Shown: piece by piece, positions 1 through 46,055 of the stretch
Layout: each line of letters opens with the position of its first letter
How positions within the stretch are numbered: the first letter of the stretch is position 1
Origin: Ignavibacteria bacterium
GTDB taxonomy: Bacteria; Bacteroidota; Ignavibacteria; Ignavibacteriales; Melioribacteraceae
NCBI GenBank assembly: GCA_012719345.1
Contig: JAAYAN010000149.1
Coordinates: 1-46,055, forward strand
DNA length: 46,055 bases
Direction of reading: 5' to 3'
Program-made: the position numbers and the translations under genes
Notes under the pieces: generated by a model
Seen by the model: the letters and a program-made list of their open reading frames with translations, nothing else
Database searches by the model: none
Told to the model about the DNA's origin: nothing

Positions 1-243
1 AATAACTGGCAATATAAATCATCGGTTTCTGACAGCAGCTTAAAAAAACTTTGCTTCTTCAATAATGAAGGATGGTTAATGGGTGAAAAAGTAATTTATC
101 ATTCAACCGACAGAGGAGAAACTTGGAAAGAACAATTTAAGGTTGAAGCTGATGAAAAACTGGTAAGTATTTCATTTATTAACAATACAAGCGGGTGGGC
201 GTTAAGCGAAGCTGGTAATGTTTATCATTATGGAATTGAATAA
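1..243 (+). CDS. C-terminal fragment of a BNR/Ycf48-like beta-propeller protein
   Basis: The reading frame is open from base 1 and ends at TAA 241-243, so this is the last 80 codons of a gene that starts outside the window. The translation contains a BNR-type repeat (STDRGETW, about residues 38-45) and two turns of the form GWLMGE and GWALSEAGNVYHY, as in Ycf48-like or sialidase-fold propellers. Such proteins are usually exported and may belong to large surface proteins with a sorting domain, but this one ends at the last blade with no visible C-terminal sorting tail. Specific function cannot be given. Confidence 0.75.
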   Translation, partial: NNWQYKSSVSDSSLKKLCFFNNEGWLMGEKVIYHSTDRGETWKEQFKVEADEKLVSISFINNTSGWALSEAGNVYHYGIE

Positions 244-271
244 AAATAATTTTCGAATATGTTTCCCGTCC

Positions 272-292
272 CGGCAGGAGTTGCTCCTGCCG
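272..292. repeat. REP-like hairpin CGGCAGGAG/CTCCTGCCG
   Basis: Arms of 9 bp (272-280 and 284-292) are perfectly complementary with a 3-nt loop TTG. It lies 29 bases after the BNR gene stop and is not followed by a T-run, so it looks more like a REP-type palindrome than a classic intrinsic terminator. It could still protect the 3' end of the upstream mRNA. Confidence 0.6.
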
Positions 293-406
293 ACTTATAA
301 ATTTGCATTAAACCAGTTTGTTAATTAAAAACGCGAGTTACACAGGGAGACGGAAAAATGGCAAAGGAAAATGAAATGGATGGAAATAAAGAAAGTGTTA
401 GGCACT

Positions 407-485
407 AACCCACCCTAACCCTCCCTTTAACAAAAGGGAGAGAAATTTCCTCCCCTTTGCTAAAGGGGAGGACTAAGGAGGGGTT
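407..485. repeat. compound inverted repeat upstream of the DUF559 gene
   Basis: Two perfect hairpins sit side by side: CTCCCTTT/AAAGGGAG (421-428 with 433-440, loop AACA) and CCTCCCCTTT/AAAGGGGAGG (449-458 with 462-471, loop GCT). Outer sequences AACCC...CCTAACCCTCCC (407-425) and GGGGAGGACTAAGGAGGGGTT (465-485, read as reverse complement) also resemble each other, so the whole block may be one nested palindrome. I recall similar CCTCCCC/GGGGAGG palindromes accompanying DUF559 genes in other Bacteroidota-type genomes. Confidence 0.7.
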
Positions 486-541
486 CGGAGAATATTAATG
501 ACAAAACACTAAAAGAACACCGCAGACATTTACGCAAAGCA

Positions 542-859
542 ATGACATTTTGCGAAAAGATAGTTTGGACACATTTACGAAAAAAGAAATTTAAAGTACG
601 ATTCTTACGCCAATACTCAATTGACAATTATATTATAGATTTTTATTGTCCTGAAATTAAACTTGCCATCGAAATTGACGGTGATGTTCATAATCTGCCG
701 GAACAAAAGGAATACGATTTAACCCGCCAGAAATATTTAGAAAACTTCGGGGTAAGATTTATTAGAATTACAAATGAAGAATTACTTGGCAACCCGAATA
801 AAGCATTTAAAAAGATTGAAAGGGGAATTGAGGGCTTATTTTTTGAAGTTGAAATGTAG
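542..859 (+). CDS. DUF559 (Vsr/PD-(D/E)XK-like endonuclease-domain) protein
   Basis: The product matches the DUF559 family, related in fold to very-short-patch-repair and restriction endonucleases. The diagnostic core is YSIDNYIIDFYCPEIKLAIEIDGDVHN (residues about 25-51), which includes the D and ExD putative metal-binding residues, then RFIRITNEELL. The ATG at 542 gives 105 aa, but the frame stays open upstream and reads NDKTLKEHRRHLRKAM, the usual DUF559 N-terminus. No ATG, GTG or TTG lies in that extension. Only an in-frame ATT (494-496) follows GGAG, and the ATG at 498 is in another frame and stops at once. The true start is therefore uncertain or lost. It ends 2 bp from the convergent DUF2132 gene. 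Confidence 0.85.
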   Translation: MTFCEKIVWTHLRKKKFKVRFLRQYSIDNYIIDFYCPEIKLAIEIDGDVHNLPEQKEYDLTRQKYLENFGVRFIRITNEELLGNPNKAFKKIERGIEGLFFEVEM

Positions 860-861
860 TT

Positions 862-1113
862 TTATTTTTTTCTCCAAGGCGGGTTGCCGTAATAGAGATA
901 AAAACTTTCTACTTTTTCGCGTGCCCAGGGGGTTTTTCGCAAAAATTTTAAGCTCGATTTTATTGAAGGTTCATATTGAAAGCAATTTATATCAATATGA
1001 TTGCCAAGTTTTTCCCATCCGTAAAAATCAACAAGCTGTGTAAGCATCATTTCTAAAGTAACACCGTGCAGCGGGTTGTTTTTTTGTTTATTTGTATTTT
1101 CACTGCTTGTCAT
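862..1113 (-). CDS. DUF2132 (VF530-like) small DNA-binding-type protein
   Basis: The 83-aa product from ATG 1113 contains the family signature [21 protein letters not shown], then [17 protein letters not shown] and VESFYLY. This matches the VF530/COG4628 family, whose fold resembles SAP-like DNA-binding proteins; its cellular role is unknown. The ORF can be extended to 1200, but those 29 residues (hydrophobic, Cys-rich) do not look like this family. The start at 1113, just before [13 protein letters not shown], fits family length. Its Shine-Dalgarno (TTGGAAT) is weak. The gene is convergent with DUF559, with the two stop codons almost touching. Confidence 0.85.
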
Positions 1114-1310
1114 TAAAATATTCCAATAAGTTCTATAAAACCCTTTCAAAATTAGCACAAAGAGGCAGCAAATGCAATTTTTACAGTTTAGCTGCCACAA
1201 GATTTATCTCGAGGATTTTAAATAAACAGCTTAGCACAAACACAGCTTTGGCCAAATGTTAATATTTATTGGGACAAATTCCATTTGTTAATTTCCCTGA
1301 TTTCTCAAAC

Positions 1311-1330
1311 CCACGGCTTGAAAGCCGTGG
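1311..1330. repeat. REP-like hairpin CCACGGCTT/AAGCCGTGG
   Basis: Perfect 9-bp arms at 1311-1319 and 1322-1330 enclose a 2-nt loop (GA). There is no following T-run. Palindromes with a CCACGGCTT-AAGCCGTGG core are common dispersed repeats in bacterial genomes of this kind (recalled). A diverged second palindrome (ACAAAT/ATTTGT, 1274-1288) lies 23 bases to its left. Confidence 0.6.
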
Positions 1331-1352
1331 CAATTGACTTTAGACAAAACAA

Positions 1353-1381
1353 AAAAAGCCTGCTTTTTGGGCAGGCTTTTT
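1353..1381 (-). terminator. intrinsic terminator of gltBD
   Basis: AAAAAGCCTGC (1353-1363) pairs with GCAGGCTTTTT (1371-1381) around a 7-nt loop. The stem has T-runs on both strands, so it can work in either direction. It begins 23 bases past the gltD stop codon, where the minus-strand operon should end. Confidence 0.85.
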
Positions 1382-1403
1382 CTGAAATAATTTTATAATG
1401 TGA

Positions 1404-2843
1404 TTATTGTTTTTCTTTTTGCGCCAGATAATTATTTACCGAAGCGGCTGCGTTTCTTCCTTCGTTTATAGCCCATACAACCAGCGATTGTCCGCGCCGC
1501 ATATCGCCGGCAGCAAAAACACCGCTGCGCGATGTCATATAATCCGCACCGGTTTTTACATTTCCGCGGTTATCAAGTTCAACGCCTAACTGTTCAATAA
1601 GTCCGGTTTTAACAGGACCGGTAAATCCCATTGCCAGAATTACCATATCGGTTTCCAGCTTAAACTCCGAACCCGGTATTTCGTTCATCGGGCTTCTGCC
1701 GGTTAAAGGGTCTTTCGCTCCGAATTCGAGACGTATTCCGTGAAGTTTTTCAACTTTTCCGCTGCTGCCGGTAAGTTTTTTTGTAAGGACGGCAAACTCA
1801 CGTTCGCAGCCTTCCTCGTGCGATGTCGAAATTCTTTCGATAAGTGCCCACTGAGGCCAGGGGTTATCGGGCTGGCGGGTTTTAGGAGGTTTAGGAAGAA
1901 GTTCAAAATTTCTTACAGATTTTGCTCCCTGCCTTATTGAAGTGCCGATGCAGTCCGAACCTGTATCTCCTCCGCCTATTACAATAACATTTTTACCCTT
2001 TGCAGATATCTTGTTATCTTTTTCGTTAAGAAGACCAAGGTTTATTCTGTTTTGCTGAGTCAGAAATTCCATTGCATAATAAACTCCTTCAAGTTCTCTT
2101 CCGGGTACTTCCAGATTACGCGGAGTTTCGGAACCGCCGCACAGAACTATAACATCAAATTCCTTAATAAGATTTTCGGCAGGAATATCTTTCCCTGCAT
2201 TTACGCCGCACCGGAATTCAATTCCTTCTTCTTTCATAAGGTTGATACGGCGTTCAACAATTTTCTTTTCCAGTTTGAATTCAGGAATTCCGAATGTGAG
2301 CAATCCGCCCGGTTTTTCGTTTTTTTCGAATACGGTAACAAAATGCCCTTCTTTGTTTATCTGGTCGGCACAAGCAAGTCCCGAAGGCCCAGAACCTATT
2401 ACAGCAACTTTAAACCCGGTGCGGAAAAGCGGGGGTTTCGGGGTTATCCAGCCTTCTTTATAAGCTCTTTCTATTATTGTTACTTCAATATTTTTAATAG
2501 ATACTGCAGGTCTGTTTATAGCAAGCGTGCACGAATTTTCGCAAGGGGCGGGACAAACCCTTCCGGTAAATTCAGGAAAATTATTCGTCCGGTGAAGCCT
2601 GGTTATAGCTTCTTTCCATCTGCCTTTGTAAACAAGATCGTTCCAATCGGGTATAATATTGTTAATGGGGCATCCGCTTGAACAAAACGGAACTCCGCAA
2701 TCCATGCATCTGGCACCTTGTTTTCTTATATCTTCTTCCGAAGGCAAAACTGTAAACTCGCCCCAGTGTTTAGTCCTTTCCGGCGCTTTTTGTTTTTCCA
2801 GCTCCTGTCTGTTATATTTTACAAAACCTCTAATTTCTCCCAT
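1404..2843 (-). CDS. gltD: glutamate synthase small (beta) subunit
   Basis: This subunit takes electrons from NAD(P)H through FAD and Fe-S clusters and passes them to GltB for reductive transfer of glutamine amide nitrogen to 2-oxoglutarate. The 479-aa product has the usual layout: N-terminal cysteine groups C46, C49, C54, C58 and C97, C101, C105 for [4Fe-4S] clusters, an FAD-binding GSGPSG at 150-155 with the following KPGGLL, a nucleotide-binding GGGDTGSDC at 290-298, and a C-terminal GVFAAGDMRRGQSLVVWAI FAD site. Length is normal for GltD. The ATG at 2843 is preceded by GAGG and lies 15 bases after the gltB stop, so the two are cotranscribed. A terminator follows. Confidence 0.96.
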   Translation of the reverse strand: MGEIRGFVKYNRQELEKQKAPERTKHWGEFTVLPSEEDIRKQGARCMDCGVPFCSSGCPINNIIPDWNDLVYKGRWKEAITRLHRTNNFPEFTGRVCPAPCENSCTLAINRPAVSIKNIEVTIIERAYKEGWITPKPPLFRTGFKVAVIGSGPSGLACADQINKEGHFVTVFEKNEKPGGLLTFGIPEFKLEKKIVERRINLMKEEGIEFRCGVNAGKDIPAENLIKEFDVIVLCGGSETPRNLEVPGRELEGVYYAMEFLTQQNRINLGLLNEKDNKISAKGKNVIVIGGGDTGSDCIGTSIRQGAKSVRNFELLPKPPKTRQPDNPWPQWALIERISTSHEEGCEREFAVLTKKLTGSSGKVEKLHGIRLEFGAKDPLTGRSPMNEIPGSEFKLETDMVILAMGFTGPVKTGLIEQLGVELDNRGNVKTGADYMTSRSGVFAAGDMRRGQSLVVWAINEGRNAAASVNNYLAQKEKQ

Positions 2844-2858
2844 GGGAATCCTCGTAAC

Positions 2859-5800
2859 TTAAATTAAGACTTCAGTATTGTTTTCAATTTTATTTCTTTC
2901 CTCTTCGAGAACGCGGCGGTAATCTACGGGGAAAATCTTAACGAATTTTTTAATATATTTATCAAAATTATCAAGAATTTCGGATGCGGCTTGGCTGGTT
3001 GTATATCTCTTATGATTTTCCAGCATCGAGAGTATCTGCATTTTATCTTCATCGGATTCTGCAGGGAAAAGTTCAACCATTTCTAAATTGCATTTTGTGC
3101 TGAAATCGCCGTCGGTATCAAGTACGTAGGCAATTCCGCCGCTCATTCCGGCAGCAAAATTTCTTCCGGTTTTCCCTATTACTAAAACGCGTCCGCCTGT
3201 CATATATTCGCATCCGTGATCGCCTATTCCTTCTACAACTGCAACTGCACCGCTGTTACGCACTGCAAATCTTTCGCCTGCAATGCCGTTAAGATAAAGC
3301 TCGCCGGAAGTTGCACCGTAAAGAATCACGTTTCCTGCAATAATATTTTCCTGCGGTTTAAAAGCGGCATTTCTTGGAGGATAAACTATTACTTTACCGC
3401 CGCTTAATCCTTTAGCCACATAATCGTTTGCGTCTCCTTCAAGAACAAAAGTAACACCCTTTGCAAGGAATGCGCCGAAACTCTGACCGGCAGAACCATC
3501 AAAATCAACTTGAATGGTATCTTCCGGCAAACCCGCCTGACCGAATGTTTTGGCAATCCTTGATGAAAGCATTGCACCGGCGGTACGATTCGAATTATTT
3601 ATTTTACAGCTAAAACTTACTTTTTTATTTTCGGAAAATGCTTTACGGCACGATTCTATAAGCCTGTAATCTAAAACATTATTTAAAAGATGATCTTGCT
3701 TTTCTGTATGTCTTAAAGGTGTGCGTGCCGGAACATCGGGTCTGTGAAGAACAGAAGAAAAATCGAGACCTTTGGCTTTCCAATGATTTTCAACCGGTCT
3801 TACATCAAGCAGATCAACTCTTCCTATTATATCATCAAATTTGCGGTAACCAAGCTGGGCAAGATATTCGCGAACTTCTTCGGCAATAAAAGTGAAAAAG
3901 TTGATTACGTGTTCAGGTTTACCTGCAAAATTCTTGCGCAGTTCGGGATCTTGCGTGGCAACTCCGACAGAACAGGTGTTATTATGACATTTACGCAGCA
4001 TTATGCATCCCATCGAAATAAGCGCTGTTGTGGAAAATCCGAATTCATCTGCACCAAGCATTGCAGTAATTACAACATCGCGCCCGGTTTTTAGTTGTCC
4101 GTCTGCCTGCAGCTTTACGCGGTGGCGCAGATTATTCAATACTAATACTTGCTGAGCTTCCGAAATTCCAAGCTCCATCGGAAGTCCTGTATGCTTTATT
4201 GAAGTCAGAGGCGAAGCTCCTGTTCCGCCTTCGTAACCGCTTATTAAAATGTGGTCGGCTTTGCCTTTTGCAACACCAGCCGCAACTGTTCCAACTCCTA
4301 TTTCTGAAACAAGTTTTACGCTTATTTCGGCTTCGGGATTGGAATTTTTTAAATCGAAAATCAGCTGCGATAAGTCTTCAATAGAGTAAATATCGTGATG
4401 CGGCGGAGGTGAGATTAAGCCTACGCCGGGAGTTGTATATCTTGTTTTAGCAATTTCCTTCGATACTTTATGTCCGGGGAGCTGTCCTCCTTCACCCGGT
4501 TTAGCGCCCTGCGCCATTTTAATTTGAAGCTGGTCGGCATTATTTAAATATTCAATTGTAACACCGAATCTGCCCTGTGCAATTTGTTTAATGCGGCTTC
4601 TTTTCCAGTCGCCGTTGCTTTCTTTAACAAAACGAGCAGGGTCTTCGCCGCCTTCGCCTGTGTTCGAAAAACCGCCGAGCCTGTTCATAGCAACAGCCAG
4701 AGTTTCGTGAGCTTCTTTTGAAATCGATCCGTAACTCATTGCTCCGGTAGCAAATCTTTTTACAATTTCACTGGCAGGTTCAACTTCTTCAATGGGAATT
4801 GGATTAAGTCTGTTGAATTCAAGCAGCCCGCGGATACTGGCAAGATTTGTAGATTGTTCGTTTACTATGCCTGAATATTCCTTAAATTTGCTGAAATCAC
4901 CCGACCGCACCGATTGCTGTAAAAGTGCAATTGTAGCGGGGTTTATTTGATGATGTTCGCCGTCTTTCCTCCATTGGTAAAATCCGCCGGAATCAAGTTC
5001 ACTTTCATATTTTTTATGAACCGGGAATGCATCGGAATGTTTAATCAGCATCTCCTCTGCAACTGTTTCAATTCCTATCCCTCCAAGTCTGCTTGGGGTT
5101 GATGTAAAATATTTCTCAATAAATTCTTCATTAAGTCCAACAGCCTCAAAAATCTGTGCTCCGCAGTAGGACTGGATAGTTGAAATTCCCATTTTTGAAA
5201 TTATCTTTAACAAACCGTCCTTTGTTGATTTAATATAATTTTTTTCAGCTTTTTCGTACGAATCCAAACCATCGTAATGACTATTTTCCACTTCGTATTT
5301 AATTGTTTCGAATGCAAGATATGGATTTACCGCATTTGCTCCGTATCCGATTAAAACTGCAAAGTGGTGCATTTCGCGGGCTTCGCCGGATTCAATAACC
5401 AAGCTTACTTTTGTTCGCGTTCCTGTTTTAATAAGATGATGGTGCAAACCGGAGCAGGCAAGCAGCGAAGGCATAGGAACCAAATCGCTGTTTATATTTC
5501 TATCCGACAAAATCAGAATATTGGTCCCTTCTTTAACGGCTTCATCAGCCTGGCGGAAAAGTTTTTTTACGGCTTTCTTTAATCCTTTATTTCCGTGTTT
5601 CCTTTTAAAAACTATATCCAGTGTTTTAGATTTCAAACCTTCAAGGTCAAGATTTTTAATCTTTACAAGTTCTTTGTTAGTAATTACAGGTTTGTGAAGT
5701 CTTAATCTCCGGCAATGTTCTGGTGTTTCATCAAGCAGATTTCCTTCGGAACCGAGCAGAACTCTTTCGCTCATAACAATTTCTTCGCGTATCGGGTCGA

Positions 5801-7394
5801 TTGGCGGATTTGTTACCTGAGCAAACAATTGCTTGAAATAATTGAATAAAGGCTGCGGTTTCCGGCTGAGGATAGCGATAGGTGTATCTGCACCCATCGA
5901 GCCTAAAGCTTCTTTTCCGTCTGTTGCCATAGGCTGCAAAAGAATTTTAATATCTTCCAATGTATAGCCGAAAGTTTTTTGCTTTTCTAAAAGAGAAATT
6001 TTACCATCTTGTTCCTGAATTTCCGGTTCAGGAAGCTCTGAAATATCTATCATATTTTGTTTCAGCCATTCGCCGTAAGGTTTTTTACTGGCATATTTAT
6101 CTTTAATTTCTTCGTCTTTAATAATTCTTCCTTCCAAGGTATCAACAAGAAATATTTTACCTGGACGGAGCCTGTCCTTTACAACGATATTTTCAGCAGG
6201 AATATCCAGAACGCCGGTTTCGGAAGCCATTATAACATAATCGTCTTTTGTTATACAGTAACGCGACGGTCTCAGACCGTTTCTGTCCAGAACCGCGCCG
6301 ATATATCTTCCGTCTGTAAAAGCAATTGAAGCGGGTCCGTCCCAAGGTTCTATTATGCACGAATGATATTCGTAAAATTCTTTTCTTTCCTTGCTCATTT
6401 GTTTGTGAGCCGGCCATGCTTCGGGTATCATCATCATCATTGCGTGGGGAAGTTCTCTTCCAGACATAACAAGCATTTCCAATGCATTATCGAAAGAGGC
6501 GGAATCGCTTCTTCCGTGAGCAATAACAGGAATGATTTTATGAACGTCGTCTCCGAAAATATCTCCCTTGAATTGTTTCTCGCGGGCGTGCATCCAGTTC
6601 TTGTTTCCGCGCAAAGTATTTATTTCTCCGTTGTGGGCAATCATACGGAAAGGATGAGCTAAAGCCCAGGTAGGGAAGGTATTTGTAGAATAACGCGAAT
6701 GCACAAGTGCAATGGCTGTTTTCATTAATTCATCGGTAAGATCGGGAAAAAAGCGGTCGAGCTGTGTTGCCATTAATTGTCCCTTGTAAACAAGAGTTTT
6801 TGTAGTAAGGCTGCATATATAAAAATAAGTTTTATAGCTCAAAGCCGAGTTCATAACTGCAAGTCCGACTCGCTTTCTTATAACAAAAAGTTTTTTCTCG
6901 AAATCTTTCGGGTCGGTATTTTTTCCGCGCTGAATAAATACTTGTTTAAATAACGGTTGCGAAGCACGGGCAATTTTCCCGATATGCGAATTATCGAAAG
7001 GGACATCGCGCCAGCCTAAAAATAACTGTCCTTCTTCGCGCGTGATATGTTCAAACCAATTCTCAATTCTATTTCTGTCTTCCATAATATGAGGCAGAAA
7101 AACCATACCTGTGCCGTATTCTCCGAATTCCGGAAGTTCAATATCAATTTCGGCGCATCTTTTTTTTAAAAATTCGTGAGGCATTTGAATAAGGATTCCA
7201 GCTCCATCGCCTGTCAGTGGATCGCTTCCTACTGCTCCCCTGTGTTCCAAATTATCAAGAATTTGGATTCCCTTGCGGATGATTTCGTGTGATTTAATTC
7301 CTTTTATATTGGCAATAAATCCTACGCCGCAGCTGTCGTGTTCAAAATCGGGGTTATATAATCCTTGTTTTTCAGGCAAAAATTTTGTCTTCAT
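2859..7394 (-). CDS. gltB: glutamate synthase large (alpha) subunit
   Basis: The 1511-aa protein carries the complete GltB architecture. A short propeptide precedes the nucleophile Cys22 (HDSCGVGF) of the class II glutamine amidotransferase domain. A central domain leads into the FMN/2-oxoglutarate synthase domain (GAMSYGSISKEAHETLA; PGEGGQLPGHKV). The [3Fe-4S] cysteines lie in CIMLRKCHNNTCSVG near residues 1130-1142. A C-terminal GxGxG beta-helix domain follows (GLSGGKVIVYP, AGMSGGIAYVLD). With gltD it forms NAD(P)H-dependent GOGAT, the nitrogen-assimilating partner of glutamine synthetase. The ATG at 7394 gives a normal N-terminus. An inverted repeat about 30 bases upstream could be regulatory. 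No defect is visible. Confidence 0.97.
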   Translation of the reverse strand: MKTKFLPEKQGLYNPDFEHDSCGVGFIANIKGIKSHEIIRKGIQILDNLEHRGAVGSDPLTGDGAGILIQMPHEFLKKRCAEIDIELPEFGEYGTGMVFLPHIMEDRNRIENWFEHITREEGQLFLGWRDVPFDNSHIGKIARASQPLFKQVFIQRGKNTDPKDFEKKLFVIRKRVGLAVMNSALSYKTYFYICSLTTKTLVYKGQLMATQLDRFFPDLTDELMKTAIALVHSRYSTNTFPTWALAHPFRMIAHNGEINTLRGNKNWMHAREKQFKGDIFGDDVHKIIPVIAHGRSDSASFDNALEMLVMSGRELPHAMMMMIPEAWPAHKQMSKERKEFYEYHSCIIEPWDGPASIAFTDGRYIGAVLDRNGLRPSRYCITKDDYVIMASETGVLDIPAENIVVKDRLRPGKIFLVDTLEGRIIKDEEIKDKYASKKPYGEWLKQNMIDISELPEPEIQEQDGKISLLEKQKTFGYTLEDIKILLQPMATDGKEALGSMGADTPIAILSRKPQPLFNYFKQLFAQVTNPPIDPIREEIVMSERVLLGSEGNLLDETPEHCRRLRLHKPVITNKELVKIKNLDLEGLKSKTLDIVFKRKHGNKGLKKAVKKLFRQADEAVKEGTNILILSDRNINSDLVPMPSLLACSGLHHHLIKTGTRTKVSLVIESGEAREMHHFAVLIGYGANAVNPYLAFETIKYEVENSHYDGLDSYEKAEKNYIKSTKDGLLKIISKMGISTIQSYCGAQIFEAVGLNEEFIEKYFTSTPSRLGGIGIETVAEEMLIKHSDAFPVHKKYESELDSGGFYQWRKDGEHHQINPATIALLQQSVRSGDFSKFKEYSGIVNEQSTNLASIRGLLEFNRLNPIPIEEVEPASEIVKRFATGAMSYGSISKEAHETLAVAMNRLGGFSNTGEGGEDPARFVKESNGDWKRSRIKQIAQGRFGVTIEYLNNADQLQIKMAQGAKPGEGGQLPGHKVSKEIAKTRYTTPGVGLISPPPHHDIYSIEDLSQLIFDLKNSNPEAEISVKLVSEIGVGTVAAGVAKGKADHILISGYEGGTGASPLTSIKHTGLPMELGISEAQQVLVLNNLRHRVKLQADGQLKTGRDVVITAMLGADEFGFSTTALISMGCIMLRKCHNNTCSVGVATQDPELRKNFAGKPEHVINFFTFIAEEVREYLAQLGYRKFDDIIGRVDLLDVRPVENHWKAKGLDFSSVLHRPDVPARTPLRHTEKQDHLLNNVLDYRLIESCRKAFSENKKVSFSCKINNSNRTAGAMLSSRIAKTFGQAGLPEDTIQVDFDGSAGQSFGAFLAKGVTFVLEGDANDYVAKGLSGGKVIVYPPRNAAFKPQENIIAGNVILYGATSGELYLNGIAGERFAVRNSGAVAVVEGIGDHGCEYMTGGRVLVIGKTGRNFAAGMSGGIAYVLDTDGDFSTKCNLEMVELFPAESDEDKMQILSMLENHKRYTTSQAASEILDNFDKYIKKFVKIFPVDYRRVLEEERNKIENNTEVLI

Positions 7395-7760
7395 ATCAGA
7401 CGAATCTCCATATTTCTTTATTGATTACCCGTTTTTTGTAGTTCAAAAAGGGTAATTAAAAAAACTTTCTTAAAGTTTATTTTATTTCTCAAATGAATTT
7501 GAATTCATCAAAGAACGTTATTTACTGGTCAGTTGTGTGAAAATTGGCAAAAAACATTTATTAACTTAATAAAGATAGAATATTATAGAAAATAAAGCAA
7601 GTAAGTTATAAAAATATTATTGTGTTAATATTAAAGTCGAATAACCAAAGTAACCTTATTTATTTTAAGTATTACCTCTATCTATCTATATTATTAAGTC
7701 CTGTATAAGAAATAAAATGTAAGAAAATACTGCATATATGCAATAATATACAAATATTGA
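7395..7760. other. long AT-rich intergenic region upstream of gltB
   Basis: These 366 bases hold no ORF that looks coding. The part nearest gltB contains the inverted repeat at 7425-7455 and presumably its promoter. The rest is very AT-rich, lies downstream of the disrupted DUF2461 gene, and shows no clear terminator. Confidence 0.5.
7425..7455. promoter_or_regulatory. inverted repeat upstream of gltBD, possible operator or leader hairpin
   Basis: TTACCC-G-TTTTT (7425-7436) faces AAAAAGGGTAA (7445-7455), giving 11 bp of imperfect symmetry with one extra G. It ends 31 bases before the gltB start codon on the transcribed side. It could bind a nitrogen-responsive regulator or form a leader hairpin; the sequence does not decide. 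Confidence 0.3.
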
Positions 7761-8455
7761 TTATCTAAAATAGTTTTGTTTCTGTTTTTTTACTCCCATA
7801 CCTTCATATAAAAAATCGCTAACTTTTTTTCCGATTATGTAGTGCTTTAATACAAAATTCAGAAAATAAGGCTTAAAAATAATATATGATTTATATTGAG
7901 CAATAAAGTAAAACTGTTTTTTAAACAAAAGGGGAAAATCGAGTGCTTCCTTCTGAAATTCGGGACTTAATCTTTTATTTTCGGAACCCAAAATTTTACT
8001 GAATGTTTTTACAAAAATATCTTCGTTAATAAGACTGTTGAATTCACTTTTATAAGTAATCATAAATCTTCTAAGTTTCAGTAATTTTTCTTTACTGAGC
8101 ATATAAATACCGCCGTAATAAGTAAAATGCTCGGCAGAGATTTCGATGTAAAAACCGGGCGATTCAAAATGCATTCTTCCCCCGTATGAAATTGCTGCGG
8201 ATACATGTGTTTTATAAGGTGTTTTATCTTCCGAAAATCTGATGTCCCGATAAATTCTGTAAATCGCTTTTTTAATATCAGGGCAAAAATCAGGGTCTTC
8301 ATCACGCACTAAATCAATCAGATCACAGGTAAAAACTGAAAACGGCAGTTTTACTAATTCTCGTATCTATCCTTATTGAGGGCAAACCATTCGCGGTTGT
8401 TGTTTTTCTCAAGTTCGTTAAGAAATTTGATCAGGTTTTCATCAAAATATTTCAT
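7761..8455 (-). pseudogene. DUF2461 family protein, disrupted by a 1-nt frameshift
   Basis: DUF2461 proteins (about 225 aa, function unknown) start with an FLxxLxxNNxREWF segment and carry RDIRFSxDKTPYKTH. Both parts are here in different frames. ATG 8455 opens MKYFDENLIKFLNELEKNNN then REWFALNKDRYEN and stops at TAG 8354-8356. Shifting frame just there gives ELVKLPFSVFTCDLIDLVRD and then the remaining body (YRIYRDIRFSEDKTPYKTHV) to the stop at 7761. Adding one base near 8354-8360 restores a continuous protein of about 231 aa. A shorter product starting at 8309 would lack the N-terminus. This is either a recent pseudogene or a sequencing error. Confidence 0.85.
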
Positions 8456-8491
8456 AATACTCTATTTACGATTTTCTAAAATTTATGAATA

Positions 8492-8519
8492 TTGTTTAAC
8501 AATTTCTTGATATTATAAT
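8492..8519 (+). promoter_or_regulatory. possible promoter of the DUF2911 gene
   Basis: TTGTTT (8492-8497) and TATAAT (8514-8519) are 16 bases apart, 45 bases before the ATG at 8565. This is the only sigma70-like pair seen in the short divergent region. It does not match the TAnnTTTG form seen elsewhere in the window. Confidence 0.35.
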
Positions 8520-8564
8520 GTTACATTATTTAAATTGTACACGCATTAATTAAAGGATTTAGAT

Positions 8565-9404
8565 ATGATTTTGAATAAAAATTATGCAGTGTTTTTTCTT
8601 CTTTTTGTTTGCGGATTGTTTGCCCAGCCGGCTCGGCCAATGTTAAGTCAGTATGCCGAAGTTAAACAGAGGATTGGTTTAACTGATGTTTCTGTAAGCT
8701 ATCACCGGCCAGGTGTAAAAAACCGCGAAATTTGGGGAAAACTTGTCCCTTATAATCAAATATGGCGGGCTGGTGCGAATAATGCTACTGTAGTTGAGTT
8801 TTCGGACGATGTGAAGGTTAACGGAGAGATTATTAAAGCAGGGAAGTATTCTTTTTTTGTAATTCCATCTTCCAAGTCTTTTAATGTAATTTTTAATTCG
8901 GAATGGGATCAGTGGGGAGCATTTTTTATAGATACAGCAAAAAATGTTTTGAATATTGAAGTGAAGCCGGAGAAAAGTTCATTTTGCGAATGGCTTACAT
9001 ATTGTTTTGACGATATAAATATTTACTCGGCAAAGCTTAAACTTAAATGGGAAAATCTGGCTGTTCCCATTTTGGTTGAAGCTTTTACGGATGAAGCAAT
9101 GCTTAAACTTAATAACGATGCTTTAAATAATGCAATGATGCAGCACTATTACACGGCTGTTGCGTTTCTCGAAAATAAATCGAATCTTGATACTGCTCTT
9201 GTTTCAATTCAAAAATCAATAAACATTCAGGGTACTTTTGATAATTTAAAAGTAAAAGCTGAATTGCTTGCATTACAGGAAAAATGGAAAGAAGCTGTTG
9301 CCGCAGGTGAAAAAGCTATATCGGTTGCAGGGGAATCCTCGCCAAAGTTCTATGTTGAGCAATTTTCCGAAAAAGTTATTTCTTGGAAAAAAAAAACTAA
9401 ATAA
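8565..9404 (+). CDS. secreted DUF2911 protein
   Basis: The 279-aa product begins with a signal peptide (MILNKNYAVFFLLFVCGLFA, likely cut after AQPA). The DUF2911 domain follows at about residues 25-165, with its conserved run SVSYHRPGVKNREIWGKLVPY, IWRAGANNATVVEFS and GKYSFFVIPS. DUF2911 is a periplasmic or outer-membrane-associated family of unknown function found mainly in Bacteroidota and relatives. The C-terminal part (about 180-275) is helical with TPR-like repeats (AVAFLENKSNLDTALVSIQK; LQEKWKEAVAAGEKAI). The ATG is preceded by AAAGGA. The gene is monocistronic, facing a bidirectional terminator at 9449-9473. Confidence 0.88.
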   Translation: MILNKNYAVFFLLFVCGLFAQPARPMLSQYAEVKQRIGLTDVSVSYHRPGVKNREIWGKLVPYNQIWRAGANNATVVEFSDDVKVNGEIIKAGKYSFFVIPSSKSFNVIFNSEWDQWGAFFIDTAKNVLNIEVKPEKSSFCEWLTYCFDDINIYSAKLKLKWENLAVPILVEAFTDEAMLKLNNDALNNAMMQHYYTAVAFLENKSNLDTALVSIQKSINIQGTFDNLKVKAELLALQEKWKEAVAAGEKAISVAGESSPKFYVEQFSEKVISWKKKTK

Positions 9405-9440
9405 AAGTTCAAGTTTATATTTCAGCAGAGAATTAATATA

Positions 9441-9473
9441 AAAAAAAAGCACGGGGTGTCCGCGCTTTTTTTT
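9441..9473. terminator. bidirectional intrinsic terminator
   Basis: GCACGG (9449-9454) pairs with CCGCGC (9460-9465) with one A-C mismatch and a 5-nt loop, flanked by A8 on the left and T8 on the right. It sits between two convergent genes (stops at 9404 and 9498) and can serve both. Confidence 0.85.
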
Positions 9474-9497
9474 AGTATATGTAACTTATTTAAGTCT

Positions 9498-11189
9498 TTA
9501 CTTTTCTTTATTATAAAGCCAGGCAGAAATTCCGCCTTCTAGAAGTTTTACATTTTTATATCCTTGAGCTTTTAAAATTACAGCAGCCTCGTAACCACGT
9601 AAAGAAATTTTGCAATATGCAATTATTTCAGCATTCTTGTCTTCAGGAAGTTCATTTAATCGTTTACGCAAAGCTCCAAGCGGAATAAGATGTTCACCTA
9701 TTCCGAGCCGGGTTTGTTCATACTCATCCGGTCCTCGGGTATCAAGTATAAACATTTTATCTCCGCGTTCAAGTTTTTCTTTTAATTCCATTGCCGATAT
9801 TCCGTTAAAAAATCCTCTCATCTTGTTTTGCAGTATATGCGCTCCGGCAATACTGTGGTCTATTGCCAGCGAAAAAGGTGGGGCATAAGGAAGATCCGCG
9901 TTTACCATATCATCTATTGTTAGTCCTGCTTTTACAGCAACAGCCCAAATTGCAATTTGTTTGCTAACATCTCCGGGACCGAGGCATTGAGCTCCTAAAA
10001 TTTTACCTGTTTTTTTATCGGCAAGTATTTTTGTAATAAGAAGTTTTCCGTTCATAAATCCTGGTTTATCGGGGCTTGCATTTATAACTTTTTCGTAATC
10101 AAAACCGTTTTCTTTTGCTTTAGTTTCGGATAACCCAGTAATGCCAACAGCATAATCGAAAATTTTGCATATGCCTGTCTGAATTGTTCCCGGGAAAGTG
10201 GCAACATTTCCGCAGATTGCATTTTCTCCGGCAACACGCCCCTCTAAATTGGCTAAATCCCCGTACGGAGCCAGCACATTTTTCCCGGTGATTAAATTTT
10301 TAATTTCGCAGCAATCACCCACGGCATAAATATCAGGATCGTTAGTCTGCATATATTCATTTACTTTAATTCCTCCGGCTGCACCGGTTTCTATTCCGGC
10401 TTCTTTAGCCAGACGTACATTCGGACGAACGCCGATAGCAACAACAGCAAGCTCGCAAGGTATTTCAATACCGTTTTGAAGTTTCACTCCTACCAGATTT
10501 CCATATTCTCCTATAAATTCTGCTACGCCGTTTTTTGTTATTACATTGGTTTTTGTTTTAAGATAATTTTCAACAAGTTTTGCCATATCCCAATCGAGAA
10601 ATGTAAGCAACTGAGGCAGCAATTCAACAAGGGTTAATTCAATTCCGGCCAGGTGCAAAGCTTCAAGCGTTTCAATACCAATAAGTCCGCCCCCTATAAC
10701 AATGGCTTTTCTAATTGTTCTTTCATCGCGGATTTTACGTAAAAAATCGGCATCCTGCATCGATTGTAAAGTTGTAATTCCCTTAAGATCAATTCCTCTT
10801 ACCGGTGGCATATTTGCGGATGCACCTGTGGCAATAATGAGTTTATCATATTGCTGTGTTCCTGTTTCGCCGGTTAACAGATTTTTATATTCAATTGTTT
10901 TATTTTCGCGGACTATTTTTAAAACTTCTGTATTGTTTTTAGCCATAATTCCTTTCGCATTCCAATAAAAAACAGGATCACGGACAACTCCGGCAGGTGT
11001 GCATAATAATTTATTCCGGTCATCAAAAAATCCGCCCACATAATATGGATATCCGCAGGATGCCATTGAGAGTTCGTTTGATTTTTGGAATACTGTGATT
11101 TCCGCAAATTCGTCCATTCTTCGGGCGCGGGCAGCCGCTTTGGGTCCGGCAGCAGATCCGCCGATAATAATAATTTTTTTATTACTCAT
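9498..11189 (-). CDS. CoA-disulfide reductase-type FAD/NAD(P)H oxidoreductase with C-terminal rhodanese domain
   Basis: The 563-aa fusion has an FAD-binding GGSAAG near residue 10, the single redox Cys45 in SMASCGYPYYVGG typical of CoA-disulfide or NADH-dependent persulfide reductases, and a second dinucleotide fold (IVIGGGLIGIE). An AVGDC motif and a dimerisation domain follow. The C-terminal rhodanese domain (about 465-560) keeps the catalytic Cys526 in AYCKISLRGYEAA. Characterised CoADR-rhodanese fusions reduce CoA persulfides or polysulfides with NAD(P)H. The ATG at 11189 has a strong AAGGAGG. It is the last gene of the DUF134-NifX-MinD operon, 12 bases after the MBL gene, suggesting that operon handles sulfur as well as metal. 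Confidence 0.9.
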   Translation of the reverse strand: MSNKKIIIIGGSAAGPKAAARARRMDEFAEITVFQKSNELSMASCGYPYYVGGFFDDRNKLLCTPAGVVRDPVFYWNAKGIMAKNNTEVLKIVRENKTIEYKNLLTGETGTQQYDKLIIATGASANMPPVRGIDLKGITTLQSMQDADFLRKIRDERTIRKAIVIGGGLIGIETLEALHLAGIELTLVELLPQLLTFLDWDMAKLVENYLKTKTNVITKNGVAEFIGEYGNLVGVKLQNGIEIPCELAVVAIGVRPNVRLAKEAGIETGAAGGIKVNEYMQTNDPDIYAVGDCCEIKNLITGKNVLAPYGDLANLEGRVAGENAICGNVATFPGTIQTGICKIFDYAVGITGLSETKAKENGFDYEKVINASPDKPGFMNGKLLITKILADKKTGKILGAQCLGPGDVSKQIAIWAVAVKAGLTIDDMVNADLPYAPPFSLAIDHSIAGAHILQNKMRGFFNGISAMELKEKLERGDKMFILDTRGPDEYEQTRLGIGEHLIPLGALRKRLNELPEDKNAEIIAYCKISLRGYEAAVILKAQGYKNVKLLEGGISAWLYNKEK

Positions 11190-11201
11190 AACAGCCTCCT
11201 T

Positions 11202-11984
11202 TTAGAAATTAATGATATTTCCTGTTTTTAAGTGATTTATGCCGAATTCGATAAAAAAAGCAGATAAAGCGGGTAATTCGGTGCAGTGCGATGGAATAAT
11301 TTGCGATGGGTTTTCATTTTTCAGATATTCAATAGTTTCAGCTGTTTGCTTATTGTTAAATTTTAAGTGAAAACCGCCGATAACTGAATTAATTTTATTT
11401 ATTCCTGTTACTTTTTTGGCATATTCGCAAATATTGCAAATACCCGAATGAGCGCATCCTGATACAATTATAAGCTGATTATTTTTTATTACTGCAAGTG
11501 CCGAATCATCAATAACAAAATCTTCTTCACCTTTTTCATCCTTAAAAGTTGTTGTTTTTGATTCAAAACTGTTTAGTCGGGGAATTTCTCCGAGGAAAAC
11601 AATTTTATCCGATATAAAATGCGGTTCGCGGTAAGTAATAAGATTAAACTTGCTTTCAAGTTCTTCTTTAATTAATGCCAAACCGATGTTAGTTTTTCCG
11701 TTTTTTCTGAATCGTTTAATAAATGCATCAGGATGAGTTAATAAAGTCTTATTAGAAATATATCTCAATCCGTCGCCATGATCCCAATGCCCGTGACTTA
11801 ATACAATTAAATCTGCTTTTTCGGCAATATCAATTTTTAATTTTTCAGCATTTCTAAGGAAAAGGTCGCTGTGCCCGGTATCAAACAGAATATTCATTCC
11901 GTCATATTCTATAAAATAGGATAATCCGTGTTCTGCGCCGAAAATGCTGCCCGCAGTGTTTTCTGTAAGTACTGTAAGTTTCAT
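11202..11984 (-). CDS. MBL-fold metallo-hydrolase (COG1237-like)
   Basis: The 260-aa protein has the metallo-beta-lactamase metal site SHGHWDHGDGL (about residues 63-73), a further GCAHSGICN motif and a C-terminal SHC. This matches the COG1237 group, some members of which are annotated as dihydropterin ribofuranosylaminobenzene phosphate synthases; the true substrate here is unknown. Its ATG overlaps the stop of the preceding MinD gene by 4 bases (11981-11984), implying translational coupling. COG1237 proteins frequently occur beside MinD/NifX clusters, as here, so it likely acts in that pathway. Confidence 0.85.
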   Translation of the reverse strand: MKLTVLTENTAGSIFGAEHGLSYFIEYDGMNILFDTGHSDLFLRNAEKLKIDIAEKADLIVLSHGHWDHGDGLRYISNKTLLTHPDAFIKRFRKNGKTNIGLALIKEELESKFNLITYREPHFISDKIVFLGEIPRLNSFESKTTTFKDEKGEEDFVIDDSALAVIKNNQLIIVSGCAHSGICNICEYAKKVTGINKINSVIGGFHLKFNNKQTAETIEYLKNENPSQIIPSHCTELPALSAFFIEFGINHLKTGNIINF

Positions 11985-12883
11985 AAATAACTTACCTTTT
12001 TAGATTCAAACTTATTATATTCTTTTATCTTTTGCCAGATTTGTTTTATGTTTTCTGAAATTTCATTTTCAGGAGAATACTCTACAATAGTTTTTCCGGC
12101 AACTACTGATTCAACCATAATCGGGTCGAATTGTATTTTTCCGAGAAGGGGGACTTGATTTTCCGAAAGATATAATTCTATAGCGTGGCTAACTTCGGGA
12201 TTAAGATCATACTTGTTAATAACTGCAACGATTGGAATACTACAAGTGCGTATCAATTCAATAAGACGGCTTGCATCGTGAAGTCCCGATTTTGAAGGTT
12301 CAATAACCACAATTACCAGATTTGTGCCTGTAACCGCTGCTATTACCGGGCATCCAATTCCCGGCGAACCATCGTTTAAAATATAATCTGCTTTTAATTC
12401 TTTAGCCAATTCTTTTGCTTTGGTTCTTACTTGTGTAACCAATTTTCCTGAGTTTTCTTCACCGGGACCCATATAAGCATGCACAAGTTTACCAAAACGG
12501 GTATCGGAAACATACCAAAAATTATTGATGCTTTTTTCTGAAGTTATAGCGTGAAAAGGGCACAGCCTTTCGCAAAGCCGGCAGCCTTCGCATAAGAATT
12601 CATTAATTTCGTAATGCCCTTCATCATTCTGATAAATAGCTCCAAAACGGCAATTGCTGAAACATAATCCGCAGTCGGAGCACTTTTCTTCGTCTATATG
12701 TGCTGTCCACGAACCGTGAAATGTATGTTTTTCTTGTATTTTAGGATTAAAAATTAAATGGAGATCGGCAGCGTCAACATCATTATCGCAAAAAACCGCA
12801 TTTTCGGCAACAGACGCTAATGCTGCTGTTAAACTAGTTTTTCCTGTACCGCCTTTTCCACTGAGTACTGTAATTTCAAACAT
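11981..12883 (-). CDS. MinD-superfamily ATPase with inserted ferredoxin domain (second copy)
   Basis: From ATG 12883 the product is 300 aa and begins MFEITVLSGKGGTGKTSLT, a deviant Walker A. Two [4Fe-4S] motifs are inserted after the first part of the ATPase fold: C68, C71, C74, C78 and C98, C101, C104, C108. NDGSPGIGCPV is the switch region. The frame could begin at 12898, but GAGG sits correctly for 12883, which overlaps the preceding gene by 8 bases. This is the COG1149 type found in pairs in the Desulfovibrio orange-protein (ORP) complex. It probably couples ATP hydrolysis to assembly or transfer of a metal-sulfur cluster. It is clearly paralogous to the gene just upstream. Confidence 0.9.
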   Translation of the reverse strand: MFEITVLSGKGGTGKTSLTAALASVAENAVFCDNDVDAADLHLIFNPKIQEKHTFHGSWTAHIDEEKCSDCGLCFSNCRFGAIYQNDEGHYEINEFLCEGCRLCERLCPFHAITSEKSINNFWYVSDTRFGKLVHAYMGPGEENSGKLVTQVRTKAKELAKELKADYILNDGSPGIGCPVIAAVTGTNLVIVVIEPSKSGLHDASRLIELIRTCSIPIVAVINKYDLNPEVSHAIELYLSENQVPLLGKIQFDPIMVESVVAGKTIVEYSPENEISENIKQIWQKIKEYNKFESKKVSYL

Positions 12884-13757
12884 TATTAAACCTCGCAATT
12901 ATTTTATTAACAAGATCAACATAAATTTTTGAAATATTTTCGGGAACATTATTAAGTAAATTTCCTGAAGCATATTTTCCTGCATAATCTTTATCAAAAG
13001 GTATTTCAGCAAGCAATTCAATATTTTCTTTTTTAAGATAATCGTAAACTTCCAAATTTCCCAGACCTGCCTTATTGATTATAACTCCGAAAGGTTTTTC
13101 TATTTTTCGCAATAAATCGATCATTAATTTCATATCATGCAACCCAAAAGGAGTAGGTTCTGTAACAAGTAAAATGTAATCCGAATCAGTAACTGTGGCT
13201 ACAACCGGACAGCTTGTTCCCGGCGGGGCATCAAAAATTATTATTTCATTTTCGCCGTTGATACCGGGTTTCATCTTCTTTATTACCATTGTTTGCATTG
13301 CTGAACCGATTTTAAGTTTTCCCTCTGTTAAACCGTTGCCGATTCCAATATCGTAGTTTGTGATATTTCCTATCATATTTTGAACTTCGGTTATTGCGCC
13401 ATGCTCGCAGGCAAAGGTGCAGGCTCCGCAGGAATGACACATATTTGCATTTATTTCGGCAAATTTTGCCGGAGGAATTACAACAATTGCATTGAATTCA
13501 CAATATGATACACATTTCCGGCAAAAACGGCATTTTTCCTCATTTATTACAGGAATTGTTTGAAAAACTTTTTCTGTACTTTTTATTGCAGCTTGCGGAA
13601 AAAAAATCAAATCGTTAGGCTCCTCAACATCACAATCAACCAATACTGTTTTTGATGTATAAATTTCAGTTATTTTTGTAAATAGATTTACGGAAACAGT
13701 TGTTTTGCCGGTACCGCCTTTACCGCTGGCAACTGCAATTTTAAAAACTTTTTTCAT
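12876..13757 (-). CDS. MinD-superfamily ATPase with inserted ferredoxin domain (first copy)
   Basis: The 293-aa protein starts MKKVFKIAVASGKGGTGKTT. It has two ferredoxin motifs (C76, C79, C82, C86 and C107, C110, C113, C117) and the switch motif FDAPPGTSCPVVATV. Domain order equals that of its downstream neighbour, so the two probably arose by duplication and may work as a heterodimer, as proposed for the paired ATPases in ORP-type clusters. ATG 13757 overlaps the end of the DUF89 gene by 17 bases. A role in scaffold-type Fe-S or Mo-containing cluster handling is inferred from family and neighbours, not from any unique residue. Confidence 0.9.
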   Translation of the reverse strand: MKKVFKIAVASGKGGTGKTTVSVNLFTKITEIYTSKTVLVDCDVEEPNDLIFFPQAAIKSTEKVFQTIPVINEEKCRFCRKCVSYCEFNAIVVIPPAKFAEINANMCHSCGACTFACEHGAITEVQNMIGNITNYDIGIGNGLTEGKLKIGSAMQTMVIKKMKPGINGENEIIIFDAPPGTSCPVVATVTDSDYILLVTEPTPFGLHDMKLMIDLLRKIEKPFGVIINKAGLGNLEVYDYLKKENIELLAEIPFDKDYAGKYASGNLLNNVPENISKIYVDLVNKIIARFNNV

Positions 13758-14601
13758 AATACTTTTTTCCTGTTATAACTAAATCTCCTATATTTACCTT
13801 CAGCATATTTGCAATAGGTTTGCATTTTGCCATTAGCAAAAAGTAAATATTTTTTTCTTTGTTTGTGTACAACCCTTCAAAATTGCCCATACCTTTTGAA
13901 ATTACCAGATCAGCTTTGTAAAATATTTCTAAAAATTCATCGGAACAATATTCTAAAAGCGTAGAAGGAGCATCGTATCCGTTTGAAATGATTTTGCAGA
14001 TATTGTTCATTCCGGTCTGTACAGCATCTTGAAAAGTAACATCATTAATTACCGGTTCGCCTCTTACGACAAAAAAAACATCAGGGTGTTTTATTGTTTC
14101 AATAAAAATCCTGTCAAATACAATTTCTCCGGAATTATCTCCGAGATACAAAACATTTTTTGCTTTTTTTATTTGTTCAAATAATTCTTCACTGTCATCA
14201 ATAGCAAGAGGTTTTTCAAGATTATTTTTAATCAGATCTGTAATATTCCCGTTAACGCTTTTTGCACCGTAATCTATTACATTCCCGGCTATTGCAAGCT
14301 TTGCAGAGCAGAGAAGAGGATTACTGCTTTTCTCGATATACATTTTCCAATTTTCGTATTCGCTTAAAATTAGATTGTTGGTAAACATTTTTTCTTCGGA
14401 ATACGGATCGGGATTATTTAATTTTTTACGGACAAGCCTGTGGATTTTAGCTGCCAGATAAGGATTATCCGTATTTGCGTTTTCTTTAAGCAAAATTTGC
14501 GTTTCATTTAATAGCTCATTGGCAGAGTTACTTAAAGGTTTAAACTTTTCTATCAGTTTTTTTACTGTACTAGTATGGCAGCTGTAACATTCATGCTGCA
14601 T
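13741..14601 (-). CDS. DUF89/ARMT1-like protein (COG1578)
   Basis: The 286-aa product matches the DUF89 family of metal-dependent phosphatases. Signature segments are YLGDNSGEIVFDR (about residues 150-162), FVVRGEPVINDVT and LVISKGMGNFEGL, carrying the Asp/Asn residues that hold the metal in this fold. An N-terminal ECYSCH pair of cysteines is also typical of the prokaryotic COG1578 branch. Family members dephosphorylate damaged or reactive phosphometabolites; the substrate here is unknown. It starts 1 base after the stop of the preceding NifX-like gene and overlaps the following MinD gene. This neighbourhood recurs in anaerobes (recalled). Confidence 0.85.
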   Translation of the reverse strand: MQHECYSCHTSTVKKLIEKFKPLSNSANELLNETQILLKENANTDNPYLAAKIHRLVRKKLNNPDPYSEEKMFTNNLILSEYENWKMYIEKSSNPLLCSAKLAIAGNVIDYGAKSVNGNITDLIKNNLEKPLAIDDSEELFEQIKKAKNVLYLGDNSGEIVFDRIFIETIKHPDVFFVVRGEPVINDVTFQDAVQTGMNNICKIISNGYDAPSTLLEYCSDEFLEIFYKADLVISKGMGNFEGLYTNKEKNIYFLLMAKCKPIANMLKVNIGDLVITGKKYYEKSF

Positions 14602-14602
14602 A

Positions 14603-14941
14603 TTAATGATCGCAATAATTAGCGTTTAAAGATAAAGTATTATTTATAAGACCTTCAGCCAATTTTTCTGGTTCAAGTTTTGGTGCGCCTACAAAAACAT
14701 TTACCTTATTCTGGTTGAACAATTCAATTGCTCTTTGTCCCATACCGCCTGCAATAACATCGGTTACGCCTTTTTCTGCCAGCCAAGGAGGTAAAAGTCC
14801 TGGTTGATGTGGCGGGGCATCAGTTTCATTTATTGAAGAAATTTTACCATTTTCAATGTCTAACAAAGTAAATTGCTGACAATGTCCGAAATGTTCATCT
14901 AAAAGACCATTGCTTGTAGGGATTGCTATTCGTTTTTTCAT
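14603..14941 (-). CDS. NifX/NifB-family (orange-protein-like) cluster-binding protein
   Basis: The 112-aa protein belongs to the dinitrogenase iron-molybdenum cofactor (NifX/COG1433) fold: MKKRIAIPTSNGLLDEHFGH, FTLLDIENGKI, VTDVIAGGMGQRAIELF and VFVGAP. The HFGHCQQF motif supplies His and Cys ligands suited to a metal cluster. No nif genes are present, so a nitrogenase role is unlikely; ORP of Desulfovibrio, which carries a Mo-Cu-S cluster, is the closest functional model I know. It lies downstream of a hairpin at 14971-15026 and 1 base before the DUF89 gene. Confidence 0.88.
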   Translation of the reverse strand: MKKRIAIPTSNGLLDEHFGHCQQFTLLDIENGKISSINETDAPPHQPGLLPPWLAEKGVTDVIAGGMGQRAIELFNQNKVNVFVGAPKLEPEKLAEGLINNTLSLNANYCDH

Positions 14942-14970
14942 AAATGTTTATCCTAAAATAGTTTAATAAT

Positions 14971-15026
14971 AAAACTGAACCTGATGTCAAAATAGGAAGC
15001 GAAAATCAGTTTTCAGGTTCAGTTTT
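14971..15026 (-). terminator. intra-operon hairpin, possible attenuator
   Basis: AAAACTGAACCTGA (14971-14984) is perfectly complementary to TCAGGTTCAGTTTT (15013-15026) over 14 bp with a 28-nt loop. On the minus strand it lies between the DUF5320 stop (15038) and the next ATG (14941), and the stem is followed by TTTTATTATT. A weak or partial terminator, or an mRNA-stabilising hairpin that sets the ratio of upstream small proteins to downstream ATPases, is the likely role. Confidence 0.6.
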
Positions 15027-15037
15027 TTCTGATTTAA

Positions 15038-15256
15038 TCAGGCTCTGCCGCGTCCCATTCCTCTACCGCCGGCACGACCTCTTCCTCCTCCGCCTCTGCC
15101 GCGTCCCATTCCCAAACCTCTTCCGTAAGTCTGGTTTTGGTCGGAACCCTGCTGCTCATCAGTTTCGGTATTTTTGTTTTTGGGGTTGCATCTTCCCATT
15201 CCTCTTCCTGTCCGTGGTCCTTCACCCTGCGGACCGGTTCTATCTAATCCAGGCAT
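15038..15256 (-). CDS. DUF5320 glycine/arginine/methionine-rich small protein
   Basis: From ATG 15256 the product is 72 aa, beginning MPGLDRTGPQGEGPRTGRGM, the DUF5320 signature, followed by GRCNP and a polar linker. The tail (about 45-72) is almost wholly Gly, Arg, Met and Ala (GRGLGMGRGRGGGGRGRAGG). The frame extends to 15304, but AAGGAGG lies 8 bases before 15256 and the earlier residues do not fit the family. Function is unknown; family members are usually found beside NifX-like genes, as here between two of them. The tail may bind nucleic acid or an acidic partner. Confidence 0.88.
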   Translation of the reverse strand: MPGLDRTGPQGEGPRTGRGMGRCNPKNKNTETDEQQGSDQNQTYGRGLGMGRGRGGGGRGRAGGRGMGRGRA

Positions 15257-15306
15257 AAATCGCCTCCTTATTTTTGTTAATATTCTGCGCCAGTTTAGCG
15301 CCATTA

Positions 15307-15624
15307 TTATCCTTTTAATTTACTGATAATTGTTTCAATGGAACTGGAATCGTTTGAAAGTATTACCATTTGAATATTAAACTTATTTAAGTACTCTTTA
15401 GCTTTCGGACCAAAATCTCCTGAAATTACTTTTGCTACTCCAAGCTCAGCCATTTTTTCTGAAGCTTTTATTCCTGCTCCTCCGCTTAGGTTTGCACAAT
15501 CGTTCTCAAAAAATTCAGTGTTGCCGGTTTCATCATCAATTACACAAAACCAGGCTGCTCTTCCAAAACGCAGATCGAACTGAGCTGAAGTTCCATTTCC
15601 TTTTGATGTTATTGCTGTTTTCAT
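15307..15624 (-). CDS. NifX/NifB-family cluster-binding protein (variant)
   Basis: The 105-aa protein is a second member of the NifX/COG1433 fold: MKTAITSKGNGTSAQFDLRF, WFCVIDDETG, GAGIKASEKMAELGVAKVIS and GPKAKEYL. The position of the usual HFGR/HFGH motif reads RFGRAAWFC, so the histidine is replaced by arginine while a cysteine follows. It may bind a different cluster from its neighbour at 14603-14941. The gene starts 1 base after DUF134 and 50 bases before DUF5320, clearly in the same operon. Confidence 0.87.
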   Translation of the reverse strand: MKTAITSKGNGTSAQFDLRFGRAAWFCVIDDETGNTEFFENDCANLSGGAGIKASEKMAELGVAKVISGDFGPKAKEYLNKFNIQMVILSNDSSSIETIISKLKG

Positions 15625-15625
15625 A

Positions 15626-16039
15626 TTATATCTTTAACTTGTTTAAGAAATCAATTTTATCCGATTTACAAACTGGGCATTTTTGTTCGGTTAAGTTTGA
15701 AGGCATAGTGAATTTTGCGCTGCAATTATGGCAAAACAACCAGTCGTTATCTAAAACTGCATTCCCGAAAACTGTTTTAATTTCGCGGGTTTCAACAAGC
15801 GCCGAAGCTATTTTACGGCGTGCGCTTTCGTAAATGCGGGCAAATGTAGCTCGTGATACTCCCATAAGTTCGCAGGCTTCTTCATGTTTTAAAAGATCGT
15901 AATCTGCAAGTTTAATCGCTTCGTACTCCTCATAGAATAATGATATGTGTTCAGCTGATTCCCCGACAGTTCCATAAGGTTTGTAGCCTTGAAAACCAGG
16001 CGGGGCAACTATTCTTCTATGTCTTCTTCTTCTTGGCAT
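15626..16039 (-). CDS. DUF134 family HTH protein with C-terminal zinc ribbon, candidate regulator
   Basis: The 137-aa product fits DUF134 (COG1342): a basic N-terminus (MPRRRRHRRIVAPPG), EEYEAIKLADYDLLKHEEAC and a sigma-region-4-like helix-turn-helix ELMGVSRATFARIYESARRK (about 57-76). Many DUF134 proteins stop there, but this one adds C103/C106 and C121/C124, a zinc-ribbon arrangement that could sense metal or redox state. It is the first gene of the nine-gene operon, and its ATG is only 13 bases from the -10 element. The palindrome at 16061-16076 sits in its own promoter, so autoregulation is a natural guess. Direct DNA binding is not shown by sequence alone. Confidence 0.88.
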   Translation of the reverse strand: MPRRRRHRRIVAPPGFQGYKPYGTVGESAEHISLFYEEYEAIKLADYDLLKHEEACELMGVSRATFARIYESARRKIASALVETREIKTVFGNAVLDNDWLFCHNCSAKFTMPSNLTEQKCPVCKSDKIDFLNKLKI

Positions 16040-16052
16040 AAATAACTCAGCA

Positions 16053-16083
16053 CAAATATAATGAGAATATTCTCATAATGCAA
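16053..16083 (-). promoter_or_regulatory. promoter and palindromic operator of the DUF134-NifX-MinD operon
   Basis: Read on the minus strand: TTG (16083-16081), a 20-nt spacer, then TATATTTG (16060-16053), which matches the Bacteroidota -7 consensus TAnnTTTG. The spacer contains the perfect 16-bp palindrome ATGAGAATATTCTCAT (16061-16076). A protein bound there would cover the polymerase contact region, so repression is the simplest model. The same arrangement occurs at 19890-19920; bases 16055-16077 are identical to 19892-19914. Confidence 0.82.
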
Positions 16084-16098
16084 TAATAAATTTTGTTA

Positions 16099-16500
16099 TT
16101 AAAAAACAATTTCTTCTATTTTCCCGCTATACATTTTATTATCAGTCATATTCATAATTACACATTTTTGCGAGGCATTAAAAACAGTGTTAGTTCCGAC
16201 TTTAATTTCGGCATTAAAAACATATATTCCGCGATTAATGCTTTGCAATTGCATATATCCAATAGGTTTATCGAATAGTTTTATTTGTTTTTTGTATTTC
16301 ATTTCGCAGGAGGCAACAACGAGATAATAATTATTTGCAAGAAGTTTCTGCAGACTGCATATTTCCGAAAAACATTTAATTCGTAAATCTTCCAGCCAGC
16401 GTACATAAACAATATTGTTTAAATGACCCGCAATGTCAATATCGTAGGTGTTTACTTTAAATGGAATTTCGATACTTATTATTTTTGCTGCATTATGCAT
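16099..16500 (-). CDS. acyl-CoA thioesterase (hotdog fold, YbgC/4HBT-like)
   Basis: The 133-aa product has the single hotdog domain of the 4-hydroxybenzoyl-CoA thioesterase group, with the active-site region VNTYDIDIAGHLNNIVYVRWLEDLR (about residues 16-40), whose Asp followed by GHLNN is diagnostic. The acyl substrate is unknown. It overlaps the methyltransferase gene by 8 bases and is the last gene of the Mrp operon. Its link to Mrp-type functions is not obvious and it may be a passenger. No clear terminator follows before 16083. Confidence 0.82.
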   Translation of the reverse strand: MHNAAKIISIEIPFKVNTYDIDIAGHLNNIVYVRWLEDLRIKCFSEICSLQKLLANNYYLVVASCEMKYKKQIKLFDKPIGYMQLQSINRGIYVFNAEIKVGTNTVFNASQKCVIMNMTDNKMYSGKIEEIVF

Positions 16501-17101
16501 ATAATTTTCCTTCTATTAGAAAACCAGAATTTAAACTGCATTCTATCTTTTTAATAACAAAAGAATTATTATTTAATATTTTTAGTAATTGATTATTATC
16601 TAATTTGCCTCTGGAATGAATATTTCCGTAACGCTGTTTATAAATTTCATCCATAATATTAAAACCTGAAAGATTAAAATCTGCTATAAGCATTTTACCT
16701 TTTCCTGAATAAATGCGGAATAATTCTATTAAACATTTTAAAGGGTTTTCCAATTCGTGGATTGTGTTGAGGCAAATTATATTATCAACAGAATCATTGT
16801 AGAAAGGAATATTTTCCATATTCAGCTGCACAAATAAAATTTTATTCAGATATTCTTTTGTAATTCGCTTTTCGCTTTCTTCTTTCATTTTATAGTTGAA
16901 ATCGCCCGTAATCACTTTGTAACCTAACCGCGATAAAACAGAGGAAGCTCTTCCGGTACCTGTTGCTAAATCGAGAATGTAATTATTGAAATTGAAGTTT
17001 GCAAATTCTATCATTTTCAAGTATTCTTCAAATAAATCATATCCCGATTTATTAAGGATTACATCGGTATCAGTTTTGGGAATAATGTTGTCCTGTTTCA
17101 A
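16493..17101 (-). CDS. class I SAM-dependent methyltransferase
   Basis: The 202-aa protein has the Rossmann methyltransferase motifs: motif I ILDLATGTGRASSVLSRLGY (about residues 42-61), an acidic end of strand 2 (ITGDFN), motif IV DNIICLNTIHELENP and a post-motif KMLIADFNL. This is the UbiE/Methyltransf_11 type, acting on a small molecule that cannot be named. ATG 17101 lies 111 bases after the Dps stop, a wider gap than elsewhere in this operon, so it may have its own promoter. It overlaps the thioesterase gene, suggesting the pair works together. Confidence 0.82.
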   Translation of the reverse strand: MKQDNIIPKTDTDVILNKSGYDLFEEYLKMIEFANFNFNNYILDLATGTGRASSVLSRLGYKVITGDFNYKMKEESEKRITKEYLNKILFVQLNMENIPFYNDSVDNIICLNTIHELENPLKCLIELFRIYSGKGKMLIADFNLSGFNIMDEIYKQRYGNIHSRGKLDNNQLLKILNNNSFVIKKIECSLNSGFLIEGKLYA

Positions 17102-17212
17102 ATTATCATTTCTCCAAAAAAAAAGAATTAAAATTATTCCCCTAATTTATATATTGATAATACAGTTAAACAAATCAGGGATTAAAGGTTGAAAAGTACT
17201 ATTACGGCTAAA

Positions 17213-17653
17213 TCAACCTATGCAAGCTCTAATCATCCAGATTTCTTTTTCTAACCAGGCAATATTATCATCTGCAATATTGGATGTGGGAATATCATTT
17301 CCCTCACCGGCAAGAGAGGATATCTCTTTGTATTGAATGTTAAGAAATTCGAAATCGGATAAAACAGAGCTTAACACATATTTCCCATCAAATGAATTCT
17401 CTGACTCTTCTTTTAAAGTCGATTTTTTTAAGTATTCTTGCAACGTAGCTGAAGGTTTGCCGCCTATCTGAATAATTCTCTCGGCTACCTTGTCAAATTG
17501 TTCTGCAATATAATCGTAATAAGCTTCGGTTTGTTCGTGAACTGGTTTAAACATACTTCCTTTAACATTCCAATGATAGTTATGAAGTTTTACATATAAA
17601 ATTTGAAGATCAGCAAGGTTTTTGTTTAGTAAATTAATTAGTTTAGTGTTCAT
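17213..17653 (-). CDS. dps: Dps/ferritin-like iron-storage and DNA-protection protein
   Basis: From ATG 17653 the product is 146 aa, normal for Dps. It has the family core LYVKLHNYHWNVKGSMFKPVHEQTEAYYDYIAEQFDKVAERI (about residues 20-61); the His of HNYHWNV and the acidic residues of the next helix make the inter-subunit ferroxidase site. IGGKP and a late WMIRA complete the match. The frame continues to 17683, but AAGGAT is placed for 17653. Dps shells oxidise Fe(II) with peroxide and store it. Its place in the Mrp operon links that operon to iron or oxidative stress. Confidence 0.9.
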   Translation of the reverse strand: MNTKLINLLNKNLADLQILYVKLHNYHWNVKGSMFKPVHEQTEAYYDYIAEQFDKVAERIIQIGGKPSATLQEYLKKSTLKEESENSFDGKYVLSSVLSDFEFLNIQYKEISSLAGEGNDIPTSNIADDNIAWLEKEIWMIRACIG

Positions 17654-17692
17654 AAAATTTATCCTTATTTTTTTGTAATACAACTATGAATA

Positions 17693-18631
17693 TCATTTTT
17701 TCAATATTCTCACAAAAAAATGTTCATCAGAATATTCAACCATCTTAATAATATTATTGTTTATTAAATTTTCTGCTAAAGACCATCCGGCACCCGCTTT
17801 TATTAAAAAATTTTCCATTGCATCTTTCCGCATCGGATGAACGGAAAGAATGCTTAATAATTCTTGTTCTGCTTCGGAAGAAAAACTAAAATTAAGTCCT
17901 TCATTAGATGAAATAATTTCAACATTCTTTAATAAATTGTTATAAATTTGAAAAGCTTCGTTTAATTTTTCTTCGGAAGGCGGATAAACTGCATCTTCTG
18001 CCGGAGGTCTTGTAGGTACTAGAATATATGATTTGCTTGCATGAATTTTTTCAATCATTCGTGATGTGTCGATAAGGTTTTGGTTAAAGTCGTTTACATT
18101 CTTTACAAGCATAGTTTCAGTTACAAGGGTTCCTTTAAAATTTTTCGAGAAATCAGAAATTCCGTTTAAAATATCGGGCAGTTTTAATCTGCGATTAGGC
18201 CGGTCAATTTTATGCCAAATATGTTCATCAACCGTGTCAACCTTTACCGAAACCCAGTCTGCGTTGCTTAAATCATCTCTTACTTTTTCATCCCACAGCA
18301 AAGAAGAATTTGTAATAACTGCAATTTTAATATTTAACTTTTTTAATAATAAAATTGTTTTTCCAAGCGATATATCTAAAGTAGGTTCACCATCGGGAAC
18401 AAAAGTAAGATAATCAATAGTTTCATTCTTTTTATTAAGTTCTTTTACTTTATCAATAACTTCTCGAAAGATTTGTTCAGGGGGATAAAATTCCTTCCGT
18501 TGAACAGACATTGTGTTTGTTTTACCGATTTGGCAGTAAATGCAGGAATAGCTGCAAATCTTTGGCGGAATATTATTTATTCCTAAAGATCTGCCTAAAC
18601 GTCTTGATGGTATCGGTCCGAATGTTATCAT
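17693..18631 (-). CDS. radical SAM protein (COG0731-like)
   Basis: The 312-aa protein starts with MITFGPIPSRRLGRSLGINN and carries the radical-SAM cluster motif C26-x3-C30-x2-C33 (PKICSYSCIYCQIG). TFVPDGEPTLD is the GEPT SAM-binding segment, and VITNSSLLW and WVSVKVDTVDE follow. COG0731 includes wyosine-synthesis-like enzymes, but bacterial members of this short type have no proven substrate. They commonly accompany Mrp/MinD clusters (recalled), so a cofactor or protein-modifying role is possible. It sits 9 bases before dps and 10 bases after the PNPOx-like gene. Confidence 0.88.
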   Translation of the reverse strand: MITFGPIPSRRLGRSLGINNIPPKICSYSCIYCQIGKTNTMSVQRKEFYPPEQIFREVIDKVKELNKKNETIDYLTFVPDGEPTLDISLGKTILLLKKLNIKIAVITNSSLLWDEKVRDDLSNADWVSVKVDTVDEHIWHKIDRPNRRLKLPDILNGISDFSKNFKGTLVTETMLVKNVNDFNQNLIDTSRMIEKIHASKSYILVPTRPPAEDAVYPPSEEKLNEAFQIYNNLLKNVEIISSNEGLNFSFSSEAEQELLSILSVHPMRKDAMENFLIKAGAGWSLAENLINNNIIKMVEYSDEHFFVRILKK

Positions 18632-18641
18632 TTTTATTATC

Positions 18642-19016
18642 TCACAATTTTTGCGAACCCGAATAAATTTCTTCGGCTTTAATTGCAGCTACAGCATTTC
18701 CAGATAATTTTTTAGGATTCCATTTTTTCATATCATCAAATAAACTGCCCGATTTGTGATACTCAATATTACCTTTAATCTGATAGGATTTTCGTTCATT
18801 AGTAATAAAAAGAACAGAGCCTTTGCTGCCATTTAATATGTTATTTTTTGTTTTATCAAAATGATTATCTGCCACTAAAATAGTTTCATCATCATAAATT
18901 GCAACACAAGTGACATAAATAGAATTGGGTACTCCGTTTTTATCCACGGTTGAAAAGACTATAGGTCATTCTCTTTTTTTCCATTCATTGCGAACAAACT
19001 GAGGGATTTTTGTCAT
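18642..19016 (-). pseudogene. pyridoxamine 5'-phosphate oxidase-like flavin-binding protein, interrupted by an in-frame TGA
   Basis: ATG 19016, preceded by AAGAGATAAC, opens MTKIPQFVRNEWKKRE and then hits TGA at 18966-18968. The same frame continues at once as PIVFSTVDKNGVPNSIYVTC with DDETILVADNHFDKTKNNIL, SYQIKGNIEYH and AVAAIKAEEIYSG, the normal body of a PNPOx-like protein of about 124 aa. In relatives I recall, the interrupted position is glycine (RxGPxVLTTVD), so a single GGA-to-TGA change would explain it. A GTG at 18947 could start a truncated 101-aa product lacking the first strand. It lies between mrp and the radical SAM gene in one operon. Confidence 0.82.
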
Positions 19017-19032
19017 AGTTATCTCTTATTTT

Positions 19033-19857
19033 TTATTTAATATTATTTGTAAAATTATACTCAATATCACAAGCAATATTTTTCATAGCTTTCGATACAT
19101 CGGAATCAGGTTTTTCTAACAAAATTGGTTTTCCATTATCTCCTAATTTTCTGGCATCTATATCAATTGGTATAGAACCGAGGAAAGGTAAATTGTATTT
19201 TTCAGCAAGTTGTTTTCCGCCTCCTGTACCAAAAATATCAATAGCGTTTTTACAATGCGGACAAATAAAGCCTGCCATGTTTTCAACAATTCCAATGTGT
19301 TTGATTTCTAATTTTTTTGCCATATTTACAGCTCTTTCAGCATCCATTACCGAAACTTCCTGAGGTGTAGTTACAACAACAGCATAATCTGGTTTCATCT
19401 GTTGGGCAATGGTTAATATTTCATCTCCAGTGCCGGGCGGCAAATCAGCAATTAAATAATCAAGTTCGCCCCAAATTACATCCGATAAAAATTGATTAAT
19501 AACTTTTGAGCGCATTGGTCCGCGCCAAATTAAAGCTTGACCATTTTTTATCATGCTTGCCATCGAAATAATCTTTGTTCCGTATTTTTCAAAAGGAATT
19601 ATTTGAGTATCAAGCACAATTAAATCGTCATTAATACCTAACATTTTGGGTACGTTAGGTCCGGTTATATCAGCATCTAGTATACCCGTTAAAAAACCTT
19701 CGCTTTGAAGCGAATACGCAAGGTTAACGCTTACAGTTGTTTTTCCTACACCGCCTTTGCCGCTGAACACAACAATTTTATGTTTAATCTTCGAAAGACT
19801 TTCTTCAATTTTAATTGCTTGATCTGAAAGATTAGAATTATTTTCATTGTTGTTCAT
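19033..19857 (-). CDS. mrp: Mrp/ApbC-type P-loop ATPase, Fe-S cluster carrier
   Basis: The 274-aa protein has the deviant Walker A GKGGVGKT at residues 33-40, LDADITGPNVP, the switch LIADLPPGTGDE and the conserved C199-PH-C202 pair (GFICPHC) that holds a bridging [4Fe-4S] cluster between two Mrp/NBP35 subunits. It lacks the N-terminal DUF59 domain of longer Mrp proteins. Mrp carries and transfers Fe-S clusters; in Desulfovibrio an Mrp-type protein is part of the orange-protein system. It heads an operon whose promoter has the same palindrome as the DUF134-MinD operon, the strongest sign that these ATPases serve one pathway. Confidence 0.92.
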   Translation of the reverse strand: MNNNENNSNLSDQAIKIEESLSKIKHKIVVFSGKGGVGKTTVSVNLAYSLQSEGFLTGILDADITGPNVPKMLGINDDLIVLDTQIIPFEKYGTKIISMASMIKNGQALIWRGPMRSKVINQFLSDVIWGELDYLIADLPPGTGDEILTIAQQMKPDYAVVVTTPQEVSVMDAERAVNMAKKLEIKHIGIVENMAGFICPHCKNAIDIFGTGGGKQLAEKYNLPFLGSIPIDIDARKLGDNGKPILLEKPDSDVSKAMKNIACDIEYNFTNNIK

Positions 19858-19889
19858 GATAACTTCTCAAGTTATAAAAAAAAATTGTT

Positions 19890-19920
19890 TTAATATAATG
19901 AGAATATTCTCATATATCAA
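19890..19920 (-). promoter_or_regulatory. promoter and palindromic operator of the mrp operon
   Basis: Minus strand: TTG (19920-19918), 20-nt spacer, TATATTAA (19897-19890), 32 bases before the mrp ATG. The spacer contains the perfect 16-bp palindrome ATGAGAATATTCTCAT (19898-19913). Bases 19892-19914 are identical to 16055-16077 at the DUF134 operon, with the same spacing to the -35 element. The two promoters almost certainly bind the same regulator. Confidence 0.82.
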
Positions 19921-19971
19921 GACCTTTGCAAATAAATTATTAACTAAAATCTGCTATTAGAGAAAAATATT

Positions 19972-19986
19972 TAATGACCGTCATTA
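19972..19986. promoter_or_regulatory. 7-1-7 palindrome TAATGAC-C-GTCATTA, possible second operator
   Basis: The arms 19972-19978 and 19980-19986 are perfectly complementary around one central base. It lies about 50 bases upstream of the mrp -35 element, a position suited to an activator or a distal repressor site. The 7-1-7 layout recalls Fur-family boxes, but the sequence differs from the classic Fur box, and chance occurrence cannot be excluded. Confidence 0.3.
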
Positions 19987-20239
19987 GGAAATATCACTGC
20001 TAACTAATTGGATTATACCATCTTACACTTAATAAAAATATGACTTTTTCGCTGATTTATTTCAAGAAAATATTCTAATCTGTATTTTAATTACCACTTG
20101 AATCTAAAGGTTTAATAATTGGTTTAATTTTCTAATGACGGATTTGGGATTAATTGAAGCAAAATGAATTTAAGAAAAGTTTTGAAAATCGTATTGATAA
20201 AAAGATGATAATTCTTTGAAGGAATAAAATTATATTTAT

Positions 20240-20268
20240 AAAGTCCGACTTTGTCATAATCGGACTTT
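20240..20268 (-). terminator. intrinsic terminator of the outer-membrane protein gene
   Basis: AAAGTCCGA (20240-20248) pairs perfectly with TCGGACTTT (20260-20268), 9 bp with an 11-nt loop, 18 bases past the stop at 20287 on the minus strand. The bases after the stem are T-rich but interrupted by A. Confidence 0.7.
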
Positions 20269-20286
20269 TATTAAATCTTTGTTTCC

Positions 20287-21993
20287 TTATCTTTCCAAGC
20301 CGAAAATAAAAAGCAGCCGAAAAGTAACAGGTTCCTGAACGGCCCATACATTTCGTTGATTTCTATCGACCAATGTAATAGAATTATTAGTAAGTTCGGT
20401 GCTTTTTTCAAGCAGGTAAGCAAGCGGAAGCTGCATCGATGCAATTGTCTGGATAGGTCCCCATCCGTAAGCAAAACCGATAGAACCGGTCATCCAAGTT
20501 TCGTTTTTATAATCATCACGTTTATGCGATCTCTGAAATTCGTAAGAACTGCCGCCTGCAGGAATTACAGACTGACCGTACTCTTTAGTAATGAAACTGT
20601 ATTTACGCAAAAGAGTTAGTGTTGTAAGAAGATTAAGTCTTCCATAAATGTTTATTGAAGAATATGCTTCAAATCCTGTTGCTAAAAAGAAGTAATTGCC
20701 TTGCGAAAAAGTTTCCCAAGATGGTGAAAAACCGTCATCAGAAGGAGAGGAATTACGGATAACATCTTGTTGGTTTGCTCCTAAAGAGCTGTTCCAGCGC
20801 GGGGAAACATTTTTCATAGTTGTATACGATGCTTCAAATAAAACGCCTAAATCAAAATTGTTTTTATCGAATTTATAATTTAACCAGGGATTGATCTCAA
20901 TTGTATATTCGTTCTGTGCATCTGTTCTTAAAGGATCGCTTTCAAGTTCTTTATTTGTGCTGACTCTGTTTTCGTTGTGACTGGCGTATTGCCCGAAGAA
21001 CAAAAGCCCCATATCAAGATCGCCGAATTTCCAGAATCTGATTTTAGAATAAGCTCTTATCAGATCAATATCAATTTCATTTTCGTAACGTGAATCGGTA
21101 ATATATTGTCCTATAAAGTTTTCATATCTGTCGCCAGGTGCTCCAGATTGCCAGAAAAATTCTTTACCCTGTTCATCTATTTTTCTGTAACGAATACCCG
21201 TTTTGTATTTACCGTCTCCATGTTCGTAGCTTAGTTGAACATCAAGCTGTCCGCCCTTATATAAGGTATAATCGGGCAGATACCACGCGTCAAAGTTCTG
21301 GTGTTCCATACCGAAAATGTGATTGCAGGGAGAGGTTGTCCAGCCCCAAGTAATGCGATTAGAGGAAATTTCCCGTCCGTTTTGTGTGAATTTAATGAAC
21401 GAGTTTGGTGCTTTAGAATCTTTTGACTGATATTGAATTTTTAATCCAAACGGATTATCAAAAAGATAATTAGCATAAATCAGCTGAACATCATAATTCC
21501 TTCTCTCAGCTTCTGTACCAGCTGTTACTGGAACAAGCTCTAAAGACTCGTTGTTTCGAACAATACCTTCGGCTTCAAGCTCCATATCAATGCGGTTTGT
21601 CCCAAGTTCGAAGTAAATTTTTCCTAAATCTTCACCGAAATCCCATATTCCTCCTGCGCTGTATCGTGTATCATACGCATAAGAAGAAACTTTCATATAC
21701 GAATAAATATTTTTCGGGTCGCCTGTATATCCATTCGGAACCGGAAAAGCAAAGTCGGTATAGTTGCTTTGATATGTTTCATCTGGCATATTCGATATAT
21801 CGGTAATATCACCTTGCCATGGTAAAGTTTTCGGACAAGTGTATACAAAAAATCCTTTTTTAGGCCATTTTAAAATATCGTGAGGATATGCAAAAATTGT
21901 ATAATAGTAGTTGCTTCCTACAGTAAAATTAGGATTAGCGTATATTTTAAAAACAACAAATAAAAGTAAAGTCACAACTAAAAGTTTTTTCAT
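20287..21993 (-). CDS. unrecognised exported protein, probably an outer-membrane beta-barrel
   Basis: I do not recognise this 568-aa protein. It begins with a clear signal peptide (MKKLLVVTLLLFVVFKIYAN). The mature part has many short alternating aromatic/polar segments typical of beta-strands, for example QLDVQLSYEHGDGKYKTGIRY, LGVLFEASYTTM and SIGFAYGWGPIQTIASMQLP, and it ends VTFRLLFIFGLER. A barrel of porin or DUF-type surface protein is the best reading, without a named substrate. It is monocistronic, with AATGGAGC before the ATG and a terminator after the stop. It lies between the mrp and arsenic operons, in the same orientation, but with 160 bases on its upstream side. Confidence 0.75.
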   Translation of the reverse strand: MKKLLVVTLLLFVVFKIYANPNFTVGSNYYYTIFAYPHDILKWPKKGFFVYTCPKTLPWQGDITDISNMPDETYQSNYTDFAFPVPNGYTGDPKNIYSYMKVSSYAYDTRYSAGGIWDFGEDLGKIYFELGTNRIDMELEAEGIVRNNESLELVPVTAGTEAERRNYDVQLIYANYLFDNPFGLKIQYQSKDSKAPNSFIKFTQNGREISSNRITWGWTTSPCNHIFGMEHQNFDAWYLPDYTLYKGGQLDVQLSYEHGDGKYKTGIRYRKIDEQGKEFFWQSGAPGDRYENFIGQYITDSRYENEIDIDLIRAYSKIRFWKFGDLDMGLLFFGQYASHNENRVSTNKELESDPLRTDAQNEYTIEINPWLNYKFDKNNFDLGVLFEASYTTMKNVSPRWNSSLGANQQDVIRNSSPSDDGFSPSWETFSQGNYFFLATGFEAYSSINIYGRLNLLTTLTLLRKYSFITKEYGQSVIPAGGSSYEFQRSHKRDDYKNETWMTGSIGFAYGWGPIQTIASMQLPLAYLLEKSTELTNNSITLVDRNQRNVWAVQEPVTFRLLFIFGLER

Positions 21994-22153
21994 AATAGCT
22001 CCATTTTAATTTTAGAAATACAAATTTTTAACGTCTGTAAAAATAAATCACTTTTGACAATGAACAAATAAAATATTGTACCAAAATTAAAAAAAAGAAA
22101 TTATTTAAAATTATATGAAGATTTAACAAAAATAGTGAGATTATAAAAAATAT

Positions 22154-22774
22154 CTAAGATAAATACCTGCAAACAAGAAGCATTTCAGTAGCAATTTGTT
22201 TACATCTTTCATCGTACATTTTTTCTTCGTCATGCGTGTCGTCAAACTTTTTTGGGTCTTCGTAGCGGATAGGGAAACGGGCATCTGCTCCAAAAACTAC
22301 GGGACAATTTTCATCGGCATCGGAGCACGTTATTATTGCAGCGTAATTTTTTTGCGGATTGAAAGGATTGTTATAAGTTTTTGAAAAGCATTTTATGGGT
22401 TTTAAATCTTCGGAATATTGAACAAAATAAACCGGGTTTTCAGATTTATCCTTTTTAGTAATATCGAAACCTGCTTTTTGTAAAGCTTTTACAGCGCGTG
22501 GATTAAATGCAGTTGCTTCAGTTCCGCCGGAAAAACAGTGTACTTTTTTAATTCCATAAAATGAGGCTGTTGTTTGCATCCAAATTTGCGCAAAATGACT
22601 TCTGCGGGAATTGTGGGTGCAGATAAAGGTTATATTCACAACTTCGCTTTTTTTTAACTTTTGAGAAATGTATTCGGAAAATTCCTTTAATAAAATTATT
22701 CTTTTTTCAGGAATTAATTTGAAAGAATTTTCGCAATCTTTTAAGTATGAAGAGATGCTTCGATATAAATTCAT
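22154..22774 (-). CDS. ArsC-type low-molecular-weight phosphatase-fold protein (probable arsenate reductase)
   Basis: The 206-aa protein has the LMW-PTP/arsenate-reductase active-site loop C52-THNSR-R58-S (FICTHNSRRSHFAQIW), followed by HCFSGGTEATAFNPRAVKAL and a late region CSDADENCPVVFGADARFPI with additional cysteines that could act in disulfide relay. An N-terminal helical extension of about 45 residues precedes the domain. The family is common in arsenic clusters of Bacteroidota. Reduction of As(V) to As(III), using electrons from the thioredoxins of this operon, is inferred from family and context. It is the last gene of the arsenic operon, 13 bases after the permease pair. Confidence 0.85.
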   Translation of the reverse strand: MNLYRSISSYLKDCENSFKLIPEKRIILLKEFSEYISQKLKKSEVVNITFICTHNSRRSHFAQIWMQTTASFYGIKKVHCFSGGTEATAFNPRAVKALQKAGFDITKKDKSENPVYFVQYSEDLKPIKCFSKTYNNPFNPQKNYAAIITCSDADENCPVVFGADARFPIRYEDPKKFDDTHDEEKMYDERCKQIATEMLLVCRYLS

Positions 22775-22787
22775 TTTTATCCTTTCA

Positions 22788-23321
22788 CTATAAATTATTA
22801 ATTTCGAATTTTTTATTCTTAAGGTATTTTTCCATAATTATAGCAATTACAATAAAAACCGGGATGCTGATTATTGTCCGCAGTAACGAAAATTTTACAC
22901 CGAGAAAACTGATTTCGAAGGTAAGCATTGGCAATTTAAGAGATGAAAATGCGCCAAGATAAATAAACACATTTTTAATACTGCATCCCTTTTTCCAAAG
23001 CATATAGGCAACGGGAAAAGCCCCGTATAGCGGACCTGCCTGAAGCATCGCAAGAAAAATAACAATTAACGAACCTTTAATTCCTGAAAATTCACCAACG
23101 TGCTTGGCTACTGTTTCCTTAGGAACCCAAACATCAAACAGCCCTATTATTATAAACAACAAAGGTAAAAATGAAAGCATTTCTATCAGGAAATCGGCAA
23201 AGTTATTTTTTGTAATTTCAATTACTGGCTGGTAATCAATGGAAAAAGAAATAACTGCAATGATAGTGAAAATAGTTATTACAGAAATATCGAAAAGATT
23301 TTTTTTAATAAACATTTTCAT
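22788..23321 (-). CDS. permease half-protein B (split ArsP/COG0701-like permease)
   Basis: This 177-aa membrane protein has about five hydrophobic segments and the motif KHVGEFSGIKG followed by AGPLYGAFPVAYMLWKKG, LPMLTFE and LGVKFSLLRTI. It aligns by eye with its upstream neighbour (GESSGITG, PGFIAYPVCGYLVKSG, ITFPIERKFFGFNVALLRNI), so the two are paralogous halves of one permease design. The ATG at 23321 overlaps the stop of half A by 4 bases, ensuring equal synthesis. The substrate is probably an arsenical or metabolite of thiol-arsenic chemistry, judging only from the operon. Confidence 0.8.
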   Translation of the reverse strand: MKMFIKKNLFDISVITIFTIIAVISFSIDYQPVIEITKNNFADFLIEMLSFLPLLFIIIGLFDVWVPKETVAKHVGEFSGIKGSLIVIFLAMLQAGPLYGAFPVAYMLWKKGCSIKNVFIYLGAFSSLKLPMLTFEISFLGVKFSLLRTIISIPVFIVIAIIMEKYLKNKKFEINNL

Positions 23322-23797
23322 ATGATATTCCAGAATAAACCAATTAGAATTCCAATAATTAATGCTCCAGCCAGACTGAGTATATTTCTTAACAACGCAA
23401 CATTAAAACCGAAAAATTTCCGTTCGATAGGGAATGTAATAATGCCGACCATCATTAAAGTTGTTATAAATACTGCAATAACCGGATATCCAACGCCGCT
23501 TTTAACAAGATAACCGCAGACTGGATAAGCGATAAAACCGGGAACCAGAGCAATCGAGCCAATTAAAGCCGCAAAAACATAACCGGTAATTCCGGAACTT
23601 TCTCCAAAATATTCCAGCATAACTTCGTTTGGAATTAAGTATAGAATAACGCTTATTATTATTATTACCGAAAGGATTGTCGGTAATAATTTAAGGAACA
23701 TCGTCATCCCTTTTTTAATGCCTGATAAGGTTTTTTTTCTATCTGAAACGAAAGATGCAATTAAACAAAGCAGGCAAAAAGTTATTAAAATTATCAT
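23318..23797 (-). CDS. permease half-protein A (split ArsP/COG0701-like permease)
   Basis: The 159-aa protein has an N-terminal membrane anchor (MIILITFCLLCLIASFV), a short basic loop (DRKKTLSGIKKGM) and four further hydrophobic segments with MLEYFGESSGITGYVFAALIG, PGFIAYPVCGYLVKSGVGYP, and FPIERKFFGFNVALLRNI. Full-length COG0701 permeases carry two such repeats in one chain; here each repeat is a separate gene. The two should form a heterodimer. It lies 16 bases after ccdA and overlaps half B. Confidence 0.8.
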   Translation of the reverse strand: MIILITFCLLCLIASFVSDRKKTLSGIKKGMTMFLKLLPTILSVIIIISVILYLIPNEVMLEYFGESSGITGYVFAALIGSIALVPGFIAYPVCGYLVKSGVGYPVIAVFITTLMMVGIITFPIERKFFGFNVALLRNILSLAGALIIGILIGLFWNII

Positions 23798-23813
23798 TTT
23801 GTTTAAAAATATT

Positions 23814-24515
23814 TTAGAAAGTTGTGTAAATTAAATAAATACCGCCAAGTATTACAAGAATTCCGCAAATGCGTTTAATCCAAATTATAGAGACTGAGTT
23901 TTCAGTCCAGTTCAAATACTGTTGAACCTTTCCGGCAAGAGTTCCGGCGATAACGATAACAGCACAATGACCAATTCCAAATGCAGCCAATAATAAAATT
24001 GAGTAAAAGTAATCTGTTTGAGCGGTTTGAAATACAACTCCAAGAACTGGAGCCATGTATGCGAAAGTGCAAGGACCGAGTGCAATTCCGAAAATTAAAC
24101 CCAAAATTAAAGCTGCCAATAAACCTTTAGAGTTTGTTTTTTTCAGTCCGGCTGTGTTCCAGTCGAGTTTAATAATATCAAGGAGATACAACCCGACAAC
24201 AAAAAATATTGCTGCAACAAAATAGTTTCCGTAAACGCCAACATCACCCATTAATCTGCCAAGCGATGCAGTAATAAAACCAATCAGTGCAATTGTAAGT
24301 AAAATGCCGAGCGAAAATATCAGTGAAATATTGAAAGTTCTGCCGGTTGAAATTTTTCCCTGCGAGGAAATATACCCGACTACAAGCGGAATACTTGAAA
24401 GATGGCATGGCGAAAGAAGAATTGATAAAACACCCCAGCCGAAAGAAGCGGAAATTGCCAGCCAGATTGAACCGGTTAAAGCGTTATATAATATTGTAAA
24501 TAATTCATCTATCAT
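23814..24515 (-). CDS. ccdA: CcdA-type membrane thiol-disulfide transporter
   Basis: From ATG 24515 the product is 233 aa with about six membrane helices. It has the paired redox motifs of CcdA: LSPCHLSSIPLVVGYI and the duplicated LGPCTFAYMAPVLG, each with one cysteine in a PC motif. CcdA carries electrons from cytoplasmic thioredoxin across the membrane to periplasmic thioredoxin-like proteins. The frame can be extended to 24581, but AAGGAT fits 24515 and the extra residues run into repeat DNA. Its partner would be the exported thioredoxin at 25079-25468, from which it is now separated by the inserted GxxExxY unit. Confidence 0.88.
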   Translation of the reverse strand: MIDELFTILYNALTGSIWLAISASFGWGVLSILLSPCHLSSIPLVVGYISSQGKISTGRTFNISLIFSLGILLTIALIGFITASLGRLMGDVGVYGNYFVAAIFFVVGLYLLDIIKLDWNTAGLKKTNSKGLLAALILGLIFGIALGPCTFAYMAPVLGVVFQTAQTDYFYSILLLAAFGIGHCAVIVIAGTLAGKVQQYLNWTENSVSIIWIKRICGILVILGGIYLIYTTF

Positions 24516-24528
24516 AAAAATCCTTTTT

Positions 24529-24597
24529 TGTGTAACTCTGTGTAATGTATTTAGGAACACAGAGTTTCCCAGAGTACTCACAGAGTTTCACAAGAGT
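24529..24597. repeat. ACTCTGTG-type repeat block, right of ccdA
   Basis: AACTCTGTGT (24534-24543) and ACACAGAGTT (24557-24566) form a perfect 10-bp inverted repeat, followed by further imperfect copies of the CAGAGTTTC unit (24570-24595). The block fills the space between the GxxExxY stop and the ccdA ribosome-binding site. Similar but diverged blocks occur at 25009-25049 and 27455-27501. Confidence 0.65.
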
Positions 24598-24599
24598 TT

Positions 24600-24980
24600 T
24601 TATAAAATGAATCTTCTAATTCCGGTTTTTAATGATTTGACATTAAAATTAATTAGAAGTCCAACTTTATGTTTAGAAAATCTTAAATATGTCAAAACTT
24701 GGGCTTCATGAACTTCGTTTATCGCTTCAATAGCTTTTAGCTCAACAATAATTTTGTTTTCAACCAAAATATCTATTCTATAACCGCAATCGAGTTTTGA
24801 ATCTTTGTAAACTACTGGAACAGCTACTTGTCTATCAACTTTTAATCCTCTTAGTTTCAGTTCAGATAATAGACATTCTTCATAAGCAGATTCCAGCATT
24901 CCGGGACCGAGAAATGAATGAACTTCCATTGCAGCCCCAATTATTTCTTGCGATAATTCCTGAAAGAGATACTCACTCAT
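24600..24980 (-). CDS. GxxExxY family protein (PD-(D/E)XK nuclease-like fold)
   Basis: The 126-aa product contains the family-naming G-x2-E-x2-Y motif in LGPGMLESAYEECLLSELKL (about residues 24-43), followed by the predicted nuclease core YRIDILVENKIIVELKAIE (about 68-86), with D and ExK metal-site residues, and a QVLTYLRFSKHKVGLLINF tail. Family members are numerous and scattered in Bacteroidota-like and other genomes; function is unknown. Here it lies inside the arsenic operon between thioredoxin and ccdA, bordered on both sides by ACTCTGTG-type repeats, so it looks like an inserted unit rather than an arsenic gene. Confidence 0.9.
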   Translation of the reverse strand: MSEYLFQELSQEIIGAAMEVHSFLGPGMLESAYEECLLSELKLRGLKVDRQVAVPVVYKDSKLDCGYRIDILVENKIIVELKAIEAINEVHEAQVLTYLRFSKHKVGLLINFNVKSLKTGIRRFIL

Positions 24981-25008
24981 AAGTATTTCCCTTATATATT
25001 AGTTTTTT

Positions 25009-25049
25009 CTGTGTTACTCAGTGAACCCTCATTGTAACTCTGAGTTATG
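25009..25049. repeat. ACTCTGTG-type repeat block, left border of the GxxExxY unit
   Basis: TCTGTGTTACTCAGTG followed by CATTGTAACTCTGAGTTATG shares GTAACTCTG (25034-25042) with the block on the other side of the gene (24532-24540). It lies between the exported thioredoxin stop (25079) and the GxxExxY start (24980). Copies are degenerate, so exact borders cannot be set. Confidence 0.5.
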
Positions 25050-25078
25050 TTTTTATGAAAACTGAATTACACACGAGT

Positions 25079-25468
25079 TTATTTTGCTTTCTGTTTCAAT
25101 CCTTTGGCTTCCAAAAGTTTCACAATTTCTGCTTCGGGATAAAAACCTTCGTGTCGTGAAAATTCTTTACCGTTTTCGTCTAAAAATACCTGCGTTGGAA
25201 TTAATTTAATTTTATACTGTTCGCCATATTTTTTTTGATCCTCTTTCCACACATCATAAAAAACTACTTTCACCTGGTCGCCGAATTTCTCTTCAACGGC
25301 TTTCATTACAGGCTGCATCATCTTACAAGGAATACAATTTACCGAGCCTAGCTCAACAAATGTTACTTTAGGTTTTTTAGCTTCTTCCTTTTTATCGGTT
25401 TTAGCAGTTTGCGCTGTTACCGGGAAAGCAAACAAGAACAAAACGAAAAATAATAATTTCATTTTCAC
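25079..25468 (-). CDS. exported thioredoxin-fold protein
   Basis: The 129-aa protein has a signal peptide (MKMKLLFFVLFLFAFPVTAQ), a lysine-rich linker and a thioredoxin domain with active site C45-IP-C48 (GSVNCIPCKMMQPVMKAVEE), then LIPTQVFLDENGKEF with the conserved cis-Pro. It should act in the periplasm as a reductant kept reduced by CcdA. In this arsenic operon it may reduce disulfides or arsenic-thiol adducts, an inference from context. It starts 1 base after the small thioredoxin-like gene. Confidence 0.88.
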   Translation of the reverse strand: MKMKLLFFVLFLFAFPVTAQTAKTDKKEEAKKPKVTFVELGSVNCIPCKMMQPVMKAVEEKFGDQVKVVFYDVWKEDQKKYGEQYKIKLIPTQVFLDENGKEFSRHEGFYPEAEIVKLLEAKGLKQKAK

Positions 25469-25469
25469 A

Positions 25470-25709
25470 TTAAACTCCTTTTAACCAGTTTACAATTTGT
25501 TCATCTTTTGGAATTATTCCAACGGATTTAACAGTTTCATTAATTACTAATCCGGGAGTCATCATAATTCCGTAATTCATTATATCATTAATGTCAGTAA
25601 CCTTTGTGAACTCAGCCTCAATGTTATTTGAAGCAGCAATTTCTTTAACCTTTTGCTCAAGCGTCTGGCATTTTTTGCATCCTGTGCCAAGGATTTTTAC
25701 TGAAACCAT
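25470..25709 (-). CDS. small cytoplasmic thioredoxin-like protein (redox-active disulfide protein 2 type)
   Basis: The 79-aa product is a minimal thioredoxin fold with active site C11-KK-C14 (MVSVKILGTGCKKCQTLEQK) and MMTPGLVINETVKSVG around the cis-Pro. Such proteins commonly follow a COG0701 permease gene, as here (27 bases after the permease stop), and are thought to deliver reducing power or handle the permease substrate. No signal peptide is present. The SD is weak (GAGGTAAAT). Confidence 0.9.
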   Translation of the reverse strand: MVSVKILGTGCKKCQTLEQKVKEIAASNNIEAEFTKVTDINDIMNYGIMMTPGLVINETVKSVGIIPKDEQIVNWLKGV

Positions 25710-25736
25710 ATTTACCTCATTAAATTAAAAAAATAA

Positions 25737-27041
25737 TTAAAACCACGTTCCATAAATAAGTCCGCTAATTGTTGCCATTATTATAACAAGCGATACATAA
25801 ACAACTGTTTTCTGAGTACCGATTACACTCCGTATTACAAGCATGTTTGGCAATGATAAAGCAGGACCGGCGAGCAGTAAAGCAAGAGCAGGACCTTTTC
25901 CCATTCCGCTGTTCAGAAGACCTTGAATTATAGGAATTTCGGTTAATGTTGCAAAATACATAAAAGCGCCTGTAATTGATGCAAAAAAGTTAGAAAACAA
26001 AGAATTTCCTCCAACAAGCGCAGCAATCCATTCGTTCGGAATTATACCGCCGCTGCCTTCAACTGAACCGAGTAAAAATCCGGCAACCAAAACTCCGGCT
26101 CCAAGTAACGGCATAATTTGCTTTGCAAATCCCCAAGTTTCGCCAAGCCATTGATTGGGTTCATCCTTCGAAAGCGAGAGTGAAACCGTTGTTACAATTA
26201 CTGCAGTAACAAAAGGAATTAAAGGATTGCTGTAAAAGAAAATTGCCGCGAGCAGAACGGTAATAGTTCCTAAAAGCACATATAGTTTTTTTACCTTTAT
26301 AATGAACATCATTGAAAGAGCAAAACCGATTCCAATCAAACCGGTTAAAAACCATTTACTTGCGAACATTAAATACCAAAATCCTTCAGTAGCTTCTGCC
26401 GGCTTACCCCAGTTTGCAAAAACAAGGATTGCAACCAAAATAAAAAAGTGAAGGGATGTTTGCCATAACGGACGATCTTCTTTAATATCAGGCATAGCCA
26501 TCTGTGCATCCGCTTTTGCTTTTTCTTCTTTACGATAAATGAAGGACATTATCAAACCGATAACAACGCTGAAAGAAACGGCACCGATAATTCTGGCAAT
26601 CCCAAGTTCAATTCCTAAAATTCTTGCTGTTAAAATAATTGCAAGGATATTTATTGCTGGTCCTGAATATAGGAATGCAATTGCTGGTCCTAATCCTGCT
26701 CCTCTTTTATGAATGCTTGAAAAAAGCGGAAGTATTGTGCAGGAGCATACAGCGAGAATTGTTCCGGAAAATGCAGCAACTAAATAAGCTAGCCATTTTT
26801 TAGCTTTTGCCCCGAAGTATTTTACAACCGCAGCCTGACTGACAAATACAGAAATTACTCCTGCTATAAAAAATGCCGGAACAAGACAAAGTAAAACGTG
26901 TTCCTGCGCGTACCATTTTGCCAGCGCAAATGAATCGATTATTGCATTTTTAAATTTATCAGATTCAATTGGCATATAGTATGCAAATACAAAAAAACCA
27001 AGTATCCATAAAAAAGGTTTGTATTGTTCTTTCCAGTTCAT
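25737..27041 (-). CDS. permease of the ArsP/COG0701 family
   Basis: The 434-aa membrane protein (about 10 helices) has the two repeats of the family: VVKYFGAKAKKWLAYLVAAF with CSCTILPLFSSIHKRGAGLGP, and a second half LVGGNSLFSNFFASITGAF with TEIPIIQGLLNSGMGKGPAL. The CSCTILPLF cysteine pair is notable. ArsP members export methylarsenite or organoarsenicals; the neighbouring arsM makes such compounds, so this role is plausible. ATG 27041 is preferred; the frame also has a TTG at 27059 inside the previous gene. It follows the DGC gene by 2 bases. Confidence 0.85.
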   Translation of the reverse strand: MNWKEQYKPFLWILGFFVFAYYMPIESDKFKNAIIDSFALAKWYAQEHVLLCLVPAFFIAGVISVFVSQAAVVKYFGAKAKKWLAYLVAAFSGTILAVCSCTILPLFSSIHKRGAGLGPAIAFLYSGPAINILAIILTARILGIELGIARIIGAVSFSVVIGLIMSFIYRKEEKAKADAQMAMPDIKEDRPLWQTSLHFFILVAILVFANWGKPAEATEGFWYLMFASKWFLTGLIGIGFALSMMFIIKVKKLYVLLGTITVLLAAIFFYSNPLIPFVTAVIVTTVSLSLSKDEPNQWLGETWGFAKQIMPLLGAGVLVAGFLLGSVEGSGGIIPNEWIAALVGGNSLFSNFFASITGAFMYFATLTEIPIIQGLLNSGMGKGPALALLLAGPALSLPNMLVIRSVIGTQKTVVYVSLVIIMATISGLIYGTWF

Positions 27042-27043
27042 TT

Positions 27044-27427
27044 TTATCTCAGGATGCAATTAAATTTTACAGAAATCTGGTTAGCTGCATTTTCTATTAC
27101 TTGCTGCGTAATTTCGGTTTTACCTTTTTCAACATTAAAATCAGTCGTTATAAAATGTTCAAAAGGCAGCCCGTGATTTTCAAATATCTTCTTACCGCAG
27201 GAAACATTGCAACCATCAATTACAATATTTTTTTCTGCGCATTTTGCCGATTCGATAAATCCAGATAAATCCGCTCCAACGGCTGCAAGACAAGTCATTT
27301 TACCGTAATTTTCTTTCATCAATTTTCTGGCAACGCTGTCTGCCAAATATCCTGTGTTTGCTGCTCCCGAACAGGAATAAATCAAATTAAGTTTGTCGCT
27401 TCCGCAACTGCAACATTCTGACATCAT
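27044..27427 (-). CDS. DGC-domain putative zinc-binding protein
   Basis: The 127-aa product matches the DGC family (PF08859): LIYSCSGAANTGYLADSVAR (about 14-33), then MTCLAAVGA, AKCAEKNIVIDGCNVSCGKK with the naming DGC motif, and a C-terminal VEKGKTEIT. It has a cysteine-rich start (MMSECCSCGSD). The family is often next to COG0701 permeases; biochemical function is unknown, but clustered cysteines would suit metal or arsenite binding. It lies 84 bases after acr3, across a short repeat block, still in the same orientation. Confidence 0.87.
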   Translation of the reverse strand: MMSECCSCGSDKLNLIYSCSGAANTGYLADSVARKLMKENYGKMTCLAAVGADLSGFIESAKCAEKNIVIDGCNVSCGKKIFENHGLPFEHFITTDFNVEKGKTEITQQVIENAANQISVKFNCILR

Positions 27428-27454
27428 ATTTCTCCATTTATTAATATATTTAAA

Positions 27455-27501
27455 GTGACACTGAGTTCCTCAGAGTATTCTCCGTGCAACTCTGTGAAAA
27501 T
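27455..27501. repeat. third ACTCTGTG-type repeat block, without a gene
   Basis: The segment contains CTGAGTTCCTCAGAGTATTC and CAACTCTGTGAAAAT, resembling the blocks flanking the GxxExxY gene (compare CCCAGAGTACTCAC at 24569-24582). It lies between acr3 and the DGC gene. It may be a remnant of an excised unit or a seed for such insertions. Confidence 0.45.
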
Positions 27502-27510
27502 ATTTTTTTT

Positions 27511-28602
27511 TCACAAACACACATCCGGCGGTTTAACAGTTCCTTCCTCTGCTGTTCCAAAATATTTTTTCTGAAAAAACAACGCGACATTAACAAGCGC
27601 AATCAAAGCAGGTACTTCTATTAAGGGACCAATCACTGCCGCAAAAGCTTGACCCGAATTTATACCGAAAACAGCTATTGCAACCGCTATCGCAAGTTCA
27701 AAATTGTTGCTTGCCGCAGTGAATGAAAGAGTAGCGGTTTTGCTGTAATCGGCGCCGACTTTCTTTCCCATATAAAAAGAAACCAAAAACATTATTACAA
27801 AATATATCAGAAGCGGAATTGCAATCCTTACAACATCAAGGGGAATTTTAATAATATATTCACCTTTAAGTGAAAACATAACGAATATTGTAAACAGAAG
27901 CGCAATTAAAGTTATCGGCGATATTTTAGTAATAAACTTTTTCTCGTACCAGTCTTTGGTTTTGATTTTCAGGAAAATAAAACGGGTCAACATCCCCCCG
28001 AAGAATGGAATACCGAGATAAATTAGAACACTTTCTGCAATCTGCCCGATTGTAATATCAACTGTAAAAGTCTGCAAACCTAACCACGAAGGCAGGACAG
28101 TTAAAAATACATAAGCATAAACCGAAAAGAAAATAACCTGGAAAATTGAGTTGAATGCTACAAGTCCCGCAGCGTATTCTGTATCGCCTTTTGCAAGTTC
28201 GTTCCAGACAATTACCATTGCAATGCAGCGCGCAAGACCAATCATAATAAGTCCCGCCATATATTCTGGATAATCCTGCAGGAAAATTACAGCCAGCGCG
28301 AACATTAATACCGGACCGATTACCCAGTTTTGAACAAGAGAAAGAATAAGCACTTTTACATTCTTAAAAACATCGCCAAGTTCTTCGTATTTAACTTTTG
28401 CCAGCGGGGGATACATCATTAAAATTAAGCCTATTGCAATAGGAATGTTTGTCGTGCTTTCCGGTGAAGATTTCATCGATTCCCAGAAATTCACAATTCC
28501 GGGGAAAAGATAACCGGATAAAACTCCGGCAAACATCGCAAGAAAAATCCAAAGTGTTAAATATCTATCTAAAAAAGAAAGTTTTTTAATTTGAGAACTC
28601 AT
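27511..28602 (-). CDS. acr3: ACR3-family arsenite efflux transporter
   Basis: The 363-aa protein has ten hydrophobic segments and ACR3 signatures: [42 protein letters not shown] with the conserved membrane cysteine, [17 protein letters not shown] and [22 protein letters not shown]3 exports As(III) driven by the proton gradient. It is the third gene of the operon, after arsR and arsM. An inverted repeat (28630-28652) sits just upstream and may give it separate control. Length is typical for the family. Confidence 0.95.
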
Positions 28603-28629
28603 TACTACAGCCTTTCAATTAAAAGATTA

Positions 28630-28652
28630 TTAAATGATAGTTCGTCATTTAA
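28630..28652. promoter_or_regulatory. inverted repeat TTAAATGA-N7-TCATTTAA upstream of acr3
   Basis: Perfect 8-bp arms (28630-28637 and 28645-28652) are separated by 7 bases, 28 bases before the acr3 start and 57 bases after the arsM stop. It differs from the arsR-proximal repeat. It could be an internal operator or a processing hairpin. Confidence 0.35.
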
Positions 28653-28708
28653 CGAAATATTCTACAAAAATTTTCACATTCCGCAGAGTTTGTTCTAGTT
28701 GATTTCAG

Positions 28709-29515
28709 TTATTTGTATCCAACAACCGTAATACTGAAAATTCCTTTTAGCGATTTTTCAAATTCAATAATTTCAGAACTGGTCAGAAATTCTTTTAATA
28801 AATCTTCAGGAATTTTATTAGCGACAGATCGTTTGATTTCTACATTTGTAAATCCGCTTTCGGTTACAATTTTAAGATATTCATCCTGATCGATTGCTCC
28901 CGAAACACAACCGGCATAAAGCGCTGCTGATTCTTTTAATTTTTCGGGCATAGTGCCTTTTAAAACAATATCGGAAATACAAAAATGACCGCCTGGTTTT
29001 AAAATGCGATAGATTTCGGCGAAAGCTTTCATTTTATCGGGGACAAGATTAAGTACGCAATTGCTTAAAACAACATCAGCAAAATTTTTCTCTACAGGCA
29101 TATTCTCAATATCTCCCAACCGGAATTCAACATTAGTAAATCCTGATTTCACTTTATTAACATTTGCTTTCTGTATCATTTCAATTGTCATATCAATTCC
29201 TACAACTTTACCATCAGCTCCTGTTAAAGCTCGCGCAACAAAAACATCGTTACCTGCTCCCGAACCAAGATCAACAACAGTATCTCCCTTATTAATTCCA
29301 GCAAATTGAGTGGGAACTCCGCAGCCGAGTTTTAAATCTGCCTCAGCAACATAACCGTCAAGCTTGCTATAATCGTCTTGAAAAACAGTGTATTTTTCAA
29401 CTTTCGAATCGCAGCAATTTGATTCTTTTCTGCAGCAGCTTTTTTTTTCATTCAAAACAGCAATTTCAGCATATTTATCTCTTACAATTTTTTTCAATTC
29501 TTCATTGTTCTTCAT
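28709..29515 (-). CDS. arsM: arsenite S-adenosylmethionine methyltransferase
   Basis: The 268-aa protein has SAM-binding motif I VVDLGSGAGNDVFVAR (about 80-95) and GIDMTIEMI, GDIENMP, plus the three cysteines that bind As(III) in ArsM: C65 (LKLGCGVP), C153 (LSNCVLNLVPD) and C203 (YAGCVSGA). The 50-residue spacing of the last two equals that of characterised ArsM enzymes. An N-terminal stretch with SCCRKESNCCDSK adds two vicinal Cys pairs that could also bind As(III). It makes methylated arsenicals, which the ArsP-type permease could export. It starts 9 bases after arsR. Confidence 0.95.
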   Translation of the reverse strand: MKNNEELKKIVRDKYAEIAVLNEKKSCCRKESNCCDSKVEKYTVFQDDYSKLDGYVAEADLKLGCGVPTQFAGINKGDTVVDLGSGAGNDVFVARALTGADGKVVGIDMTIEMIQKANVNKVKSGFTNVEFRLGDIENMPVEKNFADVVLSNCVLNLVPDKMKAFAEIYRILKPGGHFCISDIVLKGTMPEKLKESAALYAGCVSGAIDQDEYLKIVTESGFTNVEIKRSVANKIPEDLLKEFLTSSEIIEFEKSLKGIFSITVVGYK

Positions 29516-29524
29516 TTTGTTCTC

Positions 29525-29845
29525 CTATCGGCAACAGCCAATTTTGTTAAATAATTTGTCCAATTCATTTTTAAATTTGTTCAGAACATCATTGTCAGTG
29601 CAGTAGCAGACCTTTGGTCCGTCAATTGTCCCTTTAACAAATCCAGCTTTCTTTAATTCCTTTAAATGCTGCGAAACAGTTGATTGAGAAAGCGGCAGAA
29701 GATCAACAATGTTGCCAACCATGCAAGTATCCATTTCGGTTAAAATTTGCAGTATTTTTACACGTGCCGGATGAGCAAGTGCTTTTGCAGCATCCGATAA
29801 CCAAATTTCTTCCGGAGTAAATTCATCTTTTTTTGAAAATGCCAT
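29525..29845 (-). CDS. arsR: ArsR-family repressor
   Basis: From ATG 29845 (SD GGAG) the product is 106 aa. It has the winged helix of the ArsR/SmtB family: DAAKALAHPARVKILQILTE, DLLPLSQSTVSQHLKELKKAGFV (recognition helix about 52-66) and GTIDGPKVCYC for the wing. Cysteines C41, C80, C82, C104 and C105 are candidates for As(III) sensing; the C-terminal CC and KVCYC differ from the ELCVC motif of classical ArsR. It is the first gene of the arsenic operon and its promoter overlaps an inverted repeat (29860-29882). The frame extends to 29902 across the promoter, which cannot be coding. Confidence 0.93.
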   Translation of the reverse strand: MAFSKKDEFTPEEIWLSDAAKALAHPARVKILQILTEMDTCMVGNIVDLLPLSQSTVSQHLKELKKAGFVKGTIDGPKVCYCTDNDVLNKFKNELDKLFNKIGCCR

Positions 29846-29859
29846 ATTATATCTCCTAA

Positions 29860-29903
29860 ATCGTACATCGCAAATATACGATATTGAAAATATGGAAAGC
29901 AAA
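29860..29903 (-). promoter_or_regulatory. arsR promoter with overlapping inverted-repeat operator
   Basis: Minus strand: TTTG (29903-29900), 21-nt spacer, TATATTTG (29878-29871), a full match to TAnnTTTG. ATCGTA (29882-29877) and TACGAT (29865-29860) form a 6-bp inverted repeat with an 11-nt centre that covers the -10 element, as expected for an autoregulated ArsR site. The ATG is 15 bases further on. Confidence 0.72.
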
Positions 29904-29966
29904 TTAATTTTCAGGGAAAATACTGTATGGCTGGAATTAAATCCTACAATAGATTTTCAAGTATAA

Positions 29967-29992
29967 AAAAGCCTCCGGTGAAGGAGGCTTTT
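29967..29992 (-). terminator. intrinsic terminator of carB
   Basis: GCCTCC (29971-29976) pairs with GGAGGC (29983-29988) with a 6-nt loop, extended by A4/T4 on both sides and further A/T. It lies 11 bases past the carB stop on the minus strand. Confidence 0.85.
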
Positions 29993-30003
29993 CGGGAAGA
30001 TTT

Positions 30004-33000
30004 TTAATCTTCTATGGATTTATGATATTCCTGAAGCGATTTTACTTTATACTCGCCTTCAAGTCTGTCCTTAATTCCTGCAGTTGAGGCAAGGGCAGCG
30101 GAAGTTGTTGTAATGTATGGTATTTTATTTTTTATTGCGCTTTTCCGGATGTAAGAATCATCATATTCGCTTTTCTTGCCGGCAGGTGTGTTAATAACAA
30201 GATTGATTTCTTTATTTTTAATGGCATCGTCAATGTTGGGTCTGCCTTCGTGAACTTTTTTTATTAAATCCGATTCAATCCCATTATCATTAAGGAATTT
30301 ATGTGTTCCGCCAGTAGCTAGAATTCTGAAGTTCATAGCCTTAAAGTTTTTGGCAGTTTCAATAATTTTATCTTTATCGCGGTCTGCAACTGTCATTAAA
30401 ACAGTTCCCGAAATAGGAAGACAGGTTTGTGTTGCCTCCTGCGATTTGTAGAATGCAAGTCCGAAACTGTCTGCCAAACCTAAAACTTCTCCGGTAGAAC
30501 GCATTTCAGGACCCAGCACAGGATCGACTGCAGGGAACATATTGAAAGGGAAAACGGCTTCTTTTACGCCGAAATGTTTTATGTTTTTCTTTTTAAGTTT
30601 TAAATCCGATAATTTCTTGCCGAGCATTATCTGTGTAGCCAGCTTAGCCATAGGTATATTGCATACTTTAGAAACAAGCGGGACAGTGCGCGATGCGCGC
30701 GGATTAGCCTCGAGAACATAAACAACATCTTTGTAAATTGCATATTGAATATTCATCAGTCCGATTACCTTAAGTTCAATAGCAATTTTACGGGTATATT
30801 CTTCAATTGTTTTAATATGCTTTTCGGGAATAATAACCGGCGGAATTACACAGGCTGAATCGCCTGAATGAATTCCGGCGTATTCGATATGCTGCATAAC
30901 AGCTGGTACAAAAGCGTCAACTCCGTCTGAAATTGCATCAGCTTCTGCTTCAATAGCATCTTCAAGAAATTTATCAATCAGTAAAGGTCTTTCTGGTGTA
31001 ACATCAACTGCAGCAGCAACGTACTGTTTTAGCATTTCTTCATCGAGAATTATTTTCATAGCTCTTCCGCCTAAAACATAAGAAGGACGCACCATAAGAG
31101 GATAACCTATTCTGCCTGCTATTTCTAATGCCTGGTCAAGATTGCTTGCCATTCCCGATTCGGGTTGCGGAATATTAAGTCTTGTCATTACATCCCGGAA
31201 ACGGTCGCGGTCTTCAGCTAAATCAATAGTTTCGGGAGTTGTTCCTAAAATTTTAACGCCATTTTGTTCAAGTTCGTTTGCAATATTCAACGGAGTCTGT
31301 CCGCCGAATTGAACAATAACTCCTTCAGGTTTTTCTTTATTGTAAATGCTTAAAACATCTTCTACAGTAAGCGGCTCGAAATAAAGTTTATTAGAAGTAT
31401 CATAATCAGTAGAAACAGTTTCGGGATTGCAATTCACCATAATCGATTCCAGCCCGGCATCACGGATGGCAAAAGCAGCATGAACACAACAGTAATCAAA
31501 TTCAATCCCCTGACCTATACGGTTTGGTCCGCCGCCAAGCACCATAATCTTTTTACTGTTATTCGATGCAACTTTATTTGAAGCGTTGTAAGTTGAAAAA
31601 TAATAAGCGGCATTTTCAACTCCGCTTACCGGTACGGGTTCCCAAGCTTCTTCCAATCCGAGAGAAATTCTTTTTTCTCTTATGTTTTTTTCCGGTACAT
31701 TAAGAATCTTGGCAAGATATTTATCAGCAAATCCGTCCTTTTTTGCCTGAATCAGTATGGCATCCGGTAAAGCTTTCCCTTTGAACGAAATAATTTTTTC
31801 TTCCAGTTCAACAAGTTCTTTCATCTGATTTATGAACCAGTGTTTTATATGTGTTTTTTCGTGAAGATCATTGATGTCGGCACCTTTACGTAAAGCTTCA
31901 TACATAATAAACTGCCGTTCGCTTGAAGCGTGATTAAGCATTACCATTAATTCATCAAGCGATTTGGAATTGAAATCTTTGGCAAAACCAAGTCCGTATC
32001 TTCCTATTTCAAGCGAGCGGATTGCTTTTTGAAATGCTTCTTTATAATTTTTTCCGATGCTCATTACTTCGCCTACAGCCTGCATCTGAGTTCCGAGTTT
32101 ATCCTCAAGTCCGTCAAATTTTTCAAAAGCCCAGCGTGCAAATTTAACAACAACATAATCTCCCGAAGGAGTATATTTTTCAAGCGATCCATCACGCCAG
32201 TAAGGAATTTCATCCATTGTTAGTCCGCCTGCAAGCATAGAAGAAACAAGCGCAATTGGAAAACCGGTTGCTTTTGAGGCAAGCGCGGACGAACGGGAAG
32301 TGCGTGGATTTATTTCAATAATAACAACCCGGTCAGTTTTAGGATCGTGAGCAAATTGTACATTTGTTCCGCCTATTACTTCAATAGTTTTAACAATATC
32401 GTATGAATACTTCTGCAGCCGTTGCTGGAGTTCAGGTTTAATGGTTAGCATTGGAGCTGTACAATACGAATCTCCGGTGTGAACACCCATTGCATCAACG
32501 TTTTCGATAAAACAAACGGTAATTAATTGATTTTTTGAATCTCTTACAACTTCAAGTTCAAGTTCCTCCCAGCCTAAAACAGATTCTTCAATGAGTACCT
32601 GGTTTACAAGACTTGCGGCAAGTCCTCGGCTTGAAATTGTACGAAGTTCTTCCACATTATAAACCAGTCCGCCGCCGGTGCCTCCCATTGTGTAAGCAGG
32701 ACGTACAACAACAGGGTAACCAAGCTCATCAGCAACTTTTTCCGCATCTTCAACTGTATTTACCGCAGTGCTTCTCGGCATGTCAATGCCAAGTTTTTTC
32801 ATCGTCTCCTTAAATACTATCCGATCCTCACCCCGTTCAATTGCATCAATATTTACTCCGATAACTTTTACGCCGTATTTTTCTAAAACGCCGCTTTTTG
32901 CTAACTGAGAAGATAAATTTAAACCAGTCTGTCCGCCAAGATTAGGCAGGAGCGCATCTGGACGTTCTTTTTTTATTATTTCTGTTAAAGCGTATTCATT

Positions 33001-33207
33001 TAAGGGTTCAATATAGGTTATGTCAGCAATTTCAGGGTCAGTCATTATTGTTGCAGGATTAGAATTTACAAGTACAACTTTGTAACCGAGTGCCCGCAAA
33101 GCTTTACAAGCCTGGGTGCCGGAGTAATCGAATTCGCACGCCTGACCTATTATGATGGGTCCCGAACCTATTATTAAAACTTTTTTAATATCTTCTCTTT
33201 TAGGCAT
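30004..33207 (-). CDS. carB: carbamoyl-phosphate synthase large subunit
   Basis: The 1067-aa protein has the full internal duplication: [20 protein letters not shown] with FEYSG-type segment, first ATP-grasp domain ([14 protein letters not shown]), an oligomerisation region, the second half ([35 protein letters not shown]) and a C-terminal MGS-like allosteric domain ([17 protein letters not shown]). It makes carbamoyl phosphate from bicarbonate, ammonia and two ATP for pyrimidine and arginine synthesis. The small subunit gene carA is not in this window. Length is normal and no defects are seen. It ends at a strong terminator. Confidence 0.97.
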   Translation of the reverse strand: [1067 protein letters not shown]

Positions 33208-33331
33208 AAATTTATCTTTTATTTGTTTATAATCAAATTTTCTAAATTCCGACCTGAAAGTTACAAAATCCGAAAGATTTTAAGAAATAAAATATATGTA
33301 ATAAAGGACTAAATTATAGGAGAGGATAAAG

Positions 33332-33724
33332 CTACGTATTATGAAAATTTCGAATAAAAGGTTTAATTGATTCATTGTTTGAAAAGAGTTTTAAGTCATT
33401 TTCAATTTTTACAATTATTTCTTCAAGATATTTTTTTTCAGAAAGAGTGAATAAAGCTTCCATACGAAGTTTGTCTTTTACAAGATCAAAAGAAAAAATA
33501 CCGCTTTCCATTTCTATTTCTTCCAAAATATCGTAAAAAAGCGCTTCATCTTTACCGGATTTTAATATAATATCAAATTCTTTACTGGCTTTAATTTTAT
33601 TATTGTCCTCCGTAAAACGGAAATAAAGCTTTGGTTGTTTTTTAGCAATATATATTTTGGCTTTAACATCAACTTTCCATCGGCGGGATTGTAATAGTCT
33701 AATAAATTCTTGTTTCGGTTTCAA
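33332..33724 (-). CDS. hypothetical protein downstream of the NUDIX-type regulator
   Basis: I do not recognise this 130-aa product. It is rich in Lys, Glu and Ile with soluble alternating helices and strands (FIRLLQSRRWKVDVKAKIYI; KLYFRFTEDNNKIKA; EEIIVKIENDLKLF) and has no membrane segment or cysteine. The composition looks like a real gene. No ATG is available: the start appears to be TTG 33724. It begins 12 bases after, and in the same frame as, the stop codon of the NUDIX gene, so it may be cotranscribed with it. Confidence 0.6.
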   Translation of the reverse strand: MKPKQEFIRLLQSRRWKVDVKAKIYIAKKQPKLYFRFTEDNNKIKASKEFDIILKSGKDEALFYDILEEIEMESGIFSFDLVKDKLRMEALFTLSEKKYLEEIIVKIENDLKLFSNNESIKPFIRNFHNT

Positions 33725-33736
33725 AATGATACTCGT

Positions 33737-34426
33737 TTATAGTTCGAAAATAAAGCCCTTTTCAACAAGTTTGTTGTAATTTTTTCTGTCAAATTTATAC
33801 AGCATTGCTGCTCGTTTAATGTTGCCTTTTTCTTTTTCATCAAGTTTTATCAGAAGATTCATTTTTAAAAGTTTTTTCCTGAAATTACGCTTGTCGAGAT
33901 TAACGCCTAAAATACTTTCGTACAATGTCTGTAATTTTGGTAATGAGAATTTTTTAGGTAAAAGTTCAAAACCAATGGGACGTATCCTTACACGGCTTCT
34001 GAGTTTTTTCAATGCAGTTTCGATTATAGCTTTGTGGTCAAATGCCAATTCAGGAAGATCAGACATTTTAAACCATCGGACTTCAGTAGTATCAATTCCT
34101 GGAAGAAGATTGTATTTTTCGGGGCTGACTAACGCAAAATATCCTATTGTAAAAACACGCCTGTCGGGATATCTGTTAACGTTCCCGAAAACGGAAAGCT
34201 GCTCCATATAAATATTTTCAATAGCAGATGTTTCCTTTAAAATTCTTGCAGCAGCATTCTCAATTTCTTCCGATTTAAGGATAAATCCTCCGGGTAATGC
34301 CCATTTATCTTTTTCCGGATTGATAGCCCTTTGTATAAGTAAAACTTCGAGATTCCCTTTATCAAAACCAAAAATCACGCAGTCGATGGATATGTTTTCA
34401 ACTACTTTTCCTAGCTGGTGCGACAA
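33737..34426 (-). CDS. NUDIX-domain transcriptional regulator, probable xylose regulator
   Basis: The 229-aa protein has an N-terminal NUDIX domain and a C-terminal winged-helix region (LPKLQTLYESILGVNLDKRN and FRKKLLKMNLL), as in NrtR-like regulators. Its NUDIX box GFILKSEEIENAAARILKET keeps G-x5-E and R, but lacks the REUXEE glutamates (RILKET), so it probably binds a ligand without hydrolysis. In Bacteroides, NUDIX-family regulators control arabinose and sit beside xylBA (recalled). Here it is divergent from xylB-xylA. The start is TTG 34426, with GGAG 7 bases upstream. Confidence 0.85.
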   Translation of the reverse strand: MSHQLGKVVENISIDCVIFGFDKGNLEVLLIQRAINPEKDKWALPGGFILKSEEIENAAARILKETSAIENIYMEQLSVFGNVNRYPDRRVFTIGYFALVSPEKYNLLPGIDTTEVRWFKMSDLPELAFDHKAIIETALKKLRSRVRIRPIGFELLPKKFSLPKLQTLYESILGVNLDKRNFRKKLLKMNLLIKLDEKEKGNIKRAAMLYKFDRKNYNKLVEKGFIFEL

Positions 34427-34511
34427 TTTTTTCTCCTAAGGATTGAATTCTTAGTCGGAAATGTAACTAAATCACATTTCTATTTCAAAAATTTATCCCT
34501 GTTATTTTTTA

Positions 34512-34548
34512 TTTGCACATTAATTTTCTAAAGTGTATTTTTAACACT
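34512..34548 (+). promoter_or_regulatory. xylBA promoter with candidate operator
   Basis: TTTG (34512-34515), a 20-nt spacer and TATTTTTA (34536-34543) give a near match to the TTTG/TAnnTTTG promoter form, 28 bases before the xylB ATG. AGTGT (34532-34536) and ACACT (34544-34548) form a 5-bp inverted repeat with a 7-nt centre that brackets the -10 element, a plausible site for the divergently encoded regulator. CTAAG/CTTAG (34436-34454) forms another short repeat near the regulator start. Confidence 0.5.
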
Positions 34549-34571
34549 AAGTAATATTTTTTGAGGAATAA

Positions 34572-36068
34572 ATGATAACACTTGGATATGATATTGGAAG
34601 TTCATCGGTAAAAGGAACTCTTTACGATGTTGAATCGGGAAATGAAATAGCATCCTCCTTTTATCCTAAACACGAAATGAAAATAGATTCACCGCAAAGA
34701 AGCTGGGCAGAACAAAATCCTATGGTCTGGTGGGAATCTATTAAAGCCGTTACAGCCGAATTGCTTAAAGCATCGGGGAAAAACTCATCAGATATAAAAG
34801 CAATAGGAATTTCTTACCAGATGCATGGTTTGGTTATTACCGACAAAAACAACGAAGTCCTTCGCCCTTCAATTATCTGGTGCGACAGCCGCGCTGTTGA
34901 AATAGGTAACGATGCATTTAATAAAATTGGTCAGCAGAAATGTTTAAATTCTCTTCTGAATTCACCAGGTAATTTCACAGCTTCCAAATTAGCATGGGTA
35001 AAACAAAATGAACCCGGAGTTTATTCCAAAATAAATAAAGCAATGCTTCCCGGCGACTTTATTGCAATGATGCTTACAGGTGAAACCCGCACTACTTTAT
35101 CTGGCTTATCGGAAGGAATATTTTGGGATTTTGAAAAAGATGAAAAGTCGGAAACTATTCTTTCGCATTACGGGTTTGATAAATCGATACTTGCAGATAT
35201 TGTCCCTACTTTTGGTTTGCAAGGTGAAGTTAACGCTTGGGCTGCCGCTGAAACAGGATTAAAAGCAGGAACTCCGGTAACTTATCGTGCAGGCGATCAG
35301 CCCAACAACGCTTTTTCACTTAATGTACTAAATCCAGGTGAAGTTGCAGCCACTGCGGGAACTTCCGGTGTGGTTTACGGAATAAGCGATACGCTGAAAT
35401 ATGATAATCTGAACAGGGTAAATACATTTGCTCACGTCAATCATTCGCAAAAAGATAAAAGACTTGGTATTTTACTATGCATTAACGGTACAGGAATTTC
35501 GAACAGCTGGATAAGAAAAACAGTTTTCGACCAGAATTTTTCTTACAAAGAAATGGATAGACTTTCTGAAACAATTAATATCGGCTCAGACGGAGCAGTT
35601 TTCCTTCCTTTTGGCAACGGTGCCGAAAGAATGCTTCAAAATACCGAATTGGGTGCAGGATTTTCGGGAGTCAATTTCAACCTTCACGAAAAAGCCCATT
35701 TAGTAAGAGCTATGTTCGAAGGGATCGGATTCTCTTTCATTTACGGAATGGAAATTATGCAGAACCTTGGTGTTAATCCAAAAATTATCCGCGCAGGAAA
35801 AGATAATATGTTCCTCAGTCCTGTTTTCCGCAAGACAATAGCATCTATTTCTGGCGCTGAAATACAGCTTTATAACACAAACGGCGCTTTAGGTGCGGCA
35901 AGAGCAGCAGCATACGGCGCAGGATTTTATTCATCACTGAAAGATGCATTTGAAAACTTGAAATGTCTCGAAACAGTATACCCTGATATGCCGAAAAAAA
36001 ATGAGTATATTGATGCTTACAAAAAATGGAAAAACGAATTAGAAATAAAATTAACCAATAGGAGATAA
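34572..36068 (+). CDS. xylB: xylulokinase
   Basis: The 498-aa protein is a FGGY-family kinase: MITLGYDIGSSSVKGTLYD (phosphate-binding 1), AIGISYQMHGLVITDKNNEV, PSIIWCDSRAVE, PGDFIAMMLTGE, YRAGDQPNNAFSLNVLNPGE and ATAGTSGVVYG, then AGKDNMFLSPVFRKTIASI. The QMHG and CDSR segments are typical of D-xylulose kinases. It phosphorylates D-xylulose to xylulose 5-phosphate for the pentose phosphate pathway. ATG 34572 follows TTGAGGAATAA. xylA starts 4 bases after its stop, so the two are one operon. Confidence 0.95.
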   Translation: MITLGYDIGSSSVKGTLYDVESGNEIASSFYPKHEMKIDSPQRSWAEQNPMVWWESIKAVTAELLKASGKNSSDIKAIGISYQMHGLVITDKNNEVLRPSIIWCDSRAVEIGNDAFNKIGQQKCLNSLLNSPGNFTASKLAWVKQNEPGVYSKINKAMLPGDFIAMMLTGETRTTLSGLSEGIFWDFEKDEKSETILSHYGFDKSILADIVPTFGLQGEVNAWAAAETGLKAGTPVTYRAGDQPNNAFSLNVLNPGEVAATAGTSGVVYGISDTLKYDNLNRVNTFAHVNHSQKDKRLGILLCINGTGISNSWIRKTVFDQNFSYKEMDRLSETINIGSDGAVFLPFGNGAERMLQNTELGAGFSGVNFNLHEKAHLVRAMFEGIGFSFIYGMEIMQNLGVNPKIIRAGKDNMFLSPVFRKTIASISGAEIQLYNTNGALGAARAAAYGAGFYSSLKDAFENLKCLETVYPDMPKKNEYIDAYKKWKNELEIKLTNRR

Positions 36069-36072
36069 AAAT

Positions 36073-37407
36073 ATGAGTGTCAAACTAACATTAGGTAAAA
36101 CAGAGTATTTCAAAGGAATACCTCAGATAAAATTTGAAGGAAAAGATTCAAAAAATCCATTAGCTTATAAATGGTATAATCCGGATCAGATTGTTGCCGG
36201 CAAAAAAATGAAAGATCATCTTCGTTTTGCAATTGCATACTGGCATTCATTCTGCAGCTCAGGCGGCGACCAGTTCGGTTCTGCAACATTAGATCAAGAA
36301 TGGAAAAAAGGTCCGGATGCAGTTACACGAGCAAAAAACAAAATGGATGCAGCTTTCGAATTTATTACAAAATTGGGCGCTGAATTTTACTGTTTCCACG
36401 ATTTTGATTTGGTTGAAGAAGGCAGCACAATCGAAGAATCTGATAAAAATATTCAGGCAATTGTAGAGTACGCAAAAGAAAAACAAGCTGCATCCGGAGT
36501 TAAATTGCTCTGGGGAACAGCAAATTGTTTCGGTAATAAACGTTATATGAACGGAGCTGCTACAAATCCTGATTTTAATGTTGTTGCTTATGCAGGAACA
36601 CAAATTAAACGCGCTTTGGATGCAACAATTGCACTTGGCGGCGAAAATTATGTATTCTGGGGCGGTCGCGAAGGATACGCTTCTTTATTAAATACAAATA
36701 CTAAACTCGAAAAAGAAAATCTTGCCCGCATGCTTACAATGGCCCGCGATTATGCCCGTGGAAAAGGTTTCAAAGGAACATTTTTGATTGAACCTAAACC
36801 GATGGAACCAACAAAACATCAGTATGATTTTGATACTGAAACTGTTATTGGTTTCTTAAACAAATATGGCTTAGCAAACGATTTTAAAATGAATATTGAA
36901 GTAAATCATGCAACATTAGCCGGTCATACTTTTGAACACGAGTTACAAATGGCTGCTGATGCAGGCTTATTAGGAAGTATAGATGCAAACCGCGGTGATT
37001 ATCAGAATGGCTGGGATACTGACCAATTCCCTGTTAACATTCAAGAAACTGTTGAAGCTATGTTAATAATTCTTTCTGCTGGCGGATTTACAACTGGCGG
37101 TATTAACTTCGATGCTCATATCAGAAGAAATTCAACTGATCTGGATGATATATTTATTGCTCACATTTCAGGAATGGATGTATTTGCACGTGCATTAGTA
37201 ATTGCGGATAAAATAATAAATGAAACTGATTATTTGAAACTGAGAAAAGAAAGATACAGCTCATTTGAAAGCGGAGCCGGAAAAGATTACACAAGCGGAA
37301 AATTATCTCTTGAAGATCTGAGAAATGTCGCTATTAAGAACGGCGAACCTAAGCAAATCAGCGGAAAACAAGAATTATTCGAAACATTTGTTCAGAATAT
37401 GATTTAG
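36073..37407 (+). CDS. xylA: xylose isomerase
   Basis: The 444-aa protein is a class II xylose isomerase: YWHSFCSSGGDQFGSATLDQ, FYCFHDFDLVEEG with the catalytic His-Asp pair, YVFWGGREGY, LIEPKPMEPTKHQYDFD (metal ligands and Lys), EVNHATLAGHTFEHE and SIDANRGDYQNGWDTDQFP. It converts D-xylose to D-xylulose using divalent metals. ATG 36073 has AGGAG 6-7 bases upstream. A terminator follows at 37460-37489. No xylose transporter is in the window. Confidence 0.97.
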   Translation: MSVKLTLGKTEYFKGIPQIKFEGKDSKNPLAYKWYNPDQIVAGKKMKDHLRFAIAYWHSFCSSGGDQFGSATLDQEWKKGPDAVTRAKNKMDAAFEFITKLGAEFYCFHDFDLVEEGSTIEESDKNIQAIVEYAKEKQAASGVKLLWGTANCFGNKRYMNGAATNPDFNVVAYAGTQIKRALDATIALGGENYVFWGGREGYASLLNTNTKLEKENLARMLTMARDYARGKGFKGTFLIEPKPMEPTKHQYDFDTETVIGFLNKYGLANDFKMNIEVNHATLAGHTFEHELQMAADAGLLGSIDANRGDYQNGWDTDQFPVNIQETVEAMLIILSAGGFTTGGINFDAHIRRNSTDLDDIFIAHISGMDVFARALVIADKIINETDYLKLRKERYSSFESGAGKDYTSGKLSLEDLRNVAIKNGEPKQISGKQELFETFVQNMI

Positions 37408-37459
37408 TTGTGTGAAGGCAGGCTGTTGTAATTATTAATAAATTATTACAACCGATTTT

Positions 37460-37489
37460 AAAAAGATCAAGTGAAAACTTGGTCTTTTT
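37460..37489 (+). terminator. intrinsic terminator of xylBA
   Basis: AAAAAGATCAAG (37460-37471) pairs with CTTGGTCTTTTT (37478-37489), with one T-G pair and a 6-nt loop, followed by more T. It starts 53 bases after the xylA stop. Confidence 0.85.
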
Positions 37490-37557
37490 TTTATTTAAAA
37501 CATTAAAAAGATTGATACAAATTTCCGAAGATACGTTTGAAAAACATGGAGGTTATT

Positions 37558-37710
37558 ATGAATGAATCTTTAGCCTTTGCAAGGCTTTTAAAATCTTTAT
37601 CCCGCGAAGAAAAAAGACTGCTTGATCAATTGATTATAGAAAACAGATTGAAAGAACTGAAGCATACAATGGTTGAATTTTTACAAAAATATGGAAATGT
37701 TATTTTTTAA
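37558..37710 (+). CDS. small hypothetical protein, 50 aa
   Basis: ATG 37558 is preceded by a strong GGAGG (37549-37553 region, ATGGAGGTTATT). The product starts MNESLAFARLLKSLSREEKR and continues LLDQLIIENR, LKELKHTMVE and FLQKYGNVIF. It is a charged, helical peptide that could form a coiled coil or helical pair; no family was recognised. It has its own position between the xylBA terminator and a convergent hairpin (37719-37747), so it is a separate short transcript. Composition and start context support a real gene. Confidence 0.65.
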   Translation: MNESLAFARLLKSLSREEKRLLDQLIIENRLKELKHTMVEFLQKYGNVIF

Positions 37711-37718
37711 TTTAATTG

Positions 37719-37747
37719 AGCTGCTGCAAATAAAATATGCAGCAGCT
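37719..37747. terminator. bidirectional hairpin terminator
   Basis: AGCTGCTGCA (37719-37728) and TGCAGCAGCT (37738-37747) are perfectly complementary (10 bp, 9-nt loop), located between the convergent stops at 37710 and 37755. T-rich sequence follows on the plus strand and AT-rich on the minus strand. Confidence 0.75.
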
Positions 37748-37754
37748 TGAAAAA

Positions 37755-38255
37755 TTATTTTTCTACAACTAAAGTTTGAGCTAACATATCGTGCAATGCC
37801 TGTTTTTTTTCTGTAAAAGCTGCCATTATATAACCGATATATAAAATTGCTCCCGAAATCAGTTTTGCAAAGTATCTTCCTGTTGCTCTGCCGAAGCTGA
37901 TTTGTTTACCGTATAGATCTGTTACTTTTATTCCTAAAGCCATTTTGCCAAGTGTTGCCTGTTTGGCAGAACTTTCCATTAAAGCACAGTAAAGCCACTG
38001 TAAAATGAAAAAAACAATTCCGATAATAAATATTCCAGCAAAAATTCCGGCAGCCATTGTCATTGCTTCTTCGGGGTTTTGCGCGTAATAATTTTCATTC
38101 TGAAATTGCATCTCTGATGCCGCACCAAAACCAATAATTCCCATAAAAGGAATCATTATTATTCCTCCCACAATACTAATAAGAACTCCGTCAATCAATG
38201 CAGCAAGAAATCTTTTCCAAAAGTCGGCATAAGCAGGGTACAAAGTTGGTTCCAT
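37755..38255 (-). CDS. RDD-family membrane protein
   Basis: The 166-aa protein has three to four membrane helices and the RDD motif in YADFWKRFLAALIDGVLISI (R and D residues), then ATLGKMALGIKVTDLYGKQI with the second conserved Asp, and FGRATGRYFAKLIS. Family members are poorly defined integral membrane proteins, some linked to Na+ or solute transport. ATG 38255 follows GAGGTG; the frame also has a GTG 6 bases earlier. It lies 23 bases after the BrkB-type gene and may share its transcript. Confidence 0.88.
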   Translation of the reverse strand: MEPTLYPAYADFWKRFLAALIDGVLISIVGGIIMIPFMGIIGFGAASEMQFQNENYYAQNPEEAMTMAAGIFAGIFIIGIVFFILQWLYCALMESSAKQATLGKMALGIKVTDLYGKQISFGRATGRYFAKLISGAILYIGYIMAAFTEKKQALHDMLAQTLVVEK

Positions 38256-38278
38256 AATCACCTCGTTTTTTGTAGTTA

Positions 38279-39178
38279 TTATTTATTTTGTTTTTTTTTG
38301 TTGAAAAAATTTTTTCGTTTTTGTTCTTTATTTTTTAATACTTCAATTCTTTCGCGGTATAGCTGACCTATTTCGGCTCCGAGAATAAAGAGAACAGAAG
38401 AATAATAAATCCAGAAAGCTACGACAATAATTAAAGCATATGTACCATAAATTTTATTTAAATTTGCAATATGCGAAATATAATACCCAAACAGATTCCG
38501 TACAAGCTCCCATAAGAATGTAGTCCATAAAGCCGCCACAGCTGGAATCCTTTTACCGAGTTTTTCGTATGGGATGAGGTAATAAAATAGGAAAAACAAA
38601 GTAAAAATAACAATCAACGATATAATTGAAAATAAATAATCAATAAATCCGCTTAATCGGAAAAATTTTAATAATTCGTAATTGCTTGCTTTGCTTATTA
38701 AAATATTTAGTGCAGGGAGAATAAATGTGGAGAGCAATATAAAAATAATAAGAAGCCAAACCATTCCAAAATCTCTGATTTTACCAATTACAGGATGTTT
38801 ATCGGCTGTAACACCAAAAATATTATTTAATACAGTCCGCATACTGCTGAATAATCCGCTGGCAACAAAAAAAAGTCCGAAACCGCCGATATAAGCAGCA
38901 ATATCTTTATATTGGATTACTTCGGGAATGCGCGACATAACAATGCGCGTAGCATATTCGGCATAAACCGGATAAGGGATAATTGTATCTATAAGCTGTT
39001 TTACCTGTGTGCCTACAGTTTGGGGATCTATCAGATTTCCAAGTACAGAAAATATAATAAGCGTAAGCGGAATAGTAGTAAGAAGAAGCGAAAATGCCAA
39101 TCCGCCTCCAACTAAAAAAAGATGGTGTTCGTCAATTCTTTTATATAATCCGCCAAAATAATGTTTAAAAAATCCCAG
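38279..39178 (-). CDS. YihY/BrkB-family membrane protein
   Basis: The protein has six or so membrane helices with family segments LAFSLLLTTIPLTLIIFSVLG, ASGLFSSMRTVLNNIFGV, PYEKLGKRIPAVAALWTTFLWELVRNLFGYYI and YGTYALIIVVAFWIYYSSVLFILGAEI. No ATG starts it. A TTG at 39100 would cut off HYFGGLYKRIDEHHLFLVGG, which looks like the true N-terminus and is in frame upstream. I therefore prefer the CTG at 39178, preceded by GGAG at good distance (an ATT lies one codon earlier). BrkB proteins were once called RNase BN, but transport or envelope roles are more likely. It follows the exonuclease gene by 24 bases. Confidence 0.82.
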   Translation of the reverse strand: MGFFKHYFGGLYKRIDEHHLFLVGGGLAFSLLLTTIPLTLIIFSVLGNLIDPQTVGTQVKQLIDTIIPYPVYAEYATRIVMSRIPEVIQYKDIAAYIGGFGLFFVASGLFSSMRTVLNNIFGVTADKHPVIGKIRDFGMVWLLIIFILLSTFILPALNILISKASNYELLKFFRLSGFIDYLFSIISLIVIFTLFFLFYYLIPYEKLGKRIPAVAALWTTFLWELVRNLFGYYISHIANLNKIYGTYALIIVVAFWIYYSSVLFILGAEIGQLYRERIEVLKNKEQKRKNFFNKKKQNK

Positions 39179-39202
39179 AATATTCTCCAGTAAAATTAAT
39201 AA

Positions 39203-39862
39203 TCAAAGATTAAGATACTTATTCCATATTTTATAAAGTTCGTAAGTTGCCTTTACATCTTTTCCGCAATAAATTGCAATTTCTTTAATTTTTCCCGCTT
39301 TGTACATTTCTTTTACATCCATTCCGGTAATGCCGTCCGATTTAGGTGATTCAATTCCGTAGGACTGGCAATAAAAATCGAGGTTGAATTTTTTGACTGT
39401 TCCATAAAACGTAAGCATTTCCTGCAAATCGATATGGTTGGTGTTATTGTAGCGGTTTTTAAGGTAATTTCTCGAGGGCTTTATTCCAAGAACTGATGAC
39501 CGGAGCATAAGAAACGGGACATCAAAATTTCTTCCGTTAAAAGTAATTATTGTTTCGCTTTTTGAAACATAATCCCAAAACGAACTGATCATTTCCGCTT
39601 CGCTCATTCCGGAATACCGTACTTTTTTATCATCCGAAGACCATTCTTCTTTTGATTCACTTTCAAACATAACAAATAAATTTTCGGTTGTGGCGTTAAG
39701 CATTCCTATCGAAATGATTTTTGCGGTAAAAGGATAAAGACTTAAATATCTTTTTACTTCTTCAATTTTACCTTCGGAATGACGAAGAAGATATTCTTGC
39801 TGCGATTCCGGAAGCTCCTCAAGATCGGTTCCGGCTGTTTCTATATCGAAAACAATTTTCAT
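39203..39862 (-). CDS. predicted 3'-5' exonuclease, DEDDy type
   Basis: The 219-aa protein has the RNase-H-like exonuclease motifs: FDIET with D6 and E8 (ExoI), IITFNGRNFDVPFLMLR (ExoII) and IAIYCGKDVKATYELY (ExoIII, Y-x3-D). This matches the predicted PolB-like 3'-5' exonuclease family, which acts alone without a polymerase domain. It may trim DNA or RNA; the substrate is unknown. Its ATG lies 65 bases after the aldolase stop in the same orientation. Confidence 0.87.
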   Translation of the reverse strand: MKIVFDIETAGTDLEELPESQQEYLLRHSEGKIEEVKRYLSLYPFTAKIISIGMLNATTENLFVMFESESKEEWSSDDKKVRYSGMSEAEMISSFWDYVSKSETIITFNGRNFDVPFLMLRSSVLGIKPSRNYLKNRYNNTNHIDLQEMLTFYGTVKKFNLDFYCQSYGIESPKSDGITGMDVKEMYKAGKIKEIAIYCGKDVKATYELYKIWNKYLNL

Positions 39863-39927
39863 ATTCTTTCCTTTATATTAAAAACAGAACAAATTAGCAA
39901 AAATTTTCGAATAAAACGAAATATTTA

Positions 39928-40956
39928 TCAGGAAAAAACTTCTTCTAAAATTCTGCAAGCAGCATCAATCTGGTCAAATGAAATATCAAGATGCGTTACA
40001 GCTCGTATTGTATTTATATTTCCGGTACTTAAAAGTAAACCTTTATCGGAACATTTTTTTAAGGAATTTTCGACACTGTCATTTATCGGACTGAACATCA
40101 GGATATTTGTATGAACATTTTCAGGAATAATTTTAAGCCCTGGCAGAGTATTTATTTTTTTTGCCAGAATTTCAGCTTTTTCGTGATCGTGTTTTAGTAA
40201 AGGTATGTTGTTTTCGAGCGCGAAAATTGCGGCAGCTGCAAGTATCCCTGCTTGTCTCATTCCGCCGCCCCAGCCTTTGCGTATGCGGAAAGCTTCTTTT
40301 ATAACATCTTTCGTTCCCGCAATTGCCGAGCCGACAGGCGCTCCCAATCCTTTTGAAAAGCATACAGAAACAGTATCAAAATATTTTGTATATTCAGCGG
40401 GATTTATTCCTGTTTTGATAGAGGAATTCCAGATACGCGCTCCGTCAAGATGGCAATATAAATTATGTTTTACGGCAAGCTTCCGCAATGAGGCGATATT
40501 TTCAACAGGAGTAATCATTCCGCCGGCGCGGTTATGAGTGTTTTCAACTTCTATAACTTTAGTACGAGGCATATAATATGCGCTTTCGGGACGTATCAGT
40601 GGTTCAATCAATTCGGGACTGAATATTCCGTTTATCCCGTTTACAGGATATAACTGTATTCCGCTGAGTGCGGCAGCAGAGCCGGATTCGTAATGAAAAA
40701 TATGAGCGTCTTTATCGCAGATAACTTCGTCGCCGGGATTGGTTAATACTTTCAAACAAATCTGATTCCCCATTACACCGCTTGGTACAAAAAGCGCGGC
40801 TTCTTTTCCCAAGATTTCGGCAGTCATTTTTTCAAGACGGTTAACAGTCGGGTCTTCCTTATAAACATCGTCGCCCACTTCAGCCTCGCACATAAATTTT
40901 CGCATTTGGGCAGAAGGTTTGGTAACTGTATCGCTCCTTAAATCGATAATTTGCAT
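39928..40956 (-). CDS. ltaE: low-specificity L-threonine aldolase
   Basis: The 342-aa PLP enzyme begins MQIIDLRSDTVTKPSAQMRK and has GDDVYKEDPTVNRLEKMTAE, ALFVPSGVMGNQI, HLDGARIWNS and SVCFSKGLGAPVGSAIAG, whose Lys forms the Schiff base with PLP. It cleaves threonine or allo-threonine to glycine and acetaldehyde. It starts 1 base after the lnt stop codon, so it is cotranscribed with the envelope genes upstream. Confidence 0.95.
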   Translation of the reverse strand: MQIIDLRSDTVTKPSAQMRKFMCEAEVGDDVYKEDPTVNRLEKMTAEILGKEAALFVPSGVMGNQICLKVLTNPGDEVICDKDAHIFHYESGSAAALSGIQLYPVNGINGIFSPELIEPLIRPESAYYMPRTKVIEVENTHNRAGGMITPVENIASLRKLAVKHNLYCHLDGARIWNSSIKTGINPAEYTKYFDTVSVCFSKGLGAPVGSAIAGTKDVIKEAFRIRKGWGGGMRQAGILAAAAIFALENNIPLLKHDHEKAEILAKKINTLPGLKIIPENVHTNILMFSPINDSVENSLKKCSDKGLLLSTGNINTIRAVTHLDISFDQIDAACRILEEVFS

Positions 40957-40957
40957 T

Positions 40958-42646
40958 TTAATATTTCCGTGATAATTTCTTAAAAAAATTATACTTAGTA
41001 AGCTTAAAGATTACGAAAAGCAAGAAAACAACAATTGAAACTGCAATTGTGATGTAAGGAATAAGAAGGGGATTACCGGAATAAAAAGTAGTTTCTTTAT
41101 TCAGAAAAATATATCCGGTAAGCTGGGTTTTTGTAAAAAGCTCTGTTTCTTTAACAACTTGACCGGATGGTGAAATTATGCAGCTTATTCCGCCGTTGGC
41201 AGCGCGTATAACTGTCCTGCGGTTTTCTATTGCTCTTAGAACACTTATATCTTTATGCTGATAAGGACCTGATGATTTTCCGTACCAGCTGTCGTTAGTT
41301 ACAACAATTATAAAATCGGCACCCTTTTTAACAAATTGAGCAACATAATCCTGATAAATCGATTCGATGCAAATTACGCAGGCTGCCCTTACTACTTTTC
41401 CGGAAGCAGATTTATTGAAAAGACTAAAAACAGAAGTATCTTTCCCAACATTCCAGCTCGAAATACCAACTTCCCATTTAATCCAATCGCCTAATCTAGG
41501 AATTACATCGATAAAGGGGACTCTCTCGCCAAAGGGTACAAGTTTCTGTTTTCCGTATTTGCCAATTTCGTTTGAAAAAGGTTTGATGTGAAGCGCAGAA
41601 TTATAGGAAACATATTTTGCACTTCCCGATGGTGTCGGCTTTGCATCCGGCGGAGCTGTTTCAGTATCGAAAAAGAATGTTGCATCCGGCATTCCGGTTA
41701 TAAGATCAACTCGGTTGTAATCAGCAAAAGTTTTTATCCGGTTCTGTATTTCGTAATAAGAGCCGGAGTATAAATAAACCGGAAAAGCAGTTTCGGGCCA
41801 GACAATAATAGCAGCACCGCTTTGTAAAGCATTAAAGCTTAAATTAAAATAGATGTCTGCAAGTTTGTTTAAATCTCCGGCAGATTCCCATTTTTTCCAT
41901 GGATTTAAATCCGGCTGGATTAAACCGGCTTTTATTGTATCATATTTCCTATCGGTATATTCTTTTTGTTTGATAAAACCATAAATAAACAGAAATAAAA
42001 AAACGCTAATGGCACAAATTATATAAGAATAGGATATTTTTTTGTTTGTTCTAAAAAAATCGAAACTAAAAAATATCAGTGCATTTATTAAGATTATAAT
42101 AAAAGAAAGTCCGTAAGCTCCAATTAAATCAGCCGGCTGCGCTAATAATGTTAAACTCGAAAGACTATGCCCAAGGGTAAGCCAAGGGAAACGGAGATCG
42201 GTGATGCTATAAAAATATTCATAAAAAACCCAAAAAAATGGCAAAAGCAATAACGCAATAACGCGGTTAAAAATTTTCCGGGTAAAATAATAAAGTGTTG
42301 AAGCAATTAAAAATACAATCGGATTAAAAAAGATAAGCGCAGAACCTGCAAGCATTAAAAAAGGATCGGCATCTTTTGTCCAGCTTCCTACCCAGTAAAG
42401 GGATATGAGCGTGAAAATAAGAGCTGTTAAGTAAGTTGCCCGGTTAATTTCTGCAAGTCCTGTACGGCGTGAAATTACATAAAAATATGGAACAAGCGAG
42501 AAAAATATTAAAAAGGAAATATTAATGGGCGGAAATGATAAACCGAGCATTATTCCGCTCAGAGAACAAAAAAGCAATTCTTTTCTTGTATTCTTTCTTT
42601 GTTCCGGCGTTTTTACGGTTTTAAAAAATCCGAGAGAAAAATTCAC
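40958..42646 (-). CDS. lnt: apolipoprotein N-acyltransferase
   Basis: The 562-aa inner-membrane enzyme has six to seven N-terminal helices and a periplasmic nitrilase-type domain with the catalytic triad E285 (IIVWPETAFPV), K368 (KQKLVPFGERVPF) and C426 (ACVICIESIY), then VVTNDSWYGKSSGPYQH and AIENRRTVIRAANGGIS. It adds the third acyl chain to the N-terminal Cys of lipoproteins, which supports a Gram-negative envelope. It overlaps dedA by 4 bases. Length is slightly above the E. coli enzyme. Confidence 0.95.
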   Translation of the reverse strand: MNFSLGFFKTVKTPEQRKNTRKELLFCSLSGIMLGLSFPPINISFLIFFSLVPYFYVISRRTGLAEINRATYLTALIFTLISLYWVGSWTKDADPFLMLAGSALIFFNPIVFLIASTLYYFTRKIFNRVIALLLLPFFWVFYEYFYSITDLRFPWLTLGHSLSSLTLLAQPADLIGAYGLSFIIILINALIFFSFDFFRTNKKISYSYIICAISVFLFLFIYGFIKQKEYTDRKYDTIKAGLIQPDLNPWKKWESAGDLNKLADIYFNLSFNALQSGAAIIVWPETAFPVYLYSGSYYEIQNRIKTFADYNRVDLITGMPDATFFFDTETAPPDAKPTPSGSAKYVSYNSALHIKPFSNEIGKYGKQKLVPFGERVPFIDVIPRLGDWIKWEVGISSWNVGKDTSVFSLFNKSASGKVVRAACVICIESIYQDYVAQFVKKGADFIIVVTNDSWYGKSSGPYQHKDISVLRAIENRRTVIRAANGGISCIISPSGQVVKETELFTKTQLTGYIFLNKETTFYSGNPLLIPYITIAVSIVVFLLFVIFKLTKYNFFKKLSRKY

Positions 42647-43254
42647 TGTTTTACTGCCTTTTTCTTAAGAAAAAATCTTGCAGTAAAAACAATTACTGCA
42701 ACAACCGATAAAATAGTTATAACACGCGAATATTCCGATAAATAATAGTCAATCTGCTGAACATTATTGCCTACCTGCATACCCAGAAAAATTATCAGTG
42801 TATTCCACACAAAAGCGCTTATTGCTGCAAATGTAAATGTACGAAGAATATTCAATTCAGTTATTCCCGAAAAAAAACTGATAACAGATCTTGTTCCGGG
42901 AAGAAATCTATTTGTCAGTATCAACTTATATCCGTATTTCTTGAACCATAGATCTGTTTTATCAAGAGTTTCTTGTTTAATAAATTTAATTTTTCCGGTT
43001 CTAAGTATTTTTTCACCAAAAAATAGTCCTACTAAATACATCAGAATGAAACCGAGAGCGCTGCCGATACTTGTAATTAATAAAACAGGTACAAATGAAA
43101 TTCCGGCAGAAGCTATAAGAGAAGATCCGGCAACAACAACAACATCACTCGGGGCAGGCGGTATAACATTTTCGATAAATGAAAAAAAGAATAAAATTAA
43201 ATAAATCCAAACCGGATCAACAGTACTCATATAACGGATTATTTCTTCTAACAT
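42643..43254 (-). CDS. DedA/SNARE-associated family membrane protein
   Basis: The 203-aa protein has five hydrophobic segments and the DedA signature: FIENVIPPAPSDVVVVAGSSL, GSALGFILMYLVGLFFGEKI, and FKKYGYKLILTNRFLPGTRSVISFFSGIT with the R-x3-G-x-R motif. DedA proteins are half-conserved flippases or exchangers for lipid carriers such as undecaprenyl phosphate or phosphatidylethanolamine; the exact cargo here is not known. It sits between ispF and lnt, touching both, in an envelope and isoprenoid context that suits a lipid-carrier role. Confidence 0.93.
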   Translation of the reverse strand: MLEEIIRYMSTVDPVWIYLILFFFSFIENVIPPAPSDVVVVAGSSLIASAGISFVPVLLITSIGSALGFILMYLVGLFFGEKILRTGKIKFIKQETLDKTDLWFKKYGYKLILTNRFLPGTRSVISFFSGITELNILRTFTFAAISAFVWNTLIIFLGMQVGNNVQQIDYYLSEYSRVITILSVVAVIVFTARFFLKKKAVKQ

Positions 43255-43742
43255 CAGGCCTCGTCCATAAAAAGCAGAACTGATGCGTATGATTCTATTC
43301 CTTCTTCGCGGCCGACAAATCCAAGTTTTTCTGTTGTGGTTGCTTTAACAGAAATCTGGTCGGGCTGGCAGCATAAAATTCTTGCAATCGTATTTTGCAT
43401 TTCGGGAATATATTGTGCAATTTTAGGCCGCTGTAAAGCTATCACTGAATCCACGTTGCCAATTTTATAACCTTTTGATATAATAAGAGTATATGTTTTT
43501 TCAAGAAGAATTTTACTATCAATATTCTTAAATTCATCTGAATTATCGGGATAGTGTTTGCCTATATCTCCGAGAGCAAGAGCTCCTAAAAGAGCATCGC
43601 AGATAGCGTGTAAAAGCACATCGGCATCGGAATGTCCTAAAAGCCCTTTGTTATGAGGAATTTCAATTCCTCCTAAAATTAATTTCCGGTTATCGGCAAA
43701 AGCGTGAACGTCATATCCGAAACCTGTTCTGATTGCTATCAT
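43254..43742 (-). CDS. ispF: 2-C-methyl-D-erythritol 2,4-cyclodiphosphate synthase
   Basis: The 162-aa product has the IspF metal site D-V-H (GFGYDVHAF) and LGHSDADVLLHAICDALLGAL, then ALGDIGKHYPD, and the C-terminal KATTTEKLGFVGREEGIESYA. It acts in the MEP pathway to isopentenyl diphosphate. It overlaps the acylphosphatase and dedA genes by single bases. The sequence is normal in length and motifs. Confidence 0.96.
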   Translation of the reverse strand: MIAIRTGFGYDVHAFADNRKLILGGIEIPHNKGLLGHSDADVLLHAICDALLGALALGDIGKHYPDNSDEFKNIDSKILLEKTYTLIISKGYKIGNVDSVIALQRPKIAQYIPEMQNTIARILCCQPDQISVKATTTEKLGFVGREEGIESYASVLLFMDEA

Positions 43743-44026
43743 TAATATTTTATTCCAAAATTTTCGAATTCATTTTTAAACTCGCTCCAACTGATGGAAG
43801 CTTTTGATACATGAGCATACGAAGGTCCTGTTTTAATCATTATAAAAAGTTCTTCAATAAGATATTTTTCTCCTTCGGCAACGGTTAAAACATTTCCGTT
43901 AAAAAGGTTTTCGGTATAGCCTGTTAAGCCGAGCTCGCTGGCGCGTTTAAGTACAAAGTAACGAAAACCGACACCCTGAACAAGACCTTCTGCTGTTATT
44001 TCAGCTCTTTTTTTTGTTGTATCCAT
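43742..44026 (-). CDS. acyP: acylphosphatase
   Basis: From ATG 44026 the product is 94 aa with the catalytic region AEGLVQGVGFRYFVLKRASEL (Arg and the phosphate loop), LTGYTENLFNGNVLTVAEGE with the conserved Asn, and GPSYAHVSKASISW. It hydrolyses acyl phosphates. The frame extends to a TTG at 44044, but ATG fits family length. The start lies within the end of the EamA gene (26-base overlap), so the two are translationally linked. Confidence 0.92.
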   Translation of the reverse strand: MDTTKKRAEITAEGLVQGVGFRYFVLKRASELGLTGYTENLFNGNVLTVAEGEKYLIEELFIMIKTGPSYAHVSKASISWSEFKNEFENFGIKY

Positions 44027-44954
44027 TTGCAAACAGACTGTCAAATATTTCCGAAATTATTAGTCCTGAAAAAATAAGAGTGCAACCGATAATTCCAAAA
44101 TTAGTCATTTTTTCATTTAATAAAAAGTAGGCAAACAAAGCTGCAAATATTGGTTCAAAGGAATAAATAATTCCTGCTTTCGAAGGAGTTACTTCTTTTT
44201 GAAATTTAGTTTGCACCGTGGTTGTAATTACCGTAGCAAAAATAGCAGTATAAATTATTCCTGCAAGTAAATTAGAATTAAAAATAAGAGACGTGTTTTC
44301 AATTTGCAACAGATTAAAAAAATACGAAAAAATAAAACCTGCAACAGCGCAGATAAAAATCTGGGATGCAGTAATTACAAGATAATTATGCTTGCTGCTT
44401 ACAATATCGAGATAGACAATATGAAACGCAAAAAGAAGAGCGCTTATAATTGTTAAAAAATCGCCGAAGTTAAAATTATTTCCAAGCTCGATAAAAATAT
44501 TAATTAATGAAGAACCGCCCGATGATAAAAATACAATTCCGGCAAAAACAAAGATTATACCTATTATGGAGCCTTTTGTCGGGAAACGCTTTTCGATAAA
44601 TGTCTGCACAAATGGTACAATTACAACGCAGGATCCGGTAAGAAAAGCCGATTTGGTAGCAGAAGTATATTTTAATCCCGAAGTCTGGGTTGAAAATGAA
44701 AAAAACATTAAAAGACCAAGCAATGCGCCCGAAATAACAGCTCCTTTTTTAATAATCTTCCGTTTAAAATACAAGAAAGGCAAAAGACAAAGGAAAGCAA
44801 CAGAAAACCGTATGCCGATAAACATCATCGGACTGCTGTAATTGAGAGAATTTTTGATTATTACAAAAGTGCCGCCCCATAGAATTGTCATTAAAACCAG
44901 CCACAATTCTGCAGTGTATTTTTGCAAAAAAGCGCTGTTTACATCTTTATTCAT
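44001..44954 (-). CDS. EamA/DMT-family transporter
   Basis: The product from ATG 44954 is 317 aa with ten membrane helices in two EamA repeats: LWLVLMTILWGGTFVIIKNSL and, in the second half, IYTAIFATVITTTVQTKFQKEVTPSKAGIIYSFEPIFAALFAYFLLNE. Members export amino acids or other metabolites; the substrate is unknown. The frame reaches GTG 44993 inside era, but ATG 44954, which overlaps the era stop by 8 bases, is the natural coupled start. Confidence 0.9.
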   Translation of the reverse strand: MNKDVNSAFLQKYTAELWLVLMTILWGGTFVIIKNSLNYSSPMMFIGIRFSVAFLCLLPFLYFKRKIIKKGAVISGALLGLLMFFSFSTQTSGLKYTSATKSAFLTGSCVVIVPFVQTFIEKRFPTKGSIIGIIFVFAGIVFLSSGGSSLINIFIELGNNFNFGDFLTIISALLFAFHIVYLDIVSSKHNYLVITASQIFICAVAGFIFSYFFNLLQIENTSLIFNSNLLAGIIYTAIFATVITTTVQTKFQKEVTPSKAGIIYSFEPIFAALFAYFLLNEKMTNFGIIGCTLIFSGLIISEIFDSLFANGYNKKKS

Positions 44955-45855
44955 CAAATTTTGTATATCCGAAACTTTTAAGATATTTTTCACTGCTTCG
45001 CCAGTTAAGTCTTACTTTCACCCTTAAATCGAGGTAAACTTCGCGCTGTAAAAAATCTTCGATGTCCTGACGGCTGAGCGCCCCAAGTTTTTTAATTGCA
45101 TCTCCGTTTTTCCCGACAATAATACCTTTTTGCGATTCTCTTTCTACAATTACTGCTGCCTGAATAAAATCTTTCCTGCCTTCGCGTTCATAAAATTCTT
45201 CAATAATCACTTCGGCGCTGTAAGGAATTTCTTCTTTATAGATTTCAAATATTTTTTCGCGGATAATTTCGGATACAAAAAATCTTTCGGGTTCATCCGA
45301 AAGCTGATCATCGGGATAATATTTGGGATGAACTGGCAGCATATCTTTTATTGAGCTTAGGATTTTATCGATATTATATTTTTCTTTTGCCGATGCCGGT
45401 ATTATGTAACTGAACATTTTATTGATATTTCCATCGTTTAAAATCCTGCCGATTTTTTCTTCATCGCTCAAATCTATTTTATTTAAAATAAGTATTTTCT
45501 GCAGTTCTTTCCATTCGAGTATATTTTTAAAAACAGGTTCGTTCAAAATTGTTGCTGCTTCAGGATCAGCTTCCAAATCAATTAGAAAAAGAACTATATC
45601 GCTGTCGGCAACGGATTTGGTAACATGCTCCATCATTTTTTCCTGTAAAAGATATTTCGGGTCTAAAACTCCGGGAGTATCAAGAAAAATGATTTGAGAG
45701 TTTTCATCTGATAAAATTCCTAAAACTCTTTTACGTGTTGTTTGAGGTTTGTTTGTTATTATTGATAATTTTTCGCCTAAAATTGCATTAAGCAAGGTTG
45801 ATTTTCCAGAATTTGGTTTCCCAACAATTGAAACAAAACCCGATTTTGTATTCAT
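44947..45855 (-). CDS. era: GTPase Era
   Basis: The 302-aa protein has G1 GKPNSGKS (12-19), G2/G3 TTRKRVLGILSDENSQIIFLDTPG, G4 NKID and G5 SA-K (IPASAKEKYNI), followed by the KH domain (IVERESQKGIIVGKNGDAIKKLG). Era binds the 3' end of 16S rRNA and helps assemble the 30S subunit. It is the first gene of the era-EamA-acyP-ispF-dedA-lnt-ltaE operon in this window. ATG 45855 is clear, but the promoter in the AT-rich upstream 80 bases is not evident. Confidence 0.96.
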   Translation of the reverse strand: MNTKSGFVSIVGKPNSGKSTLLNAILGEKLSIITNKPQTTRKRVLGILSDENSQIIFLDTPGVLDPKYLLQEKMMEHVTKSVADSDIVLFLIDLEADPEAATILNEPVFKNILEWKELQKILILNKIDLSDEEKIGRILNDGNINKMFSYIIPASAKEKYNIDKILSSIKDMLPVHPKYYPDDQLSDEPERFFVSEIIREKIFEIYKEEIPYSAEVIIEEFYEREGRKDFIQAAVIVERESQKGIIVGKNGDAIKKLGALSRQDIEDFLQREVYLDLRVKVRLNWRSSEKYLKSFGYTKFDE

Positions 45856-45932
45856 ATTAAATCACTATTATTTTTATTAAAGAAATATAGGGTGAAAATG
45901 TGCAACTTAAAAATTGAAATAATCACAAATGG

Positions 45933-46055
45933 CTAAGTTCTAATAATAACAGCATTATTCTTAAATAATTCAAATAAGTGGTATGCCTGATCAGATAAAA
46001 TTATAGTGATCATCCATTGCTTAATAGTTGTTTTCCCAGTTCTAAGTTTGTCGGC
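45933..46055 (-). CDS. possible C-terminal end of an unrecognised gene
   Basis: On the minus strand the frame is open from the window edge (46055) to TAG at 45935-45933, 40 codons: ADKLRTGKTTIKQWMITIIL then SDQAYHLFELFKNNAVIIRT. Composition is compatible with coding DNA, but the fragment is short, AT-rich and matches no family I know. It may also be non-coding. Confidence 0.25.
   Translation of the reverse strand, partial: ADKLRTGKTTIKQWMITIILSDQAYHLFELFKNNAVIIRT

Follow-up and report, generated by a model that had tools for sequence, protein, structure and literature searches.

We consider it likely that two small overlapping genes of an Ignavibacteria bacterium, here called B (upstream) and A (downstream), encode the separate halves of one ArsP-type permease, which would assemble as an antiparallel heterodimer and, in its present setting, export an arsenic compound. 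The genes lie in a 46,055-nucleotide stretch of contig JAAYAN010000149.1, the whole of which was analyzed and is referred to below as the window. As listed in Table 1, they belong to an ars cluster that runs on the minus strand from an ArsR-family regulator to an ArsC-like protein, in the order ArsR, ArsM-like, Acr3-type, DGC, fused permease F, ArsE-type thioredoxin, second thioredoxin, PDDEXK_3, DsbD_TM/ArsG-like, B, A, ArsC-like. The exported thioredoxin-like protein presumably occupies the ArsF position. The pair is annotated only as permease, and a search of the organism's own genome with the ArsP_1 profile gave matches at three places only, namely A, B, and F.

Table 1. Positions of the half-permease pair, its neighbors in the window, and other half-size ArsP-type genes
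Feature	Position	Strand	Evidence
ArsR-family regulator	29525..29842	-	Pfam HTH_5
ArsM-like methyltransferase	28709..29515	-	Pfam methyltransferase; ArsM by context
Acr3-type arsenite exporter (SBF family)	27511..28602	-	Pfam SBF, 211.7 bits; Acr3 name from likeness and context
DGC-domain protein	27044..27427	-	Pfam
F, fused ArsP-type permease, 434 aa, two repeats, CSC motif in the first	25737..27041	-	Pfam 243.5 bits (profile 10-293); hhalign; Cys columns
MTH895/ArsE family thioredoxin-like protein	25470..25709	-	NCBIfam TIGR00412, 100.8 bits against a cut-off of 62
Exported thioredoxin-like protein	25079..25468	-	Pfam
DsbD_TM/ArsG-like membrane protein, directly upstream of B; start codon tentative	23814..24533	-	Pfam 51.1 bits; NCBIfam ArsG model 55.6, below its cut-off of 200
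B, upstream half-permease, 159 aa, one ArsP_1 repeat; N-terminus predicted outside, loop following first helix strongly positive	23318..23797	-	ORF; Pfam 33.8 bits; model mean pLDDT 84.9; charge counts
ATGA, 4-base overlap of B and A, with the A start codon in the B stop region	23318..23321	-	
A, downstream half-permease, 177 aa, one ArsP_1 repeat; N-terminus predicted inside	22788..23321	-	ORF; Pfam 45.4 bits; model mean pLDDT 86.2; charge counts
ArsC-like arsenate reductase, 14 bases downstream of A	22154..22774	-	LMWPc 23.5 bits; TIGR02691 47.3, below its cut-off
Second-type pairs	L273, L274, L275, L276, L282, L286		GNP...SYIIG upstream member, HGP...WY-like downstream member
Third-type pairs	L277, L278, L279, L280, L283, L284, L285		PGGPY in both members
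Solo half-size ArsP-type gene	L271:9912-10436	-	
Solo half-size ArsP-type gene	L281:7345-7872	+	
Solo half-size ArsP-type gene	L272:2651-3115	-	

An earlier note on this DNA had described the two genes as overlapping half-genes whose products share a series of motifs in the same order. Both ORFs were found where it had placed them, overlapping by exactly 4 bases, an arrangement consistent with coupled translation, and all of the motifs were present in both products, with GESSGITG in one and GEFSGIKG in the other, followed by PGFIAYPVCGYLVKSG and GPLYGAFPVAYMLWKKG, FPIERKFFG and TFEISFLG, and ALLRN and SLLRT. A single BLASTP comparison of A with B gave 26% identity over 97 residues (E 1e-8), and profiles built from their relatives aligned over 157 columns with a score of 145. 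Chance likeness of two hydrophobic proteins was set aside by the profile scores together with the common E/G/P/R columns; the likeness is above chance, and A and B are paralogous. Both proteins also passed the curated cut-off of the Pfam ArsP_1 profile (PF03773; 32.3 bits, profile length 294). The match spanned profile positions 9-139 in A and 12-132 in B, which is the same first repeat in both, and the family's two repeats per chain are absent from either protein singly and reached only by the pair together. A and B thus have the family repeat and are not full-length ArsP proteins. In one alignment of relatives (A5), 28 of 28 A and B rows matched ArsP_1 at E up to 10, and Gate (PF07670) was not among the best 25 of the 33 families that these rows matched at the same threshold. 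Solved relatives of A and B were sought by sequence with no convincing match, and a search of viral contigs gave a sole match of 36 residues.

We compared the pair with the fused permease by means of sequence sets comprising 107 B, 104 A, and 29 fused relatives. That the cluster also holds a fused version, and that fused members carry both repeats in one chain, had been claimed earlier; both points were borne out, F matching as listed in Table 1 and the first and second halves of the fused relatives sharing homology with one another as well as with A and B. The profile comparison of each half with the fused halves, proposed in the note as a check, showed all four to be one repeat. The A-B score exceeded that of fused first with fused second halves (124), followed by A-first (94), B-first (92), B-second (67), and A-second (63). 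Had a stop codon or a frameshift broken up a fused ArsP gene, the two products would be equivalent to the fused first and second halves, and AU tests, which did not reject alternative groupings of B (p 0.153) or A (p 0.09) with fused first halves, leave some room for such an origin. We nevertheless regard it as improbable, because A and B grouped together in the domain tree (support 100/98), because the A-B and first-second scores lie well above the 63-94 of the four cross pairs, because A and B each have a first helix of their own, and because a wider tree of 75 domains set all half-size genes apart from the fused halves (100/99). Overall, A and B are nearer to one another than to the first or the second half of the fused form, and these data suggest that the two forms arose by separate duplications, a split gene being unlikely. 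One published account of the family (PMC7176098) describes duplication of a 4-TMS repeat inside ArsP, and among the topologies of ArsP members a table footnote in it records a lone '4'.

The description of the pair as obligate likewise held up. We assembled 73 sites, consisting of the window, 12 of 13 loci from a species-genome scan, the thirteenth via a wider region, and 59 further sites chosen from match lists, mostly well inside contigs; B was followed by A at 73/73 of these chosen sites. When 60 genomes were searched, A was present in 30/30 genomes with B and in 0/30 without it. Tree distances of A and B across the 73 pairs correlated with r 0.80, compared to 0.12 for the best of 1000 shuffles, although a correlation of this kind cannot separate co-evolution from shared descent. 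The −4 spacing was seen in 60 of 106 placed B-A pairs, a count in which several loci represent the same place. By a first rule, 18 of 124 B matches lacked A (several loci again being the same place), and on re-examination 10 of these proved to have an A with an overlong ORF start, 3 were pairs of the second type described below, and 5 lay at contig ends. An obligate partnership of A and B is therefore well supported by gene occurrence.

The species-genome scan yielded 13 B relatives, 13/13 with an A-type gene directly downstream, under record titles naming Bdellovibrionales, Atribacteria, Bacillota (four kinds of names), Cloacimonadota, Delongbacteria, and Spirochaetes; apart from the window's own, six named groups at phylum level have the pair. 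Profile searches gave matches in 99/348 genomes around a Thermohalobacteraceae record, 23/117 around Cloacimonadota, 20/198 around Spirochaetes, and 14/344 around an Erysipelotrichaceae record, counts that take in other half-size types as well as B-A. Overall, the pair is common, and most of all so among Clostridia-type genomes. Within the phylum of the window itself, 3/296 genomes matched, one of them through a fused protein, and the pair was present in 2; this rarity suggests gain by transfer.

We next consider how the two halves may sit in the membrane. AlphaFold models of the single halves showed the same helix order in A and B, comprising a first helix, a long second, a short one, two half-length pairs, and a long last helix. 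Charge bias was determined by counting Lys and Arg in loops under several assumed topologies. With four crossings and the first half-helix pair re-entrant, A was positive on the N-terminal side in 104/104 sequences and B negative in 107/107, and among fused relatives the first halves were positive in 29/29 and the second negative in 24/29, with 1 positive and 4 zero. When the second pair was taken as the re-entrant one, A was positive in 93 sequences, negative in 3, and zero in 8, and B was negative in 107; fused first halves were positive in 27 and zero in 2, and all 29 second halves were negative. Under five crossings, A was split (47 positive, 39 negative, 18 zero) and both fused halves had the same sign, and under three crossings with two hairpins, A was positive in 103/104, B negative in 68/107, and both fused halves positive. 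The opposite bias of A and B thus holds under both four-crossing topologies and is topology dependent; the four-crossing topology was selected after the counts, agrees with the 4-TMS repeat as given in the published account cited above, and is supported by counts from related sequences that represent few independent events. This bias suggests opposite insertion of the two chains, the N-terminus of B lying outside and that of A inside. In 15 of the 29 fused relatives, the halves were joined by a linker of 13-30 residues without a hydrophobic segment, which is what an inverted fusion, having an odd number of crossings from one point to its equivalent, would need; the other 14 had 65-121 residues between the halves, with hydrophobic segments.

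Sixteen divergent matches extended the half-size genes beyond the B-A type. They comprised six pairs of a second type, one of them truncated where its contig stops, seven pairs of a third type, and three solo genes for which no partner was found in flanks of 20, 15, and 7.5 kb (the last solo being short, 154 aa). The downstream member of the second type lacked the conserved Glu discussed below in the rows seen, and the two members of the third type were more alike. In the 75-domain tree, B was joined by the upstream member of the second type (94/74) and A by the downstream one (95/92), while the third type and the solos formed a clade of their own (98/90), in which the solos stood next to the upstream member of the third type (99/83). 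These groupings suggest that duplication occurred at least twice among half-size genes and once in the fused line. Charge bias was opposite between the members of the second type (5/5 versus 5/5) and of the third type (7/7 versus 7/7); in the solos it ranged from +3 to +6 with the N-terminal tail and from −1 to +1 without it. The solo genes may therefore be candidates for dual-topology homodimers, and their place in the tree also allows loss of a partner.

The solo genes bear on a further reading of the window pair, in which A and B would each form homodimers of their own, giving two half-permeases that are merely co-transcribed. Judging from the three solo loci, a half can apparently do without an adjacent partner, but A without B or B without A was never seen in the 60 genomes, the A and B distances are correlated, and the bias of A and B is opposite and strong, compared to the near-neutral solos without their tail. 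On this evidence, separate homodimers seem to us quite unlikely, and we retain the heterodimer as the preferred reading.

To our knowledge, the DUF606 family is unrelated to ArsP. It nevertheless offers the closest pattern, together with SMR-type pairs, in that adjacent paralogous halves always occur together, as A and B do, and the halves have opposite charge bias, as A and B have under the four-crossing topologies (A does not under five). The ArsP-type pair differs in its larger repeat, its broken helices, and its arsenic context. The half-size ArsP series of solo, paired, and fused forms matches the one described for DUF606, for which a published account (PMC3962082, citing Lolkema 2008) reports all three forms in one family and pairs with opposite charge bias. 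Half-size ArsP-type genes might preserve the whole route to an inverted-repeat transporter, from solo homodimers inserted both ways, through at least two pairs that were duplicated independently and are locked in opposite orientations, to fused forms derived by one more duplication, the paired and the fused ones standing together in arsenic operons like that of the window; we put this at slightly less than an even chance. The order duplication, orientation fixing, and fusion, as argued for DUF606, would be directly testable, since one family contains all three forms and a single operon both the paired and the fused ones. We found no description of a two-gene ArsP in the open-licence literature searched, which is not proof of an unpublished state; within that literature, the two-gene form and the surrounding series look undescribed, and the two further pair types and the solos are new here. 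If our reading of A and B is correct, a widespread 'permease' family would be a two-subunit transporter, each half of which is misread when annotated alone.

The pair shares with ArsP (COG0701/UPF0718; PF03773, TC 2.A.119) the family assignment by Pfam cut-off, the repeat, and the gene company, and differs from it in having one repeat per chain and two chains. It also differs in its conserved residues. The column of B E124 and A E135 held Glu in 107/107 B and 97/104 A sequences (Gln in the other 7), but in 0/29 first and 0/29 second fused halves. An Arg column (B R136, A R147) was conserved in 107/107 B, 93/104 A, 18/29 fused first halves, and 0/29 second halves. Conversely, the cysteines of the CSC motif, present in 28/29 fused first halves, had no counterpart in A or B, where Cys at any column reached at most 17% in A and 5% in B. 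That both halves have a shared Glu close to the membrane suggests coupling to protons. In the arrangement that we propose, the half-length helices of each chain form two pairs at conserved Pro/Gly breaks, the short helix is amphipathic, and the oppositely inserted chains would close into an antiparallel heterodimer, the counterpart of a fused permease with its two repeats. The broken helices of A and B would meet at the center, transport would proceed by alternating access, and the conserved Glu and Arg of both halves would be candidates for proton coupling. The window pair would most likely export an arsenic compound that its own operon produces or handles, whether arsenite, methylated arsenite, or a thiol adduct.

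To assess the substrate, we examined neighbors within 6 kb at the 73 sites, with labels given by likeness, of which ArsM-like is the loosest. ArsR-like genes were found at 25 sites, a fused permease at 18, Acr3 at 12, ArsG-like genes at 12, ArsE-like genes at 11, thioredoxin at 10, DGC at 8, ArsC at 6, and ArsM-like genes at 3. At 51 of the 73 sites, none of seven arsenic-cluster markers was present within 6 kb, and Acr3, ArsM, and ArsC were absent near 9/9 Erysipelotrichia-type and 10/10 Cloacimonadota-type sites. Mrp and radical SAM genes adjoined non-arsenic pairs at 5 sites each of the 73. An acr3 gene over the cut-off was present in 38/58 genomes, and in 10 of these it was no more than 10 kb from the pair, compared to 0.33 expected, when places were compared by hand and kinship between genomes was ignored. 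Relatives of the window's Acr3-type protein sit in the same clusters as relatives of the pair. In a tree of joined B and A sequences, the window pair fell in a clade of nine (SH-aLRT 100), eight of them with arsenic-cluster genes; the ninth (Bdellovibrionales) had a fused permease ∼10 kb and acr3 ∼13 kb away on the same contig. The label arsenic or no arsenic required 13 changes on this tree, 7 of them being forced by well-supported branches. We conclude that the pair has entered arsenic clusters repeatedly and that the window pair belongs to an arsenic-linked branch; arsenic transport by all pairs of this kind does not follow.

For the window pair, arsenical export is likely, given that eight of the nine members of its clade stand beside arsenic genes. 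The main competing view is that the pair is a real heterodimeric permease with a non-arsenical substrate, for example a sulfur or metal compound of anaerobes. The 51 marker-free sites, the Mrp ATPase and radical SAM neighbors, which also occur downstream in the window, and the absence of a conserved Cys from A and B all favor it, but it accounts less readily for the enrichment next to acr3 and for a clade around the window pair that is arsenic linked in all but one member. We treat this view as a serious possibility, though the less probable one. Characterized ArsP acts in efflux of trivalent organoarsenicals, as stated in one report (PMC6205960). Export by the window pair, if true, would add a two-subunit exporter candidate to the arsenic resistance of anaerobes.

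In structural comparisons, PDB 9x2m chain F, from the sorbitol 'Gut' transporter, was the top match of both models (Z 5.9 with 140 aligned and rmsd 5.1; Z 6.6 with 146 aligned and rmsd 7.6), Z values that are weak for helical proteins, for which the tool asks 8-13. Plain Foldseek also listed this chain for B (probability 0.80, E 0.66) and gave nothing convincing with the A model. The numbering of the chain fits the C-terminal part of SrlE, and the sorbitol PTS proteins SrlA and SrlE likewise spread a membrane part over two genes with a 4-base overlap, annotated as IIC2 and IIBC1. A relation by sequence was rejected, as the A and B profiles were unmatched and one of eight comparisons rose above shuffles, that of SrlA with fused ArsP first halves (31.9 over 128 columns, compared to 22.8 for the best of 25 shuffles). 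Because SrlA/SrlE form a split membrane domain with a 4-base overlap, we regard the likeness as a lead worth following. Gate-family half-permeases, which we take to be SpmA/SpmB-like, are also two small membrane proteins from adjacent genes. Membership of A and B in that family was rejected at an hhalign probability of at most 2.7%, in comparisons whose two 'Y' sets each mixed both members. Separately, the C-terminal part of SrlE scored 27.9 bits against Pfam Gate, below the cut-off of 29.6. Deep links among sorbitol PTS (L204:1833-3352, + strand; PDB 9x2m), ArsP, and Gate permeases are possible.

Several other genes of the window were noted. A PDDEXK_3 (GxxExxY-type) protein is encoded within the ars cluster (24600-24980, minus strand), and a likely relative lies near the pair at another locus (L165). 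Downstream of the cluster, positions 17693-19857 (minus strand) encode radical SAM, PNPOx-like, and Mrp/NBP35 ATPase proteins. Between the ArsC and Mrp genes, positions 20287-21993 (minus strand) encode a 568-aa protein that gave no Pfam match at E 0.01; it has a signal-like start and looks like an outer-membrane protein.
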